A stretch of DNA of 64,000 bases from Bacteroidaceae bacterium. GTDB taxonomy: Bacteria; Bacteroidota; Bacteroidia; Bacteroidales; Bacteroidaceae. This document shows positions 1-64,000 of this stretch, piece by piece (within the stretch, counting starts at the first letter, position 1; the number at the start of each line of letters is the position of its first letter). A program made the translations under genes and the position numbers. The notes beneath the pieces were generated by a model. It was not told where the DNA came from. It saw only the letters and a list, made by a program, of their open reading frames with translations, and made no database searches. The stretch is from positions 23,813 to 87,812 of the forward strand of contig JAFQUE010000009.1 of assembly GCA_017408685.1 (NCBI GenBank), in the 5' to 3' direction.

Positions 1-2810
1 TCCATGTATTCGGGCATGTCGTGCCTGAACAGGTTCGGGATTTTCATGCCTGAACGTTTTACCGCTGCCGAGTCTATGCTTATGCGCATTGCTCCGGTTG
101 GTATTATGGGTTTGCCGGGTGCGAGTTCTTCGGCAATCCTCATAGCGTGCCTGCCGTATGCTTCCTGATATTCGGCAATGGTTCTCTCTTCTTCATTGTT
201 GCTGTCCATGCCGTTGAGACCGAGTTTTATGAGTCTTTCGGCGTCGGTCTTTATTTTGGGCTTGATGTAGCCGATGATTTCATCGACAACTTTGCGGCCT
301 TCGGATTTCTCCTTGTCATTGGCTTCGGTTATCCAGTATTTCATTATGTTGCTTACCTCGCGGATGTCGCCGATGAGGTTTGCTTTCTCCGGGTTCCTGT
401 TCAGGAACTCGTTGATGTGTCTTGTGGCAATATCGGGCAGGATGAATACATACTGGTTGGTGTTGCCGTTGTAGTCTTCGCTTTGCCAGTTTATGGGCAG
501 GGCCGGCGATTCGTATGCGGGTCGCTTCATCTGGTCTATGTACCAGTCGGCCTGTATGTAGGAGAGGTTGCATACACGTGTGTCGGTACGCTCTCCTTCG
601 ACCTCCTGGTTATACCACAATGGGAAGGTGTCGTTGTCGCCGCAGGTGAAGATAATCGGTGAACAACTGTCGGGGAGTGTGTTCAGGTAGTTCTGTCCGA
701 AGTCGCGGCATGCGTACCGTCCGCTGCGGTCGTGGTCGTCCCATGTCTGCGATACCATCTGCACCGGTACCAGAAGGCACACAACCGACACTATGGCATT
801 GAGTGCTGCGCTCTCTTTCTTCGTGCGTTTCTCAATGAATTCTACTATGCCGGCCACGGCCATTCCAATCCATATTGCAAAAGCATAGAACGACGCTGCA
901 TAGGCATAGTCGCGCTCGCGTGGCTGCATTGGTGTCTGGTTCAAGTAAAGTACAATCGCAAGGCCTGTCATGAAGAATAGCATTCCTACAACGAGCAGTT
1001 GTCTCTTGCCTTCACAACCTTTCTTTGCCTGCCATATCAGGCCTATGATACCGAGTATTAACGGGAGGGCGAAGAATACGTTGCGACCCTTGTTCTCTTT
1101 GAGTGATTCGGGCAGTTTGTCCATGTTGCCCAAACGTATTTCGTCAAGGAACGGAATGCCTGTTATCCAGTTGCCGTGCTCTTTTTCGCCATGACTCTGT
1201 ATGTCGTTCTGTCGTCCCACGAAGTTCCAAAGGAAATATCTCCAGTACATGTGGTTGACCTGGTAGTTTATGAAGAATGAGATGTTGTCCAGTTGTGTGG
1301 GCATTTTCACTCTGCCTCCACGGCTCTGCGACGGTACGGTGTTCGTGATTTTCCCGCACCACTTCTCGTAGTGTGCTGCATGGTTGTCGCTGTACATGCG
1401 CGGGAAGAGCATGTTCTGTGCATAGAGATAATCTTTGTTGTATTCTATTATCTTGTACTCTCCCTTCTCGTAATCGCGTGCATAGACAGGACTGGTCTCA
1501 ACGCTCACGGCTCTTCCGTTCTCGTCGTACTGCAGTTCCGAAGTGAACGCCTGACCATAGAATAGCGGGCGTGTACCGTACTGCTCGCGGTTGAGGTACA
1601 CACCAAGGGTGAAGATGTCCTCGGGTGAGTTCTGGTCCATTGGGGTGTTGGCTGCAGAACGTATCACAATGAGGGCATATGATGAGTAACCTATCATTAT
1701 GAACATCATACACAGGAATGCTGTGTTGAACATCCTGAAACTTACAAGGTATCTCTTCGCGCTTTTGATTATACCGGTCTTTTTTGATGTTTCTGTTATG
1801 TCCTTCTGCATTAAGGCAATGAATGCGAGTGCGGCAAGTACAATGACGCCTATTACAATGCTCATGCCTACCTTGTGCCCGTAGAATGGTATTCCCAGAA
1901 GTGCCACTGAAAGAATGAACAGTGTGGTTACAATCTTCTGCGCCTTGGTTGTCTGCTCCTTGAATCTCTCGGTGAATACTATGCCGGCAGTCAATGTGGC
2001 AAACAGCACAACAAGATAAACGTAGAGTCCTGTATTGAAAGGCATACCTAATACGTTTACAAAGAGCAGTTCAAACCAACCGCCTACCTTTACAACGCCC
2101 GGGACAATGCCGTAGAGTACCACTGCTACAAGTACTGCAGATACGGCAAGTGCCAGCAATGTATATTTCCAGTTCTTGCCGGGGAATTTCTTATAGTAGA
2201 CAACAAGTACAATTGCCGGGATACAGAGAAGGTTTAGCAGGTGTACGCCAATGGAAAGACCTACAAGGTATGCAATCAGTATGAGCCAACGGTCGCTGTG
2301 GGGCGAGTCGGCATTATCCTCCCATTTGAGTATGAGCCAGAATACAACGGCTGTGAAGAGTGAAGAGAAACTGTATACTTCACCCTCGACTGCGCTGAAC
2401 CAGTAGGTGTCGCTCCATGTATAGGCGAGTGCGCCCACAAGGCCCGACGCGAGAATGGTTATTGTCTGTGCTGCACTTATTGTACCGCTGTTGCCGACAA
2501 TGAGTTTGCGTACGAGGTGTGTAATGCTCCAGAAGAGGAACATTATGCCTGCCGCACTCAGTAGTGCCGACATTATGTTCACCATGTAGGCTACATTTCC
2601 GGGAGCTGCAAACAGTGAAAAGAAGTTGGCTGCAAGCATGAAGAACGGTGCGCCTGGCGGGTGACCCACCTCCAGTTTGTTTCCTGAAAGGATAAACTCG
2701 GGACAATCCCAGAAACTTGCGGTAGGCTCGACGGTGAGGCAGTAGGTGAATGCCGCGATGAGGAACGTGAGCCAACCGATGGTGTTGTTCAACAGTTTGA
2801 ATTTTTTCAT
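1..2810 (-). CDS. DUF2723 family multi-pass membrane protein (partial, C-terminus missing)
   Basis: Reading frame open from an ATG at 2810 to the window edge, giving 936 codons; the 3' end lies outside. The N-terminus begins MKKFKLLNNTIGWLTF and carries the conserved segment TVEPTASFWDCPEFI followed by GHPPGAPFF, the hallmark of DUF2723 (TMEM260-like, GT-C fold) proteins, then roughly ten or more membrane helices up to about residue 600 (including NQTPMQPRERDYAY) and a soluble C-terminal part with GDNDTFPLWY. Members are usually about 1,050-1,100 residues, so roughly 100-150 are missing. GT-C relatives transfer sugars from lipid carriers to exported proteins; TMEM260 is a protein O-mannosyltransferase, so a role in protein O-glycosylation is an inference, not shown here. 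It has its own canonical promoter. Confidence 0.88.
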   Translation of the reverse strand, partial: MKKFKLLNNTIGWLTFLIAAFTYCLTVEPTASFWDCPEFILSGNKLEVGHPPGAPFFMLAANFFSLFAAPGNVAYMVNIMSALLSAAGIMFLFWSITHLVRKLIVGNSGTISAAQTITILASGLVGALAYTWSDTYWFSAVEGEVYSFSSLFTAVVFWLILKWEDNADSPHSDRWLILIAYLVGLSIGVHLLNLLCIPAIVLVVYYKKFPGKNWKYTLLALAVSAVLVAVVLYGIVPGVVKVGGWFELLFVNVLGMPFNTGLYVYLVVLFATLTAGIVFTERFKEQTTKAQKIVTTLFILSVALLGIPFYGHKVGMSIVIGVIVLAALAFIALMQKDITETSKKTGIIKSAKRYLVSFRMFNTAFLCMMFIMIGYSSYALIVIRSAANTPMDQNSPEDIFTLGVYLNREQYGTRPLFYGQAFTSELQYDENGRAVSVETSPVYARDYEKGEYKIIEYNKDYLYAQNMLFPRMYSDNHAAHYEKWCGKITNTVPSQSRGGRVKMPTQLDNISFFINYQVNHMYWRYFLWNFVGRQNDIQSHGEKEHGNWITGIPFLDEIRLGNMDKLPESLKENKGRNVFFALPLILGIIGLIWQAKKGCEGKRQLLVVGMLFFMTGLAIVLYLNQTPMQPRERDYAYAASFYAFAIWIGMAVAGIVEFIEKRTKKESAALNAIVSVVCLLVPVQMVSQTWDDHDRSGRYACRDFGQNYLNTLPDSCSPIIFTCGDNDTFPLWYNQEVEGERTDTRVCNLSYIQADWYIDQMKRPAYESPALPINWQSEDYNGNTNQYVFILPDIATRHINEFLNRNPEKANLIGDIREVSNIMKYWITEANDKEKSEGRKVVDEIIGYIKPKIKTDAERLIKLGLNGMDSNNEEERTIAEYQEAYGRHAMRIAEELAPGKPIIPTGAMRISIDSAAVKRSGMKIPNLFRHDMPEYM

Positions 2811-2866
2811 TATATCGGAATATTTTGTTTTTCTGTTGTGTATGGTGCATTTTTCCAAAATGCGTG

Positions 2867-2898
2867 CAAATGTACCTAATATATAGGAAATGAACAAA
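2867..2898 (-). promoter_or_regulatory. Bacteroidales-type promoter for the DUF2723 gene
   Basis: On the minus strand TTTG (2898-2895) is followed after a 20-bp spacer by TACATTTG (2874-2867), matching the Bacteroides -33 TTTG / -7 TAnnTTTG consensus with ideal spacing. The ATG at 2810 lies about 50 nt downstream of the expected start of transcription. It separates this gene from priA. Confidence 0.75.
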
Positions 2899-2969
2899 AT
2901 ATTGCTGTCAAAAAAAGGGAATCCAAATGTTTATAGTTGTTAACCCAGAACAGAAAAGTTGAAGGCTGG

Positions 2970-5216
2970 TTACATAGGATCTATGTCGTAGTACATTGTG
3001 ATGGAACGGTAGCGGGGTTGGCTCAAGTATGCCTGTTGCAGGTCCTGCAGCAGTTTGTTTATCTTGTACTGCGACAGGGTGTTCTCTACCTTGAGCACAA
3101 TCTTCCGTATGTAGAGTTGCTTTACTTTTGCCACAGGCGGCAGGTCGGGGCCGAGAATGCGGTCGTCGAAAATCTCGCGCATGTGCTTGCCGAGAACCGT
3201 GGAGAACTCCTCGAGCAACTGTACATCGCGGTGTTTTATATATATGTAAATAAGCCGATGAAAAGGGGGATAATGGAATATGAGACGTTCGCCTATCTGC
3301 TGGTCGTAGAACGATTGGTAGTCGTTGCCCACAATGAACGGGATGACCGGTGCGTCGCTCATCTTTGTCTGCAGGAACACTTTGCCTTGCCCGTTCTTGC
3401 GGCCGGCTCTGCCGGCCACCTGTGCCATGAGTTGAAAAGCTCTCTCGGTAGCGCGGAAATCGGGATAGTTCAGCAATGTGTCGGCATTGATGATTCCCAC
3501 TACTGCCACATTGTCGAAGTCGAGTCCTTTCGAGACCATCTGCGTGCCGATGAGGATGTCGGTCTTTCCTTGTTGGAAGTCGGATATTATTTTCTCATAT
3601 GCGTTCCTGGTGCGCGTGGTGTCCAGGTCCATGCGCTCTATTCTTGCTTCGGGGAATATGTTCTGCAGGTCATCTTCAATTTTTTCTGTACCGTAGCCAA
3701 GATTAATGAAGTTGCGTTCTTCGCAATTGGGGCAGTGTACAGGTGCCGGGATTGTGTATCCGCAGTAGTGGCAGGTGAGTTTACCTGCACTCTTGTGCAG
3801 TGTGAGGCTCACGTCGCAATGCTTGCATTTCGGTACCCAACCACAGGTCTTGCACTCCAGCAATGGAGCATAGCCGCGACGGTTCTGGAAGAGTATTATC
3901 TGTTGCCCGTTCTTCAGGGCCTTGCCCATTGCCTCTACCAAGGGGTCGGAGAAGGGGCCGGTGACAAGTTTGCGGCGTTGGTACTCGGCCATATCTATTA
4001 CCTCTATCTGTGGTAATTTCACCGAGCGATGTCTTGTGGTTAGGTTCACGAGCGCATATTTGCCGGTTGTGGCGTTGTAATAACTCTCAATTGAAGGAGT
4101 GGCTGTTCCCAAGAGTGTCTTTGCGCCGAAAAACGACGCGAGTACGGTTGCTGCGTTACGTGCATTGTAACGTGGGGCAGGTTCCTGTTGTTTGTAACTG
4201 TTTTCGTGCTCCTCGTCAACCACCACAAGCCCAAGGCGCGTGAATGGCAGGAAAACCGACGAGCGTACACCAAGGATTACATCGTAGGGTTCGTCACTGA
4301 GTTGTTTCTTCCATATTTCAACCCTTTCGGCGTCGGAGAACTTGGAGTGGTAAAGCCCAATCCTGTTGCCGAACACATTCCTTAGCCGTTCCACAATCTG
4401 CTTGGTGAGTGCAATCTCGGGCAGCATGTATAGTACTTGTTCTCCGCGGTCAAGAGCCTCGGCGATGAGGTGTATATAGATTTCGGTCTTGCCGGCCGAT
4501 GTGACGCCATGCAGAAGGGTGACGTTCTTTTCGCTGAAACTTGCCTTTATTTCGTCAAATGCTTTCTGCTGGGCTGTGTTGAGTGTGTTGCATGGTACTA
4601 TAGGCTGTTTTTCGCGGTTTAGGCGCCCGATTTCGACTTCATATGTCTCGAGAATGCCCTTGTCTTTAAGTTCTTTGTATATGTTCGGGGTAACCTGTGC
4701 GGCTTCAAGGAGTTTATGTCTGCTTATCTCGCTCCTGTTGCCGGTGAACGTACCGGTGATGGAAAGGAATGTGTTCAGCAACCTTTTCTGCCGCGGTGCG
4801 CGTGACAGGCTTTGCAGGAGCAGGTTCACATCAGTCTCCTTGCTCCACTTTGCCGCAAGCCTTACGCGTTGTTCGGTGCGGGGTTTGAATTCTCCTTTCA
4901 ACCCTTGCGGAACGGCAGCCTTGTATATTTCACCGAGGGAGCAAAGATAGTATCTTGACATCCAGTCCCATAGTTTCAACTGTCCGGCTGTGACAACAGG
5001 CTCTTCGTCAAGCAATTCCTTTATTGCCTTGACGTTGTATCCTTGCGGTTCCCTGTCGTGTATTTCGCTAACGAGCGCGGTATAATTCCTTTTGTCGCCC
5101 AAAGGTACCGACACGCGGCAACCGATGGCGACTTTTCCTATCAGCGGGGATGGAATGCTGTATGTGTATGTCCCCGGTAGAGGAAGCGGCAGTATGGCTT
5201 CTATGAATCTGTTCAT
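2970..5216 (-). CDS. priA: Primosomal protein N' (replication restart helicase PriA)
   Basis: 748 residues, normal for PriA in this order. PriA recognises stalled or repaired forks and reloads the replicative helicase. The N-terminal DNA-binding part is followed by a superfamily-2 helicase core: Walker A GVTSAGKTEIY near residue 237, DEEH near 330, GTATPSIES, and the C-terminal motifs GTQMVSKGLDF and QVAGRAGR. Between the two helicase lobes are the paired zinc-binding cysteines of PriA (CKTCGWVPKCKHC, then CHYCGY and CPNCEE). The start MNRFIEAILPLPLP fits the family N-terminus. It is transcribed away from the lipoprotein cluster and runs towards the DUF2723 gene, with about 160 bp between. 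Confidence 0.97.
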   Translation of the reverse strand: MNRFIEAILPLPLPGTYTYSIPSPLIGKVAIGCRVSVPLGDKRNYTALVSEIHDREPQGYNVKAIKELLDEEPVVTAGQLKLWDWMSRYYLCSLGEIYKAAVPQGLKGEFKPRTEQRVRLAAKWSKETDVNLLLQSLSRAPRQKRLLNTFLSITGTFTGNRSEISRHKLLEAAQVTPNIYKELKDKGILETYEVEIGRLNREKQPIVPCNTLNTAQQKAFDEIKASFSEKNVTLLHGVTSAGKTEIYIHLIAEALDRGEQVLYMLPEIALTKQIVERLRNVFGNRIGLYHSKFSDAERVEIWKKQLSDEPYDVILGVRSSVFLPFTRLGLVVVDEEHENSYKQQEPAPRYNARNAATVLASFFGAKTLLGTATPSIESYYNATTGKYALVNLTTRHRSVKLPQIEVIDMAEYQRRKLVTGPFSDPLVEAMGKALKNGQQIILFQNRRGYAPLLECKTCGWVPKCKHCDVSLTLHKSAGKLTCHYCGYTIPAPVHCPNCEERNFINLGYGTEKIEDDLQNIFPEARIERMDLDTTRTRNAYEKIISDFQQGKTDILIGTQMVSKGLDFDNVAVVGIINADTLLNYPDFRATERAFQLMAQVAGRAGRKNGQGKVFLQTKMSDAPVIPFIVGNDYQSFYDQQIGERLIFHYPPFHRLIYIYIKHRDVQLLEEFSTVLGKHMREIFDDRILGPDLPPVAKVKQLYIRKIVLKVENTLSQYKINKLLQDLQQAYLSQPRYRSITMYYDIDPM

Positions 5217-5290
5217 TGCTGCCGCGAAGTTACTTTTATTATGTCAATTTTGCCCATTTGCTTTATAAAAAAATAAAAATATTATCCTGT

Positions 5291-5323
5291 TTTGTTTATT
5301 TTGTCAATAACATGTTATCTTTG
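5291..5323 (+). promoter_or_regulatory. Promoter for the lipoprotein cluster
   Basis: TTTG at 5291-5294, a 21-bp spacer, then TATCTTTG at 5316-5323, a good match to the Bacteroides -33/-7 consensus. The first lipoprotein ATG is at 5347, about 24 bp after the -7 box. No other comparable promoter is obvious before 7403, so the four lipoprotein genes are probably one transcript. Confidence 0.75.
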
Positions 5324-5346
5324 CCTGTAATTAAATATTTTGGATT

Positions 5347-5691
5347 ATGAAAAAGTTCTTGCTGTCATTGGCAGTTGTTTTTGCCCTTGTAGGGTGTGGT
5401 AGTTCTGTTGAACAGAAGACACCGAATCCTTTTGAGGCGGGTACCGAGATTCTTGTAAAGGCTACAAAGGAGATTAAGAGTGCGGCTAATGAGGATGAGG
5501 TCGCCGTGATTGTAGAACGTGCTGCATTGGCACTTGACTCAATTGACAAGAGCGAGGAGTGGCAGGTATTCATGCGCCGTATCGAGGAAAATGACTCTTT
5601 GTTCATCAAGGAAATTGCCCCTTCAAGAGCCGCCATGGATAAAGCGGTGAATGATTTTGCCGACGCAGTCGTGGCTGCAACCAGCAAATGA
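5347..5691 (+). CDS. Small lipoprotein, helical, unknown function
   Basis: 114 residues with a lipoprotein signal peptide: MKKFLLSLAVVFALVGC, lipidated Cys at residue 17. The mature part (about 97 residues) is highly charged and predicted by eye to be alpha-helical (heptad-like KATKEIKSAANEDEVAVIVERAA...). Its length and helical pattern resemble one copy of the ~80-residue unit found in the next two genes, with the weakest match of the three. I do not recognise a named family. First gene of a four-gene plus-strand group, 15 bp before the next ATG. Probably anchored in the inner or outer membrane facing the periplasm. Confidence 0.8.
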   Translation: MKKFLLSLAVVFALVGCGSSVEQKTPNPFEAGTEILVKATKEIKSAANEDEVAVIVERAALALDSIDKSEEWQVFMRRIEENDSLFIKEIAPSRAAMDKAVNDFADAVVAATSK

Positions 5692-5706
5692 TATAAAGTT
5701 GTTCAT

Positions 5707-6783
5707 ATGTGCAATATTAAAAAAGTACTCTGTTCCGTTGCTGTCATGTCGGCGGTTGTTGCCGTTGTGTCATGCTCTGGCAATATCCATGAAACCCAGG
5801 CCGAAATTTACGAGGAATACAAGTCAAGACTTGATACCGCAACAACGTATGCGGGCCTGAAACTGGTTAACGACGCTCTTGAAACTGAAATCACGAATCT
5901 GTTCAAGAGTCGTGGTGCCGATTATCTCAATGTGTACAAGCAGTCAAATAAATATCGCGACAGCGAGAAACGTTTGGCAAAGGCCGAAGCGGAGTACATG
6001 GCGTCGTATTTCAACAAGTTCTTTACAAAGAACCTTCAGGAGCAGATAGACTTGTGTGCTGATTATACAAGTAAACTTGAATCGGCAGTTACGTACGATG
6101 AACTTTCTGCCCTTTGCCGTTCCTTGAACAGCGCGTTTGCCGACGCTACGTCCAAATACGCTGCAGAATTCAAGAAAGCAGGTCAAAAAAGGATTATGCC
6201 CGAGAAGTTTGCTGAACTTGACAAGGCAAAGGAGTCCTTCTTTGCAACCTATGCGTCTAAGGTGGCACCTCTTTTACATGGTCACGAGTCTGCGATATAT
6301 GAGAAATATCTTCTCAAGTTGAATGAGGTCTCGGACTTCAAGAGTATAAAGCAGGTAAAACTGTACCTTGATAAGGAGATTGCGATTTTCAACAACGAGA
6401 ATGAAGTCGTGTACAGGAAAATGTCACAAAATGAACTTTCTGCGTTAAAGGCGCACTCCGCTGCTGCGCGTGACCGTTTCATGGAGTATTATCTTGACAA
6501 GGTTGCGTTGCCTCTTGTCGCATACCAGAAACAGATATATTCAGGTGCAACCGAAATGTTGGCGGCGGCACGCAATGCCGATGAAATGCGTCTTGTGAGT
6601 GACTCGTTCCAAGAATTGAACAAAGCGTTTGTTCAGGAGAATAGCGAAGAATTAGGATGGGTAGAGAGGACTGTGCTTGCCGGTGACAAAGTGTGCGGGA
6701 AAGCAAACGATGAACTGAATGAGTGTCTGGGCAGGTTCATTGAAGTATCCAAGAAAAAGGCTCAGGAACTGGGGCTTCAGTGA
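5707..6783 (+). CDS. Lipoprotein with four ~80-residue helical repeats, unknown function
   Basis: 358 residues; signal peptide ending AVVAVVSC puts the lipid on Cys23. The rest divides into four similar helical units at about residues 29-110, 111-192, 193-270 and 271-358. Each starts with a Y/L-rich helix (IYEEYKSRLDTATTY, LCADYTSKLESAVTY, IYEKYLLKLNEVSDF, IYSGATEMLAAARNA), then a second helix (LKLVNDALETEI; LSALCRSLNSAF; IKQVKLYLDKEI; MRLVSDSFQELN) and a long third segment. There are no enzyme motifs. I do not recognise the family; a helical-bundle scaffold or binding protein is a guess. The neighbours on both sides look like single-unit paralogues. Confidence 0.8.
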   Translation: MCNIKKVLCSVAVMSAVVAVVSCSGNIHETQAEIYEEYKSRLDTATTYAGLKLVNDALETEITNLFKSRGADYLNVYKQSNKYRDSEKRLAKAEAEYMASYFNKFFTKNLQEQIDLCADYTSKLESAVTYDELSALCRSLNSAFADATSKYAAEFKKAGQKRIMPEKFAELDKAKESFFATYASKVAPLLHGHESAIYEKYLLKLNEVSDFKSIKQVKLYLDKEIAIFNNENEVVYRKMSQNELSALKAHSAAARDRFMEYYLDKVALPLVAYQKQIYSGATEMLAAARNADEMRLVSDSFQELNKAFVQENSEELGWVERTVLAGDKVCGKANDELNECLGRFIEVSKKKAQELGLQ

Positions 6784-6821
6784 TGTTTCTGTATTAGTGG
6801 AACATATAAAGATAGTATAAT

Positions 6822-7196
6822 ATGAGAAGAATCAATGTTTTGTTGTTGGGGCTGATAACAGTTGTCACCCTTACTTTCTTTGCTTCGTGCAGCGGCAGTG
6901 AACCGGAAAATGTGTACGACAAGAAAATTTCGGTATATGTGAATGCCTTGGAGAAGGTAAATGCGGCCAAGGCCGTTTCGGAACTGAATGATATAAACAC
7001 TGCGCTCGAAACAGAGATTTCAGGTATTGAGGAGCAGTGTGCCGACGAACTCAATAGAATATTTGAGGAGAAGGCTGTTAATGCCGAGGCATACAAGAGT
7101 GATGAGGATTCGCTTAAAAAGGCACAGACCGGTTATGACGACGCTTATATATCAAAGTATCTCGAACTTGCCGAGGCTGCTGCACCCGAAATGTGA
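6822..7196 (+). CDS. Single-unit lipoprotein paralogue, unknown function
   Basis: 124 residues; MRRINVLLLGLITVVTLTFFASC gives a lipidated Cys23. The mature region is one copy of the repeat seen in the preceding 358-residue protein: YDKKISVYVNALEKVNAAKA aligns with its first unit, and the segment NDINTALETEI shares ALETEI with LKLVNDALETEI at the same place. It ends soon after YLELAEAAAPEM. The gap to the upstream gene is 38 bp. Function unknown; duplication and fusion of such a single unit would explain the four-unit protein. Confidence 0.78.
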   Translation: MRRINVLLLGLITVVTLTFFASCSGSEPENVYDKKISVYVNALEKVNAAKAVSELNDINTALETEISGIEEQCADELNRIFEEKAVNAEAYKSDEDSLKKAQTGYDDAYISKYLELAEAAAPEM

Positions 7197-7223
7197 TGTT
7201 GAAATATTTAAATGCAGAATAGT

Positions 7224-7403
7224 ATGAAGAAGATTTTGTTTATCCTGTCGGCAGTACTGCTGTTTACAGGTTGCACCGGCAACAAGGCCGTTGATAAGGT
7301 GGATGAGAAGGGTCACAACCCTGCTCCGGAGCAGATAATTGACCCGAATGTCCGTGTTGCAACCGATACAATGACTGTTGCTACAGACACTCTTGCTCAG
7401 TAA
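7224..7403 (+). CDS. Very small lipoprotein
   Basis: 59 residues from the ATG at 7224 (MKKILFILSAVLLFTGC, lipidated Cys17); an in-frame ATG at 7212 would add MQNS in front and spoil the signal peptide, so 7224 is preferred. The mature part is about 42 residues, hydrophilic and low in complexity, ending VRVATDTMTVATDTLAQ with a short repeat of VATDT. No family recognised. Last gene of the lipoprotein group, followed at once by a strong palindromic terminator. Confidence 0.65.
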   Translation: MKKILFILSAVLLFTGCTGNKAVDKVDEKGHNPAPEQIIDPNVRVATDTMTVATDTLAQ

Positions 7404-7418
7404 CAACATAACGTTATA

Positions 7419-7458
7419 ATATAATCAGGGCAGTGCCGCGGCACTGCCCTGATTATAT
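7419..7458. terminator. Bidirectional palindromic terminator
   Basis: Perfect inverted repeat with 20-bp arms (7419-7438 and 7439-7458), GC-rich core CAGTGCCG/CGGCACTG and A/T-rich ends (ATATAATC/GATTATAT). It lies between the convergent lipoprotein cluster and the alkaline phosphatase gene, so it can end transcription from both sides. Confidence 0.8.
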
Positions 7459-7473
7459 ATATGAATGTGACGA

Positions 7474-8790
7474 TTATTCAACGTCCTTGAGTTCCCTTAT
7501 AATATTGGGAATATCGGTATTGTCTATTACACCATTGAACTTCTCGGCGCCTTTGCCAATTGCAAAAAGCGGTACGAATGTTCCAGAGTGGTTGCCGCCG
7601 GCCCATGAGAGCGCTGCACTGCGGTTAAGGTCATAGATGGCGCCGTATGCTATTTCGCCGGCAAGGTTGTGGTCAACGGTTACCTTTTCATCGGCGTTCC
7701 TGTTGCCGCGCGGCTTAACGCCGATATTCTCCTTTACAAGTTCCTCAATGTGTCCCCAGGTTGTCTCTTTCCGGGTCTGCAGAATCTCAATCATGCGTTC
7801 CACGCTTACTTTCTGTGAAGAGAGCGCTTTAAGGTTCAGACTGTAGTCACCTTTATATCCCAGAACAAGACCGCCGGTTTCGTGGTCGGCGGTGACTATT
7901 ATCAAAGTCTCATCTTTGTGCTTTTTGTAGAACTCGTATGCAACGGCAACGGCCGCGTCAAAATCAAGAACCTCCTGGAACACTGTGGCTGCGTCGTCAT
8001 TGTGTGCTGCGTAATCAATCTTGCCGCCCTCAATCATCATGAAGAAACCCTTCTTGCTCTTTCCTTCAAGGAAATCAATGCCGGCTGCTGTAATCTGGGC
8101 AAGAGTGAGGTCATTCGCATTGCGGTTGATTGCATATGGAAGTTCTGTTGATACGTTCTCTTGATACAACATCATTTTTTTTGCAGTTGAGGACTTCTTG
8201 CCGTAGTCCTTGTATCCGCGGGCAATAGTGTAGCCGAGTTCCTTTGCTTTTCCATATACGAGTGTGCGTGTCTCATTGCTGCCTTTGATATCACCGCCGG
8301 CATAGAAGTCATAACCGGCCTTTAACATCCAGGGGGCAATGCTGTCGTAGTTGTGACGGCTCATATTGTGGGCATAGAAAGCGGCCGGTGTCGCATGGTT
8401 TATGGGGACCGTGGTGACCACACCTATTGACATGCCTTTACCGGCGAGGTCGGCAGCGACACTGTAGACCTCCACTGTGTCCTTTCCCACACCTATGGCG
8501 CTGTTGTATGTCTTGTTTCCGGTTGACAGGGCTGTGCCCGAAGCGGCAGAGTCGGTAACTCCGTTCGTTGTCGAGAATGTCGTTACGAATGCGCTCTCGG
8601 GGAACTGTGTGAAGCAGAGTTTCTGCGGGCGACCAATTGTCCCTTGCATTTCACCCATATACAGTTCTGTGCCGAGCACATGTGACGGTCCCATACCGTC
8701 ACCTATGAAATAGAATATGTATTTTGGTCCTTTTGCATAGCAGGTTGCTACAACAAGCAGCAGCAACATTGTTCCTAATAAGCGTTTCAT
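7474..8790 (-). CDS. Alkaline phosphatase (PhoA superfamily), exported
   Basis: 438 residues with a Sec signal peptide (MKRLLGTMLLLLVVATCYA). Releases phosphate from phosphomonoesters in the periplasm. Metal and active-site motifs are intact: FIGDGMG (metal-binding Asp31), TDSAASGTAL with the nucleophile Ser81, VPINHATPAAF, MIEGGKIDYAAHND, VTADHETGG and a late GGNHSG. Its ATG is 17 bp after the serpin stop, so it is the last gene of a long minus-strand run. No Pho-box-like repeat is visible just upstream, unlike the phosphate genes at 31-33 kb, so phosphate control is not evident here. Substrate cannot be read from sequence. Confidence 0.94.
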   Translation of the reverse strand: MKRLLGTMLLLLVVATCYAKGPKYIFYFIGDGMGPSHVLGTELYMGEMQGTIGRPQKLCFTQFPESAFVTTFSTTNGVTDSAASGTALSTGNKTYNSAIGVGKDTVEVYSVAADLAGKGMSIGVVTTVPINHATPAAFYAHNMSRHNYDSIAPWMLKAGYDFYAGGDIKGSNETRTLVYGKAKELGYTIARGYKDYGKKSSTAKKMMLYQENVSTELPYAINRNANDLTLAQITAAGIDFLEGKSKKGFFMMIEGGKIDYAAHNDDAATVFQEVLDFDAAVAVAYEFYKKHKDETLIIVTADHETGGLVLGYKGDYSLNLKALSSQKVSVERMIEILQTRKETTWGHIEELVKENIGVKPRGNRNADEKVTVDHNLAGEIAYGAIYDLNRSAALSWAGGNHSGTFVPLFAIGKGAEKFNGVIDNTDIPNIIRELKDVE

Positions 8791-8807
8791 GATATCAGTT
8801 GTTTTTG

Positions 8808-10034
8808 TTAATTCTTGTTTGATGGGTTTCCAACTTTTCCGATGAAAAGTATATTCTCGGCCTGATTGTCGGTTATAATGTATATGAACGGTCTGTCAAG
8901 TGTCATAGTCCTTTTCTCGAACTGGCGCGGCATTGATGTGAGCCCAACCATTATGGCTGTTACGGCGGCAGCCTCGGCGCCCTTTTCATCTACATTTATG
9001 AATGTCTTCTGCAGGACATTGTCAATGTGTAGCGGGGTGTCTGATATGCCGTTGAATTCTGCTGCGTTGCCGAATGCTTTTGGCATACCCATCTTCTTGA
9101 GCGGTTCGTTCAGCAGAATGGCCGACTCGTTTCTGAACCTTGGCATTGAGAGTGTCACCTCGTGGGTAGACATGTTGCCGATGAACTCTGTGTAACCTTC
9201 GGCAAGGTGTGTTGTTGCCTTTTCCATGGCAACTCCTTCGCGTGGCAATACAAGTAACATCCTGTAGCCGCCCTTGAATGGTTTGTCGGCCATTTGTATT
9301 GTCTCGTCCTCATAGTACGATGTCTTTATAACCTGCTTCATCATGGGCACGTCGGTTACATTGCCGTCGGCTTTTGTAAAAGGTTCGTCCTTGGTGCCTG
9401 ATATCCGGAATTCGTCTTTCCATCCTCCCTTGAAGTAGAGTGCATTGATGAGATACATCCTGTCGCTCTTCTTTATCTCGCCGAGAATGGATTTTATCTT
9501 TCCGTTGGTCTTTTCGCTGCACCAGCCGTTGATTCTTGCAAGGCTCTCCTTGATGAACGGGATACGTTCTGTCTCTGCGTCAAAATAGTATCTGTTCGTG
9601 TCGACAAACTCTTTTTTTACATTCAGCCTGTCGTTTATCCATATTGAGTTTGCAATGTTTACCGTGCATGACTCTCCTGAAGTGTTGAACCTTTCCATGA
9701 GTCCCTTTGCAACTACGTTTGCTCCGGCGTCAAGGCCCATGGTGCCGTACATCTGTTGCCGTGTCTCACCGGTCGCACCATTTGCTGTCATTGACAGCGC
9801 GAATTGTGCGCTGAGCGGCGAAACGCATACGTTCTCGGCACTGCTTTCCCTGCATGCATGTATAAAGAGGTCTCCCCAGAACGGTATTGACGTCTCTTTG
9901 TTCTCCTTTGTGTATGTACCTTCTACAGCATTATGGGGGTGCTCCATAATGCCTTCGGAATGCTGTTTCTTGGTAGTGCAAGAGGTTAGGGCCGTTGCCA
10001 TGAGTAACAATGTGATTATCTTGTACGGTTTCAT
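8808..10034 (-). CDS. Lipoprotein serpin (serine/cysteine protease inhibitor)
   Basis: 408 residues from the ATG at 10034; the upstream in-frame ATG at 10046 would overlap rseP and put MYSD before the signal peptide MKPYKIITLLLMATALTSC (lipidated Cys19). Full-length serpin fold: NVCVSPLSAQFALSMTANGA, ANSIWIND, YLINALYFKGGWKDEF, and FINVDEKGAEAAAVTA leading into the reactive-centre loop (about residues 349-372), then DRPFIYIIT. The hinge has the small residues (GAEAAAVTA) of inhibitory serpins. Counting from the hinge puts P1 near Thr366 (within one residue of Leu365/Ser367), which would favour elastase- or chymotrypsin-like targets; that is inference. A serpin (miropin) is known in the Bacteroidales member Tannerella forsythia. 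Confidence 0.93.
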   Translation of the reverse strand: MKPYKIITLLLMATALTSCTTKKQHSEGIMEHPHNAVEGTYTKENKETSIPFWGDLFIHACRESSAENVCVSPLSAQFALSMTANGATGETRQQMYGTMGLDAGANVVAKGLMERFNTSGESCTVNIANSIWINDRLNVKKEFVDTNRYYFDAETERIPFIKESLARINGWCSEKTNGKIKSILGEIKKSDRMYLINALYFKGGWKDEFRISGTKDEPFTKADGNVTDVPMMKQVIKTSYYEDETIQMADKPFKGGYRMLLVLPREGVAMEKATTHLAEGYTEFIGNMSTHEVTLSMPRFRNESAILLNEPLKKMGMPKAFGNAAEFNGISDTPLHIDNVLQKTFINVDEKGAEAAAVTAIMVGLTSMPRQFEKRTMTLDRPFIYIITDNQAENILFIGKVGNPSNKN

Positions 10035-10035
10035 G

Positions 10036-11391
10036 TCAGAATACAAATTTCATAAGGTCATTGTACATTGCAAGTATGAACAGTCCGAGAATCAAGAGCA
10101 TACCTATCATTTGTGCACGTTCCATGAATTTGTCGCTTGGCTGCTTGCCTGTAATCATTTCGGCAAGGAGGAACAGCGCGTGTCCGCCGTCAAGTGCGGG
10201 TATGGGCAATATGTTCATGAATGCAAGTATGATTGAGAGGAATGCTGTCATGAGCCAGAATTCATGCCAGTCCCACTCGGCAGGGAAAAGGCTGCCTATG
10301 GAAGCGAACATGCCCACCGACTGCGCACCCTCGGAAGAGAATACATATTGGAAATCGCTTACATAACCGCGGAGTACATTCATTCCGAATGAGATTCCTG
10401 CCGGGAACGACTCAAAGAACCCGTACTCATTGTGTACCAGCGGGTAGTTGTTTGCCTTTGAGTATATTCCCAGTTGCAAAGGTTCTTCGTCCTGGGTTCT
10501 TGTACCTGTTGAGGCAGTCAGGGTTACGACGCTGTCACGCATTACTTCTATTGTAAAGGTCTCTTTCTTCTCGTCTGCCACTCTCTGCATAATGCTCCTG
10601 ATTCTTGACCATGAACCTACAGTTGTGCCGTCAATGGCAAGTATGCTGTCGCCGGTCTGTATTCCTGCCGCTTGTGCTATGCTGCCGGCAGCGAGGCTGT
10701 CTACGACAGGCACGCTCCTCATGCTCAGGAATACTCCGCCTTTGTTCATGTTCAGCAGGCCCAATGTGTCGGGTATTGCCACAACGGTTTCCTTGCCGTC
10801 CCTGAGAACGGTGACTTCGTCGGCGTTGCATATGCTGCGGAAAATGTCGGTTCCGCGTACCTTGTCAAGATAGAGTTTGTGCTCCTCTTTGCCGTCAAAT
10901 GCGATAATCCTGTCTCCATCCTTGAAGCCTATGTTCTTTGCTGTTTCGCTGAATTCGAATCCATTGTCCATTGTACGCATGTCGACATAGTAATCGCCCC
11001 ATGTGAAGAGTACCATGGAGTATATGAATATGGCAAGTATGAGATTGAACATTACACCTCCTACAATGATGAGAAGTCTCTGCCAGGCAGGTTTTGAACG
11101 ATATTCCCAAGACTGTGTAGGCTGTTTCATCTGTTCGGTGTCCATAGATTCGTCAATCATGCCGGCTATCTTGCAGTATCCGCCGAGAGGTACCCAACCA
11201 ATGCCGTATTCGGTATCGCTGTTCTTGGGCTTCCATTTGAAAAGAGAGAATTTCCAATCAAAGAACAGGTAGAATTTTTCTACTCTTACTTTGAATATTC
11301 TTGCAAAAAGAAAATGTCCGAACTCGTGAATAAGCACCAGCAGGCTCAATGCCATTATGAGCTGCAGTGCACGTACAAAAAATATTTCCAT
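10036..11391 (-). CDS. rseP: RseP-type site-2 zinc metalloprotease
   Basis: 451 residues. Intramembrane protease that cleaves membrane-bound regulators such as anti-sigma factors, and clears signal-peptide remnants. The active-site helix near the N-terminus carries HEFGH (His22, Glu23, His26); the third metal ligand is in the C-terminal helix motif PALDGGHALF (Asp about 401). Between them are two PDZ-like regions (AKNIGFKDGDRIIAFDG and AAGIQTGDSILAIDG), the usual double PDZ of this family. Four or so membrane helices. Placed 43 bp downstream of dxr, the common order in Bacteroidales, and 1 bp before the serpin gene. Confidence 0.96.
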   Translation of the reverse strand: MEIFFVRALQLIMALSLLVLIHEFGHFLFARIFKVRVEKFYLFFDWKFSLFKWKPKNSDTEYGIGWVPLGGYCKIAGMIDESMDTEQMKQPTQSWEYRSKPAWQRLLIIVGGVMFNLILAIFIYSMVLFTWGDYYVDMRTMDNGFEFSETAKNIGFKDGDRIIAFDGKEEHKLYLDKVRGTDIFRSICNADEVTVLRDGKETVVAIPDTLGLLNMNKGGVFLSMRSVPVVDSLAAGSIAQAAGIQTGDSILAIDGTTVGSWSRIRSIMQRVADEKKETFTIEVMRDSVVTLTASTGTRTQDEEPLQLGIYSKANNYPLVHNEYGFFESFPAGISFGMNVLRGYVSDFQYVFSSEGAQSVGMFASIGSLFPAEWDWHEFWLMTAFLSIILAFMNILPIPALDGGHALFLLAEMITGKQPSDKFMERAQMIGMLLILGLFILAMYNDLMKFVF

Positions 11392-11434
11392 AAATCTCTG
11401 TAAAGTATATTTGTTTCTCTTTGTCTGTTTTGTG

Positions 11435-12595
11435 TCAAATCCAACTCTCTACCATCTTGCGTATCTCCTTGTCGGTTTCAAGGTAGTCGTCGAGCGTGGG
11501 TGCAAGAATGTAAGGAGCACTCTTCATGGCACGTTCAATGAACTTGGGCATGTCGGTGAACTTGATTCTGTCGTTCAGGAATGCGGCCACACATACCTCG
11601 TTGGCGGCATTTACAACGCATGGGATATTGCCGCCCTGTGCCAAGGCCGTGTAGGCATGCTGCAGGTTGGGGAAGAGTTCAAGGTCGGGGCGTTCAAATG
11701 TGAGTTCCTTGAGCGTGTTCCAATCTATGCGGTCAAAAGAAGATGAAAGGCGTTGCGGGTATGTCAGTGCATACATTATGGGCAAACGCATGTCGGGGGT
11801 TCCCAACTGTGCTTTTATTGCACCGTCTTCGAACTGTACCATCGAGTGTATTACCGATTGAGGGTGAATTACAACCTCAATATCCTCTGCGCCTACTCCA
11901 AACAACCACTTGGCCTCCATCACCTCAAAACCCTTGTTCATCATGGTTGCAGAGTCTATGGTGATTTTTGCTCCCATGCTCCAATTGGGGTGCTTGAGTG
12001 CCTGTGCTTTGGTTACATGTTCCAACTGCTCTTTGTTGAAAGTGCGGAACGGTCCGCCCGAAGCGGTGAGAATGAGTTTTTCCACCTTGTTGTGCATTTC
12101 GCCGGCAAGGCATTGGAAAATGGCCGAGTGTTCAGAATCCACCGGCAGGATGGGTGTCTTGTACTCATTTGCCAATGCATTGATGAGTTCTCCTGCCACT
12201 ACCATCGTCTCTTTATTGGCGAGGGCTATTGCCTTGCCTGCCTTTATGGCGTTGATTGTGGGGCGTAGGCCCGAAAACCCAACCATTGCCGTAACCACAA
12301 TATCAATGGGTGCCGACTCGACTATCTGGCATATTGCCTCGTAACCGCCGTATGTTTTTATGGGCAGGTCGCTCAGTGCCTCTTTAAGTATCGGGTATTT
12401 TGTCTCGTCGGCAATGACCGCTGCTTCGGGCATGAATTTGCGTGCCTGTGCAATAAGGTCTTCTACCCGGCTGCCTGCAGTGATGGCGTATAGTTCAAAG
12501 CACTCCGGGTGCTCCTCGACAACCTGAAGGGTCTGTGTGCCTATTGATCCGGTTGAGCCGAGCACGGCCAGTTGCCTTTTTCTTTTGTTTTCCAT
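11435..12595 (-). CDS. dxr: 1-deoxy-D-xylulose 5-phosphate reductoisomerase
   Basis: 386 residues, the standard length. Converts DXP to 2-C-methyl-D-erythritol 4-phosphate with NADPH, the committed step of the MEP isoprenoid pathway in the cytoplasm. NADPH-binding GSTGSIG near residue 14, the metal-binding segment PVDSEHSA, SGGPFR, HPNWSMGAKITIDSATMMNKG and the substrate-binding NAANEVCVAAF are all present. The gene is the target family of fosmidomycin. It sits between the LytM-domain gene and rseP. Confidence 0.98.
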   Translation of the reverse strand: MENKRKRQLAVLGSTGSIGTQTLQVVEEHPECFELYAITAGSRVEDLIAQARKFMPEAAVIADETKYPILKEALSDLPIKTYGGYEAICQIVESAPIDIVVTAMVGFSGLRPTINAIKAGKAIALANKETMVVAGELINALANEYKTPILPVDSEHSAIFQCLAGEMHNKVEKLILTASGGPFRTFNKEQLEHVTKAQALKHPNWSMGAKITIDSATMMNKGFEVMEAKWLFGVGAEDIEVVIHPQSVIHSMVQFEDGAIKAQLGTPDMRLPIMYALTYPQRLSSSFDRIDWNTLKELTFERPDLELFPNLQHAYTALAQGGNIPCVVNAANEVCVAAFLNDRIKFTDMPKFIERAMKSAPYILAPTLDDYLETDKEIRKMVESWI

Positions 12596-12635
12596 ATTTC
12601 AGTCAAATATCATTATCTTATATTTCCAACCGTTG

Positions 12636-13490
12636 TCAGAATGCAATGTAGACGTTGGGGTCAAGCGGCTTGCCGCGGTGCCATAGTTCAAAATGCAGAT
12701 AATCGCGTTTAATGCCTGTTGTATCAGTTACATTCCTTAATGTGCCTATTGCTTCGCCGGCAATGACCCTGTCGCCAACGGACTTCAGCAACCTGTAACA
12801 GTTCCTGTAGACCGACGCCATGTTCTCGCGGTGCTGTACTACAATAGTAAAACCTTCGTTTGATGTGTAGTCGCTCAGAATAACTGTGCCGTCATGTATT
12901 GCCAGGATGTTTTCTCCCGGTATTTCGGCAATGTCGACGCCGAAGTGCCCCTCGGCTGTGTCAAACTTGCGTACAACCTCACCTTGTGTGGGGCGGAACA
13001 GGTTCAGTCCTTGAAGTTCGGCTACATTTGTCGCCTGTGAGGTGATGTTGTACTTCTCGCGTTCCTCCCATTCTTTAGCGAACTGCTGTTCGCGCTCTGT
13101 GGCGTCTGTAGGGAGTTCCCCGGGGTTTATGGGTTGTGGCGAATTTTTGGCCGAGTCAATGGCGATGTCTCCACTGAGCAGTGCCTTGATATTGGAAATG
13201 TACCGGTCCTGTTTCTCGACCTCGTTGAGAAGAGAGTCTATACGTATGTTGTTGTTTATTAAATTCTCTTTTGTGGTTTCGTTCATGTAACCGGGCAACA
13301 GGTTGCCTACGGGAGTGAACACCACAATCAGGTAGAGTACGCCTGCAACAAGCAGGAACGAGAAGAACAGCGACAGTATCACCCATAGGGGCGAAATGTA
13401 GAAACCGAGGACATTCTTGAGTTTGTTCTCGTTGTGGATTGTGAGTTTATATTTGCGCAGCAGTCTGCTGCCGAATTTCTTTTCCTTCAT
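12636..13490 (-). CDS. LytM/M23-domain membrane protein, probably non-catalytic
   Basis: 284 residues: a short basic cytoplasmic N-terminus, one membrane helix at about 34-60 (LWVILSLFFSFLLVAGVLYL), a charged coiled-coil stretch at about 72-150, and a C-terminal M23 (LytM) domain. M23 peptidases cut peptidoglycan cross-bridges using a zinc held by His and Asp of HxxxD and the second His of HxH. Here the zinc ligands remain (His182, Asp186 in HFGVDIA; His266 in YLHFELW), but the two catalytic histidines are changed: the usual YAHL reads YRNC (Asn230), and the first His of HxH is Tyr264. The likeliest role is an EnvC/NlpD-type regulator of cell-wall amidases rather than a hydrolase. Confidence 0.88.
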   Translation of the reverse strand: MKEKKFGSRLLRKYKLTIHNENKLKNVLGFYISPLWVILSLFFSFLLVAGVLYLIVVFTPVGNLLPGYMNETTKENLINNNIRIDSLLNEVEKQDRYISNIKALLSGDIAIDSAKNSPQPINPGELPTDATEREQQFAKEWEEREKYNITSQATNVAELQGLNLFRPTQGEVVRKFDTAEGHFGVDIAEIPGENILAIHDGTVILSDYTSNEGFTIVVQHRENMASVYRNCYRLLKSVGDRVIAGEAIGTLRNVTDTTGIKRDYLHFELWHRGKPLDPNVYIAF

Positions 13491-13500
13491 TTTTTATGGT

Positions 13501-14010
13501 TTATAGGGAAACAAGCCCTTCGGGCAGGTTGAATATTATCTCCCGGTTCTCTTTGTCTATACCCATTATGAACTCCTCCTGTACGGGAATGAGTATCTCT
13601 TCGCCGTCGTTGTCAATGACGAACAGGGTGTTTATGGTGCTGTCGTCGATGTCGGTGATTTCTCCAATTTCTCCGAGCGTCTCGTCAACGGCTGTGAATC
13701 CCCTGAAATAACTCCACGACAGCACTTCGCTCTCTTCGGTCCACCGGCGGGGAATATATGCCTCACGGTTGGTGAGAAAACGTACCTCCTCGGCACTGTC
13801 CATGCGCTCTATTTTTACAATGAGCGTGTCGCTGTTCTTGCTGCGGCGTGTCTCGAAGAAGAATGGTACCAGAATGCCGTCGACATCACATGCAACGAAG
13901 TCGCAGTCGTCGCCGAGGACAATAGTGTCACCCTCGAGGCCAATCTCTCCTTTTGTGCCGTGCGGTTTGAGGAATTTGCCGAAGTATACAAAGTCTTCTT
14001 TCTTGAGCAT
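13501..14010 (-). CDS. rimM: Ribosome maturation factor RimM
   Basis: 169 residues, typical. Binds ribosomal protein uS19 and assists maturation of the 30S head domain. The N-terminal RimM beta-barrel is shown by FGKFLKPHGTKGEIGL (equivalent of the conserved GKxxKxHGxKGE) and the C-terminal PRC-barrel by LSWSYFRGFTAVD...LGEIGEI and EEILIPVQEEFI...NREIIFNLPEGL. Gene order murA-rimM-M23-dxr-rseP is common in Bacteroidales, which supports the assignment. 8 bp downstream of murA. Confidence 0.95.
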   Translation of the reverse strand: MLKKEDFVYFGKFLKPHGTKGEIGLEGDTIVLGDDCDFVACDVDGILVPFFFETRRSKNSDTLIVKIERMDSAEEVRFLTNREAYIPRRWTEESEVLSWSYFRGFTAVDETLGEIGEITDIDDSTINTLFVIDNDGEEILIPVQEEFIMGIDKENREIIFNLPEGLVSL

Positions 14011-14018
14011 GTTGTCTG

Positions 14019-15323
14019 TTATGAACGTGTTATCTTGGCGCCAATCTGGTTAAGTCTCTCTTCAAGGTGCTGGTAACCGCGGTCAATCTGTTCAATGTTG
14101 TCTATGCGACTTACACCGTCGGCGCTCATGGCTGCAATGAGAAGCGCAATACCGGCTCTGATGTCCGGTGAACTCATTGAGCGGGGCTTCAGCGTGAAAC
14201 GTCTGTCATGCCCGATGACTACGGCCCTGTGAGGGTCACAAAGTATAATCTGTGCTCCCATGTCAATCAGTTTGTCCACAAAGAAGAGGCGACTCTCGAA
14301 CATCTTCTGATGTATGAGCACGCTGCCTTTTGCCTGTATTGCGGTGACAAGTAGCACACTCAACAGGTCTGGTGTCAGGCCGGGCCATGGAGCGTCGCTT
14401 ATGTTCATGATTGAACCGTCGATGAACGAGTCAATCTCATAATGTTCCTGTGAAGGGATGAAGATGTCGTCGCCTTTTTGCTCAAAATGTATTCCAAGTT
14501 TGCGGAAACTGTCGGGGATTACTCCCAGGTTCTCGAACGATACATCTTTTATTGTGAGTTCGCTTTGTGTCATGGCTGCCATTCCGATGAAACTGCCCAC
14601 TTCAATCATGTCGGGCAGTGTGCGGTGAGTACAACCGCCCAACTCCTTCACTCCTTCGATGGTAAGCAGGTTGCTGGCAATGCCGGAAATCTTCGCTCCC
14701 ATCTTGTTGAGCATGCGGCATAGCTGCTGGACGTATGGTTCGCATGCTGCATTGTAGATTGTTGTCTTTCCCTCGGCAAGGACCGCAGCCATTATTATGT
14801 TGGCAGTACCTGTCACCGAGGCTTCGTCAAGCAGCATTGGACAACCTTTGAGCCTGTTGGCACTCATCCGGTATACTCTTCTCTCGGTATCGAAAGAGAA
14901 TTCTGCTCCCAGTTTCTGCAGACCTATTATGTGAGTATCAAGCCTGCGGCGCCCTATCTTGTCCCCGCCCGGTTCAGACATCGTGGCCTTCCCGAAGCGT
15001 CCCATGAGCGGCCCTATGAACATTACCGAGCCCCTGAGCCTTGAACACCCGTTAAGATACTCCTCGCTCTCGATGTATTCAAGGTTTATGTTGTTTGCCT
15101 GGAATGTGTAACAACCGACCCCGTTGCGTGTCACCGAGACTCCCATGTTCATCAGTTGGCTGATGAGATTGTTTACGTCGGCAATGTCGGGGATGTTCTC
15201 GATTGTGACCTTTTCGGCAGTGAGCAGCGTGGCGCAAATCTCTTGCAGAACTTCGTTCTTTGCTCCTTGGGGTGTTATTGTGCCGCAGAGTTTGTGTCCT
15301 CCTTCTATAATGAATGATGCCAT
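14019..15323 (-). CDS. murA: UDP-N-acetylglucosamine 1-carboxyvinyltransferase with Cys-to-Asp active loop
   Basis: 434 residues. Transfers enolpyruvate from PEP to UDP-GlcNAc, the first committed step of peptidoglycan synthesis. The EPSP-synthase-like double domain is full length, with Lys22-Asn23 of the PEP site (QGAKNE) and the loop SEPGGDKIGRRRLDTHI. In E. coli MurA this loop is PGGCTIGARPVDLH, with Cys115 the residue alkylated by fosfomycin; here that position is Asp121 (codon 14963-14961). Asp at this site is known to keep activity and confer fosfomycin insensitivity in mycobacterial and chlamydial MurA. Only one murA is visible in the window. Confidence 0.97.
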   Translation of the reverse strand: MASFIIEGGHKLCGTITPQGAKNEVLQEICATLLTAEKVTIENIPDIADVNNLISQLMNMGVSVTRNGVGCYTFQANNINLEYIESEEYLNGCSRLRGSVMFIGPLMGRFGKATMSEPGGDKIGRRRLDTHIIGLQKLGAEFSFDTERRVYRMSANRLKGCPMLLDEASVTGTANIIMAAVLAEGKTTIYNAACEPYVQQLCRMLNKMGAKISGIASNLLTIEGVKELGGCTHRTLPDMIEVGSFIGMAAMTQSELTIKDVSFENLGVIPDSFRKLGIHFEQKGDDIFIPSQEHYEIDSFIDGSIMNISDAPWPGLTPDLLSVLLVTAIQAKGSVLIHQKMFESRLFFVDKLIDMGAQIILCDPHRAVVIGHDRRFTLKPRSMSSPDIRAGIALLIAAMSADGVSRIDNIEQIDRGYQHLEERLNQIGAKITRS

Positions 15324-15334
15324 TTTGTCTTTCT

Positions 15335-15952
15335 TTAGAATTTGCGTTTGAAGTTTTTCTTGCCGTTGTTGTTGCGTTTGGCATTGCCTGCGTAGCGTTG
15401 GGCATTGCTCCCTTGGCTTATCCTTATTTCGCGTTCCTGCAGGTCAATGGCGCCCTTTGTATATACACGCAGGTCTTCAAGGATTTTCTTGTCCTCAACA
15501 CCATCCTTGTTCCATGCTATATAGTTTTTCTTCATCTGCACGAGAATCAGTTCAATAAGCCGGTCGCGCTCTTCGCCCTCTTCGAGTGTACATGCGTGCG
15601 CAATCATCTGCTCCACTATGCGGCCGTAATGCCTGTTCTTTATCTCGCCATTCTGGTATGGGACTCTCTCGGGCGCAACATGGAACTCCTCTTTCTTGAT
15701 TACTTCAAAAGGGTAGTCGATGTCGAGCATGAAGTCGGACATTATTGCAAGGTGGTCCCACAATTTTCTCTCATAGTCGGGCAGGTTGCGGGTATTGGGA
15801 AACATGCTTCCCATGATTCTTACAATGCTTGCGGCACATCTCTGTCTCTCCTCGCGGTCCTCTATCGTGAGTGCGTGGTCGACCATCTTCTGTACGGAGC
15901 GTCCATACTCGGGCAACGGCAGTTTCTTTTGCCTGGTATTGTATTCCATCAT
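15335..15952 (-). CDS. DUF4290 family protein
   Basis: 205 residues. Matches the Bacteroidetes-specific DUF4290 family, recognised by the N-terminal YNTRQKKLPLPEYGRSVQKMV, the central RKLWDHLAIMSDF, PYQNGEIKNRHYGRIVEQMI and a basic tail (NAKRNNNGKKNFKRKF). Function unknown; the basic C-terminus could contact nucleic acid. It is routinely found directly upstream of murA, as here (11 bp before it), which suggests a housekeeping role linked to cell-wall or translation genes. An alternative start one codon later (15949) is possible. Confidence 0.88.
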   Translation of the reverse strand: MMEYNTRQKKLPLPEYGRSVQKMVDHALTIEDREERQRCAASIVRIMGSMFPNTRNLPDYERKLWDHLAIMSDFMLDIDYPFEVIKKEEFHVAPERVPYQNGEIKNRHYGRIVEQMIAHACTLEEGEERDRLIELILVQMKKNYIAWNKDGVEDKKILEDLRVYTKGAIDLQEREIRISQGSNAQRYAGNAKRNNNGKKNFKRKF

Positions 15953-15966
15953 AATAGTATGCGGTT

Positions 15967-16671
15967 CTAAAAATTCTTCAAAAGTTCTTTGGGCTTTGTT
16001 GCAATGAAGTTTTTGAGGTAGAAAGGTTCAAAATATGCGATGTCCTCAAATTTTTCATTGAACCATGCCTTTTCGGCCAAAGGCAACATGTTTTTTGCAA
16101 GCGGATTCCTGAACCCGTCAAGGAAAAGTGCGTTAGGGTGACTGATTATGCTCTTGCACTTTTCGGCACCGTTGCCGAAGAAGAGTACCGGGCCACGGTC
16201 AAGGAACTCCTTGAAACTCTCCTCTGTCACCACTTCGGCGTGTGTCTCTTTCACAACACCCAATGCCCTGTCATATATTGTCGCATATACCTCGTTGCGG
16301 CGGGCGTCTATCATAGGGCACAGCAGGGCCTCCTCGGGCAGACCGTCGCGGAACAGCACCGGTACACACATTATTGCTGTTGTGGGGATGGCTATCAGCG
16401 GTATGTTGCGGCCGTAACAAACGCCTTTGGCTGTTGATGACGCTATGCGCAGGCTTGTATATGAACCGGGACCGCAACTCAGTGCCACGGCGTTGATTTT
16501 GGCGCCTTGCTCGTCGGCAACCTTTATTGCCTCCTCTACAAACGGTGCAAGTACTTTCGCGTGTGAGCGTTCCTCGCCGTTCACCCTTTCAAAGAAAATG
16601 TGCCCGTCCTGGCTCAGTGCCACGGAGCAACACTCTGTCGAAGCTTCGATATGCAGTATTATTGTTGTCAT
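15967..16671 (-). CDS. tsaB: tRNA threonylcarbamoyladenosine biosynthesis protein TsaB
   Basis: 234 residues from the ATG at 16671 (MTTIILHIEASTECCSVALS), which matches the family N-terminus; an ATG 8 codons upstream adds a non-conserved tail. TsaB is the TsaD partner in t6A37 modification of ANN-decoding tRNAs. It has the ASKHA fold with ERSHAKVLAPFVEEAI and SCGPGSYTSLRIASSTAKG (family signature GPGSFTGLRIG...KG), and lacks the metal-binding histidines of TsaD. First gene of the minus-strand run that reaches alkaline phosphatase. Confidence 0.95.
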   Translation of the reverse strand: MTTIILHIEASTECCSVALSQDGHIFFERVNGEERSHAKVLAPFVEEAIKVADEQGAKINAVALSCGPGSYTSLRIASSTAKGVCYGRNIPLIAIPTTAIMCVPVLFRDGLPEEALLCPMIDARRNEVYATIYDRALGVVKETHAEVVTEESFKEFLDRGPVLFFGNGAEKCKSIISHPNALFLDGFRNPLAKNMLPLAEKAWFNEKFEDIAYFEPFYLKNFIATKPKELLKNF

Positions 16672-16723
16672 ATGCTGTCTTGTTTCTGTCTGCACCTATT
16701 AGGGCAGAATATCAGTTTGGTTG

Positions 16724-16731
16724 CAAATGTA
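16724..16731 (-). promoter_or_regulatory. Probable -7 box for the tsaB-murA-dxr run
   Basis: TACATTTG on the minus strand, about 53 bp before the tsaB ATG; no clear TTTG at -33. The 246-bp gap to the divergent yicC gene otherwise holds A/T-rich sequence with a weaker plus-strand TATTTTCG at 16826-16833 that could serve yicC. Confidence 0.5.
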
Positions 16732-16917
16732 CGAATTTATCGGGTAAACTTCTATTAAATAATATTTTTTAATATAAGTATACAAAAAAGAAGCCGTATT
16801 TTAAATCTTTTTCCGAATAATTGAGTATTTTCGCGGAAACTATTACATTTTGGGGTATCTGTACCCTGCGATATTGTATAACTGCTGGCGGCATATGCTG
16901 TCGTAATGTTTGGAACG

Positions 16918-17793
16918 ATGATATATTCTATGACCGGTTACGGAAAATCCGTAGCCATTTTTCAGGACAGGAAGATATGTGTGGAGATTCGCTCTCTCAA
17001 TGGCAAGGCCATGGACCTTTCTACCCGTATGGCTCCGCAGTTCAAGGGTCGTGAGATGGAAATCCGCACTTTGCTGTCGACGGAACTTGAACGTGGCAAG
17101 GTGGATTTTGCACTTTGGGTGGAGCAGGGCGAAAAGGCAGATACTCCCTCGATAAATCAGGCTGTAATGCAGGGGTATATCGAGCAGATGACCGAGGTGT
17201 CAAAGGCAACCGGTCTCCCTTTACCGGGAAACCTCTTCGAGGTGCTGTTGCGTTTGCCCGAGACTGTGGCACGCAAGGAGGTGTATGATGTCACTGACGA
17301 GGAGTGGGCTGTTGTGCTCGAGGCCGTCAAGGCTGCCATAGGTGACCTTCTCGCTTTCCGTAAGCAGGAGGGTGCGGCGCTGGAAGCGAAATTGCGTGGC
17401 AATATTTCGCAAATAACTTCTCTCCTGGCTTCGGTTGAACCGTTCGAGAAGGAACGCGTTGAGAAAATCCGTGCTCGTATTACCGATTCGCTCGAAAAGT
17501 TGGCGGGTGTGGAATATGACAGGAACCGTCTTGAACAGGAACTTATATTCTATATTGAAAAACTCGATGTAAACGAGGAAAAGCAGCGATTGACAAATCA
17601 TTTGAAATATTTTGTCGAGACTGTTGAAGGCCCAATAGGTCAGGGCAAGAAGCTCGGTTTCATAGCGCAGGAGATGGGGCGTGAAATAAACACTCTTGGC
17701 AGCAAGAGCAACCATGCTGAAATGCAGAACATCGTAGTGAAGATGAAAGATGAACTTGAGCAGATTAAGGAGCAGGTTCTTAATATAATGTAA
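16918..17793 (+). CDS. yicC: YicC/YloC family endoribonuclease
   Basis: 291 residues from the ATG at 16918 (MIYSMTGYGKS), the standard family start; an ATG at 16906 adds MFGT. YicC proteins are conserved RNases; the E. coli member has been reported to take part in sRNA turnover. Signature segments are SMTGYG, EIRSLNGKAMDLSTRM (family E.RS.N.R..D...R.P), ERGKVDF and the C-terminal block GPIGQGKKLGFIAQEMGREINTLGSKSNHAEMQ, cut here into its parts GKKLGFIAQEMGREINT and SKSNHAEM. 6 bp before gmk, a frequent pairing. Confidence 0.95.
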   Translation: MIYSMTGYGKSVAIFQDRKICVEIRSLNGKAMDLSTRMAPQFKGREMEIRTLLSTELERGKVDFALWVEQGEKADTPSINQAVMQGYIEQMTEVSKATGLPLPGNLFEVLLRLPETVARKEVYDVTDEEWAVVLEAVKAAIGDLLAFRKQEGAALEAKLRGNISQITSLLASVEPFEKERVEKIRARITDSLEKLAGVEYDRNRLEQELIFYIEKLDVNEEKQRLTNHLKYFVETVEGPIGQGKKLGFIAQEMGREINTLGSKSNHAEMQNIVVKMKDELEQIKEQVLNIM

Positions 17794-17799
17794 AGAATT

Positions 17800-18366
17800 A
17801 TGAGTAAAGGAAAGGTCGTTATTTTCTCGGCGCCGTCCGGTTCGGGAAAGTCAACATTGGTGCATTTTCTTATGGATAGGGACCCTTCGTTCGGTTTCTC
17901 GGTCTCGGCAACCAGTCGTCCGCCACGTGGCGAAGAGGTTCACGGAGTTGATTATTTCTTCTTCACACCCGAGGAGTTTCGTGCGCGCATTGCCGCCGAT
18001 GAGTTTGTGGAGTATGAAGAGGTTTATCCCGGGCGCTATTACGGAACTCTCAAATCTCAGGTCGAGAGTCAATTGGAACAGCAGAACATCCTTTTTGACG
18101 TTGATGTCAAGGGCGGTTGCAGCCTCAAGAAATATTACGCCGAGCGAGCTCTCTTCATCTTTGTGCAGGCACCCTCTATCGATACTCTGCGCGAGCGCCT
18201 TGTACGCCGTGGCGATACAGCACCCGACGAAATTGAAAAGCGTGTGAGCAAGGCTGAGTATGAGATGACATTCGCACAGTTTGCCGATAGGGTAATCGTT
18301 AACGATGACCTTGACAAGGCAAAGGCCGAACTTGTTGAAATTGTCAATAAGTTTCTTAATGACTGA
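17800..18366 (+). CDS. gmk: Guanylate kinase
   Basis: 188 residues. Phosphorylates GMP to GDP with ATP in nucleotide salvage and supply. P-loop APSGSGKST at residues 11-19, GMP-binding SATSRPPRGEEVHGVDYFF, EYEEVYPGRYYGT and DVDVKGG are all present. Its stop overlaps the nadD start by 8 bp (ATGACTGA), so translation is probably coupled. Confidence 0.98.
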   Translation: MSKGKVVIFSAPSGSGKSTLVHFLMDRDPSFGFSVSATSRPPRGEEVHGVDYFFFTPEEFRARIAADEFVEYEEVYPGRYYGTLKSQVESQLEQQNILFDVDVKGGCSLKKYYAERALFIFVQAPSIDTLRERLVRRGDTAPDEIEKRVSKAEYEMTFAQFADRVIVNDDLDKAKAELVEIVNKFLND

Positions 18367-18931
18367 GACGATTGTAATCTTTGGCGGCAGCTTCGACCCA
18401 ATCCATGTGGGGCACGTTGCTCTTGCCCGCGAGGTGTGTGCCCGCGGTCTGGCTTCGGAAGTGTGGTTCATGGTCTCTCCGCAGAATCCTCACAAGCAAG
18501 GGCGGGTTATGACCGATGAAAATCTGCGTCTGCAGATGGTGAAACTTGCCATTGGAGATAATCCAAGGTTCAAAGCATGCGATTTCGAGTTTGGGCTCCC
18601 GCGCCCTTCATACACGCTAAATACGCTCGCTGCCCTTGAAAAAGAGTATCCCGGCAGGAAATTCCGCCTGTTGATAGGTGCTGACAATTGGGAAAAGTTT
18701 GACCTGTGGTACAAGGGCGATGAAATCCTCTCGCGTTACGGTGTCATCATCTATCCGCGCAATGGCGAGGAGGTTCCCGATTTGCCCGCCAATGCTGTGT
18801 GGCTGCCGGCTGAACTGTGTGACGTGAGTTCAACGGCCGTGCGTGGGGCTGTGCCCGCAGGTAAGGATATTTCAGGAATGGTGCCGCCCGTTGTCGAACG
18901 GTTTATAAAAGAAAAAGGATTGTATAAATGA
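18359..18931 (+). CDS. nadD: Nicotinate-nucleotide adenylyltransferase
   Basis: 190 residues from the ATG at 18359, which overlaps the gmk stop. Adenylates nicotinate mononucleotide in NAD synthesis. The nucleotidyltransferase motif GGSFDPIHVGH is at residues 8-18, followed by PQNPHKQ, RPSYTLNTL (TxxTL), LIGADNWEKFDLWY and the closing SSTAVRGAV (SSTxIR). A longer reading frame from 18305 runs inside gmk and is not supported by the family N-terminus. Confidence 0.97.
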   Translation: MTETIVIFGGSFDPIHVGHVALAREVCARGLASEVWFMVSPQNPHKQGRVMTDENLRLQMVKLAIGDNPRFKACDFEFGLPRPSYTLNTLAALEKEYPGRKFRLLIGADNWEKFDLWYKGDEILSRYGVIIYPRNGEEVPDLPANAVWLPAELCDVSSTAVRGAVPAGKDISGMVPPVVERFIKEKGLYK

Positions 18932-19578
18932 AGAATAAAATTGTGTTGCTGCTTATATGTACTATTGTGCTGCCGTTTTATGCCGTGGCGCAGGTGCAAC
19001 TTTATGACGATATGTGCGACCCCTTGCAGGCGGTTTTCTGCGATTATGTGAGGAACGAATCTTCGCAGAATTTCCTTTCTGCTCCGGATGGTCAGTATAC
19101 CGGAACGCTTATTGATGGGAAAATCTATGGTTGGGGTTTTATCCTTGCCGCCGACGGTACACGCTCTTTCGGGCAGTTCCGTAACGGAAAGAACATCTTC
19201 GGCCTTTCAATAAATGACAAGGTGGCAAAGGTGGGCAGTGAAAAGCACTATGTCCTTTATGACCTTGCTACCGGGGAGATTGCCCGTCTGTACACAAAAG
19301 AGGGCGATATGAATCTGGAATATCCGCTTGTCTCTTCGGAAAAAGATGGCGTTTCTCCATACTCTTTCAAGAAAGAAAGATATGCCAATGGAGATGTGTA
19401 TATAGGAGAGTTTTACAAGGGTAAACGCCACGGTTATGGCGTCTATTATTGGAAGAATGGCGATATATGGTACGGAAAATACGAGGGTGGCTATCGCAAC
19501 GGCTATGGAATGCTCATAAATGCCGACCACCGTATTTTTTACGGCAAATGGCTGGGGGACAGCAGAGTCGATGAGTAA
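18928..19578 (+). CDS. Exported MORN-repeat protein
   Basis: 216 residues with a Sec signal peptide (MKNKIVLLLICTIVLPFYAVAQ). It carries MORN repeats: DGQYTGTLIDGKIYGWGFI with DGTRSFGQFRNGKN near the start, and two clear copies near the C-terminus (NGDVYIGEFYKGKRHGYGVY and NGDIWYGKYEGGYRNGYGML). MORN repeats are usually cytoplasmic scaffold elements; a secreted or periplasmic version is less usual. The ATG overlaps the nadD stop by 4 bp (ATGA). No enzyme motif. Role unknown; binding at the envelope is a guess. Confidence 0.85.
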   Translation: MKNKIVLLLICTIVLPFYAVAQVQLYDDMCDPLQAVFCDYVRNESSQNFLSAPDGQYTGTLIDGKIYGWGFILAADGTRSFGQFRNGKNIFGLSINDKVAKVGSEKHYVLYDLATGEIARLYTKEGDMNLEYPLVSSEKDGVSPYSFKKERYANGDVYIGEFYKGKRHGYGVYYWKNGDIWYGKYEGGYRNGYGMLINADHRIFYGKWLGDSRVDE

Positions 19579-19649
19579 ATATTCGGAACTTGAAATACCT
19601 GATTGAATATATACCGTATAAATTGTGGCTTGATAACTTTAATAAAGAT

Positions 19650-20930
19650 ATGATGAAAAGAGGATTTTTGCATTTTGTGTCATTGGTCGTGATTTCGTTT
19701 TTGGTGTTGCCGGTTGCGGCGCAGAGCGAGAGTGTTGTTACATTGTCGGGCAACGGGTACATAACCGCAGGTCCTGAAAAAAATGCGTTCATTGACGAAC
19801 AACATTGCGAACTTCGTAACTGGAATAATGCAGAGACTGTAGTCAGTTTTTATTTCAGGGTAGAGAAAATTGGTAAAATGGAGGTTGCGCTCAAGGCAAA
19901 AGGACATTCAAGAATAGAGGTCTCTCTCTTGGGCAAAACAAAAAAGATAAAGATTGACAGCGACACTTTGGCGCGTGTAAATGTCGGCACTTTCAAGGTA
20001 AAGGAGCCCGGGTATGTAAAAATGGATGTCCGTGGCATTAAAATAAAGAATGGTGAGGATTTCGGCAATGTGGCGGCAGTTATCGTAGGCGGCGATGCGG
20101 TTCCTGTTGTGTGTGTCGGTCCTGAGTTCAGTACCCATTTCGGCCGTCGTGGTTCGTCGGTACATTTGGGTTACGGCCTTCCCGAGGAGAATGTGGAGTG
20201 GTTCTATAACGAGGTTGTAGTGCCCGAAGAGGGTGATATCCCCAGCAGTTATTATATGGTTTGCGGTTTCGGTCAGGGATACTTCGGCATGCAGAACAAC
20301 AGCCCGCATAAGAGAAGGGTGCTCTTTTCGGTGTGGAGCCCATACGAAACCGATAATGCTGCCGAAATCCCCGATTCGCTGCGTGTGGTTCTTCTAAAGA
20401 AAGGCGAGAATGTACAAGTGCAGGACTTCGGTAACGAAGGCTCCGGCGGGCAGAGTTTCATGCATTATGAATGGAAACCGGGCGAACGCTGCCGTTTCCT
20501 TATGGGAATAAGACCCGACGGCAACGGCAATACCGTATATACGGCATACTTCTTCGACAATCATAAGTGCAAGTGGCAACTTGTGGCGTCTTTTCGTCGC
20601 CCCAAAATCACCACATGGTATACCGGTGCACACTCTTTCCTTGAGAATTTCAATCCTGCAATGGGTTACATAAACCGCAAGGCATGTTATAGCAACCAGT
20701 GGGCGCGTACCGTTGACGGCAGGTGGCTTCCGGTGACACATGCACGTTTCACCTGTGATGCCACGGGACATCAGCGACAGCGTCTTGACTATCGCGGCGG
20801 AGTGGAAGGCGAAGGTTTCTTCCTCACAATGGGAGGTTTCTTCGATGATTATCTGAAGTCGGGTACTTGGTTCGAGCGTACAGGTAATGTGACGGAGGCC
20901 CCGGATATTGATTTTTCAACACTTGAATAA
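19650..20930 (+). CDS. Exported DUF3472 (with DUF5077) protein
   Basis: 426 residues from the ATG at 19650 (MMKRGFLHFVSLVVISFLVLPVAA signal peptide); an ATG at 19590 adds 20 residues without conservation. The N-terminal half (GYITAGPEKNAFIDE...AETVVSFYFRV...IGKMEVALKAKG) fits DUF5077, a carbohydrate-binding-like beta domain. The C-terminal half (GSSVHLGYGLPE...WFYNEVVVPE, YYMVCGFGQGYFGMQ, FSVWSPYETDNA, FGNEGSGGQS, WYTGAHSFLENF) is DUF3472. Both are common in gut Bacteroidetes; function is not established, but a role in polysaccharide handling is likely. 71 bp after the MORN gene, probably the same transcript. Confidence 0.87.
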   Translation: MMKRGFLHFVSLVVISFLVLPVAAQSESVVTLSGNGYITAGPEKNAFIDEQHCELRNWNNAETVVSFYFRVEKIGKMEVALKAKGHSRIEVSLLGKTKKIKIDSDTLARVNVGTFKVKEPGYVKMDVRGIKIKNGEDFGNVAAVIVGGDAVPVVCVGPEFSTHFGRRGSSVHLGYGLPEENVEWFYNEVVVPEEGDIPSSYYMVCGFGQGYFGMQNNSPHKRRVLFSVWSPYETDNAAEIPDSLRVVLLKKGENVQVQDFGNEGSGGQSFMHYEWKPGERCRFLMGIRPDGNGNTVYTAYFFDNHKCKWQLVASFRRPKITTWYTGAHSFLENFNPAMGYINRKACYSNQWARTVDGRWLPVTHARFTCDATGHQRQRLDYRGGVEGEGFFLTMGGFFDDYLKSGTWFERTGNVTEAPDIDFSTLE

Positions 20931-20965
20931 GGAGGTGCTTAAAATTTTGAAATTTTTATAACAAA

Positions 20966-20997
20966 ATTGTGAAGGTATATTATTTTGGTTATCTTTG
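20966..20997 (+). promoter_or_regulatory. Promoter of the GH109 gene, with a ~95-nt leader
   Basis: TATCTTTG at 20990-20997 is a strong -7 box; ATTG at 20966-20969 with a 20-bp spacer is a near-match to the -33 TTTG. The ATG is at 21099, so the transcript would start with about 95 nt of untranslated leader, much longer than the 20-50 nt seen at other promoters here. No classical riboswitch is recognisable in it. Confidence 0.65.
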
Positions 20998-21098
20998 CAT
21001 TTGTATCCTAACATGTGTAATGTGGTTTTTACAGGCATTTTGGTGATACTGACATTGGAGATATTTACAAACAATATTTATTTAAAACACACTGTAAT

Positions 21099-22772
21099 AT
21101 GAACTTGAAGAAATTTTTCGGTCTTGCCTTGTGTGGTATTATGGCCTTTGCAGGCTCTACAGCACAGGCACAGTCACTTTCTCCATCGACAAAGTGGCAT
21201 TGGGACAAGGGTACTATTGTAGTTGAGACACCTGAGCGTCCTGCCGGTCAGGAGCACGCTCTGAATCTCGCAGTTGCTCCAATCAAGACTGTACGCGTTG
21301 CTTTCGTGGGTCTTGGTATGCGCGGCCCCGGTGCTGTGGTACGTTTCTGCCGTATCCCGGGTGTTGAGATTGTAGCTCTTTGCGACTATGAGTATGAGCG
21401 CGCAGAGAAGTGCCAGGAAGAACTTCGCAAGCAGGGCCTTATCCCGGCTGACATCTACTATGGCGAGAAGGGTTACGAGGAACTTTGCAAGCGCCCCGAC
21501 ATCGACCTCGTTTATGTTGCTGCTGACTGGAACCACCACTATCCTGTAGCAAAGTGCGCTCTTGAGAACGGCAAGCACACAGCAATCGAGGTGCCTTCTG
21601 CAATGAACCTTGAGCAGTGCTGGAGTCTTATCGACCTCGCAGAGAAGACACGTCTCCACTGTTTCATCCTTGAGAACTGCTGCTACGATGACTATGAGAT
21701 GAACGCTCTTGCAATGGCTCAGGACGGCGTATTTGGCGAGATTATCCGCGCCGAGGGTGCTTATATCCACAGCCTCGAGTGGTTCTGGGACGCATACTGG
21801 AAGGACCCCGCCGACAACGACGTTGACAACCTCCACTGGCGTCTTAAGTACAACAAGGAGAACCGTGGCGACCTCTACGCTACTCACGGCCTTGGCCCCG
21901 TTGCACAGTGCCTCGACATTCACCGTGGCGACCGCTTCACAACATTGGTTGCAATGGATACAGATCCTTTCTTCGGTAAGGAACTTGTAAAGGAGAAGAC
22001 AGGTAAGGAGTGTAAGGAGTTCCGTAACGGTGACCACACTACTACACTCATGCGTACAGCAAAGGGTAAGGTTGTTGAAATCCAGCACAACGTGATGACT
22101 CCTCAACCATACAACCGCTTGTTCAAACTCACAGGTACAAAAGGTTATGCTACAAAGTATCCTACACCTGAACTCGCACTTTCGGGTGAGGCACTCAAGG
22201 GCACAGGCGCTCCTCAGGTCGACAACCTCAACGCTCACGGTTTCATGAGCGCAGAGCAGAGAAACGCTATGATGGCAAAGTACTACCACCCAATCCTCAA
22301 GAAGTATGTTGAGAAGGGTCGCGACCTCGGTCACGGTGGTATGGACTTCGTAATGGATTCACGTCTCGTTTACTGCTTGCAGAACGGTCTTCCACTTGAT
22401 ATGGACGTTTATGACTTGGCAGAGTGGTGCTGCTTGGCAGAACTCGGTACATTGTCAATGGACAACAACTGCGCTGCTGTAACATTCCCTGACTTCACAC
22501 GTGGTTACTGGGATGTTCAGAAGGGTTACAAGCACGCTTATGCTGCTCCCGAGGCAGAGGCTGCTGCTGAGGCATACGCCGAGGCTTACAGCGCTGCACA
22601 GAAGGAGGTAACTGCCAAGAAGAACCTTTGGGCTCTCTACGACGCAGTTAAGGCTGCCAAGGCTTCAGGCGACGCAAAGGCTCAGGTAAAGGCACAGAAG
22701 ATACTCGACGCAGCCAAGGCTTCTGCCGACAAGGCAATTGCAAAGACTATGAAGAAGTTTGAGAAGAAGTAA
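21099..22772 (+). CDS. GH109-type NAD-dependent glycosidase (Gfo/Idh/MocA fold), exported
   Basis: 557 residues, Sec signal peptide MNLKKFFGLALCGIMAFAGSTAQAQ. The Rossmann part has VAFVGLGMRGPGAVV and ALCDYE; the catalytic half has ADWNHHYPVAKCAL, ENCCYDDYEM, EGAYIHSLEWFWD and GDLYATHGLGPVAQCLDIHRGDRF, the pattern of GH109. GH109 enzymes typically act as alpha-N-acetylgalactosaminidases using tightly bound NAD; substrate here is inferred. Residues 483-557 are an Ala/Lys/Glu-rich helical tail (EAEAAAEAYAEAYSAAQK...KKFEKK) outside the usual family. Codon use is unusually biased (AAG, AAC, GAC, CTC, GGT), suggesting high expression. Monocistronic: own promoter and terminator. Confidence 0.87.
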   Translation: MNLKKFFGLALCGIMAFAGSTAQAQSLSPSTKWHWDKGTIVVETPERPAGQEHALNLAVAPIKTVRVAFVGLGMRGPGAVVRFCRIPGVEIVALCDYEYERAEKCQEELRKQGLIPADIYYGEKGYEELCKRPDIDLVYVAADWNHHYPVAKCALENGKHTAIEVPSAMNLEQCWSLIDLAEKTRLHCFILENCCYDDYEMNALAMAQDGVFGEIIRAEGAYIHSLEWFWDAYWKDPADNDVDNLHWRLKYNKENRGDLYATHGLGPVAQCLDIHRGDRFTTLVAMDTDPFFGKELVKEKTGKECKEFRNGDHTTTLMRTAKGKVVEIQHNVMTPQPYNRLFKLTGTKGYATKYPTPELALSGEALKGTGAPQVDNLNAHGFMSAEQRNAMMAKYYHPILKKYVEKGRDLGHGGMDFVMDSRLVYCLQNGLPLDMDVYDLAEWCCLAELGTLSMDNNCAAVTFPDFTRGYWDVQKGYKHAYAAPEAEAAAEAYAEAYSAAQKEVTAKKNLWALYDAVKAAKASGDAKAQVKAQKILDAAKASADKAIAKTMKKFEKK

Positions 22773-22796
22773 TAGAAACACTTCAAAGATAATTCA

Positions 22797-22828
22797 GCGA
22801 GGCGCCCGTTTGGGCGCCTCGCTTTTTT
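22797..22828 (+). terminator. Rho-independent terminator of the GH109 gene
   Basis: Perfect 11-bp GC-rich stem (22797-22807 GCGAGGCGCCC with 22812-22822), 4-nt loop GTTT and six Ts at 22823-22828, beginning 24 bp after the stop codon. Textbook intrinsic terminator. Confidence 0.93.
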
Positions 22829-22963
22829 GATTTATAATCAGAAGTTCCAGATGGCAGTTGCCGGCATTTACAAATATTCGTAAAAATCCATTAATTGTTT
22901 GCAAAAATATAGATTAGCGATACGCAATTTTGTAATAATTATAGGTTTTTTGAAGTTTCTTTG

Positions 22964-22971
22964 TAAATTTG
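22964..22971 (+). promoter_or_regulatory. -7 box for the aromatic amino acid cluster
   Basis: TAAATTTG matches TAnnTTTG, 37 bp before the aroF ATG; a TTTG at the ideal -33 distance is not present. I see no leader peptide rich in Phe/Tyr/Trp. Confidence 0.5.
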
Positions 22972-23008
22972 CGTCTTACAATATATATTAAGTAAATTAT
23001 AACTAACT

Positions 23009-24022
23009 ATGATAGCAGTATTAAAACATGGAGTAACCAAGGCCCAGCAGGATAACCTTATCCATTGGCTTGAGTCGCAGAACGTGCGGGTGCATGTGTC
23101 TGAAGGTGAAATGCAGACGGTGATTGGCCTCATTGGCGATACCCGCAAGATTGATATCGACCTGCTTGCAGGTCTTGAGATAGTTGACCGTGTCACACGC
23201 ATAACCGACCCGTTCAAGAGTGCAAACCGCAGTTTCCACCCCGAAGACACGGTAGTTATTGTGGGCAGGGGCGAAAACCAAGTAAAAATCGGTGGCGGTA
23301 ACTTTGCCATTATGGCAGGTCCATGCTCTGTTGAAAGCGAAGAGCAGATTTTGACAGTTGCCCGTGCGGTGAAGGCGTCGGGTGCCAACATTCTGCGTGG
23401 CGGTGCTTTCAAACCCCGCACTTCGCCTTATGATTTCCAGGGTCTGCGCGCCGAGGGATTGCAGTTGCTTCTGAAAGCGCGTGAGGCTACCGGTTTGCCC
23501 ATTGTTACAGAAATAATGAGCGCGTCGCACCTTGACCTCTTTGCCGATGTAGATATAATTCAGGTGGGTGCGCGCAACATGCAGAACTTCGAATTGCTCA
23601 AGGAACTTGGACGTTGCAACAAGCCCATTCTGCTCAAGCGCGGCCTCTCTGCCACTCTCAAGGAACTTCTGATGAGTGCCGAGTATATTATGTCCGAGGG
23701 CAACGAACAGGTTATCCTTTGTGAGCGCGGTATCCGCAGTTATGATAACTACACACGCAATGTGCTTGATCTTGCCGCGGTGCCTGTGCTTCAGGGACTC
23801 ACTCATCTTCCTATTGTTGTTGACCCCAGCCACGCAACAGGTGTCTCACGCCTTGTGCGCCCAATGGCATGCGCTGCAACAGCTGCCGGAGCCGACGGAC
23901 TTATCATCGAGGTTCACAATGACCCTGTATGTGCCCTTTGCGACGGTGCGCAGTCGCTCACTCCCGAGCAGTTCGATGAGGTTGCCCAGCGTGTGCGTGA
24001 AATTCGCGGTATAATGCACTGA
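23009..24022 (+). CDS. aroF: 3-deoxy-7-phosphoheptulonate (DAHP) synthase, type I-beta
   Basis: 337 residues. Condenses PEP and erythrose 4-phosphate, entry step of the shikimate pathway. The first ~80 residues (MIAVLKHGVTKAQQDNLIHWLES...TVIGLIGDT) form the ferredoxin-like regulatory domain known from Thermotoga maritima DAHP synthase, a target of Tyr/Phe feedback, instead of a fused chorismate mutase. The barrel shows MAGPCSVES, LRGGAFKPRTSPYDFQG, ILLKRGLSAT, CERGIRSY, VDPSHATG and the metal-binding end HNDP. Followed 2 bp later by tyrA. Feedback inhibition is inferred from the domain. Confidence 0.96.
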   Translation: MIAVLKHGVTKAQQDNLIHWLESQNVRVHVSEGEMQTVIGLIGDTRKIDIDLLAGLEIVDRVTRITDPFKSANRSFHPEDTVVIVGRGENQVKIGGGNFAIMAGPCSVESEEQILTVARAVKASGANILRGGAFKPRTSPYDFQGLRAEGLQLLLKAREATGLPIVTEIMSASHLDLFADVDIIQVGARNMQNFELLKELGRCNKPILLKRGLSATLKELLMSAEYIMSEGNEQVILCERGIRSYDNYTRNVLDLAAVPVLQGLTHLPIVVDPSHATGVSRLVRPMACAATAAGADGLIIEVHNDPVCALCDGAQSLTPEQFDEVAQRVREIRGIMH

Positions 24023-24024
24023 TT

Positions 24025-24855
24025 ATGATTGTAGGCATTGTAGGTTTAGGGCTAATAGGCGGTTCTGCGGCCAAGGCATTCAAGGCCGCCGGCTATACGG
24101 TCTATGCCTTTGACATCAACAGGCAGATAGTAGGTTATGCCCAATTGGAAGGTACTGTCGACGCAGAACTCACGGTCGGCAATCTTGGGGAGTGTGGCCT
24201 GGTGCTGCTCACGGCAACCCCACAGGCGGTAATAGGGTATATTGGCGGAAATGCAAAGCATATCTCCTGTAATGCTCTTGTGGTCGACTTCTGCGGTACC
24301 AAATGCGCTGTATGTGAAAAAGGCTTTACCCTTGCTGCCGAGCATGGTTTCACTTATGTAGGCGGTCACCCTATGGCCGGTCTGCAATATTCGGGTTACA
24401 AGTACTCCAAAGCGACATTGTTCAGTGGTGCGTCATTCATAATGGTACCTCCTGTACACGATGACATTGCGCTTCTCGACCGTGTGAAGCAGTCATTGAG
24501 TCCGCTCGGTTTCAAGAAGTATGTTGTTACCACAGCCGATTTTCACGACCGCATGATTGCCTACACATCGCAGATGTGTCATGTTGTTTCCAATGCTTTT
24601 ATAAAAAGTCCCTCGGCAAAGTTTCATAGGGGGTACAGTGCGGGCAGTTTCCGGGATTTTACACGTGTGTCGCGCCTGAACGAGGATATGTGGACCGAAC
24701 TGTTTCTCGAGAACAAGGAACATCTTTTGAATGAACTCGATTTGTTGATAAACTCTCTTCGTGAGTATCGCGAGGCTATTGCCCATGATGACGCCGATAC
24801 CTTGCGCACTCTGCTGCGTGACGGCAGGATAGCGAAGGAAGAGACTGAAAAATAG
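24025..24855 (+). CDS. tyrA: Prephenate dehydrogenase
   Basis: 276 residues. Oxidative decarboxylation of prephenate to 4-hydroxyphenylpyruvate with NAD(P), towards tyrosine. Rossmann start MIVGIVGLGLIGGS, then VVDFCGTKCAV, the conserved GGHPMAGLQYSGY (equivalent of GxHPMaGse.sG) and the helical C-terminal half with HDRMIAYTSQMCHVVSNAF and RDFTRVSRLN. There is no ACT domain and no chorismate mutase fusion, so this is a compact monofunctional form. In the middle of the aro cluster, 10 bp before aroB. Confidence 0.95.
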   Translation: MIVGIVGLGLIGGSAAKAFKAAGYTVYAFDINRQIVGYAQLEGTVDAELTVGNLGECGLVLLTATPQAVIGYIGGNAKHISCNALVVDFCGTKCAVCEKGFTLAAEHGFTYVGGHPMAGLQYSGYKYSKATLFSGASFIMVPPVHDDIALLDRVKQSLSPLGFKKYVVTTADFHDRMIAYTSQMCHVVSNAFIKSPSAKFHRGYSAGSFRDFTRVSRLNEDMWTELFLENKEHLLNELDLLINSLREYREAIAHDDADTLRTLLRDGRIAKEETEK

Positions 24856-24865
24856 AACTTTTCCC

Positions 24866-25915
24866 ATGCAGTACAATACAATACACGTTGAGGCCTCACG
24901 CAGTTACGATATCCACATAGGCCGCGGTATTCTAAAAAAACTGGGTGACTTTGTGCGTCCGTTGCTTGGCAGTTGCCGCTTGGTTGTACTCACCGACAGT
25001 AATGTCAATGCGCTTTATGGCAATGACATAATGGAGCATTTGAGCGCAGCTGGCTACAATGCATGTAAGTATGTAATCCAGGCAGGCGAGGTTTCGAAAT
25101 GTGCCGGGAACCTGCTGGCTTTCCTCAACTTCATGGCTGCAGAGCAACTCACGCGCAGTGACGCGGTTGTTGCCTTCGGTGGTGGAGTGGTTGGTGACCT
25201 TGGAGGTCTTTCGGCGTCACTCTATCTGCGTGGAGTAAAATATATCCAGGTACCTACTACCTTGCTTGCCGCAGTGGACAGTTCGGTCGGCGGTAAGACT
25301 GCAATCGATATCCCCGCCGGAAAGAACCTTGTGGGTGGTTTCTATCAACCCTCATTGGTGTGTTGTGACACGGTTCTCATGGATACCCTTCCAAAAGATA
25401 TATACCGTGACGGTTGTGCCGAGGTGATAAAATACGGCATGATTCTTGATGCGGAACTTTATAAAACCCTGCATACTCTTCCTTTCGACCGCGAGGAGGT
25501 TGTGGCACGTTGCGTGGAAATCAAGCGCGATGTTGTGCAGCAGGACGAATTTGACAACGGCATACGCGGCCTGTTGAACTTTGGGCACACATTCGGTCAT
25601 GCCATTGAGAAATTGAGCAACTTCGGCGTGTCGCATGGCGAGGCTGTGGCGAAAGGTATGGTCATTGCTGCCCGAATGGCTCCATTGTGCGGTTTGTGCG
25701 ATGTTGCCGATGAACTCTCGGCACTTCTTGTGCAGTATGGTTTTGATATAAGTTGCCCTTATAGTGCTCAAGAGGTGTATGAGGCGTTGCTTACTGACAA
25801 GAAACGCCGCGGAGGGAAAATTTCAGTTGTGCTGCCACGTGCCTTAGGTGACTGTACCCTTGTTACCCTGCCGGTAGAGGAGGTTGGTGTTTTACTATCA
25901 AAAGTGATTGCCTGA
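24866..25915 (+). CDS. aroB: 3-dehydroquinate synthase
   Basis: 349 residues. Cyclises DAHP to 3-dehydroquinate using NAD and a divalent metal. Motifs in order: VLTDSNV, AFGGGVVGDLGG, VPTTLLAAVDSSVGGKTAID, KNLVGGFYQPSLV, GCAEVIKYGMI, LLNFGHTFGHAIE and HGEAVAKGM, which supply the NAD site and the Glu/His/His metal ligands. Its stop codon shares one base with the aroA ATG (TGATG), so the two are translationally coupled. Confidence 0.98.
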   Translation: MQYNTIHVEASRSYDIHIGRGILKKLGDFVRPLLGSCRLVVLTDSNVNALYGNDIMEHLSAAGYNACKYVIQAGEVSKCAGNLLAFLNFMAAEQLTRSDAVVAFGGGVVGDLGGLSASLYLRGVKYIQVPTTLLAAVDSSVGGKTAIDIPAGKNLVGGFYQPSLVCCDTVLMDTLPKDIYRDGCAEVIKYGMILDAELYKTLHTLPFDREEVVARCVEIKRDVVQQDEFDNGIRGLLNFGHTFGHAIEKLSNFGVSHGEAVAKGMVIAARMAPLCGLCDVADELSALLVQYGFDISCPYSAQEVYEALLTDKKRRGGKISVVLPRALGDCTLVTLPVEEVGVLLSKVIA

Positions 25916-27171
25916 TGGAAAAAAGCGTTCACGGAACATTAAAGGGTGCGGTTACTCCGCCGCCGTCGAAATCGCAGGCGCACCGCCTGCTCATCTGTGC
26001 GGCTCTTGGTACAGAACCATGCTCGATAGTGTGTAGCATTGTTAACGATGATATTATGGCAACCATGCGCTGCCTCAATGCTCTTGGTGCAGAAATATCC
26101 TTTTCATCGGGTGTTTTTGATGTACACCCTATAGCACTTGTTAAAGGTGGAACACTTGATTGCGGGGAGAGCGGTTCAACGCTTCGTTTCCTGATGTCAG
26201 TGGCTGCAGTGCTTGGTGCCGACGCTACATTCGTAGGAGCAGGCAAACTGCCGCAGCGACCTATGGAAGCACTTACAGAAGTGCTTGCCGCGCATGGAGT
26301 ATCGTTTGAACGTCACTCGGCTGATGAACTGCCGGTAACGTGTAGCGGAACATTGCAGGGCGGTAATTTTACCCTTCCGGGGAATATCTCATCGCAGTAT
26401 CTTACGGGTCTGCTTTTTGCTCTGCCTTTGGCGGCAACGGACAGCGAAATAGAGGTTACAGGCGGTCTTACAAGTGCCTCTTACATTGACATGACAATAG
26501 ATGCCTTGCGTGTGGCCGGAATATCTGTCGAGCGTAGGAATAACATATTTCGCATTAAAGGCAACCAGTGCTATCGTATGCCCGGGCGAGTGGTCGTCGA
26601 GGGTGACTGGTCTTCGGCTGCCTTTTGGGTGGTTGCTGGTGTAATAGGCAAGCAACCTTTGGAAATATGCGGCATGAACAACGCTTCACTGCAGGGCGAC
26701 AGTGCTATAATAGACCACCTGCGTAGCATGGGGGCTTTTATAACAGTTGAAGATGACAAGGTTGCAGCAATGCCATCGCACCTCTTCGGTGCTGAACTTG
26801 ACTGCATGGATACTCCTGACCTTGTACCCATTCTCTCTGTGGCAGCGGCTGTGGCACAAGGAACAACAACATTCACAAATGTGGGGCGTCTGCGCTTCAA
26901 GGAGAGCGACCGTCTTGCTGCCATGAAGAGCGTGCTTGAATCATTCGGTATAGTTTCTGCTGTCGGCGAGGACACCTTTACAGTATATGGCGGCGAACCT
27001 CGCACTGTTGCTCCCGTCGACAGTTTCGGTGACCACCGCATAGCAATGTCGGCGGCAGTGCTGTCAACTGTTGCCGGGGGTGTGACTGTAATAAAAGGCT
27101 CAGGTTGTGTGGCAAAGTCGTACCCCTCATTTTTTGAGGATTTTGCTTCACTTGGCGGTGTGGTTGAATAA
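25915..27171 (+). CDS. aroA: 3-phosphoshikimate 1-carboxyvinyltransferase (EPSP synthase)
   Basis: 418 residues. Transfers enolpyruvate from PEP to shikimate 3-phosphate. N-terminal PPSKSQAHRLLICAAL supplies the PEP/S3P-binding Lys; ESGSTLRFLMSVAA, GAGKLPQRPM, SSQYLTGLLFALPL, RRNNIFRIKG, GDWSSAAFWVV, RLRFKESDRL and DSFGDHRIAMS follow in family order. The site sequence GESGSTLRF differs from the E. coli GNAGTAMRP loop, where class I enzymes are glyphosate sensitive; sensitivity of this enzyme cannot be read from sequence alone. Last tightly coupled gene of the cluster before the hairpin repeat. Confidence 0.96.
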   Translation: MEKSVHGTLKGAVTPPPSKSQAHRLLICAALGTEPCSIVCSIVNDDIMATMRCLNALGAEISFSSGVFDVHPIALVKGGTLDCGESGSTLRFLMSVAAVLGADATFVGAGKLPQRPMEALTEVLAAHGVSFERHSADELPVTCSGTLQGGNFTLPGNISSQYLTGLLFALPLAATDSEIEVTGGLTSASYIDMTIDALRVAGISVERRNNIFRIKGNQCYRMPGRVVVEGDWSSAAFWVVAGVIGKQPLEICGMNNASLQGDSAIIDHLRSMGAFITVEDDKVAAMPSHLFGAELDCMDTPDLVPILSVAAAVAQGTTTFTNVGRLRFKESDRLAAMKSVLESFGIVSAVGEDTFTVYGGEPRTVAPVDSFGDHRIAMSAAVLSTVAGGVTVIKGSGCVAKSYPSFFEDFASLGGVVE

Positions 27172-27187
27172 GCGGCGTGTGATTATA

Positions 27188-27253
27188 GAGATTCTCCACT
27201 GCGTTCATAACGACAAACGGTGCTTGTCATTTTGAGCGAATGCGAGAAATCTC
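27188..27253. repeat. REP-like imperfect hairpin element between aroA and pheA
   Basis: A 66-bp imperfect inverted repeat: the outer arms GAGATT...AATCTC, a middle with ACTGCGTTCAT against GAGCGAATGCGAG-like sequence, and an inner perfect GACAA (27212-27216) / TTGTC (27224-27228) stem around ACGGTGC. The right half, TGTCATTTTGAGCGAATGCG followed by AGAAATCTC, resembles a widespread intergenic palindrome family of the type TGTCATTCTGAGCGAAGCGAAGAATCTC in parts. It may act as mRNA processing site, partial terminator or miniature mobile repeat. Only one copy in this window. Confidence 0.6.
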
Positions 27254-27300
27254 AAGAATGCATAATATAAGAATAACAATAACAATAAAAACAACATAAT

Positions 27301-28443
27301 ATGGACTTGGATAAACTACGTCAGGAAATTGATGAGATAGATACCCAAATGTGCGACCTCTTTGCGCGCCGCATGCAGGTGGTGTCAGGTATAGGAAAAT
27401 ACAAGAAGGAGAATAACCTTCCTGTTTATCACCCTTCACGCGCGCGTACAGTGCTTCACAATGTATCGAAGCGCCTTGGTCCCGAATTCGAGGGCTACGG
27501 TCGCACGCTCTACCGCACAATCTTTGACCTTAGCGAGTCCTATGAGACACGCATGCTTTCCGAAGGAAGCGAGTTCTTCAACTACTTCAAGAATATCGCT
27601 TCTGTTCCCCCACAGCCATTCCCCAAGCGCGCTTCTGTAGCCTGTGCCGGTTGCGAAGGCTCATATGCGCACCTTGCGTCCGAGCGTCTTTTCGACCTCC
27701 CCGAAATCATGTACATGAGCAATTTCGAGGGTGTTTTCAAGGCCGTCAACAGCGGTCTATGCGAGTTCGGCGTTCTTCCAATCGAGAACTCCCTTGCCGG
27801 CTCGGTAAATGCCATCTATGACCTTCTCTCCGAGTATAACGTTAACATTGTGCGTGCGGTACGCCTTAAAGTAGACCATGCAATCCTTGGTGTTCCCGGT
27901 GCAAAACTCGAGGATATACGCGAAATATATTCACATCAGCAGGCCATAAACCAGTGTTCCGAATTCCTTGGAACATTGAAGAACGTGCGTGTCATCGCTT
28001 GCGAGAACACCGCCGAGGCAGCCCGCATGGTAGCCCAGGGCGGCGACCCCACCAAGGCATCACTCTCTTCACGCCTCTGTGCCGAACTCTATCAAATGCA
28101 GGTAATCAAGTCTTCAGTCCAGAACCGTGACAACAACTACACCCGCTTCATCTGCATTGCCAAGGAACCCAAAATCTATTCAGGTGCCGACCGTACCAGT
28201 GTAATGATTAACATCCCAAACCGTCCCGGTACCCTTTTCCGCATAATGTCACGCTTCAATGCAACCGGCGTCAACCTTGTGAAACTTGAAAGTCGCCAAA
28301 TTCCCGAACGCGAGTTCGAATACCGTTTCTACTTCGACATTGAAGCCTCCGTCTACAGCGACGAGTTCCTTTCCCTCATGTGCGAGCTTCATGAATGTGG
28401 GGAGCAGTTCAGGTATTTTGGTACATATGCCGAAATAATATAA
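27301..28443 (+). CDS. pheA: Bifunctional chorismate mutase / prephenate dehydratase (P-protein)
   Basis: 380 residues. Converts chorismate through prephenate to phenylpyruvate. Domains: AroQ-type chorismate mutase at about 1-90 (LDKLRQEIDEIDTQMCDLFARR, R and K ligands in RARTV), prephenate dehydratase at about 105-285 (GSYAHLASERLF, GVLPIENSLAGSV, VDHAILGVPGA, SHQQAINQC, and catalytic TRF in NNYTRFICIA), then an ACT domain at about 297-380 (NRPGTLFRIMSRF, LVKLESRQIPEREFEYRF). The allosteric ESRP motif reads ESRQ here. Separated from aroA by 129 bp containing a hairpin repeat, so it may be expressed partly independently. Confidence 0.96.
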   Translation: MDLDKLRQEIDEIDTQMCDLFARRMQVVSGIGKYKKENNLPVYHPSRARTVLHNVSKRLGPEFEGYGRTLYRTIFDLSESYETRMLSEGSEFFNYFKNIASVPPQPFPKRASVACAGCEGSYAHLASERLFDLPEIMYMSNFEGVFKAVNSGLCEFGVLPIENSLAGSVNAIYDLLSEYNVNIVRAVRLKVDHAILGVPGAKLEDIREIYSHQQAINQCSEFLGTLKNVRVIACENTAEAARMVAQGGDPTKASLSSRLCAELYQMQVIKSSVQNRDNNYTRFICIAKEPKIYSGADRTSVMINIPNRPGTLFRIMSRFNATGVNLVKLESRQIPEREFEYRFYFDIEASVYSDEFLSLMCELHECGEQFRYFGTYAEII

Positions 28444-28452
28444 CGTGATTGA

Positions 28453-28490
28453 TTAAAAGCGCGATAACTGTGTTGTTGTGGCTGATTGGG
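28453..28490. repeat. 38-bp direct repeat, copy 1
   Basis: The 38 bp from TTAAAAGCGCGATAACTG to GGCTGATTGGG recur identically, in the same orientation, at 28780-28817. This copy begins 9 bp after the pheA stop. On the minus strand it reads in frame within a 70-codon ORF (28621-28409) as PISHNNTVIALLIN. See copy 2 and the finding on this interval. Confidence 0.9.
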
Positions 28491-28779
28491 CAATCCTCAT
28501 TTACGTTTAGTAAACTCCGGTTCCCCAACAGCCACACGCCTTGTTCTCGCACTTTTACTCCAATCCCGTTGTTGTTTAAACCGGTAATAACTTTGTTTTG
28601 CTCAGTTTTGTTAACAGTCATTTAGGCTCACTAAACTCCCTTTTTCAAAACCGTCGCAAGGCTTGCGCAAACGAGCTAAACACAAAGTTCACTTTGATGT
28701 TTTACCGCGAGTGCAGCCAAGGCTCGCCGAAGGCAAGCCTTGCCCTCACCAATTTATATTAATAATTATGCGGTTGTGC
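28491..28779. other. Gene-free stretch between the 38-bp repeats, with hairpins
   Basis: About 290 bp between convergent pheA and phoR with no convincing gene. It holds several inverted repeats: CGCAAG/CTTGCG at 28655-28667, CAAAG/CTTTG at about 28683-28696, and CAAGGCT (28718-28724) / AGCCTTG (28736-28742). A 70-codon minus-strand ORF (28621-28409) covers its first part and overlaps the pheA end; I do not accept it as a gene without homologues. No transposase fragment and no terminal inverted repeats were seen. Confidence 0.55.
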
Positions 28780-28817
28780 TTAAAAGCGCGATAACTGTGT
28801 TGTTGTGGCTGATTGGG
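28780..28817. repeat. 38-bp direct repeat, copy 2
   Basis: Identical to 28453-28490, same orientation, start-to-start distance 327 bp. It lies 12 bp beyond the phoR stop codon. On the minus strand it reads PISHNNTVIALL and then meets TAA. Perfect identity over 38 bp suggests recent duplication or insertion. Confidence 0.9.
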
Positions 28818-28829
28818 TGGCTGTGTAGT

Positions 28830-30122
28830 TCAGGTTTGTTTTCTTAATGTAAAGTCGAATCTGAGACCACCGCCCGGGCGGTTGGTGACGGTTATGTTGC
28901 CTCCGTGGAACTGGACGGCGTGTTTTACTATGGCAAGGCCTAACCCTGTACCGCCTTTCTGGCGGGAGCGTCCTTTGTCAATGCGGTAGAACCGCTCAAA
29001 AAGGCGGGGCAGTTGTTCTGCCTTGACGCCTTTGCCGTCATCCTCAAATCGGATACGGCACAATTTCCCGTTGTTTTCAAGTAACGATATATAGATGTTC
29101 CTACCTTCCGAATAGGCTATGGCATTTTCAGTCAGGTTGCGGAAAATGGAACCTATCAATGAGGGATTGCCGTCGACTATGACTTTTTCGCCAAAATCCG
29201 CATGCAGTGTCAAGTGTTCTTCCTCTGGCATTATCTTCAGTTCCTCGGCAACCTCATCAATTATTTCGTTTATTATTACCTTCTCTCGATTAATCAGTGT
29301 GCTTCCGTCTTCCATGCGGGTAATAAGCGACACATCGTTAAGCAGCCTGCGAAGGCGCTCATTCTGGGTGTAGCACCGCTCAATAAGTTCCTGACGTTTC
29401 TCCTCACTCAATGTAATTCCTGATAATAATGTTTCAAGGCAGACTTGAATAGATGCGACAGGGGTCTTCAGTTCGTGGTTGATGTTGTTTGTAAGTTGCC
29501 GTTTGAGGCGGCTCTTCTCCTGTTCTGCTTCATAATTGTTGACACGTTCAATGTCCTTGCCAAGTTTACGGGTACTGAAATAAGCAGCCACGCTCATAAT
29601 CAGGGTTATTGAAATCATTACAACAAGGAATGACCAATCTGCTTCAAGTAGGTCATTTAGTGTGCTTGAATAGGGTATGGCTGTGCGGACAACGACTCGT
29701 TCGCCACGGGTCGCAGAGTAGAAATACTCTCGCCCGTCACTTGTCGATAGTCGGCTTATATTATAGCTATGACCTTTTATAAGAGCATTTGCTACTTCAG
29801 GGCGGTATCTGTGGTTGTCGAGCGAGTCGAGTGAGATGGTGTTGTCGTAAACCACAGCACCGGAAAGAGTGATAATCGATATTCGCAGCTCGTCAAAAGG
29901 TTTGTCGTGAGTTGCAATGTAATCCTCATATGGCAACCCCTCCTCCACAGTGTCGAGCAGGTGGCGGTTGTATTGTTGGAGTTGTGCATTCAGGAACTCC
30001 GATTTATACTCTTTCTCGCGCAGATACTGGAATCCGATAAAACAGAGTACAATCGCCCACGAAAAAGCGAGCAACATCAGAAACAGCCGTTTATGAAACG
30101 ATATTTTAATCCCTGAAGCCAT
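28830..30122 (-). CDS. phoR: Sensor histidine kinase, PhoR-like
   Basis: 430 residues. Membrane helix at about 11-32, a ~125-residue periplasmic sensor region (YRPEVANALIKGHSYN...SATRGERVVVRT), second helix at about 163-183, then HisKA with NNINHELKTPVAS (phospho-His216), and HATPase_c with NLTENAIAYS (N box), FEDDGKGV (G1) and GGTGLGLAIVK (G2). Autophosphorylates and passes phosphate to the response regulator. The gene overlaps the response regulator by 17 bp and lies divergent to phosphate uptake genes, so phosphate control is a strong inference, not proven by sequence. Confidence 0.93.
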   Translation of the reverse strand: MASGIKISFHKRLFLMLLAFSWAIVLCFIGFQYLREKEYKSEFLNAQLQQYNRHLLDTVEEGLPYEDYIATHDKPFDELRISIITLSGAVVYDNTISLDSLDNHRYRPEVANALIKGHSYNISRLSTSDGREYFYSATRGERVVVRTAIPYSSTLNDLLEADWSFLVVMISITLIMSVAAYFSTRKLGKDIERVNNYEAEQEKSRLKRQLTNNINHELKTPVASIQVCLETLLSGITLSEEKRQELIERCYTQNERLRRLLNDVSLITRMEDGSTLINREKVIINEIIDEVAEELKIMPEEEHLTLHADFGEKVIVDGNPSLIGSIFRNLTENAIAYSEGRNIYISLLENNGKLCRIRFEDDGKGVKAEQLPRLFERFYRIDKGRSRQKGGTGLGLAIVKHAVQFHGGNITVTNRPGGGLRFDFTLRKQT

Positions 30123-30807
30123 AACCGAAACCTGAACGGGTTACTATGTATGAGCCGTATGCCCCTATCTTTGAGCGCAAACGGGTTATATTCACATCAA
30201 TGGTGCGGTCTAACACAACCACCTCATCGCTCCACACACGACTCAGTATCTGTTCGCGTGAACATATCTTGCCACGGTGCTGAATCAAGTATGCAAGTAA
30301 CTCAAACTCTTTTCGTGCCAACTTGACCTCCTCGCCGTCCACCGTACAACGCTTGAACTCCAAATCAAGGCATAGACCATCAATTGCTAATCGGTTTGGC
30401 TTTTCGGTAGGGGTATTAATCTTGCTTTTCTGGTTGGCGGTACGGCGTAAGACGCTCTTGACGCGTGCTATGACGTTACGGACGGTGTATGGTTTCATTA
30501 TATAATCATCGGCACCAAGGTTCAGTCCCATAATCATGTCATCCTCTGTATCGCGTGCCGTGCAGAATATTATGGGAATGTCGGCTGTCGCGACATCGGC
30601 TTTCAGCAACTTGGCCATCTTTATACCGCTGATTTCGCCCATCATTATATCAAGCAGAATGAGCGAATACTCTTTAAGGTTATAGCCAAGTGCCTGTTCT
30701 GCACTGAAGGCAATGTCCACATCATACCCTTCATTTTCAAGGTTTAGTTTCAGCACCTCACACAGGGTCTCCTCATCATCTACTATCAATATACGATTTG
30801 TTGCCAT
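30106..30807 (-). CDS. phoB: OmpR/PhoB-family response regulator
   Basis: 233 residues from MATNRILIVDDEE; an ATG two codons upstream (30813) is also possible. Receiver domain with Asp10/Asp11 acidic pocket, phospho-acceptor Asp53 (LILLDIMM) and Lys105 (DYIMKPYTV); C-terminal winged-helix DNA-binding domain with ARKEFELLAYLIQHRGKICSR cut here to its core KEFELLAYL, VVLDRTIDVNITRLRSKI (recognition helix) and GFGYGF. Expected to activate the phosphate genes on the other side of the shared 187-bp intergenic region and at 32.8 kb, where paired TTATGAAA repeats occur. Confidence 0.93.
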   Translation of the reverse strand: MATNRILIVDDEETLCEVLKLNLENEGYDVDIAFSAEQALGYNLKEYSLILLDIMMGEISGIKMAKLLKADVATADIPIIFCTARDTEDDMIMGLNLGADDYIMKPYTVRNVIARVKSVLRRTANQKSKINTPTEKPNRLAIDGLCLDLEFKRCTVDGEEVKLARKEFELLAYLIQHRGKICSREQILSRVWSDEVVVLDRTIDVNITRLRSKIGAYGSYIVTRSGFGYGFRD

Positions 30808-30830
30808 ATACATCTTCTATAATTACATTG

Positions 30831-30838
30831 CAAATGTA
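30831..30838 (-). promoter_or_regulatory. -7 box for phoBR
   Basis: TACATTTG on the minus strand, 24 bp before the phoB ATG. No TTTG at the proper -33 distance. The divergent nptA promoter with its repeat pair lies about 100 bp away in the same intergenic region. Confidence 0.5.
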
Positions 30839-30932
30839 AAGCGTTTTTCCGAGTGTTTTGCTACCCGGAAACATATTTAATGAAAATGTAATATTTTGCT
30901 CGATATTGCAGGATTTAACCAAAGCCTAATCA

Positions 30933-30970
30933 TTATGAAATATTTATGAAACAATATTTTAATTCCTTTG
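30933..30970 (+). promoter_or_regulatory. Candidate Pho-box promoter for the Na/Pi cotransporter gene
   Basis: TTATGAAA at 30933-30940 and again at 30944-30951, an 11-bp period (one helical turn), followed after exactly 11 bp by TTCCTTTG (30963-30970), a partial -7 box. There is no good -33 element. The ATG is at 30995. E. coli PhoB binds 11-bp-spaced direct repeats that replace the -35 box, and the layout here is the same. The same spacing occurs at 32828-32865. Confidence 0.65.
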
Positions 30971-30994
30971 TGACCGAAAAGTTATATAAGTTTT

Positions 30995-32731
30995 ATGGGT
31001 ATATTACAAATCTTTACATTGTTGGGAGCATTGGGAATGTTCCTGTATGGAATGAACCTGATGAGCTCCGGACTGCAAAAGGCTGCGGGTGAGAGGCTAA
31101 GAGGTTTTTTGTCGGCAATGACTTCAAACCCATTAAAGGGGGTCATGACCGGATTGGGTATAACGACTGTTATTCAATCTTCATCAGCCACTACTGTAAT
31201 GGTAGTAAGTTTTGTGAATGCCGGTCTTTTGACCCTGGCGCAGGCCATCGGAGTTATTATGGGTGCCAATATCGGTACGACGGTGACTGCGTGGCTGGTA
31301 TCGTGGTTGGGCTTCAAGGCCGACATTTCTGTCCTGGCTGTGCCTTTGATGTTGCTTGGCTTTCTGTTCTCAAACTCTAAAAAAGATCAACGAAAGAATA
31401 TTGGAGAACTGATTGTTGGCTTCAGCCTCTTGTTTCTCGGTCTTTCATTTATGAAAGATTCCGTGCCCGATTTGAGAGAGACACCGCAGGTACTTGAGTT
31501 TGTCAGTACTTGGTCTTCGCATGGTTTCGGTTCTGTGCTTCTGTTCCTTACATTCGGAACGCTCTTGACACTTGTGCTGCAATCTTCATCTGCAACTATG
31601 GCTATTACGCTGATTATGCTAAGTATGGGCTGGATTCCGTTTGACATGGCATGTGCTATGGTGCTTGGAGAGAATATTGGAACAACCATTACGGCGAACA
31701 TTGCCGCTTCGGTAGGTAACACACCTGCAAAACGTGCAGCAATGTCGCATACCATCTTTAATGTGTTTGGTGTTATATGGGCTTTGATTCTCTTCAAACC
31801 TTTCCTGCAGTTGGTAGGTGTAATTACCGAGAATCTGTTTGGCTTGCCTAATCCCGCAACTGATGGTTTCGTGGTGACGGACTCGGCGTCTGCAACTGGC
31901 ACAGCTGCACTGTATGGCCTATCAATGCTGCATACGCTATTTAATTTGACTAATACTTTATTATTGATATGGTTCACAAAATGGATTGCCAGGGCGGTTA
32001 GTTGGATTATACCGGTTCCAAAGAATCAAGATAAAGAGGTTTATCGTCTCCAATACATCTCTGCAGGTCCTCTTGCAACTCCAGAACTGTCAGTCGAGCA
32101 GGCATTCAACGAAATTATCCAGTTTGCAAGAATCTCCAAGAAGGGTGTTGATTATGCACATAGCGCAATCAAGAAGGCCGATACCGATGAATTCGAGGAG
32201 TTTAGAAAGAAACTCGTGAAATATGAGGAGATTTCTGACCGTATCGAATATGAGATAGCTACATTCCTCAATGGCGTGTCTGCCGAGGAAATAAGCGAGA
32301 GCACTTCCATAAAGATAAAGGCCATGTATAAGATTATTGGTGAATTGGAGTCGTTGGGAGATTCCGGTGAGGCTATCAGCCGCATTCTGTCAAGAAAGAA
32401 TATACATAATAAGCATTTTGATGAAGAGACGATAAGGAATCTTACCCTAATGGCCGATGCTGTAAGTATGGCATACGATGTCATGATTGAGAATCTGACG
32501 ATGGCTCATAAGAATGAACTTGTCGATATTGCGAATGCTTATAGTGCCGAGGAACATCTCAATGCTTTGCGGAACAATCTTCGTGATGCGGTTATTGAGA
32601 ATATTGAAAACGACGGCAAGAACTACCAGACAAGTGTTTACTATATGGATATTGTCAATGAGTTTGAGCATATGGGCGACTTTATAATTAATGTGTCACA
32701 AGACCTCGAACGGGCATTTGTCCATAAATAA
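30995..32731 (+). CDS. Na/Pi cotransporter family protein with C-terminal PhoU domain
   Basis: 578 residues. Inner-membrane sodium-coupled phosphate carrier of the NptA/YjbB type. Two inverted Na_Pi_cotrans repeats, each with the QSSSATT/QSSSATM signature (about residues 61-67 and 197-203) and following GANIGTT / GENIGTT. About nine membrane helices up to residue ~345, then a soluble PhoU-like region (about 370-575: LSVEQAFNEIIQFARISKKGV, IKIKAMYKIIGELESLGDS, DIVNEFEHMGDFIINV) with the acidic metal-binding pattern ExxxD. No separate phoU gene accompanies pst here. Controlled by a probable Pho box. Confidence 0.94.
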   Translation: MGILQIFTLLGALGMFLYGMNLMSSGLQKAAGERLRGFLSAMTSNPLKGVMTGLGITTVIQSSSATTVMVVSFVNAGLLTLAQAIGVIMGANIGTTVTAWLVSWLGFKADISVLAVPLMLLGFLFSNSKKDQRKNIGELIVGFSLLFLGLSFMKDSVPDLRETPQVLEFVSTWSSHGFGSVLLFLTFGTLLTLVLQSSSATMAITLIMLSMGWIPFDMACAMVLGENIGTTITANIAASVGNTPAKRAAMSHTIFNVFGVIWALILFKPFLQLVGVITENLFGLPNPATDGFVVTDSASATGTAALYGLSMLHTLFNLTNTLLLIWFTKWIARAVSWIIPVPKNQDKEVYRLQYISAGPLATPELSVEQAFNEIIQFARISKKGVDYAHSAIKKADTDEFEEFRKKLVKYEEISDRIEYEIATFLNGVSAEEISESTSIKIKAMYKIIGELESLGDSGEAISRILSRKNIHNKHFDEETIRNLTLMADAVSMAYDVMIENLTMAHKNELVDIANAYSAEEHLNALRNNLRDAVIENIENDGKNYQTSVYYMDIVNEFEHMGDFIINVSQDLERAFVHK

Positions 32732-32754
32732 GCATCTTGGATGAATATAATAAG

Positions 32755-32798
32755 GATTGTGTTGCTCTTTGTATGCGAAGGGTGACACAATCTTTTTT
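32755..32798 (+). terminator. Terminator of the Na/Pi cotransporter gene
   Basis: Stem GATTGTGT (32755-32762) / ACACAATC (32785-32792), an inner CTCTT/AAGGG pairing with G-U wobble, and six Ts at 32793-32798. It separates this gene from the pst operon promoter 30 bp further on. Confidence 0.75.
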
Positions 32799-32827
32799 GT
32801 ATATGTCATTTAATGAATCTCTAATTC

Positions 32828-32865
32828 TTTTGAAACGTTTATGAAATGTATAGCCGATATTTTTG
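32828..32865 (+). promoter_or_regulatory. Candidate Pho-box promoter for the porin-pst operon
   Basis: TTTTGAAA at 32828-32835 and TTATGAAA at 32839-32846 (11-bp period), then 11 bp, then TATTTTTG at 32858-32865, a perfect TAnnTTTG -7 box. The porin ATG is at 32895, 29 bp after the -7 box. The geometry repeats that at 30933-30970 to the base. It also rules out an ATG at 32841 as the porin start, because that lies inside the promoter. Confidence 0.72.
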
Positions 32866-32894
32866 CAGTGTCAAATTTTAGAAGACAAAAGACT

Positions 32895-33875
32895 ATGAAA
32901 ACAAAACTGATTTTGGCGGGTGTTTTAGCCTGCATCGGTATCGGCACACAGGCGCAGGATACCAAAACAGAGGAGCCTAAAGGCAAAGCGATTGTTCAGG
33001 TGTTCGGCAATTTCCACACGGGGTTTGGAACAGATAATGACGACCGTGGCTTTGAGTTGGAACGCAGTTATCTGGGTTACGAGTACAATTTCGGCAAGGG
33101 CCTTTCGGTTAAAGGAGTTATGGATATCGGCAAGTCTTCAAACATTAATGATTATCAGCGTATTGCCTATATCAAGAATGCACTGGTACAGTGGAAGAGC
33201 GGAAACCTCACGCTCTCCGGCGGTCTTATCTCTACCACCCAGTTCAACTTTCAGGAGAAATTTTGGGGTTATCGCTACATTATGAAGTCTTTTCAGGATG
33301 AGTACAAATTCGGTAGCAGTGCCGATTTAGGTCTCTCTGTGGCCTACAGATTCGCCGATTGGGTATCTGCCGACGCAATCATTGTGAATGGCGAGGGGTA
33401 CAAGAAAATTCAGAAAGTTGATGGACTCAATTACGGTCTTGGTGTAACACTTACTCCTGTTAAGGGTTTCCAGGTTCGCGTGTATGGAGGATTGAATGAG
33501 AGTGGTGAAGAGGGTAAAAAAGATATTGCTAATCTGGCAGCATTTATAGGGTACAAGCATAAGAGGTTTGCGCTTGGAGCAGAGTATAACCAAATGTGGA
33601 ATGCTTCGTACAAGGACGGTGCCGACCAAAACGGTTATTCGGTTTTTGCCTCGGTCAAGTTGTCCAGGATTGCAGACATCTATGCCCGTTTTGATGACTT
33701 GTATTCTAAAAATGATTGGAATATTGCAAAAGATGAGCAGGCTGCTATTCTCGGTGCTCAATTCAAACTCGGCAAGTATGTGAAGATTGCCCCTAATTTC
33801 AGGTTGACAGTACCAAAGGCTGACGGAGCGAAGAACGGATATTATGCCTACGTGAATTGTTATTTCGGGTTTTAA
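32895..33875 (+). CDS. Outer-membrane phosphate-selective porin (OprP/OprO-like)
   Basis: 326 residues from the ATG at 32895 with signal peptide MKTKLILAGVLACIGIGTQAQ. The mature protein is a beta-barrel: alternating amphipathic strands (GKAIVQVFGNFHTGFG, GFELERSYLGYEYNFGKGLSVKG, KNALVQWKSGNLTLSGGL) and a terminal strand ending in the aromatic FGF. Pattern and context (first gene before pstSCAB, behind a Pho box) point to a phosphate-selective porin. Family membership is clear at the level of barrel porins; ion selectivity is inferred from context. 32 bp before pstS. Confidence 0.82.
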   Translation: MKTKLILAGVLACIGIGTQAQDTKTEEPKGKAIVQVFGNFHTGFGTDNDDRGFELERSYLGYEYNFGKGLSVKGVMDIGKSSNINDYQRIAYIKNALVQWKSGNLTLSGGLISTTQFNFQEKFWGYRYIMKSFQDEYKFGSSADLGLSVAYRFADWVSADAIIVNGEGYKKIQKVDGLNYGLGVTLTPVKGFQVRVYGGLNESGEEGKKDIANLAAFIGYKHKRFALGAEYNQMWNASYKDGADQNGYSVFASVKLSRIADIYARFDDLYSKNDWNIAKDEQAAILGAQFKLGKYVKIAPNFRLTVPKADGAKNGYYAYVNCYFGF

Positions 33876-33907
33876 ATAAAATATAAATATCTAATAATAA
33901 ATATTAT

Positions 33908-34969
33908 ATGAGAAAGATTTTTTCATCAGTCGTGACATTGGCTGTTGCCCTTGCAATGATTGCTTGTGGCGGTAATTCCAATAAGATAGGTCGTGAATCC
34001 CAGGAACTTGCCGGTGCCGGTGCTACATTCCCTCTTCCGTTCTACAATGTGGTGTTCGAGCAGTTCGGACAAGTGAATGGCGACCAGGTTGCATACGGTG
34101 GCATAGGTTCTGGTGGTGGAGTGCGGAACTTGCGCGACAAAATTGTCGATTTTGCCGGCAGTGATGCTTTCCTCTCTGACAAAGAGTTGGCCGAGATGGC
34201 TCCAGTAGTGCATGTACCGACCTGTATGGGTGCTGTCGTCCTTGCATATAATCTTGATGGAGTCAATGAATTGAAATTATCAGGTGAGATTATCGCAGAT
34301 ATCTTTGCCGGTAATATCAAGATGTGGAACGATGAACGTCTGGTGGCGCTCAATCCTGATGTAGAACTTCCGGCTGAGGCAATTATCCCTGTATATCGTT
34401 CAGATGGCTCGGGTACGACATTCGTTTTTACCGATTACCTTACGAAGGTCAGTCCAATGTGGGCTTTGGAATATGGTGCAGGTAAATCCGTTGACTTCCC
34501 GTCGGGTCAGGCTGCAAAGGGTAATCCTGGCGTGGCAGGTGTCATCAAGCAGACAAAGAATACAATCGGCTATGTTGGTTCGGAGTATGCCTTTGCACAG
34601 AAAATACCTTATGCACATATTGAGAATCAACGAGGCGAGTTTGTCCTGCCATCATCGGAAACAATCTCGGCAGCAGCGTCGGGCGAAATACCTGCCGATA
34701 CCCGCTGCTCGATTACAAATTCTGTTGCGGTCGGCGCATATCCCATTTCAACCTTCACGTGGATGATTATCTACAAGGAGCAGAACTACTCTGACCGTAC
34801 AAGAGAACAGGCAGAGGCTACACTCGACCTTCTGAGATACATCCTCTCGGACGAGGCGCAACATATTACATCTGAGGTGCATTATGCTCCGCTACCCGCC
34901 AAGGCCAAGGAGTTGAGTATGGAGAATCTGAAGACCGTCACATATGATGGAGTCTCAATACTGCAATAA
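33908..34969 (+). CDS. pstS: Phosphate-binding lipoprotein of the Pst ABC transporter
   Basis: 353 residues; lipoprotein signal peptide with lipidated Cys20 (LAMIACGG). Captures phosphate in the periplasm and delivers it to PstCA. PstS features: GAGATFPLPFYNVVFEQF, YGGIGSGGGVRNL, DFAGSDAFLSD, FAGNIKMWND, and the phosphate-contacting SDGSGTTFVFTDYL, plus GNPGVAGVIKQTKNTIGYVGSEYA in part. Lipid anchoring is common for PstS outside the Enterobacteria. Start of the pstSCAB set, 9 bp before pstC. Confidence 0.97.
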   Translation: MRKIFSSVVTLAVALAMIACGGNSNKIGRESQELAGAGATFPLPFYNVVFEQFGQVNGDQVAYGGIGSGGGVRNLRDKIVDFAGSDAFLSDKELAEMAPVVHVPTCMGAVVLAYNLDGVNELKLSGEIIADIFAGNIKMWNDERLVALNPDVELPAEAIIPVYRSDGSGTTFVFTDYLTKVSPMWALEYGAGKSVDFPSGQAAKGNPGVAGVIKQTKNTIGYVGSEYAFAQKIPYAHIENQRGEFVLPSSETISAAASGEIPADTRCSITNSVAVGAYPISTFTWMIIYKEQNYSDRTREQAEATLDLLRYILSDEAQHITSEVHYAPLPAKAKELSMENLKTVTYDGVSILQ

Positions 34970-34978
34970 CAGAACATC

Positions 34979-35836
34979 ATGAACGATAAGTTATACAAAA
35001 TCCTGCTGTTCGCGGCTGCATTGATAATGCCGATAGTGTGCGGGGGCGTAGTCTACGCCCTCGTCACTGACGCATACGATGCGTTCGAGCATTTCGGGTT
35101 CTTTAAGTTTCTGACCTCATCGGAGTGGAGTTACACCGAGGGAGCGGAGCAGTATGGTGCGCTGCCGTTCATTACAGGCACGTTGATGACAACCATGTTG
35201 GCACTCCTCTTTTGCATACCGTTCTCACTGCCTGTGGCGCTGTTTGTCGGGGAATACTTCAAAGGCACAAAGGTGGCTTCTGTTTTAAGTACTGTCACCG
35301 ACCTTTTGGCAGGTATCCCTTCAATCATCTATGGTTTGTGGGGCTTCTACACTTTGCGTCCTCTGATTATGGAACTCGATATTTCGCCGCAGGGCTCGGG
35401 CATATTGACCGCCTCGCTGGTGTTGGCCATTATGATTGTACCTTATGCCGCCTCGCTCAGTGCGGAGTTCATAAAAATGGTCCCCAATGATTTGAAAGAG
35501 GGTGCGTATAGTCTGGGAGCAACTCGTGCCGAGGTTATCCGTAAGGTGGTATTTCCCGTTGCCGGTTCGGGTATCTTCTCATCGTATGTCCTGGCGATTG
35601 GTCGTGCATTGGGCGAGACAATGACCGTAACAATGCTTATCGGCAACACGAACAATATCCCGGATTCAATAACATCTACGGGTAACTCAATGGCGTCAAT
35701 TATCGCTAACCAATTCGGTGAGGCAGATGATTTACGCCTCTCGTCACTGATTGCCATAGGCCTGATACTGTTCCTTATTACGGCATTTATCAATCTTATA
35801 GGCAAAATGATGATTAAACGAGCAAGAATAGCATAA
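34979..35836 (+). CDS. pstC: Phosphate ABC transporter permease PstC
   Basis: 285 residues with six predicted membrane helices. Forms the channel with PstA. BPD-transporter-like signature ALGETMTVTMLIGN (EAA-loop type region VPNDLKEGAYSLGATRAEVIRKVV precedes it), and LLAGIPSIIYGLWGF, the segment typical of PstC. The order S-C-A-B and 2-bp gap to pstA are standard. Confidence 0.95.
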   Translation: MNDKLYKILLFAAALIMPIVCGGVVYALVTDAYDAFEHFGFFKFLTSSEWSYTEGAEQYGALPFITGTLMTTMLALLFCIPFSLPVALFVGEYFKGTKVASVLSTVTDLLAGIPSIIYGLWGFYTLRPLIMELDISPQGSGILTASLVLAIMIVPYAASLSAEFIKMVPNDLKEGAYSLGATRAEVIRKVVFPVAGSGIFSSYVLAIGRALGETMTVTMLIGNTNNIPDSITSTGNSMASIIANQFGEADDLRLSSLIAIGLILFLITAFINLIGKMMIKRARIA

Positions 35837-35838
35837 CT

Positions 35839-36705
35839 ATGAATAAATCGAAAATCAGAAATCGTTTGGCAAAAGATAAGGCGTTGCTGTGGGCTGTATG
35901 CCTACTGGCCGCACTTACGGCTGTTCCTCTGTTTGCCATTTTGGGAGAGGTGTTTATGCGTGGCTATGACCAACTCTCGTGGTCGTTCTTTACGGAACCT
36001 ACACCAACTGCGTACAAGGCCATGAAAGCAATAGAGGCCGGCGAGCCCATTCCCGGCGGTATTGCAAACGGAATTGTGGGAACAATGCTTATGCTTGGTA
36101 TGGCTGCCGTTGTGGCAATTCCTATAGGAATCCTTTGCGGTGCATTTCTGGCGGAGAATCCCAAGAACAGGTTTGCCCAAACCGTAAGTTATCTTACCGA
36201 CCTGTTGCAAGGAACACCTTCGGTCATTATTGGTATTGTAGTCTATATATGGGTGGTTGTACCTATGAAAGGTTACTCGGCCATTGCAGGCAGTGTGGCA
36301 CTCTTCATTATGATGTTGCCGCTCATTATCCGTTCAACCGAGGAGACATTGAAGATTTTGCCTGCGTCGCTCAAGGAGGCGGGGTTGGCTCTCGGCGGCA
36401 ACCGTGCCCGTGTAATGCTTAAAGTACAGCTCCCCGCGGCTTTCGGTGGTATCTTCACGGGTGTTTTGCTGGCTATCTCACGTGTAATCGGTGAGACGGC
36501 CCCGCTTATGTTCACTGCGCTCGGTTGCTCGTTTATCCGCTTTGCGGTTGACAAACCGATATCTGCGGTACCTCTGCTTATATGGGAGTTCTTCAACGAC
36601 CCCAACCTGCAGGAACTCATTTGGGGAGCCTCGCTCTTCCTCTTGTTGTTTGTTTTAACTTTGAATCTTTTATCTAAGTATCTTGCAAAGAAATGGAACC
36701 AGTAA
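35839..36705 (+). CDS. pstA: Phosphate ABC transporter permease PstA
   Basis: 288 residues, six membrane helices. Partner of PstC. Shows GGIANGIVGTMLML, LLQGTPSVIIGIVVYIW, the coupling region LPASLKEAGLALGGNRARVMLKV and ISRVIGETAPLMFTALG, all characteristic of PstA. Its 3' end overlaps pstB by 13 bp. Confidence 0.95.
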   Translation: MNKSKIRNRLAKDKALLWAVCLLAALTAVPLFAILGEVFMRGYDQLSWSFFTEPTPTAYKAMKAIEAGEPIPGGIANGIVGTMLMLGMAAVVAIPIGILCGAFLAENPKNRFAQTVSYLTDLLQGTPSVIIGIVVYIWVVVPMKGYSAIAGSVALFIMMLPLIIRSTEETLKILPASLKEAGLALGGNRARVMLKVQLPAAFGGIFTGVLLAISRVIGETAPLMFTALGCSFIRFAVDKPISAVPLLIWEFFNDPNLQELIWGASLFLLLFVLTLNLLSKYLAKKWNQ

Positions 36706-37460
36706 CACCAATACTTGAATTCAATAAGACTTGTGTATCATATACCAAGCAGACAATGGCAGTAAAGTATGTATCGGCAGCCATTGACAGAAACACGATA
36801 ACTGCCATAATGGGCCCCTCGGGCTGTGGAAAATCCACCCTATTGAGGGCTGTGAACCTAATGCACAACCTCTATCCGAATATCCGTGTCGATGGCGAAA
36901 TTCTGTTGAATGGCGAGAATATCCTCTCAATGGAACCAATCGATGTACGTCGCCGTGTGGGCATGGTCTTTCAACGTCCTGCGCCGTTCCCCACTATGAG
37001 CATATACGATAATGTGCTTTCGGGTTATGCGCTCAACGGTATCCGTTTGTCGAAAACCGAAAAAGATGAAACCGTTGAACGTTGCTTGAAGAGCGTAGCA
37101 CTGTGGGATGAGGTCAAGGATGTCCTGAACAAGAAAGGTACATTCCTTTCGGGTGGTCAGCAGCAGCGTCTGTGTATTGCACGTGCATTGGCCATGAAAC
37201 CCGATGTGCTGTTGATGGACGAGCCGACATCGGCACTCGACCCCATTGCAACGGCGCATATCGAGGAACTGATGTCGGAACTTCAAAACAAGGTGACAAT
37301 CCTTATCGTTACCCACAATATGGGTCAGGCAATGCGAATATCCTCAAAGTCGATGTTTATGTACCTTGGCGAGTTGGTTGAGTATGGTGATACCGCGACG
37401 ATGTTCTCCAACCCCTCGGATGAGCGAACCAAAGCCTACCTCACCGGCAAGATGGGATAA
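36693..37460 (+). CDS. pstB: Phosphate ABC transporter ATP-binding protein
   Basis: 255 residues. Cytoplasmic ATPase driving PstSCA. Walker A GPSGCGKST at residues 41-49, Q-loop MVFQRPAPFPTMSIYDNV, signature LSGGQQQRLCIARAL, Walker B VLLMDEPTSALDP and the switch His in VTHNMGQAMR. The order pstSCAB ends here; there is no phoU after it, only 17 bp to the convergent ccsBA gene. The PhoU function may be supplied by the PhoU domain of the Na/Pi carrier. Confidence 0.97.
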   Translation: MEPVTPILEFNKTCVSYTKQTMAVKYVSAAIDRNTITAIMGPSGCGKSTLLRAVNLMHNLYPNIRVDGEILLNGENILSMEPIDVRRRVGMVFQRPAPFPTMSIYDNVLSGYALNGIRLSKTEKDETVERCLKSVALWDEVKDVLNKKGTFLSGGQQQRLCIARALAMKPDVLLMDEPTSALDPIATAHIEELMSELQNKVTILIVTHNMGQAMRISSKSMFMYLGELVEYGDTATMFSNPSDERTKAYLTGKMG

Positions 37461-37477
37461 TTGTCTTATCCTCATTA

Positions 37478-39670
37478 TCATGCATAACTGTGCATGCCGC
37501 CGAGGATGAAGTTCACACCGAAGTAGGTTATAAGCACCGTCAGGAATGCCACAATGCAGTATATGTGGAAGAACATCGGGCGGCGCATTGCCTTTATTGA
37601 ACCGCTGTGCAGTGTGGCGCTGTAGACAAGCATTGTGATGAGTGCCCACACCTCCTTGGGGTCCCAGCCCCAGTAGCGCCCCCATGATATATTTGCCCAC
37701 ACTGCACCGATGAATATTCCGGCAGTGAGCAGGAACACGGCGGGATAGAGCATGAGGGTGCTTGTCCGTTGCAGTGCGGCAATCTCCTCTTCTCTATTCT
37801 TGCGTGTTGTCTTCATTATCACTGCAGCAATACCGTTAAGCATGGTGAATGCCAACAGTGTGTATGCAATCATTATCACCAGTACGTGTATGCATAGCAG
37901 CGGCGACTGCAGTACGGGCATGAGCGGGGTAATCTGCGGTGTAACCTCACCCATGGTGGCGACTAACAGCGTGAGGCCGCATACAATGTAACCGAATGGC
38001 AACATCATCCTTGTTTTGCCAAAAAGGGTTGTACCCAGTATACTGCACCATGCCATGAATGTCATTGTCTCATGACCGTTTGACAGCGGCACATGTCCGC
38101 TAATGTGCCAGCGCAGGAGTATCTGCAATGTCAGGTATGTAACAATACCCCATGCAACGGTTTTCAGTATAATGGCGGCAATACGCTTTGCCTTACTCTC
38201 TTTTGTATGCACGCACATTATGAAAAAGAGTACAAGACCTATTGTGAGGCATGCCATTGCAAGCTCGCGGTTGCCGTTTGTGCTGTTGTACAGTTTTTCG
38301 GCCTTGAATGTGACCTCCGAAGGAATGCTCATGTCGCCTTCCTTTATTTGGTATTTTCTTATTTTTGCTGTTATTGCCTTTACGCCTTCATAGTCGTGCA
38401 TTGCGACCTTCTCGGCAACAAGGTTCATGCTCTTGCCAATGAACAGTTGTTTTTCATGTGGAATGTCGAAAGGTAGCGTATCGGCAAATGAATACCATAT
38501 TACTTCTCCTGTTGCAGGGTCGGTGTGTGGGAAAATTTTCAACAAAGTTCCCGTGCATAGCATACTGATAATGCTGAATTTCTCGTTGGCCGAAGCAAAA
38601 TTCTTTATTTCCGGATTATTCCCTTTGCGCAGGACTGTTTCCAACTTATAACCGTTGCGGTTTGTGAAATCGGTCAGTGCGGCATAGTTGCCTATTATGC
38701 CAAGCGCACTCTTCGTCTCTTTACCCTTAATCTTTATCATGGGCTCGTTTTTCCACTCATCGTAGTAAAAGAACCAGCCGCAGAGGACCTGTTCGGCCGT
38801 GTACCCCTTGTAACTCTTTTTGCCATATACCTTTGCGGTAAAGTCAAGGGCGAGTGTCTGCAAAGGGCATATGCGGCCGTTGTAGTGTACATGAATGTCG
38901 CAGAATATCTCTGCAACATCCCGGGGCAGTGTCTGTGGCGCTCCATGGGCATTGGCTGTTGACGCCGCTATCATCAGCAACGCGGCGCCACCCCTGCGCA
39001 ATGCAGCGCGGAAGCGGTTGCCCGGCTGCATAAAGAAGAGCAGCATTGACAGCAGCAGGAGTGCATAGCCTGCATATGTAATCCCTATTCCCCACGGGTC
39101 GTGTGACACGATAAGGAATGTGCCTTTCTCATCGTTGTCGTAGCCCGATTGGTAAAAACGGTATCCTCGGTGCTTGAATATGTTGTTCATGGATACTGTT
39201 CCCTCAATTCGCCCATTGTCATATATTACAATGGTGCTCACGAAGTCCATGGGCGTCTGTGTGCCGGCATACCGTGTTACTTCAAAATCATGAAGTGAAA
39301 TGCTGAAGGGGAACTTTTCTATACTGCCGTTGTCAAGTACATACTGGTTGGTGTATTCACCCACCCGCAGGTGTGTCTGTCCCTGCTTGCCTGTGGCGTG
39401 TGTTATAAGTGCACCGGCAAGGATTACTGCAAAGGCAAGGTGCAGGCATAGTGTAACCGGTTGCTTGTGCAGTTTGCGCTGTAGGATATAAACAATGGCA
39501 GAGAGTGCTGCAACTGTCCATAGTGCAATCATCCAGTGGGCACGGTAGATATTCTCTAATGCATATTCCGTGCCATACAGTTTCTCCATTATGGTGGCGA
39601 CCATAAGAATGGCTGTTATAATGGCAAAAAGACCGAATGAAAGGTATTTGAACAGTTTTTCTCGTCTCAT
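37478..39670 (-). CDS. ccsBA: Cytochrome c biogenesis ResB-CcsA fusion protein
   Basis: 730 residues from the ATG at 39670 (MRREKLFKYLSF). System II cytochrome c maturation: exports haem and attaches it to apocytochromes in the periplasm. The N-terminal ~430 residues are ResB/CcsB-like (several helices, a periplasmic beta region with HLRVGEYTNQYVLDNG and RGYRFYQSGYDNDEKGTF); the C-terminal part is CcsA with external-haem WWD-type motif WGRYWGWDPKEVWALI and conserved histidines (SNGHETMTFMAW, LHSGSIKAM). In the ResB portion is a Bacteroidetes-type insert (RDVAEIFCDIHVHYNGRICP). Points to cytochrome-based anaerobic or microaerobic respiration. Confidence 0.95.
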   Translation of the reverse strand: MRREKLFKYLSFGLFAIITAILMVATIMEKLYGTEYALENIYRAHWMIALWTVAALSAIVYILQRKLHKQPVTLCLHLAFAVILAGALITHATGKQGQTHLRVGEYTNQYVLDNGSIEKFPFSISLHDFEVTRYAGTQTPMDFVSTIVIYDNGRIEGTVSMNNIFKHRGYRFYQSGYDNDEKGTFLIVSHDPWGIGITYAGYALLLLSMLLFFMQPGNRFRAALRRGGAALLMIAASTANAHGAPQTLPRDVAEIFCDIHVHYNGRICPLQTLALDFTAKVYGKKSYKGYTAEQVLCGWFFYYDEWKNEPMIKIKGKETKSALGIIGNYAALTDFTNRNGYKLETVLRKGNNPEIKNFASANEKFSIISMLCTGTLLKIFPHTDPATGEVIWYSFADTLPFDIPHEKQLFIGKSMNLVAEKVAMHDYEGVKAITAKIRKYQIKEGDMSIPSEVTFKAEKLYNSTNGNRELAMACLTIGLVLFFIMCVHTKESKAKRIAAIILKTVAWGIVTYLTLQILLRWHISGHVPLSNGHETMTFMAWCSILGTTLFGKTRMMLPFGYIVCGLTLLVATMGEVTPQITPLMPVLQSPLLCIHVLVIMIAYTLLAFTMLNGIAAVIMKTTRKNREEEIAALQRTSTLMLYPAVFLLTAGIFIGAVWANISWGRYWGWDPKEVWALITMLVYSATLHSGSIKAMRRPMFFHIYCIVAFLTVLITYFGVNFILGGMHSYA

Positions 39671-39688
39671 TGTAGATTTCCTGGTACG

Positions 39689-39696
39689 CAAATATA
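39689..39696 (-). promoter_or_regulatory. -7 box of ccsBA
   Basis: TATATTTG on the minus strand, 19 bp before the ccsBA ATG; no proper -33. The divergent aroQ gene has a weaker TATCTTCG at 39752-39759, 22 bp before its ATG. Confidence 0.5.
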
Positions 39697-39780
39697 GTTA
39701 CAAAGCGGCAAAAATAATAAACAGCTTCTTATATTTCTCGCTTGTTATAACTATCTTCGCAAAACAATATTGCAAATTGT

Positions 39781-40209
39781 ATGAAAAAGATACTTGTAAT
39801 CAACGGCCCTAACCTCAATATGCTTGGGTTGCGTGAACCGGCTCTCTATGGCGCAAAGGACTTTAAGGCTCTCCAGCAGTTTATAATCTCTGCGGCAGAG
39901 GAACTCTCGTTAAATATCGAACTGTTCCAGTCGAACCATGAAGGGGCGATTGTAGATAAAATTCAGGCAGCATACGGTGTCTTTGACGGCATTCTCATAA
40001 ATCCGGCGGCATATACTCACACCAGCGTGGCAATACTTGACGCACTCAAGGCGGTGGCATTGCCTACAGTGGAGGTCCATCTCACTGACATTTCTACCCG
40101 TGAGGAGTTCCGCCGTTTCTCTTTTGTGTCGCTCTATGCCCAAAAGACTGTCTGCGGGAAGGGATTCGACGGTTACAAGGAGGGATTGGAGTTTCTTGCC
40201 AGCTTATGA
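39781..40209 (+). CDS. aroQ: Type II 3-dehydroquinate dehydratase
   Basis: 142 residues. Dehydrates 3-dehydroquinate to 3-dehydroshikimate. Type II motifs: INGPNLNMLGLREPALYG (with catalytic Tyr), FQSNHEGAIVDKI, INPAAYTHTSVAI and VEVHLTDISTREEFR. It is separate from the aro cluster at 23-28 kb; the shikimate dehydrogenase and kinase genes are not in this window. Stop overlaps the nnr start (ATGA). Confidence 0.98.
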   Translation: MKKILVINGPNLNMLGLREPALYGAKDFKALQQFIISAAEELSLNIELFQSNHEGAIVDKIQAAYGVFDGILINPAAYTHTSVAILDALKAVALPTVEVHLTDISTREEFRRFSFVSLYAQKTVCGKGFDGYKEGLEFLASL

Positions 40210-41723
40210 AATTCTTTCACACGTCACAGATAAGGAAACTCGATGCCTACATCATTGAGCATGAACCAATTGCTTCCATAGACCTTATGGAACGGGCCGC
40301 ATGCGCTCTCACTGCAGCAATCCTTAAACGTTATTCCGGCTGTAGTTTTTCTGTGTTTGCCGGTCCAGGGAACAATGGCGGCGACGGCCTTGCCGTTGCA
40401 CGTATGCTTGCTGCCGAAGGGTGCTGTGTAGAAGCATGGCTCATAAACCCGAAAGGCAAATTGTCGCCCGATTGTGCTGTTAACTTTGAACGTTTGAGAA
40501 ACAGCAGTGTGTCTGTTACGGAGGTCCTCGAGTACTTTTCAATGCCGGTGCTCAGCAGGGATACAATAATCATTGACGCTCTTTTCGGCAGCGGGTTGAA
40601 CAAACCTGTAAGTGACGGGGTCTTTGCCGATGTAATAAAGGGAATGAACGCTTCCGGGTGCCGTATGGTGGCAGTGGATATGCCGTCTGGTCTGTTGGGA
40701 GAGAACAACTATCCTCTTTCGGGCGTCGTGGTATCTGCAACCGATACATTGACACTGCACTTTCCCAAACTTTCGCTCCTCATGCCCGAAAATGCCCGGT
40801 TTGTGGGTGACATGTCTGTTCTTGACATAGGACTCTCACAGGAGTGGATAGAGAGGGAACCATCGCCCTTTAATTTTACCGATGAAAAGGAGATAAATAC
40901 ACTTTTGAAACCTCGCGGGAAACATGCGCACAAAGGACATTTCGGGCGGGCATTGCTTGTAGCCGGTTCAAAAGGTATGGCGGGTGCCTCGGTACTTGCT
41001 GCACGTGCTGCACTGCGCTCGGGTGTTGGACTGCTCACCGTTCATGTGCCTGCATGCAACAACGCAATTATGCAGGTGGCTGTCCCCGAAGCGATGACAA
41101 GCATTGACAGCAACGATTGTTGTTTCAGTGATAATGCAGACCCCCGGAAATATAATGCAGTTGCCGTTGGTCCGGGGCTGGGGCAGAGCAAGGTGAGTGA
41201 GGTGGCGTTACTTAATCTTATAAAGAGTTGCTCCGTTCCGTTGGTGCTCGACGCCGACGCGCTCAATATACTTTCACACCATCATGATTGGCTATCGCTA
41301 TTGCCAAAGGGGAGCATAATAACTCCGCACCCCGGGGAGTTCGAGCGCCTTTTCGGTAAATATCCAAGCCGCTATAATGCAATAGAGTCAGTGCGTGCCA
41401 TTGCGCGTGATTATGGCTTTACCATTGTTCTTAAAGGCGCATACACCACAATAATAACTCCCGATGGCAATCTCCATTTCAACAGCACTGGTAATCCGGG
41501 TATGGCAACAGGCGGCAGTGGTGATGTGCTCACCGGTATAATACTGTCGATGTTGGCACAAGGGTATAGCAGTGCCAATGCTGCGCGCATTGCTGCATAT
41601 GTGCATGGTCTTGCCGGCGACCTTGCTGCGTCGGAATTTGGAGAAACAGCGCTTGTGGCAGGGGACATAATATCATTTTTGCCAAAGGCGTGGTTGTCGG
41701 TTGAGAAAGGAGGCAAAGTATGA
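40206..41723 (+). CDS. nnr: Bifunctional NAD(P)H-hydrate epimerase / ADP-dependent dehydratase
   Basis: 505 residues. Repairs hydrated NAD(P)H: the N-terminal YjeF_N domain (about 1-210; FAGPGNNGGDGLAVARML, DALFGSGL, AVDMPSGL) epimerises, and the C-terminal ribokinase-like domain (about 225-500; KGHFGRALLVAGSKGMAGAS, VGPGLGQ, LDADALNIL, TPHPGEFERL, NPGMATGGSGDVLTGII) dehydrates with ADP. The fusion is the common bacterial form. Overlaps its neighbours at both ends by 4 bp, so the aroQ-nnr-transporter set is one transcript. Confidence 0.97.
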   Translation: MKFFHTSQIRKLDAYIIEHEPIASIDLMERAACALTAAILKRYSGCSFSVFAGPGNNGGDGLAVARMLAAEGCCVEAWLINPKGKLSPDCAVNFERLRNSSVSVTEVLEYFSMPVLSRDTIIIDALFGSGLNKPVSDGVFADVIKGMNASGCRMVAVDMPSGLLGENNYPLSGVVVSATDTLTLHFPKLSLLMPENARFVGDMSVLDIGLSQEWIEREPSPFNFTDEKEINTLLKPRGKHAHKGHFGRALLVAGSKGMAGASVLAARAALRSGVGLLTVHVPACNNAIMQVAVPEAMTSIDSNDCCFSDNADPRKYNAVAVGPGLGQSKVSEVALLNLIKSCSVPLVLDADALNILSHHHDWLSLLPKGSIITPHPGEFERLFGKYPSRYNAIESVRAIARDYGFTIVLKGAYTTIITPDGNLHFNSTGNPGMATGGSGDVLTGIILSMLAQGYSSANAARIAAYVHGLAGDLAASEFGETALVAGDIISFLPKAWLSVEKGGKV

Positions 41724-42670
41724 GAATCCCCGGGTTTCTGCGCAACTGGTCATTGCCTATTGCAATGATAAGCGGTGCTGCCGCATATTTTGTTTACAGA
41801 CTTCTTCCTTTGCCCGAAGGTATCGGTGTTTTTGTGTCGTCAGCGGTTTCGGTGGTGCAGCCGACGTTAATCTTTGCTATGCTCTTTGTAACCTTCTGCA
41901 AGGTGCGTATAAAGGAACTGAAACCTCAAAAGTGGCATTTGCTGCTGTTGGCATTCCAACTCCTGCCGTTCATTGTACTATCACTCATTCTGGCCTTTTT
42001 CCACGATATCCCGTTAGGGACAAGGGTTCTCATGGAATCGGCAATGATGTGCCTGTTGTGTCCCACAGCGACTGCAGCAGCCGTAATCACGGCAAAACTG
42101 GGCGGAAATTCGGCGTCGCTCATATCTTATACCATGCAGATAAATATGGCGGTGGCTATTGTTGCGCCCGTGTTCCTCACCTTCTCACACCCCGTCGAAG
42201 GGCTCACACTGGGAAGTTCTTTCCTTGTAATCATGGGCAAGGTGTTCCCGTTGCTGCTTCTTCCGCTTGTATGTGCGTTGCTTGTCCGCAAGTATGCGCC
42301 GGCAGTGCATGGCTGGCTTGTTACAAAGGGACGTAATCTTCCGTTCCTTCTTTGGTTAGTGGCACTTTCACTTGCTATTGCAGTGACTGCAAGGGCTATT
42401 GTGCATGCCCATGTATCGTTGTATGTTATGGTGGGAATTGCTGTCGTATCGCTTGTGTGTTGCCTGTTACAGTTCTTTGTGGGCCGCCGCATTGGTGCGC
42501 GCTATGGCGAAACGGTTACCGGCGGTCAGGCCTTGGGACAAAAGAATACGGTCTTTGCAATATGGTTTGCCTACACCTTCCTCACTCCTGTTACTGCCAT
42601 TGCCGGTGGTTTCTATTCCGTGTGGCATAATCTTGTGAATACATGGCAATTGCAGAAGCGCAGGCCGTAA
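41720..42670 (+). CDS. Bile acid:sodium symporter (SBF/BASS)-like transporter
   Basis: 316 residues with about nine to ten hydrophobic helices and no soluble domain. Two halves of similar helix pattern, with CPTATAAAVITAKLGGNSA in the first and GGQALGQKNTVFAIWFAYTF in the second resembling the crossover regions of the SBF/BASS family, whose members import organic anions with sodium. The match is to the fold pattern; the substrate is unknown. Start overlaps nnr by 4 bp (ATGA). Confidence 0.7.
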   Translation: MRIPGFLRNWSLPIAMISGAAAYFVYRLLPLPEGIGVFVSSAVSVVQPTLIFAMLFVTFCKVRIKELKPQKWHLLLLAFQLLPFIVLSLILAFFHDIPLGTRVLMESAMMCLLCPTATAAAVITAKLGGNSASLISYTMQINMAVAIVAPVFLTFSHPVEGLTLGSSFLVIMGKVFPLLLLPLVCALLVRKYAPAVHGWLVTKGRNLPFLLWLVALSLAIAVTARAIVHAHVSLYVMVGIAVVSLVCCLLQFFVGRRIGARYGETVTGGQALGQKNTVFAIWFAYTFLTPVTAIAGGFYSVWHNLVNTWQLQKRRP

Positions 42671-42689
42671 CCCGATAAAATTGTTTGCT

Positions 42690-43427
42690 ATGAGAAGACA
42701 CACCCTTTTGCTGCTGCTTATGATGTATGCTTTTGTTGCTGCAGCACAATCTGTGCAACCGGCGCAGGAAACCGATTCCGTCAGCATTGCTGCCAAGAAA
42801 AGAGTCGATCGCCAGATAAACCTCGGTTATGTAAGGCGCGCGTTGACTGCTCCGCTCCCGATTGCCGCAGCGGGGGTGGCATTAATTCCCTTCGATGAGC
42901 ATGTCCATGATTTTGTATTGAGGGAAATGCCTGGTTTCCGGTGTACTGTCGACGATTATATCCAATACCTTCCATGGGCAACTCATCTCACCTTGGGGTT
43001 GTGCGGAGTAAAGGGGTGCAGCAAGAACCGTTATCAAATCTTTGTTGCCGAGGCTTTTACCGCAGCAATGATGGCAACGACTGTCAATGCCCTGAAATAT
43101 GGCATTGGCAGAAAGCGTCCCGACGGCGGAAAGAACAGTATGCCATCGGGGCATACAGCAACGGCTTTTGCCGGTGCAACCCTGTTGGCACATGAGTATG
43201 GCAACAAAAGCATTTGGATTCCGGTTGCCGGTTACACCGTTGCCGCAGCAACCGGGGTTCTTCGAGTGCTCAATAATCGTCATTATGTGAGTGATGTAGT
43301 TGTAGGTGCGGCAGTAGGTATTCTCACCGCCGAACTTGCCTATTGGGTTACCGATGTGCTCTTCAAGGACAGGAAACTCCTTGGCAAGCGTGCAGGTGCG
43401 AAGTTGGATATAATAAAGATTTATTGA
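42690..43427 (+). CDS. Exported PAP2 superfamily phosphatase
   Basis: 245 residues from the ATG at 42690 (MRRHTLLLLLMMYAFVAAAQS signal peptide). The three acid-phosphatase motifs are present: KYGIGRKRPDG (KxxxxxxRP), PSGHTATAF (PSGH) and RVLNNRHYVSDVVVGA (SRxxxxxHxxxD; the first residues are NNRHYVSD). Hydrophobic segments suggest a membrane enzyme with its active site facing the periplasm, acting on lipid phosphates such as undecaprenyl pyrophosphate, phosphatidylglycerol phosphate or lipid A; the substrate is inferred. 20 bp after the transporter gene. Confidence 0.92.
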   Translation: MRRHTLLLLLMMYAFVAAAQSVQPAQETDSVSIAAKKRVDRQINLGYVRRALTAPLPIAAAGVALIPFDEHVHDFVLREMPGFRCTVDDYIQYLPWATHLTLGLCGVKGCSKNRYQIFVAEAFTAAMMATTVNALKYGIGRKRPDGGKNSMPSGHTATAFAGATLLAHEYGNKSIWIPVAGYTVAAATGVLRVLNNRHYVSDVVVGAAVGILTAELAYWVTDVLFKDRKLLGKRAGAKLDIIKIY

Positions 43428-43433
43428 AATTGA

Positions 43434-43482
43434 TTGAATTAGAAAAGCCTGTTCGCTGAACGAACAGGCTTTTCTAATTCAA
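43434..43482. terminator. Bidirectional terminator, 22-bp perfect stem
   Basis: Left arm 43434-43455 and right arm 43461-43482 are perfect complements (core AAGCCTGTTCG / CGAACAGGCTT) around the 5-nt loop CTGAA, with A-rich left and T-rich right flanks. Lies between the convergent PAP2 and GH84 genes and can serve both. Confidence 0.92.
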
Positions 43483-43491
43483 TGTGTCTGT

Positions 43492-45723
43492 TTATCTTCT
43501 TATGAACCTGAAGTTCTTGAAGAATACTTGCTGTTCGGCATTGCTCTTGTTTGTTATGCGCAACTTGGTTGCTGTCATGCCGCCCAGTTCGTTGCCTGTG
43601 TGGATGACTGTATCGTCCTCGCTGTAGTGGAGCAGGCCAACCTCTTTCCAAGCGCCGTCAACAAAGAGCTCAAGACGGAAGTGCTGTGCTGCGCCCTTGA
43701 CGCCCATGTTGAAATCCATGCCCTGGAAGGTTATTGCCTTCTCGCTCTCGAGCAACAGTTCGCCGCCGGCCTGCCAGTTGATTACTTCAAGTGCCGAAGC
43801 AATCTCCACCACATCGCCATTCAGTTTCACAGGAAGCAGCGCAAGCTGTGTAACGGTTGAAGTGAGTTTGAAGGGGTTGTACTCGGCTGTGGTATCAAAG
43901 GCTGTTCCTTTGGCTGTATTGTACATCTCTGTTGCCTTTGCAAAAAGTTGGTTAATTGTCGGGAGCATTACCTTTGTACCCACCTTTGTGCCAATCTGGT
44001 ATGGGTGACGCTGTGTCCTGTCGTTCTCAAGGTCGAACATCTGTTTCTGCAGTGAACGTGCCTGCTTGTAGAGGTTCTCGAAGTTGATGAACTGGCTTGT
44101 TGTGCTGCCGTTGTCCTTTGCGTCGGCCAACATTCTCATGAGCGCTACTGTGCGACCATATGCAGCAAGGTTCTTGCCCTGGAGAACCCATGGACGTATT
44201 TCGTGTATCAGTTGGGGATTGCTGTTGTCGTTGAGCAGGATGTCGCATGCAACTTCCAGTTCGTTGCATGCCACGTTGAGCATGGCTGTCGCAAATATGT
44301 CGCCCTTGAGTGCAGCCTCGGCAACTTCCTTCAGTTCCTCACCCTCTTCGCGGCGGAAGCCGTGACCGTTGGGACCAAGGTCCTTGTTGTAGAGTGCGAA
44401 AGTGCGCAGCGCCTGTGGGTTGCTTGGGAGAATATCCTTTAGGCTCTTTTCCCAGTTGCTCCGGTAGTCATAGGCCTCCATGTTCCAGCAGTAGTCGGCA
44501 ATACCGTAGAGCGATATCTTTGAAGTCTCGGCATACTCCATGGGGTTGCTGACGAAACCTGATACGTCGCCTGCAATGTCAAGACCGTTGCCGTATGCAG
44601 GGCCCATGAGAATGTGGTCGCGTACAAAATCGTTCACGGGGAAGTTCAACCATATATAACCCTTGCGCTGAATGCGCTCGTTAATCCACTCCATTGTAGG
44701 TTTGTCAATACATGCCACAACCGAGTTGCCGGTCCACATTACTTCTATGCCTTTGTTAAGGTTCTTACCAAGTGTGCGCAGGTAACCTTTCTCCTCGTTT
44801 GCCCAACCCTTGTTGTACTCTGTGGGGCAGAGGATAAGAGGAGCAACATCCTTCTTTGCCTGTACAAAGTTATCGTCGATGTAGTTCAGCAGTGCTGCCT
44901 GTTTGTCGGCCTGTGCTCCCTCGCCCCAGATGTCATCGAAGAACACGGCAAATGAGCGCACGCCCAGTTGGTACATAACCTCCAACTTTGCCATGAGTTT
45001 GTCGCGGTCCTCATCGTTCCATTTGATGTCAACTCCCGGGTGTATTGCCCAGTAGAAGTTCACGCCGTTCTTCTTGGCAACCTCCACCAGTTCTGCAATA
45101 CGTTTTGCCTCGGTCTCGGGGTATGGCTCGCGCCACTTGTCACGGTGCCAGGGGTCGTCCTTCGGACCATAAATGTATACATTCATCTTGTTGCGGCCAT
45201 AGAACTCCAACTGGCTCTTGCGTGCTTCGTGGCTCCATGGTGTGCCGTAGAAACCTTCAACAGTACCGCGGAACGGGACATCGGGCCAGTCGGTTATTGT
45301 GCATGCCTCAAGTTTACCCTCACTCATCATGCCAAGGAGAGTCTGCACGCCGTAGTATAGACCTTTCTCGTCGTTGCCGGCAATCACAACCTCTTTGTCG
45401 GTAACCTTCATGAAGTAGCCTTCGGTTTTGGCAGGAATTTGTTTCTTGTACTTGTTTATCTTGCCGTCACCGCGTACTCCAATGGTTACTGTAAAATCGG
45501 CTTTCTTTACAACTTCGGGTGAAGCCGTGAGCAGAGCGTCATAAACGTAGCCTGTAAGGCGCTTCTTGTCGGCATTGATTCTCCACTGTGCAGGTGCCTC
45601 AATCAGCGTTGCGTTGGTTGTGATGACCTCCTGCGGAACAGGGTTTACAAGGCTCACCTGTGCGGTTGCGCCCAATCCGGCCATGAGCATGAGGCCTAAT
45701 GTCAGAATTTTCTTGTTCATCAT
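43492..45723 (-). CDS. GH84 beta-N-acetylglucosaminidase (O-GlcNAcase-like), exported
   Basis: 743 residues, Sec signal MNKKILTLGLMLMAGLGATAQ (a second ATG at 45720). An N-terminal GH20b-like domain precedes the GH84 barrel: FRGTVEGFYGTPWSHEARK, NKMNVYIYGPKDDP, WAIHPGVDIKWN, and the catalytic Asp263-Asp264 pair in FAVFFDDIWGEG (the pair that runs substrate-assisted catalysis in BtGH84), then CPTEYNKGW, MWTGNSVV and DLGPNGHGFRREEG. The last ~130 residues form a beta-sandwich. It removes terminal GlcNAc from glycoproteins, probably mucin or host glycans. Last gene of an SLC13-porin-GH84 set, 8 bp after the porin stop. Confidence 0.96.
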   Translation of the reverse strand: MMNKKILTLGLMLMAGLGATAQVSLVNPVPQEVITTNATLIEAPAQWRINADKKRLTGYVYDALLTASPEVVKKADFTVTIGVRGDGKINKYKKQIPAKTEGYFMKVTDKEVVIAGNDEKGLYYGVQTLLGMMSEGKLEACTITDWPDVPFRGTVEGFYGTPWSHEARKSQLEFYGRNKMNVYIYGPKDDPWHRDKWREPYPETEAKRIAELVEVAKKNGVNFYWAIHPGVDIKWNDEDRDKLMAKLEVMYQLGVRSFAVFFDDIWGEGAQADKQAALLNYIDDNFVQAKKDVAPLILCPTEYNKGWANEEKGYLRTLGKNLNKGIEVMWTGNSVVACIDKPTMEWINERIQRKGYIWLNFPVNDFVRDHILMGPAYGNGLDIAGDVSGFVSNPMEYAETSKISLYGIADYCWNMEAYDYRSNWEKSLKDILPSNPQALRTFALYNKDLGPNGHGFRREEGEELKEVAEAALKGDIFATAMLNVACNELEVACDILLNDNSNPQLIHEIRPWVLQGKNLAAYGRTVALMRMLADAKDNGSTTSQFINFENLYKQARSLQKQMFDLENDRTQRHPYQIGTKVGTKVMLPTINQLFAKATEMYNTAKGTAFDTTAEYNPFKLTSTVTQLALLPVKLNGDVVEIASALEVINWQAGGELLLESEKAITFQGMDFNMGVKGAAQHFRLELFVDGAWKEVGLLHYSEDDTVIHTGNELGGMTATKLRITNKSNAEQQVFFKNFRFIRR

Positions 45724-45731
45724 ATTATTGT

Positions 45732-47096
45732 TTAGAAATTATACTTCAGCATTGCGCATATGCGGTGGTTGGTGACTGTGTGCACGTCCTTTATCTTGTA
45801 GTTTGCCCCGGCAGTGCCGTAGCCTACTGTTGTGGGGTTGTACTCAATACCAATCTGCATTGCATTGTGTGTGTAGAGAATGCTTGGAGCAACGCGCCAC
45901 ATGTTATCCATGTTCTTCTCACCGCGCATGTAGATGGTTGCCGGGGCGCCTTTCTTGTCTGTGACGAAGTCATCTTCGCCGCCTATGTTCTTGGTATATC
46001 CGGCAAAACAGCAGAAAGTGAGGTATCCCTTCTTCAGGGGTTGCTTGTAGGTTACATCCAACCAACCGCTCAGACTGTTTGTTGTGCCGTATTCCTGTTC
46101 CCCGTTCTCGTTCACCTTTGTTACGCCGTAACCGCTTATCATGCTAAGGTGGGCTGCGTTCTGTGCATATGTGAAACGGCCCTTTATTCCCCAACGGTCG
46201 GCCTTGTACGAGATGAAGGCTGTAGGTGTTATGCTCACAACCGGCGCCTCATTACATTTGTAGGTCTTGTCGACCTTTTTGATTTCCTCTATTGGCACGA
46301 ATGTATTATTTCCATCGCTGTCAAGGATTGGAGTGCCGTCCTCATTGTATGCAGGTACGTATACAGTATTCTTTTCGGTAGTTGTCATTGTGTAACTCTG
46401 ACGGGGTTTAATGGTAAGCAGGTCAACGCCTGCGCCAATCTGGAAACCGCCGTTCTTGTACATTGCCTGGAAGTAGAGTTCCGGAACAATGGCGTTGCGG
46501 GCATAGTTGAACGACGCACCGTCGGGTCCGTATGATGTATACTGGAACTGATAGAGTGCCGTTGCCGTGAGGGTAACCCCCTTGTTCTTGTAGTCATATC
46601 TCAACTGCGGTGTGCGGCTGAACGGTGTGAAGGGGGCACCGGTCTCAAGCGAAAACACATCGGGCATCATGTCGCCCATCATGGGGTGCCATGCCTGTCC
46701 CACAAGAACGGAATTGTGTTCCCAATCCATTTTTGCATATGCTTGGCGTATGCGGAGCACCGTGTTGCTTGAACCGAAACCTGCAAAGTCCGATTCAATC
46801 TTAGCCGATGTCTTTGCTCCCAGAAACTCGGGGCCGGTGATATTCACTCCCAAGCGGGTGGTAATGCTCAGCAGCATAATGTTGGGCTGTGCATTGATGT
46901 CGTTGCCGTTGGCGTCAAGTTTCTCATCCTTTGGCATGTAGTAGAACTGTTCGCTGTTCGATGTCATGCTCTCACGTGTGTCGAAGCATGCATAGTTGCG
47001 CACGAAACCATAAAGTTTGAAGTCAAACTTCTTTTGTGCGTTTGCTCCGCAGATGGACATTGCCACAAGCGCAGCCATAAATAGTGCTCTTTTCAT
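45732..47096 (-). CDS. Outer-membrane porin-like beta-barrel protein
   Basis: 454 residues from the ATG at 47096 (MKRALFMAALVAMSICGANAQ signal peptide); an ATG at 47114 adds MQTHTY. Barrel pattern: FDFKLYGFVRNYACFDTRES, LLSITTRLGVNITG, KIESDFAGFGSSNTVLRIRQAYAKMDW in part, WHPMMGDMMPDVFS, with a final strand ending LKYNF. Resembles the Bacteroidales DcaP/porin-type proteins annotated as outer-membrane beta-barrels. Contains an acidic extracellular loop (YNEDGTPILDSDGNNTFVPI). Lies between SLC13 and GH84 genes; it may admit the anion that the SLC13 protein then imports. Substrate unknown. Confidence 0.8.
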   Translation of the reverse strand: MKRALFMAALVAMSICGANAQKKFDFKLYGFVRNYACFDTRESMTSNSEQFYYMPKDEKLDANGNDINAQPNIMLLSITTRLGVNITGPEFLGAKTSAKIESDFAGFGSSNTVLRIRQAYAKMDWEHNSVLVGQAWHPMMGDMMPDVFSLETGAPFTPFSRTPQLRYDYKNKGVTLTATALYQFQYTSYGPDGASFNYARNAIVPELYFQAMYKNGGFQIGAGVDLLTIKPRQSYTMTTTEKNTVYVPAYNEDGTPILDSDGNNTFVPIEEIKKVDKTYKCNEAPVVSITPTAFISYKADRWGIKGRFTYAQNAAHLSMISGYGVTKVNENGEQEYGTTNSLSGWLDVTYKQPLKKGYLTFCCFAGYTKNIGGEDDFVTDKKGAPATIYMRGEKNMDNMWRVAPSILYTHNAMQIGIEYNPTTVGYGTAGANYKIKDVHTVTNHRICAMLKYNF

Positions 47097-47113
47097 ATAT
47101 GTGTGTGTTTGCA

Positions 47114-48580
47114 TTATCCGAAATATCCCGTTTTACCCACTGCTATTATGAGCACATAGCCTAATATCAGCGATATTACTCCAATGGTTATACCTGTTAC
47201 GAACATCTGCTTTGTCTTTATGAGGCCTGTAGAGTATGCAATGGCATTAGGCGGCGTGCTTATAGGCAATGACATCGCAAATGAAGCGGCCATGGCAATG
47301 CCCACGAGCAATGTCCCAATGCCGCCGTATTCGCCCAACGGTCCCTCAATACCCTTGCCAACGGCAACCATAAGGGGTACCATGAGTGCCGTGGCAGCAG
47401 AGTTGGAGATGAACTGCGACAATAACCAGCAGATGAGGCCGCCGCTAAGAAGAACAGCAATTGCAGGCCAACTGTCGAATGGAATTGCTTGAACAAGATT
47501 ATCGGCAAGGCCTGTCTTTGACATTCCTTCGCCCAAGGCAAAACCGCCGGCAACCATCCACAGGCAGGCCCAGTCGATGTCCTTTAGGTCGCTCGACTTT
47601 ATTATACGGGTTATTGCGAACACCCCAATGGGGAATAGTGCCACAACGTATGAATTTATGCCTGTATACCTCTCGAACATCCACAGCAGGATGGTTATTG
47701 CAAGAGTGGCATAGATGACGTATGTGCGCCAGCCTTTCCTTGCACCGCCCAGAATGTGTATGTTCACTTTCTTGGCGGTAAAAGGATAGAATATGCGCAG
47801 CAATACCCATGATATAACCAGAATGGCAAGCATGAGCGGTGTCATCACCATCATCCACTCACCGAAATCCACTCCCAGGTCGAGTTCTCCGTTTATATAC
47901 TGCAGGGCAATTCCGTTAGGAGGGGTACCAATAGGCGTGGCAAGGCCACCGATGTTGGCGCCTATGGGAATGGCAAGCGCAAGTGCCGCCGTGCCTTTCT
48001 CCGTAGAGGGTAACTGGCGCAACACGGGAGCCAGGAAAGTGAGCATCATGGCCGCCGTGGCGGTGTTGCTCACAAACATTGAGAATATTGCCGTGACAAG
48101 CATGAAACCGAACAGCACCACACTTGGCTTTGAACCGAATGGTTTGAGCATGGCACGTGCCATGCTCACGTCGACACCGCTTTTTGAAGCCACAAGGGCA
48201 AGGATGAAACCACCCATGAAGAGCATTACGGTAGGGTTGGCAAAGGTGTACATGATAGTCTTGTAACTCATGAGTTCACTCTTGTCGTAACCGCTTATGA
48301 GTGGGGTTATGGCGCTGTCCGAAACAGTGAGCAGCATTATCACAATAATGAGCAGTGATGTTGTCCATGCCGGCACAGCTTCAATAATCCACATGCAGGC
48401 AGCCCACACGAATATGGCAATCACGCGTTGCTGGATACCGTTCAACCCCTCAACGCCGAAGACCTCTGTAGGTAGCATTGCAATGATGATTGCAATTAGC
48501 GAAATGAGTCCAACTTTAATATAGCGGTTATAACGGCGTACGAAACGCCATATTCTGTTTGCTGTAGTGCGTTGTTCCAT
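47114..48580 (-). CDS. SLC13/DASS family sodium-coupled anion transporter
   Basis: 488 residues from the ATG at 48580 (MEQRTTANRIWRFVRRY); an upstream in-frame extension to 48688 lacks conservation. Eleven or so membrane helices with the two SNT-type motifs (FVSNTATAAMML and FISNSAATALMV) and the paired PIGTPPNGIAL and PISTPPNAIAY elements that line the substrate site. Family members carry dicarboxylates, citrate or sulphate with Na+. The exact substrate cannot be read. 17 bp before the porin ATG; first gene of a likely three-gene operon. Confidence 0.94.
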   Translation of the reverse strand: MEQRTTANRIWRFVRRYNRYIKVGLISLIAIIIAMLPTEVFGVEGLNGIQQRVIAIFVWAACMWIIEAVPAWTTSLLIIVIMLLTVSDSAITPLISGYDKSELMSYKTIMYTFANPTVMLFMGGFILALVASKSGVDVSMARAMLKPFGSKPSVVLFGFMLVTAIFSMFVSNTATAAMMLTFLAPVLRQLPSTEKGTAALALAIPIGANIGGLATPIGTPPNGIALQYINGELDLGVDFGEWMMVMTPLMLAILVISWVLLRIFYPFTAKKVNIHILGGARKGWRTYVIYATLAITILLWMFERYTGINSYVVALFPIGVFAITRIIKSSDLKDIDWACLWMVAGGFALGEGMSKTGLADNLVQAIPFDSWPAIAVLLSGGLICWLLSQFISNSAATALMVPLMVAVGKGIEGPLGEYGGIGTLLVGIAMAASFAMSLPISTPPNAIAYSTGLIKTKQMFVTGITIGVISLILGYVLIIAVGKTGYFG

Positions 48581-48763
48581 GTTGTCTTTAAAATGAAAAT
48601 TCCCCAATATATCAAAATAGATTATAACAGGTGCTAATTTAGTCCAAACTATCCAAACAATCAAAAAAAGTGCCCTTATTTTGTGCAAACAGGCAACATT
48701 AATGTACTCTTTTTTTGTTATTCAATGCAGATATGTTTTCATTGACAAGCAAACCTTGGAGTT

Positions 48764-49120
48764 ATGGCAACAATAAATTTGACAAAAGGGCAGTTCGTAA
48801 AGAGGATTGCCGATTATGAGAAGAGCAAGGAGAAGATTGATTTCCTTGGAGACAAACCGGCGATTATAGATTTCTATGCAGCCTGGTGCGGTCCGTGCAG
48901 GATGTTTTCTCCCGTGTTTGAAGAGGTCTCGGACGAGTACTTGGGAAAGGTCGACTTTTATAAGGTCAATGTTGAAGAAGAGGAGGAACTTGCAGCGCTT
49001 TTCAATGTGCGTTCCATTCCCACCATCGTATTCATTCCCATGAACGGGAACTACAGGATTGTGCAGGGTGCAATAGGGAAACCGCAACTGAAACAAGCGG
49101 TCGATGAGATATTATTGTAG
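48764..49120 (+). CDS. Thioredoxin family protein
   Basis: 118 residues, no signal peptide. Thiol-disulphide reductase fold with the active site AAWCGPCRM (Cys42, Cys45) and the cis-proline in VRSIPTIVFI; ends IGKPQLKQAVDEILL. The N-terminal extension of about 20 residues is a little longer than E. coli TrxA. Probably cytoplasmic general reductant. Stands alone between divergent and convergent neighbours, with its own terminator. Confidence 0.95.
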   Translation: MATINLTKGQFVKRIADYEKSKEKIDFLGDKPAIIDFYAAWCGPCRMFSPVFEEVSDEYLGKVDFYKVNVEEEEELAALFNVRSIPTIVFIPMNGNYRIVQGAIGKPQLKQAVDEILL

Positions 49121-49123
49121 CAT

Positions 49124-49153
49124 ATAAAAGGAGCGGCATGCCGCTCCTTTTAT
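49124..49153. terminator. Palindromic terminator between thioredoxin and GH95 genes
   Basis: Perfect palindrome with 15-bp arms (49124-49138 / 49139-49153), core GGAGCGGCA/TGCCGCTCC flanked by AAAA and TTTT. Starts 4 bp after the thioredoxin stop and 46 bp from the GH95 stop on the other strand. Confidence 0.85.
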
Positions 49154-49198
49154 GGCTATATTCTTTATTATGTTTGTGTATTGTCTTTTGTGTAAATA

Positions 49199-51703
49199 TT
49201 ATGCCCTCTTCAGTTCGCCGTCCTTGAGCACAACCTTGTAACTTTTGCCTTTCTTTGTGCTAAAGGAGAGTGTTTCGTTGCCGTAGCGCAGGTTGCAGCG
49301 TTCGCCGCTTTTTGAGGTGATTACAGCCTCTTGCAGTTTGCCATCCTTCCATGTAATGTCAACGTTGAAGCCACCCTTTGCGCAAATGCCCTTGATGGTG
49401 CCCTCTTCCCATGCGTCGGGCAGTGCCGGCAGCAGGTGAATGAATCCCATGTGGCTCTGCATGAGCATTTCGGTAATTCCGGCTGTTCCACCGAAGTTAC
49501 CGTCAATCTGGAATGGTGCATGTGTGTCCCAAAGGTTGTCGAGTGTGCCGTTTTTCAACAGGTTGCCGAAGAGGGTATATGCGTGGTTGCCATCGTGCAG
49601 GCGTGCCCATTGGTTCAGTTTCCAGCCCATGCTCCAGCCTGTGGCGCCGTCGCCACGGTGAACAAGTACAACCTTTGAAGCCTCGGCAAGTTCCGGTGTC
49701 GTTACCGGTGAAATGGTGTGGCCGGGGTGTAAACCGAAGAGGTGGTTTACATGGCGGTGCTGGTCGTTGGGGTCATCGATGTCTTTGCTCCACTCCATGA
49801 GTTGGCCGTAGCGCCCGATTTCGTATGGCGCAAGTTTCGCAAGCACATTTTTCCACTCCTTGCGCAGTTTGCCGTCCACGCCGAGTTCCTCGCCGGCAGC
49901 AATTGCGTCGAGCAGAATCTCGCGTACTACACCATGTACGAATGTGGCACCTTGGTCAATGGGACCATGCTCGGGCGATGTTGAAGGTGCAGCGGTGTAT
50001 GTGCCGTCAGGCTTTTTCCAAAGGTAGTCGACTGCAAAGATTGCACTGCTCTTTATGATGTCGTAGCCAATCTCCTTCAAGAACTTGCGGTCGCGGGTGT
50101 AGTCGTAGTAGTCCCACACATGTGTGGCGAGCCATGGTCCTGCCATGGGGTTGAAATTCCATGACATGTCTTGGCTTATGAGCGGTGCCGTAAAACCGAA
50201 TATGTTGCCCGAAATGCTTGCTGTCCAACCTCTTGCGCCAAAATATGATTTTGCTGTTACGGCACCCGGCTTTATGAGTGTGCGTATGAAATCGACCAAT
50301 GGGAGTACACATTCATTGAGGTTGGTGGCGCATGCAGGCCAGTAGTTCATCTGCAGGTTTATGTTGTTATGGTAGTCTACGCGCCAAGGGCCGTCCACGT
50401 TGTTGTGCCACATACCCTGCAGGTTGGCGGGCAGGTTGCCCGGGCGTGAACTTGCAATGAGCAGGTAACGTCCGAACTGGAAGTAGAGACGCTCAAGTCC
50501 ATAGTCGGGCTTGCCCGTGCGGTAACTCTTCAAACGCTTTGGGGTAGGGAGGCTTGCAACTCCGGGATATTCCAGTGTCATTGGCGCGTTAGGGTTGATA
50601 TCCAACTGCACGCGGTTAAAGAGTGCCGAGTAATCGGCATAGTGCTCCTTGAAGAGTTCGTCGTATCCCTTTTCAACGGCATTTTTCATCCACCGGGCGG
50701 TTGTTTCGTCGGGGTTTACGCCAACATATGCCTTGGGGTTGCTGAAATCAGGGTCGAAATTGATTTTATAATCAGTGTCGGCGGTGACGTAGAAGCATAC
50801 CTCGTCGGCGCCGCTTATGTAGATTTTGCCATCCTTCATCTCCTGCTTGCCGCTTTTTGCAACAGCCTTAATGCGCAGGGTATATTGCATGCTGTTGTTG
50901 TCGAGCCTTGCTTTCCACACGATTCCATTGTTGCCGTCGCTCTCCAATGAACCCTCCGAAACCGGGTTGGGGGCATAACTGAGTATGAGATTCTGCATTC
51001 CGGGTCTGTTTGAACTGTACTTCATTACCAGTGTGTTTGCGGGGTATGAGACAAAAGATTTCCGCTCAAAATCAACACCGTCCTTGGTATATTGCACCAC
51101 CGCAAGCGCCGAGTCGAGCGATAGAATGCGTTTGTAATCGCCAAGGCCTACCATGCTGTGCCCTGTTTCAATGTAAATCTCGCCCATAGTCGTGAAATTG
51201 CCGAAACGGAAAGGCTTCTCGCCGTAATACTCATACGAGGCCGTGCTGTTGAAGTTCTCGCGTGTGAGTTTTGCTGCCTTCTCGTCGTCGCCGTCAAGGA
51301 ATGCCTGGCGTATGTCATCGAGCAGGTGTGCCGACTCCTTGTTCACATTCCAGTAATATTCCGCACCTTTTTCGGTGTTTGGGCCACCGCGCCAAAGTGT
51401 CTTCTCGTTCAGGGTAATGCGCTCAGCCTCAAGCGAACCCATGATGTTGGCGCCAATGCTGCCGTTGCCAATAGGCAATGACTGCGACTCCCACTCCTGG
51501 TCGGGGTTGTATGCTCCTTCTCCGGCCCATTCGGGTTTGTCGCGCCCCGCCCAAAGGTCGGGGCGTCCGCCGTACCATACACTGCGTCCCTTTAGGGTAG
51601 TGGGCTGGTCGAACCATACCGAGAGGCCGTGGATGTAGTCACTCTGCGCCTGAATGCCAAGCGCACAAAACAATAGTGCGATAAGCGTGTTTCTCCTTTT
51701 CAT
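49199..51703 (-). CDS. GH95 alpha-L-fucosidase (or related L-galactosidase), exported
   Basis: 834 residues, signal peptide MKRRNTLIALLFCALGIQAQ. Family blocks: SLPIGNGSIGANIMG, ITLNEKTLWRGGPN, SSRPGNLPANLQGMWHN, HNNINLQMNYWPA (the two catalytic Asn), STSPEHGPIDQG (the acid Glu), RYGQLMEWSKDID and HRHVNHLFGLHPG, and DTHAPFQIDGNFGGTAGI (base-side Asp). All catalytic positions of the Bifidobacterium AfcA-type mechanism are present. It removes alpha-1,2-linked fucose by inversion; some GH95 members prefer L-galactose. 1 bp after the 81-residue protein gene, in the DPP11 transcription unit. Confidence 0.95.
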   Translation of the reverse strand: MKRRNTLIALLFCALGIQAQSDYIHGLSVWFDQPTTLKGRSVWYGGRPDLWAGRDKPEWAGEGAYNPDQEWESQSLPIGNGSIGANIMGSLEAERITLNEKTLWRGGPNTEKGAEYYWNVNKESAHLLDDIRQAFLDGDDEKAAKLTRENFNSTASYEYYGEKPFRFGNFTTMGEIYIETGHSMVGLGDYKRILSLDSALAVVQYTKDGVDFERKSFVSYPANTLVMKYSSNRPGMQNLILSYAPNPVSEGSLESDGNNGIVWKARLDNNSMQYTLRIKAVAKSGKQEMKDGKIYISGADEVCFYVTADTDYKINFDPDFSNPKAYVGVNPDETTARWMKNAVEKGYDELFKEHYADYSALFNRVQLDINPNAPMTLEYPGVASLPTPKRLKSYRTGKPDYGLERLYFQFGRYLLIASSRPGNLPANLQGMWHNNVDGPWRVDYHNNINLQMNYWPACATNLNECVLPLVDFIRTLIKPGAVTAKSYFGARGWTASISGNIFGFTAPLISQDMSWNFNPMAGPWLATHVWDYYDYTRDRKFLKEIGYDIIKSSAIFAVDYLWKKPDGTYTAAPSTSPEHGPIDQGATFVHGVVREILLDAIAAGEELGVDGKLRKEWKNVLAKLAPYEIGRYGQLMEWSKDIDDPNDQHRHVNHLFGLHPGHTISPVTTPELAEASKVVLVHRGDGATGWSMGWKLNQWARLHDGNHAYTLFGNLLKNGTLDNLWDTHAPFQIDGNFGGTAGITEMLMQSHMGFIHLLPALPDAWEEGTIKGICAKGGFNVDITWKDGKLQEAVITSKSGERCNLRYGNETLSFSTKKGKSYKVVLKDGELKRA

Positions 51704-51704
51704 A

Positions 51705-51950
51705 TCATTTGTTTTTGTTTTCTTCGTTATTTATGTGCTGGATGAGCCTTGCAACATGCTGCCTGAAACTCTGGTTGTAATCACGTTCAAGTCCAGCTTC
51801 TTCTGTGAGTCGGCGTATCGTGCCCTCCACATCGTCCACACGTTTCAGGTTGCCGCTGCCGTCATTGGCAATACTGTATATTTCAATATCCTTGCTGCCG
51901 AGTTCAATGAAATACCCTCCTGCAATTGCTGTCCTCTTTACTGTTGCCAT
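51705..51950 (-). CDS. Small conserved-looking protein, unknown function
   Basis: 81 residues from the ATG at 51950 (MATVKRTAIAGGYFIELG); a longer frame to 52010 would run into the transporter gene. Soluble and charged; a short beta-rich front (GGYFIELGSKDIEIYSIAND) and a helical back (DDVEGTIRRLTEEAGLERDY, then FRQHVARLIQHINNEENKNK). No signal peptide, no metal motif. I do not recognise it. Packed tightly between the AspT-like transporter (5 bp) and GH95 (1 bp), so it is almost certainly translated. Confidence 0.65.
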   Translation of the reverse strand: MATVKRTAIAGGYFIELGSKDIEIYSIANDGSGNLKRVDDVEGTIRRLTEEAGLERDYNQSFRQHVARLIQHINNEENKNK

Positions 51951-51955
51951 GACTT

Positions 51956-53617
51956 TTATACAAAGAACATTATCACAAGTTGTATTATCACTACTCTCAG
52001 GAACATGCATACCGGGTACACCGTTGCATATGCCACCGACGGGTTGTCTCCTTCAATAGTGTCGTTCGCATAGTTCAGTGCCATTGGATTTGCCATGGAA
52101 CCGCAGAGCATTCCGGTTACAGAACCGAAGTCAAGTTTCATTTTTCTCATTGAGAATATTCCCACCAATACAACCGGCACGAATGTTATGAGCACTCCCA
52201 GCACCAGCCACAGGATACCTTCGGGGCGCATTATGGTCTCAAAGAAGTGCTTGCCGGCGTCCAGTCCCAGACATGCAAGGTATAGGTTCAGTCCAAGTGC
52301 GCGCAACATCATGTTGGCACTCTGCGTGGTGTAGGTGACCATGTGCAGGCGTGGGCCGAATGTGCCTATGAGTATTCCCACAATTATGGGACCACCGGCA
52401 AGACCAAGTTTCACAGGCAACGAAATGCCGGGAATGGAGAGCGGAATTGAACCTACAATCAATCCTAAAATCATACCTATGAATACCGATACAAGGTTAG
52501 GCTCGTTCAGGCTCTGCACTGCATTGCCAAGAATGCTTTCAACGCGTTTTATATCGGCAGCCTCTCCCACAACCGTAATGCGGTCGCCCATCTGCAGCAC
52601 CAGGTCGGGGGTTGCCAGCAGCTGTACTCCCGAACGGTAGACACGGCTAATGTTTATACCGTAGTTGTTTCTCAATTTAAGCGACGAGAGTTTCTTGCCG
52701 TTTATCTCGGGGCGGGTCACGAGAATGCGCTGCGAAATGAGTTCGCTGTCAATCTTGTTCCAGTCAATCTCGCTGCTGTTCCAGTCTTTCTGTTCCTTCT
52801 CACCGAATACAAGCCCAAGCGCCTCGGCCTCATCGGGTTTGGTGATTACGAGCAATATATCGTTCTCATGCAGAATCCTGTCCGACATGGGGATGAGCAC
52901 ATGCCCGTTGTGCCACATGCGCGAGATTACAAAATGATTGTGGCTTGTTGCCGCCACCTCTTTTATACTTTTTCCGAAAATGCCGGGGTTGGTTACGCGG
53001 TAACTGGCTATGAACACATTCTTGCGGTGCTTGCTGTCGGGCCGGGGCATGTCCTTGTCGCGTACAAAGAACCTGCGCATGACAACTATCGCCAATATTA
53101 CACCCACAACACCAAGCGGGTAGGTTAGCGCGCAACCCAAAGCGGCTCCGCTGCCGTCAATGCCCATCTGTTCCAGTGTCTGTTGTGCAGCCGCAAGAGC
53201 GGGGGTGTTTGTTGTCGCTCCGCAGAGTATTCCCGACATCTCGGGCATTGGTACCCCGCAGCAGTAACTCAACACAATGGCGGCAATGGTGCCTGTGAGA
53301 AGCACTCCCACAGCGGGGCCGATTAGCCGCGCTCCTTCGGTGCGCATTGAACTGAAGAAACCCGGGCCCACCTGCAGTCCCAGGGCATATACAAAGAGCA
53401 CAAGTCCGAATGTTTCGGCATAGAAGAGCATTTGCCCGTCAATGCTTAATCCAAAGTGTCCGGCGATAATTCCAATGAAGAACACGAAGGTTATACCAAG
53501 CGATATGCCGAACACGCGCACACGTCCCAACATCAGACCTATGGCCGAGATGAGCGACAGCACCACGATTGCCTGCAATGCCGAGTGTTCTATGAATAGC
53601 GATTCAAAGAAGTTCAT
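51956..53617 (-). CDS. AspT/YidE/YbjL-type putative transporter with two TrkA-C domains
   Basis: 553 residues from the ATG at 53617 (MNFFESLFIEHS); an upstream frame to 53734 overlaps the dpp11 gene. Two hydrophobic Asp-Al_Ex halves (about 1-180 and 375-553), each with a GxxxN-P motif (CGATTNTPALAAAQQ and CGSMANPMALNYANDT), enclose two soluble RCK_C/TrkA_C domains (SYRVTNPGIFGKSIKEVA...ENDILLVITKPDE and LVTRPEINGKKLSSL...QMGDRITVVGE). The founder AspT exchanges aspartate for alanine; most relatives have unknown substrates. The soluble domains probably sense a ligand. 20 bp after dpp11. Confidence 0.93.
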   Translation of the reverse strand: MNFFESLFIEHSALQAIVVLSLISAIGLMLGRVRVFGISLGITFVFFIGIIAGHFGLSIDGQMLFYAETFGLVLFVYALGLQVGPGFFSSMRTEGARLIGPAVGVLLTGTIAAIVLSYCCGVPMPEMSGILCGATTNTPALAAAQQTLEQMGIDGSGAALGCALTYPLGVVGVILAIVVMRRFFVRDKDMPRPDSKHRKNVFIASYRVTNPGIFGKSIKEVAATSHNHFVISRMWHNGHVLIPMSDRILHENDILLVITKPDEAEALGLVFGEKEQKDWNSSEIDWNKIDSELISQRILVTRPEINGKKLSSLKLRNNYGINISRVYRSGVQLLATPDLVLQMGDRITVVGEAADIKRVESILGNAVQSLNEPNLVSVFIGMILGLIVGSIPLSIPGISLPVKLGLAGGPIIVGILIGTFGPRLHMVTYTTQSANMMLRALGLNLYLACLGLDAGKHFFETIMRPEGILWLVLGVLITFVPVVLVGIFSMRKMKLDFGSVTGMLCGSMANPMALNYANDTIEGDNPSVAYATVYPVCMFLRVVIIQLVIMFFV

Positions 53618-53637
53618 CTTAAAACTGAAAACTGTAA

Positions 53638-55695
53638 TTATTCCACTCCCATCTCCTTGAGCAGGTAACCTGCTCCGCCAATACGGTCCATAACAAAGAG
53701 TACATAGCGTATGTCTACCGAGATGTTGCGGCATATTGCAGGGTCAAACTCAATGTCGCTCATGGTTGAACGCCAGGTGCGGTCAAAGTTAATGCCAATG
53801 AGTTCACCTTTGCCGTTGAGTACCGGAGATCCGGAATTGCCGCCTGTTGTGTGGTTCGAAGCAAGGAAACACACCGGAACGCTCTTTCTGCCGTTCACCT
53901 CCACAGCCCAGCGGCCGTAGTCCTTGTTCTTGTATATGTCGCGCAATGACTGCGGAATGTCATAATCATAAATCTCGGGGTTGTCCTTCGCTATAATGCC
54001 GTCGAGGGTGGTGAGGTGAGTATGGTACTCGCCGTCGGCATTCTCATAACCCGTTACTGTGCCGTATGCCACACGCAGGGTGAAGTTGGCGTCGGGGTAA
54101 AATGCACGCTCCCCGTCCCACTCGCGCAGGGCCTGCATGTATGTGCGGTACCACTTCTCTATGGCAGGCACGTTGCTCAGGTTGCGGTAGGCATATTTTC
54201 GGTTCTGTGCAAGTGCGTCGGCAAACCACCCTGCGAACTGCACCATTGGGTCGGCCGTGTACTTCTCGCGTGTGAGCGGGTACTCGGTGAGAATACGTGT
54301 GTTGGCAAACATGTAGTCTACGAATGCCTCGGGGGTGCCGTTTTTCTCAATTGCAGCAGCAAGCGGGGCGGGGACATTCTCCTTTGGCATGCGTGCGATA
54401 TATTCGCTTAGCATGCGGCGCGAGATAGCATGGTCAATCTCCTTCCTGTAGTCGTTCAGGTAGGTCCTGCGTGCCTCGGCCTGTTTGTCGGCTGTGAGTT
54501 TGTCACCTCTTGCGTCAAATATGTGGAACCAGTATGCGTAGTTGAAGAACTCCATGCCAAGGATTGTCTCGTTGAATAGTTCGCGTGCAAAATAGTGCGG
54601 AATAACTTTCTTGTATGCCGCATGCATTGAGTCGAGCAGGTGTGTGTATTGTGGTTTGTCGGCAGCCCATGCAGCAAAAGCCTTTTCATACTCCTTCTTC
54701 TTCTCTATTGTGCCCAACTTGCCAAGTCCAAGGCTCTCACCCTGCCACTTTTTCCATGCATTTGCAATGTTGGCATGCTTTGCTGCATATGCAATGCGTG
54801 TGGCAACATCCTTTGATTGCGCTTCGCTTATTATGTCCAAACGTATGGTACGTAAGGCAATCTTCATGGGGTTCGAAACGTTGGCAACATACTCTACTGC
54901 GTCGGCTGTCACATACTCCTGTGTGTTGCCGGGGAAACCGTAAATCATGGTGAAGTCGCCCTCTTTGACACCCTTTACCGATACCTTGAAATGGCGTGCA
55001 GGACGGTAGGGTACGTTGTTTTCGGAGTATTCAGCCGGTTCGTTCTGTGCGGTCGCGTATACACGGAAGATTGAGAAGTCGCCGGTGTGGCGAGGCCATA
55101 CCCAGTTGTCGGTATCGCCGCCGAACTTGCCAATAGATGATGGCGGCGCGCCCACAAGGCGCACATCGCGGAAAGTGCGGTAGACATAAAGCACCTTCTG
55201 GTTACCATAGTATATGGGCTCGATATTCGCTTTGTCGGCATTGTGCCTCTTCTTTGCCTCTTCTATGATTGTCGCCTCGCTTTCGCCTGCAGCAATGCGT
55301 GCTGTTACATCCTCCATTTTTACGAGTTGGGTCACGGTAAGTCCGGGAACAGGAAGTTCCTCACTCTTTGACATTGCCCAGTAACCGTCGGTAAGGTAGT
55401 CATGCTCAACCGATGATAGTTTCTGTATTGAACTGTAACCGCAGTGATGGTTGGTGATTAGCAGTCCCTCGGGCGAAATGAACTCGCCCGTGCAGCCGCC
55501 ACCGAACTGCACCACAGCGTCCTTAAGCGACGCCTTGGTGTCGGAATATATGTCATCGGCTTTCAATTTGAAACCCATTTTGCGCATTGTCTTTATGCGC
55601 CCTTTTATACTGTTTGGCAGCCACATGCCCTCATCGGCTGTGGCGCCCAGGAATGTTATGCACGCAAGCGCGCAACAGAGGAATTTCTTTATCAT
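53638..55695 (-). CDS. S46 dipeptidyl peptidase, DPP11-type (Asp/Glu-specific)
   Basis: 685 residues from the ATG at 55695 (MIKKFLCCALACITFLGATA signal peptide). S46 family: DEGMWLPNSI near the mature N-terminus, catalytic His in ITNHHCGY, Asp in GGDTDNWVWPRHTGDFS, and Ser621 in TTGGNSGSPVL. The S1 specificity residue, 18 residues after the Ser, is Arg639 in GINFDRTW; Porphyromonas DPP11 has Arg there (prefers Asp/Glu at P1) and DPP7 has Gly. So it should release dipeptides ending in Asp or Glu in the periplasm. First gene of a unit with the AspT-like transporter, the 81-residue protein and GH95. Confidence 0.95.
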   Translation of the reverse strand: MIKKFLCCALACITFLGATADEGMWLPNSIKGRIKTMRKMGFKLKADDIYSDTKASLKDAVVQFGGGCTGEFISPEGLLITNHHCGYSSIQKLSSVEHDYLTDGYWAMSKSEELPVPGLTVTQLVKMEDVTARIAAGESEATIIEEAKKRHNADKANIEPIYYGNQKVLYVYRTFRDVRLVGAPPSSIGKFGGDTDNWVWPRHTGDFSIFRVYATAQNEPAEYSENNVPYRPARHFKVSVKGVKEGDFTMIYGFPGNTQEYVTADAVEYVANVSNPMKIALRTIRLDIISEAQSKDVATRIAYAAKHANIANAWKKWQGESLGLGKLGTIEKKKEYEKAFAAWAADKPQYTHLLDSMHAAYKKVIPHYFARELFNETILGMEFFNYAYWFHIFDARGDKLTADKQAEARRTYLNDYRKEIDHAISRRMLSEYIARMPKENVPAPLAAAIEKNGTPEAFVDYMFANTRILTEYPLTREKYTADPMVQFAGWFADALAQNRKYAYRNLSNVPAIEKWYRTYMQALREWDGERAFYPDANFTLRVAYGTVTGYENADGEYHTHLTTLDGIIAKDNPEIYDYDIPQSLRDIYKNKDYGRWAVEVNGRKSVPVCFLASNHTTGGNSGSPVLNGKGELIGINFDRTWRSTMSDIEFDPAICRNISVDIRYVLFVMDRIGGAGYLLKEMGVE

Positions 55696-55727
55696 AACTG
55701 TCTTTCTTTTATTTTCAATATATTTTG

Positions 55728-55735
55728 CGAATATA
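55728..55735 (-). promoter_or_regulatory. Weak -7 box for the dpp11 unit
   Basis: TATATTCG on the minus strand, 33 bp before the dpp11 ATG. One mismatch to TAnnTTTG and no -33 TTTG at the proper distance; assigned mainly from position. Confidence 0.35.
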
Positions 55736-55765
55736 CACAAATTGGGCGAATTGTAGGTATAAAAA

Positions 55766-55802
55766 ACAGACAATCACCGGTCGGGTGCCGATAATTGTCT
55801 GT
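55766..55802 (-). terminator. Terminator of the hut operon
   Basis: Read on the minus strand: ACAGACAAT (55802-55794) pairs with ATTGTCTGT (55774-55766), with an inner CACC/GGTG pairing, and is followed by a run of six Ts. It begins about 23 bp after the hutI stop (55825) and ends transcription before the dpp11 promoter. Confidence 0.85.
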
Positions 55803-55824
55803 AATATCGTGTACTTGCTTTGTC

Positions 55825-57063
55825 TTACTTTACCGCTTTACCTTTCAATACCACCCGTTCAATGACCGGTGTCTGGTGAGCGTATGGCATGAAAGCCAAC
55901 GACGGCAAAGGCTTTGTGATGTAAAAATTCGCCATTTTACCGCGGGTTATAGAACCGAACTCCTTGCTCTCGCCCATGGCATGGGCGCTGTTGAGTGTGG
56001 CGGCATTAAGTGCCTCGGCCGGTGTCATCTTCATCTTTATGCTTGCAAGCGAGACAACAAATCTCATGTTGCCCGATGGGGCTGTGCCGGGGTTGTAGTC
56101 CGAGGCGAGCGCTACGGCCAGTCCGGCGTCAATCATCTTGCGTGCCGGCGGGTATGTAATGCCAAGGAAGAATGCGCAACCGGGGAGCATGGTGGGCATT
56201 GTGTCGCTGCCGCGCAGTACCTCAATCTGCTCGTCACCCATTGATTCAAGATGGTCCACCGACAGTGCGCCATGCTCAACGCCAACCTCTACACCGCCGG
56301 AAACGGCAAGTTCATTGGCATGGATTTTTGCGCGGAGGCCGTATTTTGCACCTGTTTCAATGATTTTTGCTGCCTCTTCGGGTGTGAAGAATCCGCGGTC
56401 GCAGAAAACATCAACATAGTCGGCAAGACCTTCCTTTGCAACAGCAGGAATCATGTCGTTGCATACATGCTCCACATATTCTCTCTGTCTGCCTTTGTAG
56501 GCGCGCCCCACTGCATGCGCACCAAGGAACGTTGCGCGCACCTCGAGCGGGGCATTCTCCTTTATGCGGCGTATTACGCGCAGAATCTTCAGCTCATCCT
56601 CGAGCGTGAGTCCGTACCCCGACTTTATCTCCACAAGCCCGGTGCCCATTGCAACAATCTCGTCAATGCGCTCCATTGCCTGTCTGTAGAGTTCATCCTC
56701 TGTGGTGTCATGCAGGCGGTCGGCAGAGTTAAGGATACCGCCGCCACGCTTGGCAATCTCCTCGTATGAGAGACCGTTGATTTTGTCAAGGAACTCTTGC
56801 TCGCGGCTGCCGGCATATACAATGTGTGTGTGCGAGTCGCAGAACGAGGGGAACAACCAGCCGCCCTGTGCGTCAATGACTCTGCAATCCTCTTCGGCGG
56901 GCAGGGTGTCCATTGTACCGTAATCCTTTATGCGCGCGCCGTCGGTAAGCAGCCATGCATTATCGAGCATGGCTATTTCACCCATCTCCTTGCCGCTGAC
57001 GCGAGTGCGCCCGCTTTCGTCAATGCCGACGATGGTGCCGATATTCTTAACGAGCAAGTTCAT
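55825..57063 (-). CDS. hutI: Imidazolonepropionase
   Basis: 412 residues. Hydrolyses imidazolone-5-propionate to N-formimino-glutamate, third step of histidine degradation. Amidohydrolase metal site: CDSHTHIVYAGSRE (HxH), HANELAVSGGVEVG, and late VALASDYNPGTAPSGNM (Asp). Also GLVEIKSGYGLTL. Start overlaps the hutH stop by 17 bp, so translation is coupled. The following terminator marks the end of the operon. Confidence 0.97.
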   Translation of the reverse strand: MNLLVKNIGTIVGIDESGRTRVSGKEMGEIAMLDNAWLLTDGARIKDYGTMDTLPAEEDCRVIDAQGGWLFPSFCDSHTHIVYAGSREQEFLDKINGLSYEEIAKRGGGILNSADRLHDTTEDELYRQAMERIDEIVAMGTGLVEIKSGYGLTLEDELKILRVIRRIKENAPLEVRATFLGAHAVGRAYKGRQREYVEHVCNDMIPAVAKEGLADYVDVFCDRGFFTPEEAAKIIETGAKYGLRAKIHANELAVSGGVEVGVEHGALSVDHLESMGDEQIEVLRGSDTMPTMLPGCAFFLGITYPPARKMIDAGLAVALASDYNPGTAPSGNMRFVVSLASIKMKMTPAEALNAATLNSAHAMGESKEFGSITRGKMANFYITKPLPSLAFMPYAHQTPVIERVVLKGKAVK

Positions 57064-58537
57064 ATTCGTTGAGGAACTTTACCGATGACGCAATATGCGG
57101 GAACATCACTGTGTCGTTGTCAACGAACGGAACCACCTTGCGGTATGCCTCAAAGATGTTCTCGATTGTGTTTGATGAGCGCATTGGACGGCGGAATTCA
57201 AGTGCTTGCGCTGCGTTCATCAATTCAATGGCAAGCACGCGTTCGGTGTTCTGCACCACTTTCCACAGTTTTGTAGCGGCGTTTGAACCCATACTCACAT
57301 GGTCTTCCTGTCCCTGTGACGAGGGAATGGAGTCGCACGACGCGGGCCAGCAGAGGCCTTTCGACTGGCTCACGATGGAGGCTGCCGTGTACTGCGGAAT
57401 CATGAAACCGCTGTTCAGTCCGGGGTTGGCAACAAGGAAGTGAGGCAGGTTGCGGGCACCTGATATAATCTTGTATATGCGGCGCTCCGAGATATTCCCG
57501 AGTTCGGCCACTGCAATGGCAAGAAAGTCCATGGCAAGCGCAATGGGCTGTCCGTGGAAGTTGCCGGCAGAGATTACCTCGTCGGTGTCAGGGAACACCG
57601 TAGGGTTGTCGGTTGCCGAGTTTATTTCTGTCTCGAGCACGCTCCATACGTATGCAATCGTGTCTTTTGAAGCACCATGTACCTGCGGAATGCAACGGAA
57701 AGAGTATGGGTCCTGGACATGCTTCTTGGGCTGTTTGATAATTTCGCTGCCATCAAGGATTGCGCGCATGTTTCTTGCCGTCTCAATCTGCCCGGCATGC
57801 GGGCGTATGGCATGTACGTTATGCTCGAACGGTTCAATGCGTCCGTCAAAAGCGTCAAGCGACATAGCGCCAATGTGGTCGGCCCAGTGGCTCAGGCGCT
57901 TTGCATTGATGAGTGAATAGACACCGTATGCTTGCATGAACTGTGTGCCGTTCAGCAGCGCAAGACCCTCCTTTGAACACAATGTAATAGGTTCCCAACC
58001 CATTCTGGTCATAAGTTCTTCACCGCTGATTATGTTGCCGTCGGCCTCAACCTCGCCAAGACCCAGCAACGGCAGGCACATGTGGGCAAGCGGGGAGAGG
58101 TCACCGCTTGCGCCAAGTGACCCTTGTTCGTATACCACCGGGATTATGTTGTTGTTGAACATGTCGACAAGGCGTTGTACGGTAATGAGTTGTACTCCGG
58201 AATGGCCGTATGAGAGCGACTGCACCTTCAGCAGCAGCATAAGACGTGCAATCTCCTTGGGCACGCGCGCTCCGGTACCGCATGCATGCGACATCATAAG
58301 GTTCTTCTGTAACTGCGACAGGTTCTCCTTGTCAACCGAAATGTTGCACAGCGAGCCGAACCCGGTTGTTACGCCGTAGATAGGGCGCCCGGCGTTCTCC
58401 ATCTTCTTGTCAAGATACTCGCGGCAATGATTTATGCGGTTTACCGCCTCGTCGCTCAGGGCTATCGAGTAACCTTTGGCCAGGATTTCTTCCACTCGGC
58501 CAATGGTAAGGTGTTCTGAATTTATGTAATGTATCAT
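57047..58537 (-). CDS. hutH: Histidine ammonia-lyase
   Basis: 496 residues. Deaminates histidine to urocanate. The MIO electrophile forms from Ala143-Ser144-Gly145 in QGSLGASGDLSPLAH; other marks are YGVTTGFGSL, NLMMSHACGTG, GHSGVQLI, LNGTQFM, QDPYSFRCIPQVHG and FHGQPIALAMD. Slightly shorter than the 500-510 residues of many bacterial forms but complete. 6 bp after hutU. Confidence 0.97.
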   Translation of the reverse strand: MIHYINSEHLTIGRVEEILAKGYSIALSDEAVNRINHCREYLDKKMENAGRPIYGVTTGFGSLCNISVDKENLSQLQKNLMMSHACGTGARVPKEIARLMLLLKVQSLSYGHSGVQLITVQRLVDMFNNNIIPVVYEQGSLGASGDLSPLAHMCLPLLGLGEVEADGNIISGEELMTRMGWEPITLCSKEGLALLNGTQFMQAYGVYSLINAKRLSHWADHIGAMSLDAFDGRIEPFEHNVHAIRPHAGQIETARNMRAILDGSEIIKQPKKHVQDPYSFRCIPQVHGASKDTIAYVWSVLETEINSATDNPTVFPDTDEVISAGNFHGQPIALAMDFLAIAVAELGNISERRIYKIISGARNLPHFLVANPGLNSGFMIPQYTAASIVSQSKGLCWPASCDSIPSSQGQEDHVSMGSNAATKLWKVVQNTERVLAIELMNAAQALEFRRPMRSSNTIENIFEAYRKVVPFVDNDTVMFPHIASSVKFLNEYELAR

Positions 58538-58543
58538 GGTTAT

Positions 58544-60559
58544 TTATCTGTTCTCGTTAAAGACTTTTTCAATCAACTTCTTGTCGGCAAGGTTAGGCAA
58601 TGTGACCTTCAGCAGCGGTGTGCGCTCCATCTGGCGCTTGATGGCGAACATTGCGCCCTCGTTGCGTGCCCAACTGCGGCGTGCAATGCCGTTGTTCACA
58701 TCCCACAGGAGCATTTCCTCGATGTGTCGTGCCGAGTCGTCGCTGCCGTCAATCACCATGCCGAAACCGCCGTTCATGACTTCGCCCCAGCCTACACCGC
58801 CGCCGTTGTGGATTGATACCCATGTGGCGCCACGGAACGAGTCGCCTATGACGTTGTGCACGGCCATGTCGGCACAGAACTGCGAACCGTCGTATATGTT
58901 CGATGTCTCGCGGTAGGGGGAGTCGGTTCCCGAAACGTCGTGGTGGTCGCGGCCGAGCACAACAGGGGCCGAAATCTCGCCCCGTGCAATGGCCTCGTTG
59001 AATGCAAGTGCAATGCGTGTACGTCCCTCGGAGTCGGCATAGAGTATGCGTGCCTGTGAACCCACGACAAGTCTGTTCTGCTTCGCCTCGCGAATCCAGT
59101 GCAGGTTGTCCTCCAACTGTCCGCGTATTTCTGCAGGGGCCTCGGTGAGCATTTGCTCAAGAACCTCGGCTGCAAGGCGGTCTGTGGTTTCAAGGTCTTT
59201 CTCGTTACCCGATGTACATACCCAACGGAAGGGGCCGAAACCATAGTCAAAGAACATAGGTCCCATTATATCCTGTACATACGACGGATAGCGGAACTTG
59301 CCGTCAGTGCCAAGTATGTCGGCTCCTGCGCGTGATGATTCGAGCAGGAAGGCGTTGCCATAATCAAAGAAGTACATACCGCGTGCCGTGAGCCTGTTTA
59401 TTGCTGCCACGTGGCGGCGCAGTGATTCCTGCACGCACTCGCGGAAGCGCTCCGGTTCTTCGGCCATCATGCTGTTGCTCTCCTCATAGCTGTAGCCCAC
59501 AGGGTAATAGCCGCCCGCCCAAGGGTTATGCAGCGATGTCTGGTCGCTGCCCAGGTCTACATTCATCTCCTCGTCGGCAAGACGCTCCCAAAGGTCTACC
59601 ACGTTGCCAACGTATGCGAACGATACGACTTCTTTCTTTTCAACGGCCTCCTTAATACGTGGGATAAGTTCGTCGAGCGAAGAGTGCAGTTCATCCACCC
59701 AACCCTGCCTGTAACGTTTCTCGGCAGCGGCGATGTTGATTTCGGCCGTCACACTTACAACGCCCGAAATATTTCCGGCTTTTGGCTGTGCACCCGACAT
59801 TCCGCCCAATCCGGCTGTAACGAACAGCATGCCTTTGAGGTCATTCTGCCCGGGCTTCATGCGTTTGCGTGCCGCATTCATCACGGTAATCGTGGTGCCG
59901 TGCACAATGCCCTGCGGCCCTATGTACATGTATGAACCGGCTGTCATCTGTCCATACTGCGAAACGCCCATTGCATTGAAACGTTCCCAATCGTCTTGAG
60001 AAGAGTGGTTGGGTATTACCATGCCGTTGGTGACAATAACCCGGGGAGCGTCCTTGTGCGAGGGGAAAAGCCCCAGCGGGTGCCCCGAATACATCACAAG
60101 TGTCTGCTCGTCGGTCATTTCGGCAAGATATTTCATTGCCAGGCGATACTGCGCCCAGTTCTGGAATACTGCACCGTTGCCGCCGTAAGTGATGAGTTCA
60201 TGGGGGTGCTGTGCTACTGCCTTGTCAAGGTTGTTCTGTATCATGAGCATTATTGCCGCTGCCTGGCGTGAACGTGCCGGGTATTCATCGATTGAGCGTG
60301 CATACATCTCATAATCGGGGCGCAGACGGTACATGTAAATGCGCCCGTATTGCTTCAACTCCTCAAGGAACTCCGGTGCCAGTTCGGCATGGTGTTTCTC
60401 GGGGAAGTAGCGCAACGCATTGGCAAGAGCCAGTTTCTTCTCCTCATCGGTGAGTATGTCCTTGCGCTTGGGCGCATGGTTCGCTGTTGTGTCGTAAATC
60501 TTCTTTGCCGGCAACACGTCGGGAATGCCTGCAAGAATATCCTTCTGAAAGTCGGTCAT
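58544..60559 (-). CDS. hutU: Urocanate hydratase
   Basis: 671 residues from the ATG at 60559 (MTDFQKDILAGIPD); an ATG at 60583 adds 8 residues and overlaps the upstream gene's stop. Converts urocanate to imidazolone-propionate using NAD. It is the long (animal-like) form rather than the ~555-residue Bacillus/Pseudomonas form. Family segments: ELITYGGNGAVFQNW, YSGHPLGLFPS, TAGSYMYIGPQGIVHGTT, GLGGMSGAQPKA and VSIHNGGGVGWGE (NAD-site region). Followed 6 bp later by hutH. Confidence 0.96.
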   Translation of the reverse strand: MTDFQKDILAGIPDVLPAKKIYDTTANHAPKRKDILTDEEKKLALANALRYFPEKHHAELAPEFLEELKQYGRIYMYRLRPDYEMYARSIDEYPARSRQAAAIMLMIQNNLDKAVAQHPHELITYGGNGAVFQNWAQYRLAMKYLAEMTDEQTLVMYSGHPLGLFPSHKDAPRVIVTNGMVIPNHSSQDDWERFNAMGVSQYGQMTAGSYMYIGPQGIVHGTTITVMNAARKRMKPGQNDLKGMLFVTAGLGGMSGAQPKAGNISGVVSVTAEINIAAAEKRYRQGWVDELHSSLDELIPRIKEAVEKKEVVSFAYVGNVVDLWERLADEEMNVDLGSDQTSLHNPWAGGYYPVGYSYEESNSMMAEEPERFRECVQESLRRHVAAINRLTARGMYFFDYGNAFLLESSRAGADILGTDGKFRYPSYVQDIMGPMFFDYGFGPFRWVCTSGNEKDLETTDRLAAEVLEQMLTEAPAEIRGQLEDNLHWIREAKQNRLVVGSQARILYADSEGRTRIALAFNEAIARGEISAPVVLGRDHHDVSGTDSPYRETSNIYDGSQFCADMAVHNVIGDSFRGATWVSIHNGGGVGWGEVMNGGFGMVIDGSDDSARHIEEMLLWDVNNGIARRSWARNEGAMFAIKRQMERTPLLKVTLPNLADKKLIEKVFNENR

Positions 60560-60572
60560 TGTATGTAGTTTT

Positions 60573-61106
60573 TTAGATTTCAATATCGAGGTTCTGGGCG
60601 GCTTTGATTAATTCTTCATTGCGTTTCCGGAAATCGGCACTATTCGTGAATGCGTTTATGTATCCCAATACGCTGTAATCGGCGTCGCTGTAACTGGTAC
60701 CATATTCCATGTACACAGTCCTGGCATACAGTTTCTGGGCTTTTGTCATGTTGCCGTCTATTAGCGCCACTCCCACCATGGCTGCACCAAGTGCGTCCAT
60801 CTCCTCTCTGCTGTATGGTGTGGGAATATCGTTTATCCTGAAAGAAGTTTCCTTGAAATTATACCTTACCTTTATTCTCCTTATTTCCGATATAATCTCA
60901 TCCCTCTTCATGCCCCGTCTTGTCATATGGTTGATAATGGCCAGAAGTCTTGGTTTGGACATCTCTCCATGCAATCGGGAAATTATTACAAGGTTCGTAA
61001 GGAATATCTGGTTCTCGGTCAGGCTCTCCTTCTCTTTCTTGCTTTTATGGTTCTTGTAAAAGATATAACCAACTGCAGCAATGACTAAAATAATAATCAA
61101 GTCCAT
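60573..61106 (-). CDS. Membrane-anchored protein of unknown function inside the hut operon
   Basis: 177 residues: one N-terminal membrane helix (MDLIIILVIAAVGYIFY) followed by a basic stretch (KNHKSKKEKE), which puts the rest in the cytoplasm. The soluble part is helical: two helices with MSKPRLLAIINHMTRRGMKRDE, then LGAAMVGVALIDGNMTKAQKLYARTVYME, whose small-DG-x(4)-K/E-x(3)-Y pattern loosely recalls TerB-like domains. No catalytic motif. Not a known histidine-degradation gene. 13 bp before hutU, 50 bp after ftcD; probably co-transcribed. Confidence 0.75.
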   Translation of the reverse strand: MDLIIILVIAAVGYIFYKNHKSKKEKESLTENQIFLTNLVIISRLHGEMSKPRLLAIINHMTRRGMKRDEIISEIRRIKVRYNFKETSFRINDIPTPYSREEMDALGAAMVGVALIDGNMTKAQKLYARTVYMEYGTSYSDADYSVLGYINAFTNSADFRKRNEELIKAAQNLDIEI

Positions 61107-61156
61107 AGTTTTAAGAAGTTGTTTTAGAAACTGAAAAAATAGTTTCTTATAGAATT

Positions 61157-62860
61157 CTATATTTTGTTGTTGACTATTTGCAGAATCTCGTTTTCGGCCT
61201 GCTGGGCAAGTGCCTGAATCTCCTCGGCTTCCTTTACAAGATGTTCGGCAACTTCGCGGTTCTTAAGGCCGGCTGCATTTATTTTTACATTCAGGCATGC
61301 ACCCATCACTGCCGAACGTGCCGCCAATGCGCCTACACCGGCGTCCGATACGGAGTTGGGGTTGCCCTCCTCGGCCATTGCGCGTACAACAGCAAATGCC
61401 TTGTATGCCGCTTTCATGGTGCGCAAAGGGACTTCAGTTGCGTAGAGTGTTGCAACCTGCATTGCCTGGGCACGTGCAGCTTTTTCCTCGGGGGTGTTCT
61501 TGGGCATGGCGAATACATCCATTATCTTATTGAAAGCAGCGGTGTCCTCGTCGACAAGAGCAAGCAGTTCGTTCATAACGCTCATGCCCTCCTCGGCCCG
61601 GTCGGAGAAGAACTCCCAGCGCTCGTCCCAACCGGCTTTGTGCGATGACAGGTTAGCAACCATAGTGCCCAATGCTGCGGCAAGAGCGCCCATGTATGCC
61701 GATATTGAACCTCCTCCCGGTGCGGGCGATTCGCTTGCTGTCTCCTCGGCAAAGGCGGCACAGGTCATGTCAACAAGCCTCTTCACCCCTTTCCTCTCCT
61801 CGGCTTCAAGCATGTATTCTATGACCTTTTCCTCGGGTTTGAACTCCTTGAGTGTTGAGAGTCCCATGCTCTCTATTGCAATGCGCACAAGTTCCCTTTC
61901 GGGTACACCGGTAGAACGGCTCTGCTTGTGCAGGAAGTGACGGCCTGCGTCAACAAGCACCTTCTTTGGTACAAGACCGACAATCTCGGTGCCGGTTACG
62001 CGCACACCGCGTGCGTCGGCAGCGCGGCACACCTCGTCAAATGCAGTGTGGAGTGGGGTTACAGATAGGTTGGTAAGGTTCATTGAAACCTGTGCAATAC
62101 CATACTCGTCAATGAACCAGCCAATAGCCTTGCATGCTTTCAGAGTGCCGGGTTTCATTACCGGTTCTCCGTTCTCGTCCTTGATGATTTTGCCTACTAT
62201 AGGGTTCCCCTCGCGCATGGGACGGCCCTTCTCACGCACATCGAACGCAATGGCGTTGGCGCGGCGTGTAGATGTTGTGTTCAGGTTATAGTTCACTGCA
62301 ACAAGGAAATCGCGTGCGCCAACGGCTGTCGCTCCCGTGCGGGCAATGCTCTCGTCAAAGGCGCGGGCACCAAAGTCGGGCTGCTCGTCGGTGTTTGTCA
62401 TTCTCTCGGGCAACGCCTCATATTCTCCCTTGCGGCACACGGCAAGGTTGCGGCGCTCGGGCTTGAAGGCTGCAGCCTCGTAGCAGTATGTAGGTACACC
62501 AAGTTCTTCGGCAATACGTTTGGCCAGTGAACGTGCGAGTTCGGCGCACTCTTCCATGGTAATGCCGGAAACAGGAATGAGCGGGCACACATCGCATGCT
62601 CCCATGCGTGGGTGTGCTCCCTTGTGCAGGCGCATGTCAATGAGTTCTGTCGCGCGCTTTATTGACACAACGGCTGCATTCATTACCGCCTCGGGTTCTC
62701 CCACAAATGTCACCACGGTGCGGTTTGTGGCCTCTCCCGGGTCAACGTCGAGCAGTTTTACACCCTTTATGCTTTCAATGGCATCGGTTATCTGTTTTAT
62801 GACCTCCATGTTGCGGCCCTCTGAAAAGTTGGGCACGCACTCGATGATTCTCTTTTGCAT
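61157..62860 (-). CDS. ftcD: Bifunctional glutamate formimidoyltransferase / formimidoyl-THF cyclodeaminase
   Basis: 567 residues. Moves the formimino group from formiminoglutamate to tetrahydrofolate and deaminates it to 5,10-methenyl-THF, so histidine carbon enters folate metabolism. The N-terminal transferase (about 1-325) starts RIIECVPNFSEGRN and has HKGAHPRMGACDVCPLIPV; the C-terminal cyclodeaminase (about 340-560) has SPAPGGGSISAYMGALAAALGTMV and NPNSVSDAGVGALAARSA. The fused form is that of animals and Bacteroidetes. It replaces HutG-type last steps. First gene of the hut operon, with its own -7 box. Confidence 0.96.
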   Translation of the reverse strand: MQKRIIECVPNFSEGRNMEVIKQITDAIESIKGVKLLDVDPGEATNRTVVTFVGEPEAVMNAAVVSIKRATELIDMRLHKGAHPRMGACDVCPLIPVSGITMEECAELARSLAKRIAEELGVPTYCYEAAAFKPERRNLAVCRKGEYEALPERMTNTDEQPDFGARAFDESIARTGATAVGARDFLVAVNYNLNTTSTRRANAIAFDVREKGRPMREGNPIVGKIIKDENGEPVMKPGTLKACKAIGWFIDEYGIAQVSMNLTNLSVTPLHTAFDEVCRAADARGVRVTGTEIVGLVPKKVLVDAGRHFLHKQSRSTGVPERELVRIAIESMGLSTLKEFKPEEKVIEYMLEAEERKGVKRLVDMTCAAFAEETASESPAPGGGSISAYMGALAAALGTMVANLSSHKAGWDERWEFFSDRAEEGMSVMNELLALVDEDTAAFNKIMDVFAMPKNTPEEKAARAQAMQVATLYATEVPLRTMKAAYKAFAVVRAMAEEGNPNSVSDAGVGALAARSAVMGACLNVKINAAGLKNREVAEHLVKEAEEIQALAQQAENEILQIVNNKI

Positions 62861-62898
62861 ATTATTTATATACCTTATTGATATTGTCTACTTTCTCA

Positions 62899-62906
62899 CA
62901 AATGTA
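62899..62906 (-). promoter_or_regulatory. -7 box of the hut operon
   Basis: TACATTTG on the minus strand, 38 bp before the ftcD ATG. The -33 position is A/T rich without TTTG. No HutC-like operator recognised. Confidence 0.55.
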
Positions 62907-62962
62907 GGTATATTTTTTGTAAAAAAGGAATATGTGTAATTTTTTTATATTTATATGCAAAA

Positions 62963-62988
62963 AGCGGGTGCGCAAACGCGCACCCGCT
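62963..62988 (-). terminator. Terminator of the partial exported-protein gene
   Basis: Stem AGCGGGTGCG (62963-62972) / CGCACCCGCT (62979-62988), 6-nt loop; on the minus strand it is followed by TTTTT. Begins 24 bp after the stop codon at 63013. Confidence 0.88.
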
Positions 62989-63012
62989 CATGTTGTCAAG
63001 TAAAGTTTATTT

Positions 63013-64000
63013 TTACTTTACAAGTACCTTCTTGCCGTCAATGATGTAGATACCGCCGTTGGTTACCTTCTCAAGCTTGCGGCCATTGAGGTCGTAGATG
63101 CTTTCGATAGCCTCGCCGTTGATAACTACGTTCTCAACGCCTGTAGCCTGTGTACCATAGAATGTCGGGAGTACCATGCCTTCTGAAACAGATTCTGTAA
63201 CCTTGAATACACCTGCAACAGTGTCATATACAAGGGTCAATCCCTCACTTACGATAGTTGCTGTGCTGTTCTCGTCATCGGCAACAGTGATTGTCCAACT
63301 GCTCATTGGAGTGTATGCACCATTTGAACTGAGTTTTGGACCGGAAGTGCCATACATTGAAGAGGTGTAGATATAGTTGCCGTTTACATCCTTAATGTAG
63401 TATGTTCCTGCCTCGGCAGCCTCTTCCAAGGTAATAGCATAGTATGCTGCCTCGGTCAAATCGTTGCCATCTATTGTTGTCTCAACACCTGGCAGGACAC
63501 CATTTGCAAGAGGTGCTGCCACGTGGCCGTTTGCCGCGAGGAAGTAGTTGCCGCTCTTAACTGCAACTGCCCTGTGGTATGTAACAGCCTCAGAGATGAT
63601 GTACTCAGCCGAAGTTGATGCACTCACGTATGTCTTGTCGCCGTATGTGAGCTCAACGATAACCTTGAGAGTACAGCTGTTCTCGATAGTGATTTCACAA
63701 TCGGTCTCCTCATCCTCAACAGTAGGCTCATTGCCGTTGGTTGTGTAGTAGTATGTAACGTTTGTCACACCCTCGATGTCTGCTGTTGCAGAGTGTACAT
63801 TTACAGTCTGTGCACCAACATATACACCGCTTGCGAGGTCGATTACCGGAGCCTCGAGCTTGTTCTCGGCAGGATATACCTTAATATATGTGATGTACAT
63901 TACACTTGAGTAGTTGCCGCCGTTAGAACCGATAACGAGTTCGTAAACATTGCCGGCAGCCTGGTTTTCGGCTGCAATCTCGAATGTAGATGTTGCGGCA
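63013..64000 (-). CDS. Exported multi-domain protein, C-terminal part only
   Basis: The frame is open to the window edge, so the N-terminus is missing; about 328 codons are visible. The segment LASGVYVGAQTVNV through VTYYYTTNGNEPT fits a chitobiase-like C-terminal beta-sandwich (CHB_HEX_C), common in Bacteroidetes surface glycan proteins. The next ~150 residues (SGNYFLAANGHVAAPL, TYYIKDVNGNYIYT) look like a second beta domain. The extreme C-terminus, VINGEAIESIYDLNGRKLEK then GGIYIIDGKKVLVK, is the short C-terminal sorting-like domain typical of exported proteins in this phylum. Enzyme identity unknown. Codons are biased as in the GH109 gene. Confidence 0.82.
   Translation of the reverse strand, partial: AATSTFEIAAENQAAGNVYELVIGSNGGNYSSVMYITYIKVYPAENKLEAPVIDLASGVYVGAQTVNVHSATADIEGVTNVTYYYTTNGNEPTVEDEETDCEITIENSCTLKVIVELTYGDKTYVSASTSAEYIISEAVTYHRAVAVKSGNYFLAANGHVAAPLANGVLPGVETTIDGNDLTEAAYYAITLEEAAEAGTYYIKDVNGNYIYTSSMYGTSGPKLSSNGAYTPMSSWTITVADDENSTATIVSEGLTLVYDTVAGVFKVTESVSEGMVLPTFYGTQATGVENVVINGEAIESIYDLNGRKLEKVTNGGIYIIDGKKVLVK

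Follow-up and report, generated by a model that had tools for sequence, protein, structure and literature searches.

Which regulator reads the short direct repeats that precede two phosphate uptake genes in this Bacteroidaceae genome, and how large is the operator that they form? The window, that is, the whole 64,000-nt stretch of DNA analysed here, carries phoB divergent from the gene for a Na/Pi carrier, followed by phoR, and, beyond the carrier, a pst operon headed by a porin-like gene. A preliminary description had proposed that the repeats are the operator of a Bacteroidales PhoB and that both targets are phosphate genes next to phoBR. Profile searches bear out the second statement, the targets being a Na/Pi cotransporter and porin-pstSCAB. 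The neighbouring regulator exceeds the curated cut-off of the Bacteroidetes PhoB model NF053854, and the kinase has the Bacteroidetes PhoR model NF053855 as its top match, at a score below the curated cut-off of 500. The pstS, pstC and pstA products lie above NCBIfam cut-offs and that of pstB just below; no phoU lies within the pst operon. The porin-like protein, named from the character of its sequence, gave no Pfam or NCBIfam match at the thresholds used, and its relatives stand upstream of pstS in several families. The genes of the locus are as follows.

28830..30122, minus strand: phoR sensor kinase (best NCBIfam match NF053855 PhoR, 437.5 bits)
30106..30813, minus strand: phoB response regulator, proposed binder (NF053854 RespRegPhoBBctds, 340.2 bits, cut-off 270)
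30831..30838, minus strand: putative -7 element TACATTTG of phoB, placed by eye
30995..32731, plus strand: Na/Pi cotransporter with PhoU domain, target 1 (TIGR00704, 240.5 bits, cut-off 210.1; PF02690, PF01895)
32895..33875, plus strand: porin-like outer-membrane protein, first gene of the pst operon, target 2
33908..37460, plus strand: pstS, pstC, pstA and pstB (pstB 340.8 bits, cut-off 343.2)

Four direct repeats precede the -7 element at both promoters

At the Na/Pi carrier promoter, TTATGAAA occurs at 30933-30940 and again at 30944-30951, and at the porin-pst promoter TTTTGAAA at 32828-32835 is followed by TTATGAAA at 32839-32846. Reading the sequence returned the same repeat coordinates as the preliminary description, and the same 11-bp gap between the second repeat and an 8-bp -7 element (30963-30970 and 32858-32865). 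Both of the -7 elements that it had named are present, but that of the Na/Pi carrier, TTCCTTTG, holds five of the six fixed letters of TAnnTTTG and is not a full consensus. The primary-sigma promoter of Bacteroidota is reported to combine this -7 sequence with a TTTG at -33 (PMC7366714). TTTG is absent from the positions 17-23 bp before both -7 boxes, in line with the claim that neither promoter has a -33 box; the sole TTTG within 31 bp upstream of either -7 box falls inside the first porin repeat, with a spacer of 25. The two promoters share the -7 element with the primary-sigma promoter and differ from it in carrying the proposed Pho box in place of the -33 box.

The repeats are real, but the two-repeat box originally drawn from them is the proximal pair of a site of four units. 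Fifty-one same-genus sites were chosen for lying at the Na/Pi carrier gene (NaPi; 21 sites) or the porin gene (30 sites), and the 37 that were less than 80% identical within their class were kept. Information across these 37 sites shows four peaks, set strictly 11 bp apart (TTTAAC, CCTAAT, TGAAAC and TGAAAY) and followed by 10 bp and the -7 box; conservation also extends to a pair of A's between units A and B and to a stretch downstream of the -7 box. A matrix-free strict rule, which asks for three or four AAY units with an 11-bp period and TTTG 14 nt after the last of them, likewise recognizes all four units at both window promoters. The units and -7 elements are listed below with the basis of each assignment.

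30914..30919, plus strand: Pho unit A, TTTAAC, Na/Pi carrier promoter (11-bp register; information peak in the 37 non-redundant sites; matrix-free rule)
30925..30930, plus strand: Pho unit B, CCTAAT, Na/Pi carrier promoter (same-genus information peak; matrix-free rule)
30936..30941, plus strand: Pho unit C, TGAAAT, Na/Pi carrier promoter, core of repeat 30933-30940 (sequence; exact tandem; information peak)
30947..30952, plus strand: Pho unit D, TGAAAC, Na/Pi carrier promoter, core of repeat 30944-30951 (sequence; exact tandem; information peak)
30963..30970, plus strand: -7 element TTCCTTTG, Na/Pi carrier promoter (sequence; same-genus site alignment)
32809..32814, plus strand: Pho unit A, TTTAAT, porin-pst promoter (information peak; matrix-free rule)
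32820..32825, plus strand: Pho unit B, TCTAAT, porin-pst promoter (information peak; matrix-free rule)
32831..32836, plus strand: Pho unit C, TGAAAC, porin-pst promoter (sequence; exact tandem; information peak)
32842..32847, plus strand: Pho unit D, TGAAAT, porin-pst promoter (sequence; exact tandem; information peak)
32858..32865, plus strand: -7 element TATTTTTG, porin-pst promoter (sequence; pattern search; same-genus site alignment)

Both promoters therefore show two features expected of a Pho box: at least two direct repeats with an 11-bp period, and a last repeat, TGAAAY, which ends 10 bp before the -7 element. If the -7 box is set at -12 to -5, as reported for Flavobacterium psychrophilum (PMC9723704), the four units begin at about -61, -50, -39 and -28, so that the proximal unit covers the -33 region.

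The array marks phosphate promoters in the genome and the genus

A genome-wide scan found the exact tandem TTNTGAAA-N3-TTNTGAAA twice in the 2.25-Mb genome (estimated 86% complete), at these two promoters; allowing up to one mismatch gave seven matches, compared with one for the reversed pattern. The full pattern suggested for testing in the preliminary description, with TANNTTTG, had a single genome match at the porin site, because the -7 element of the Na/Pi carrier is TTCCTTTG, and was loosened to TNNNTTTG. Within the window, the strict rule applied to both strands returned exactly the two sites, each with four of four units, and nothing in the reversed window. A weight matrix built from 35 relatives' sites, with the window sites and near-identical ones excluded and all sites preselected at NaPi or porin genes, scored the two window sites at 61.4 and 60.9; the next best position on either strand of the 64 kb reached -10.8, and no position of the reversed sequence scored above -16.8.

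Across 44 same-genus genomes, the exact tandem followed by the -7 box (T-N3-TTTG) gave 27 matches in 20 genomes and none with the reversed control. All 27 directly precede either the Na/Pi carrier (8) or porin-pstS (19), that is, they stand before phosphate genes and not elsewhere, which is a further property of a Pho box. Neither of two outcomes named beforehand as contrary to the proposed operator, a random scatter of the motif across unrelated promoters and a lack of conservation in relatives, was seen. With up to two mismatches, the 44 genomes contained 73 matches, as opposed to 6 in the control. Forty of the 46 inexact matches were retrieved, and three of the other six are known NaPi sites. 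Among the 16 one-mismatch matches, 14 stand at porin or NaPi genes, one lies at the gene of a TonB-dependent receptor that is 4 kb away from the porin, and one has no phosphate link; the 24 two-mismatch matches comprise five at porin or NaPi genes, two at PHO4-family phosphate permeases that exceed the PF01384 cut-off, and 17 at neither, which look like noise, as chance matches would be. The exact pattern is absent in 24 of the 44 genomes and, at two mismatches, in 7. Of 21 same-genus NaPi copies with upstream DNA, four lack the tandem (L025, L026, L029 and L031), and these four together with L020 fail the strict rule.

The array recurs at PiT transporter and phoB genes

The motif also appears at phosphate genes that had not been used to find it, namely PiT transporters and, in other lineages, phoB. 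One genome of the window's family (G208) has a PstC 96% identical to that of Bacteroides sp. UBA1317, and its genus is therefore called Bacteroides-type here. A search for the PHO4 family in 31 genomes drawn from this genus yielded two forms of the gene, a long one of about 770 residues (24 matches, 23 loci used) and a short one of about 340 residues. The strict array precedes the long-form gene at 18 of the 23 loci and the short-form paralogue at 0 of 7; placing the array at other distances gave 0, and other periods 0-1. The common long-form layout is TGTAAC-N5-TGTAAC-N5-TGACAT-N5-TGCAAC-N10-box, and both TGTCAC and TGACAT units occur in these promoters. In the window's own genus, four strict units stand at the same place before two PiT genes (L099, L104), and a third PHO4 gene (L303) has no array in the roughly 500 nt upstream. 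Searching the 44 same-genus genomes with PF01384 at E 1e-20 finds the family in one of them, at L303, and misses the two PiT genes that the motif had revealed, whose E-values are 5.5e-19 and 2.7e-18.

When phoB promoters of different lineages were pooled, a test for periodicity gave no clear picture; each of the two lineages was next examined separately. Promoters of phoB genes closely related to that of the window (70-100% identity) carry TTAC-N7-TTAAAT in 14 of 14 cases, 60-71 nt upstream of the start, and those of more distant relatives in 0 of 5.

30875..30891, minus strand: conserved phoB promoter element TTAC-N7-TTAAAT (comparison of the promoters of close phoB relatives)

On the plus strand, this element gives a pair of Pho-like units, TTTAAT-N5-TGTAAT. 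At three of the five more distant phoB promoters (G208, G301 and G302), a box of four forward units with the 10-bp gap was seen by eye, and the strict rule accepts two of the five. This box fits the induction of phoB at low phosphate that is reported for B. fragilis (PMC3547664). The phoB promoter of L322, matched by a loose script test, was left out because its other units misfit.

Spread across the order and the phylum

An exact search of 393 genomes of the order gave 10 matches outside the window and 1 in the control. Seven of the 10 are at porin-pstS, one at NaPi, one at a PiT-like permease (L073, a likeness judged by eye) and one at an unrelated gene. For the distant families, DNA upstream of pstC was taken from 60 genomes, of which 58 were long enough, and the 140 nt before the first operon gene were examined. 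Pairs of TAAY numbered 57 at 11 bp, 24 at 22 bp and 17 at 33 bp, above the maxima of 24, 12 and 11 over 60 shuffles, although the shuffles mix incompletely (mean of 14.5 at 11 bp), which counts against the result. Spacings of 25 and 36 bp showed small excesses as well.

The strict array at the fixed distance was found in 17 of these 58 pst regions, compared with 0-1 at thirteen other distances, 0-2 with eight other periods and 0-1 in ten shuffles. A further control of 3540 stretches from the same loci contained 29 with at least three units and may include the sites themselves; weight was therefore placed on the shuffle, distance and period controls. Units across the order include CTTAAC, TGTAAC, CGTAAC and similar words. 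The strict rule is conservative, as it accepts AAY units only and so rejects TGTCAC or CTTCAC; some of the promoters that fail it may truly lack the box.

An alignment of 400-residue PstC proteins, used to scan genome contigs, provided 80 loci, none of them from B. fragilis. Among these, 8 of 29 Bacteroidota loci, including those of Sphingobacterium humi and a Flavobacteriaceae MAG, have the strict array at the fixed distance (other distances, 0-2), and of the 50 loci from other phyla 0 have it (1 when placed at another distance); in these counts L246 is in neither group, L239, titled Fibrimonadaceae and without an array, stands among the Bacteroidota, and a few of the 50 have no phylum in their title. 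Each array stops 5-27 nt short of the following open frame. In Bacteroides timonensis, inspection of the pstC promoter by eye revealed six units that keep the 11-bp register (TGTAAC, TGTAAT, TGAAAC, TTTCAA, AGTCAC and CTTAAC), then 10 bp and a -7 box; of the last four units, two pass the strict rule. TGAAAC, or TTATGAAA, is this lineage's version of the proximal units, which elsewhere in Bacteroidota read CTTAAC, TGTAAC or TGTCAC.

Comparison with known Pho boxes

The array belongs to a known kind of site, the Pho box, with a sequence that differs from the E. coli unit CTGTCAT (PMC4415409, PMC1906773). E. coli pho boxes are described as 8-bp repeats that are separated by 3-bp linkers and lie 10 bp upstream of the -10 box (PMC1906773), or in terms of an 11-nt unit (PMC4415409), and E. 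coli PhoB is reported to overlap the -35 site (PMC3348028). The analogy with E. coli PhoB, whose 11-bp repeats take the place of the -35 box, is well founded in that the geometry is equal: tandem direct repeats, an 11-bp period, 10 bp before the -10 box and overlap of the -35 region are all shared. In contrast, the unit here is TGAAAC or TTTAAC, no window unit matches CTGTCAT, four units are conserved, and the core promoter is of the Bacteroidota -7 type (TAnnTTTG).

A partial likeness in sequence is found in the cyanobacterial SphR Pho box, described as at least three 8-bp units CTTAACCT in tandem with 3-bp linkers (PMC1906773). The distal units here (TTTAAC) are nearly the same word as CTTAACCT, and so is CTTAACAT, a unit found elsewhere in the order (e.g., L193 and L176); the core TTAAC/TTAAT of the cyanobacterial unit is matched by the distal window units and not by the proximal ones. 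The present array differs from the cyanobacterial one in its four units, its fixed distance to the core promoter and the proximal TGAAAC of this lineage. Putative Pho boxes have also been marked at plcP gene clusters of marine bacteria including flavobacteria, in a source whose accessible text gives no motif (PMC4796936).

PhoB as the predicted binder

The sequence, period, spacing, conservation and gene specificity of the array are direct observations. Who binds it has to be judged from its context. Recombinant B. fragilis PhoB is reported to bind a 512-bp pstC promoter fragment; relative to the wild type at high phosphate, a phoB mutant at low phosphate had 428-fold less pstC and 52-fold less of a phosphate/sulphate permease (PMC3547664). 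The common element would be a Bacteroidales PhoB that acts at a pst promoter, which in B. fragilis it binds and which needs it for expression; the accessible text of that report defines no motif within the 512-bp fragment (PMC3547664). Taken together, conservation, gene specificity, E. coli-like geometry and a neighbour that passes the PhoB model support the PhoB operator first suggested for this locus, and we consider it highly probable that the repeats correspond to the two half-sites nearest the promoter in a Pho box of four units, at which PhoB is the predicted binder, replacing the -33 contact.

In the mechanism that we propose, low phosphate would lead to phosphorylated PhoB from the adjacent phoBR, and PhoB~P, arranged head to tail along a single face of the helix, would occupy the four direct repeats of 11-bp period. 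Since the proximal unit lies 10 bp before the -7 box, bound PhoB could hold the sigma factor where the -33 box would be and so activate transcription of the Na/Pi carrier and porin-pstSCAB. Binding by PhoB, activation rather than repression, and a response to phosphate are all predicted here from sequence and gene context. One observation runs against this simple scheme: the putative Na+-dependent phosphate transporter BF4351 is reported to fall 101-fold at low phosphate in wild-type B. fragilis and not in the phoB mutant (PMC3547664), a pattern by which PhoB might lower some carriers.

Other regulators of the OmpR/PhoB type also use direct repeats of about 10-11 bp, and the array could be bound by another member of that family. 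Second PhoB-like proteins with 47-56% identity do occur, in 2 of 30 genomes under the E-value limit applied. However, the array stands beside phoBR in the window, at phoB's own promoter in two to three of five more distant genomes, and at the kinds of gene that need phoB in B. fragilis, pst and a phosphate permease (PMC3547664). Moreover, the second-best PhoB homologue was reportedly not needed for pstC in that species (PMC3547664), and we regard binding by another regulator as improbable. Still less likely is that the repeats are a feature of the core promoter, such as an AT-rich or extended -33 element, rather than a regulator site: they do occupy the -33 position and are AT-rich, but a core-promoter feature would turn up at promoters of all kinds, whereas the exact motif stood at phosphate genes in 27 of 27 same-genus matches and at two places in the genome, and the strict array marks the long and not the short PiT paralogue. 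A chance origin in AT-rich intergenic DNA, where short AT-rich words recur easily, is excluded by the reversed-pattern, shuffle, distance, period and matrix controls and by a register and spacing conserved across families.

With PhoB as its probable ligand, the array supplies a consensus with strict geometry that is usable for genome-wide scans and could separate direct from indirect PhoB targets. B. fragilis PhoB is reported to control phosphate uptake and abscess survival and to affect capsule genes, perhaps indirectly (PMC3547664). The array could also serve to study activator action at promoters without a -33 box. In the open-licence PMC literature that we searched, we found no Pho box defined for Bacteroidota; a prediction may already exist in subscription papers or in regulon databases such as RegPrecise.

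A possible ancestral operator

The spread of the array raises the question of whether these sites descend from a single operator. We lean slightly towards one ancestral four-unit Pho operator across Bacteroidota, [CT]TTAACAT-N3 repeated four times and set at one constant distance from the -7 box, with a unit nearly identical to the cyanobacterial one; the window's lineage would have changed its two proximal half-sites from TTAAC to TGAAAC and kept the distal two. If this is true, PhoB occupancy would be a general replacement for the missing -33 contact at these promoters, and the operator would offer a template for activators that work with the Bacteroidota sigma factor.

A difference in the recognition helix of PhoB was considered as an explanation for TGAAAC versus TTAAC and was dropped, because one genome (G301) combines TGAAAC and TGTAAC units with RLRKKI. 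The helix itself reads RLRSKI in TGAAAC-type genomes and mostly RLRKKI in the others.

A candidate leader element of porin mRNAs

The distance between the -7 box and the start of the porin-like gene, the first gene of the pst operon, is 92-114 nt, rather than about 30 nt, in 11 loci of same-genus relatives (L039, L040, L046, L049, L050, L051, L053, L081, L083, L088 and L110). Within this interval, all 11 loci contain a small RNA hairpin with a variable stem and the loop NGCYRGC (GCUAGC or GCCGGC). Both sides of the stem were found to change at five of the seven pairs, with 13 double-change cells, and none of 500 shuffles reached this level; however, 23% of the cells are unpaired. An Rfam scan of the porin leader of nine loci returned no fitting family at the hairpin, and the hairpin motif was absent from locus L061 and had no match in the window. 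The hairpin is a candidate leader element of porin mRNAs.

In the window, CAGTGTCAAATTT (32866-32878) lies directly 3' of the porin -7 box and is kept in many same-genus sites. The porin-like protein itself (32895-33875) matched none of the Pfam and NCBIfam models up to an E value of 1, and its relatives occur in several families.

The phoB promoter and the PhoB recognition helix

The promoter of the response regulator gene phoB contains the following element:

30875-30891, minus strand, phoB promoter element TTAC-N7-TTAAAT

This element was present in 14/14 close relatives (L304-L317), and its opposite strand reads TTTAAY-N5-NGTAAY, that is, Pho-like units directed away from phoB. Across the phoB loci L304-L329, the PhoB recognition helix is RLRSKI in genomes whose proximal Pho units are TGAAAC and RLRKKI in most others, genome G301 being an exception to this pairing of helix sequence with unit type.

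A probable Pho box upstream of a TonB-dependent receptor gene

At locus L078 of genome G030, a Pho box with one mismatch is located 22 nt 5' of a gene whose product is a TonB-dependent receptor containing a carboxypeptidase-regulatory domain; the porin-pst operon of this genome lies 4 kb away. The receptor is possibly an outer-membrane phosphorus receptor.
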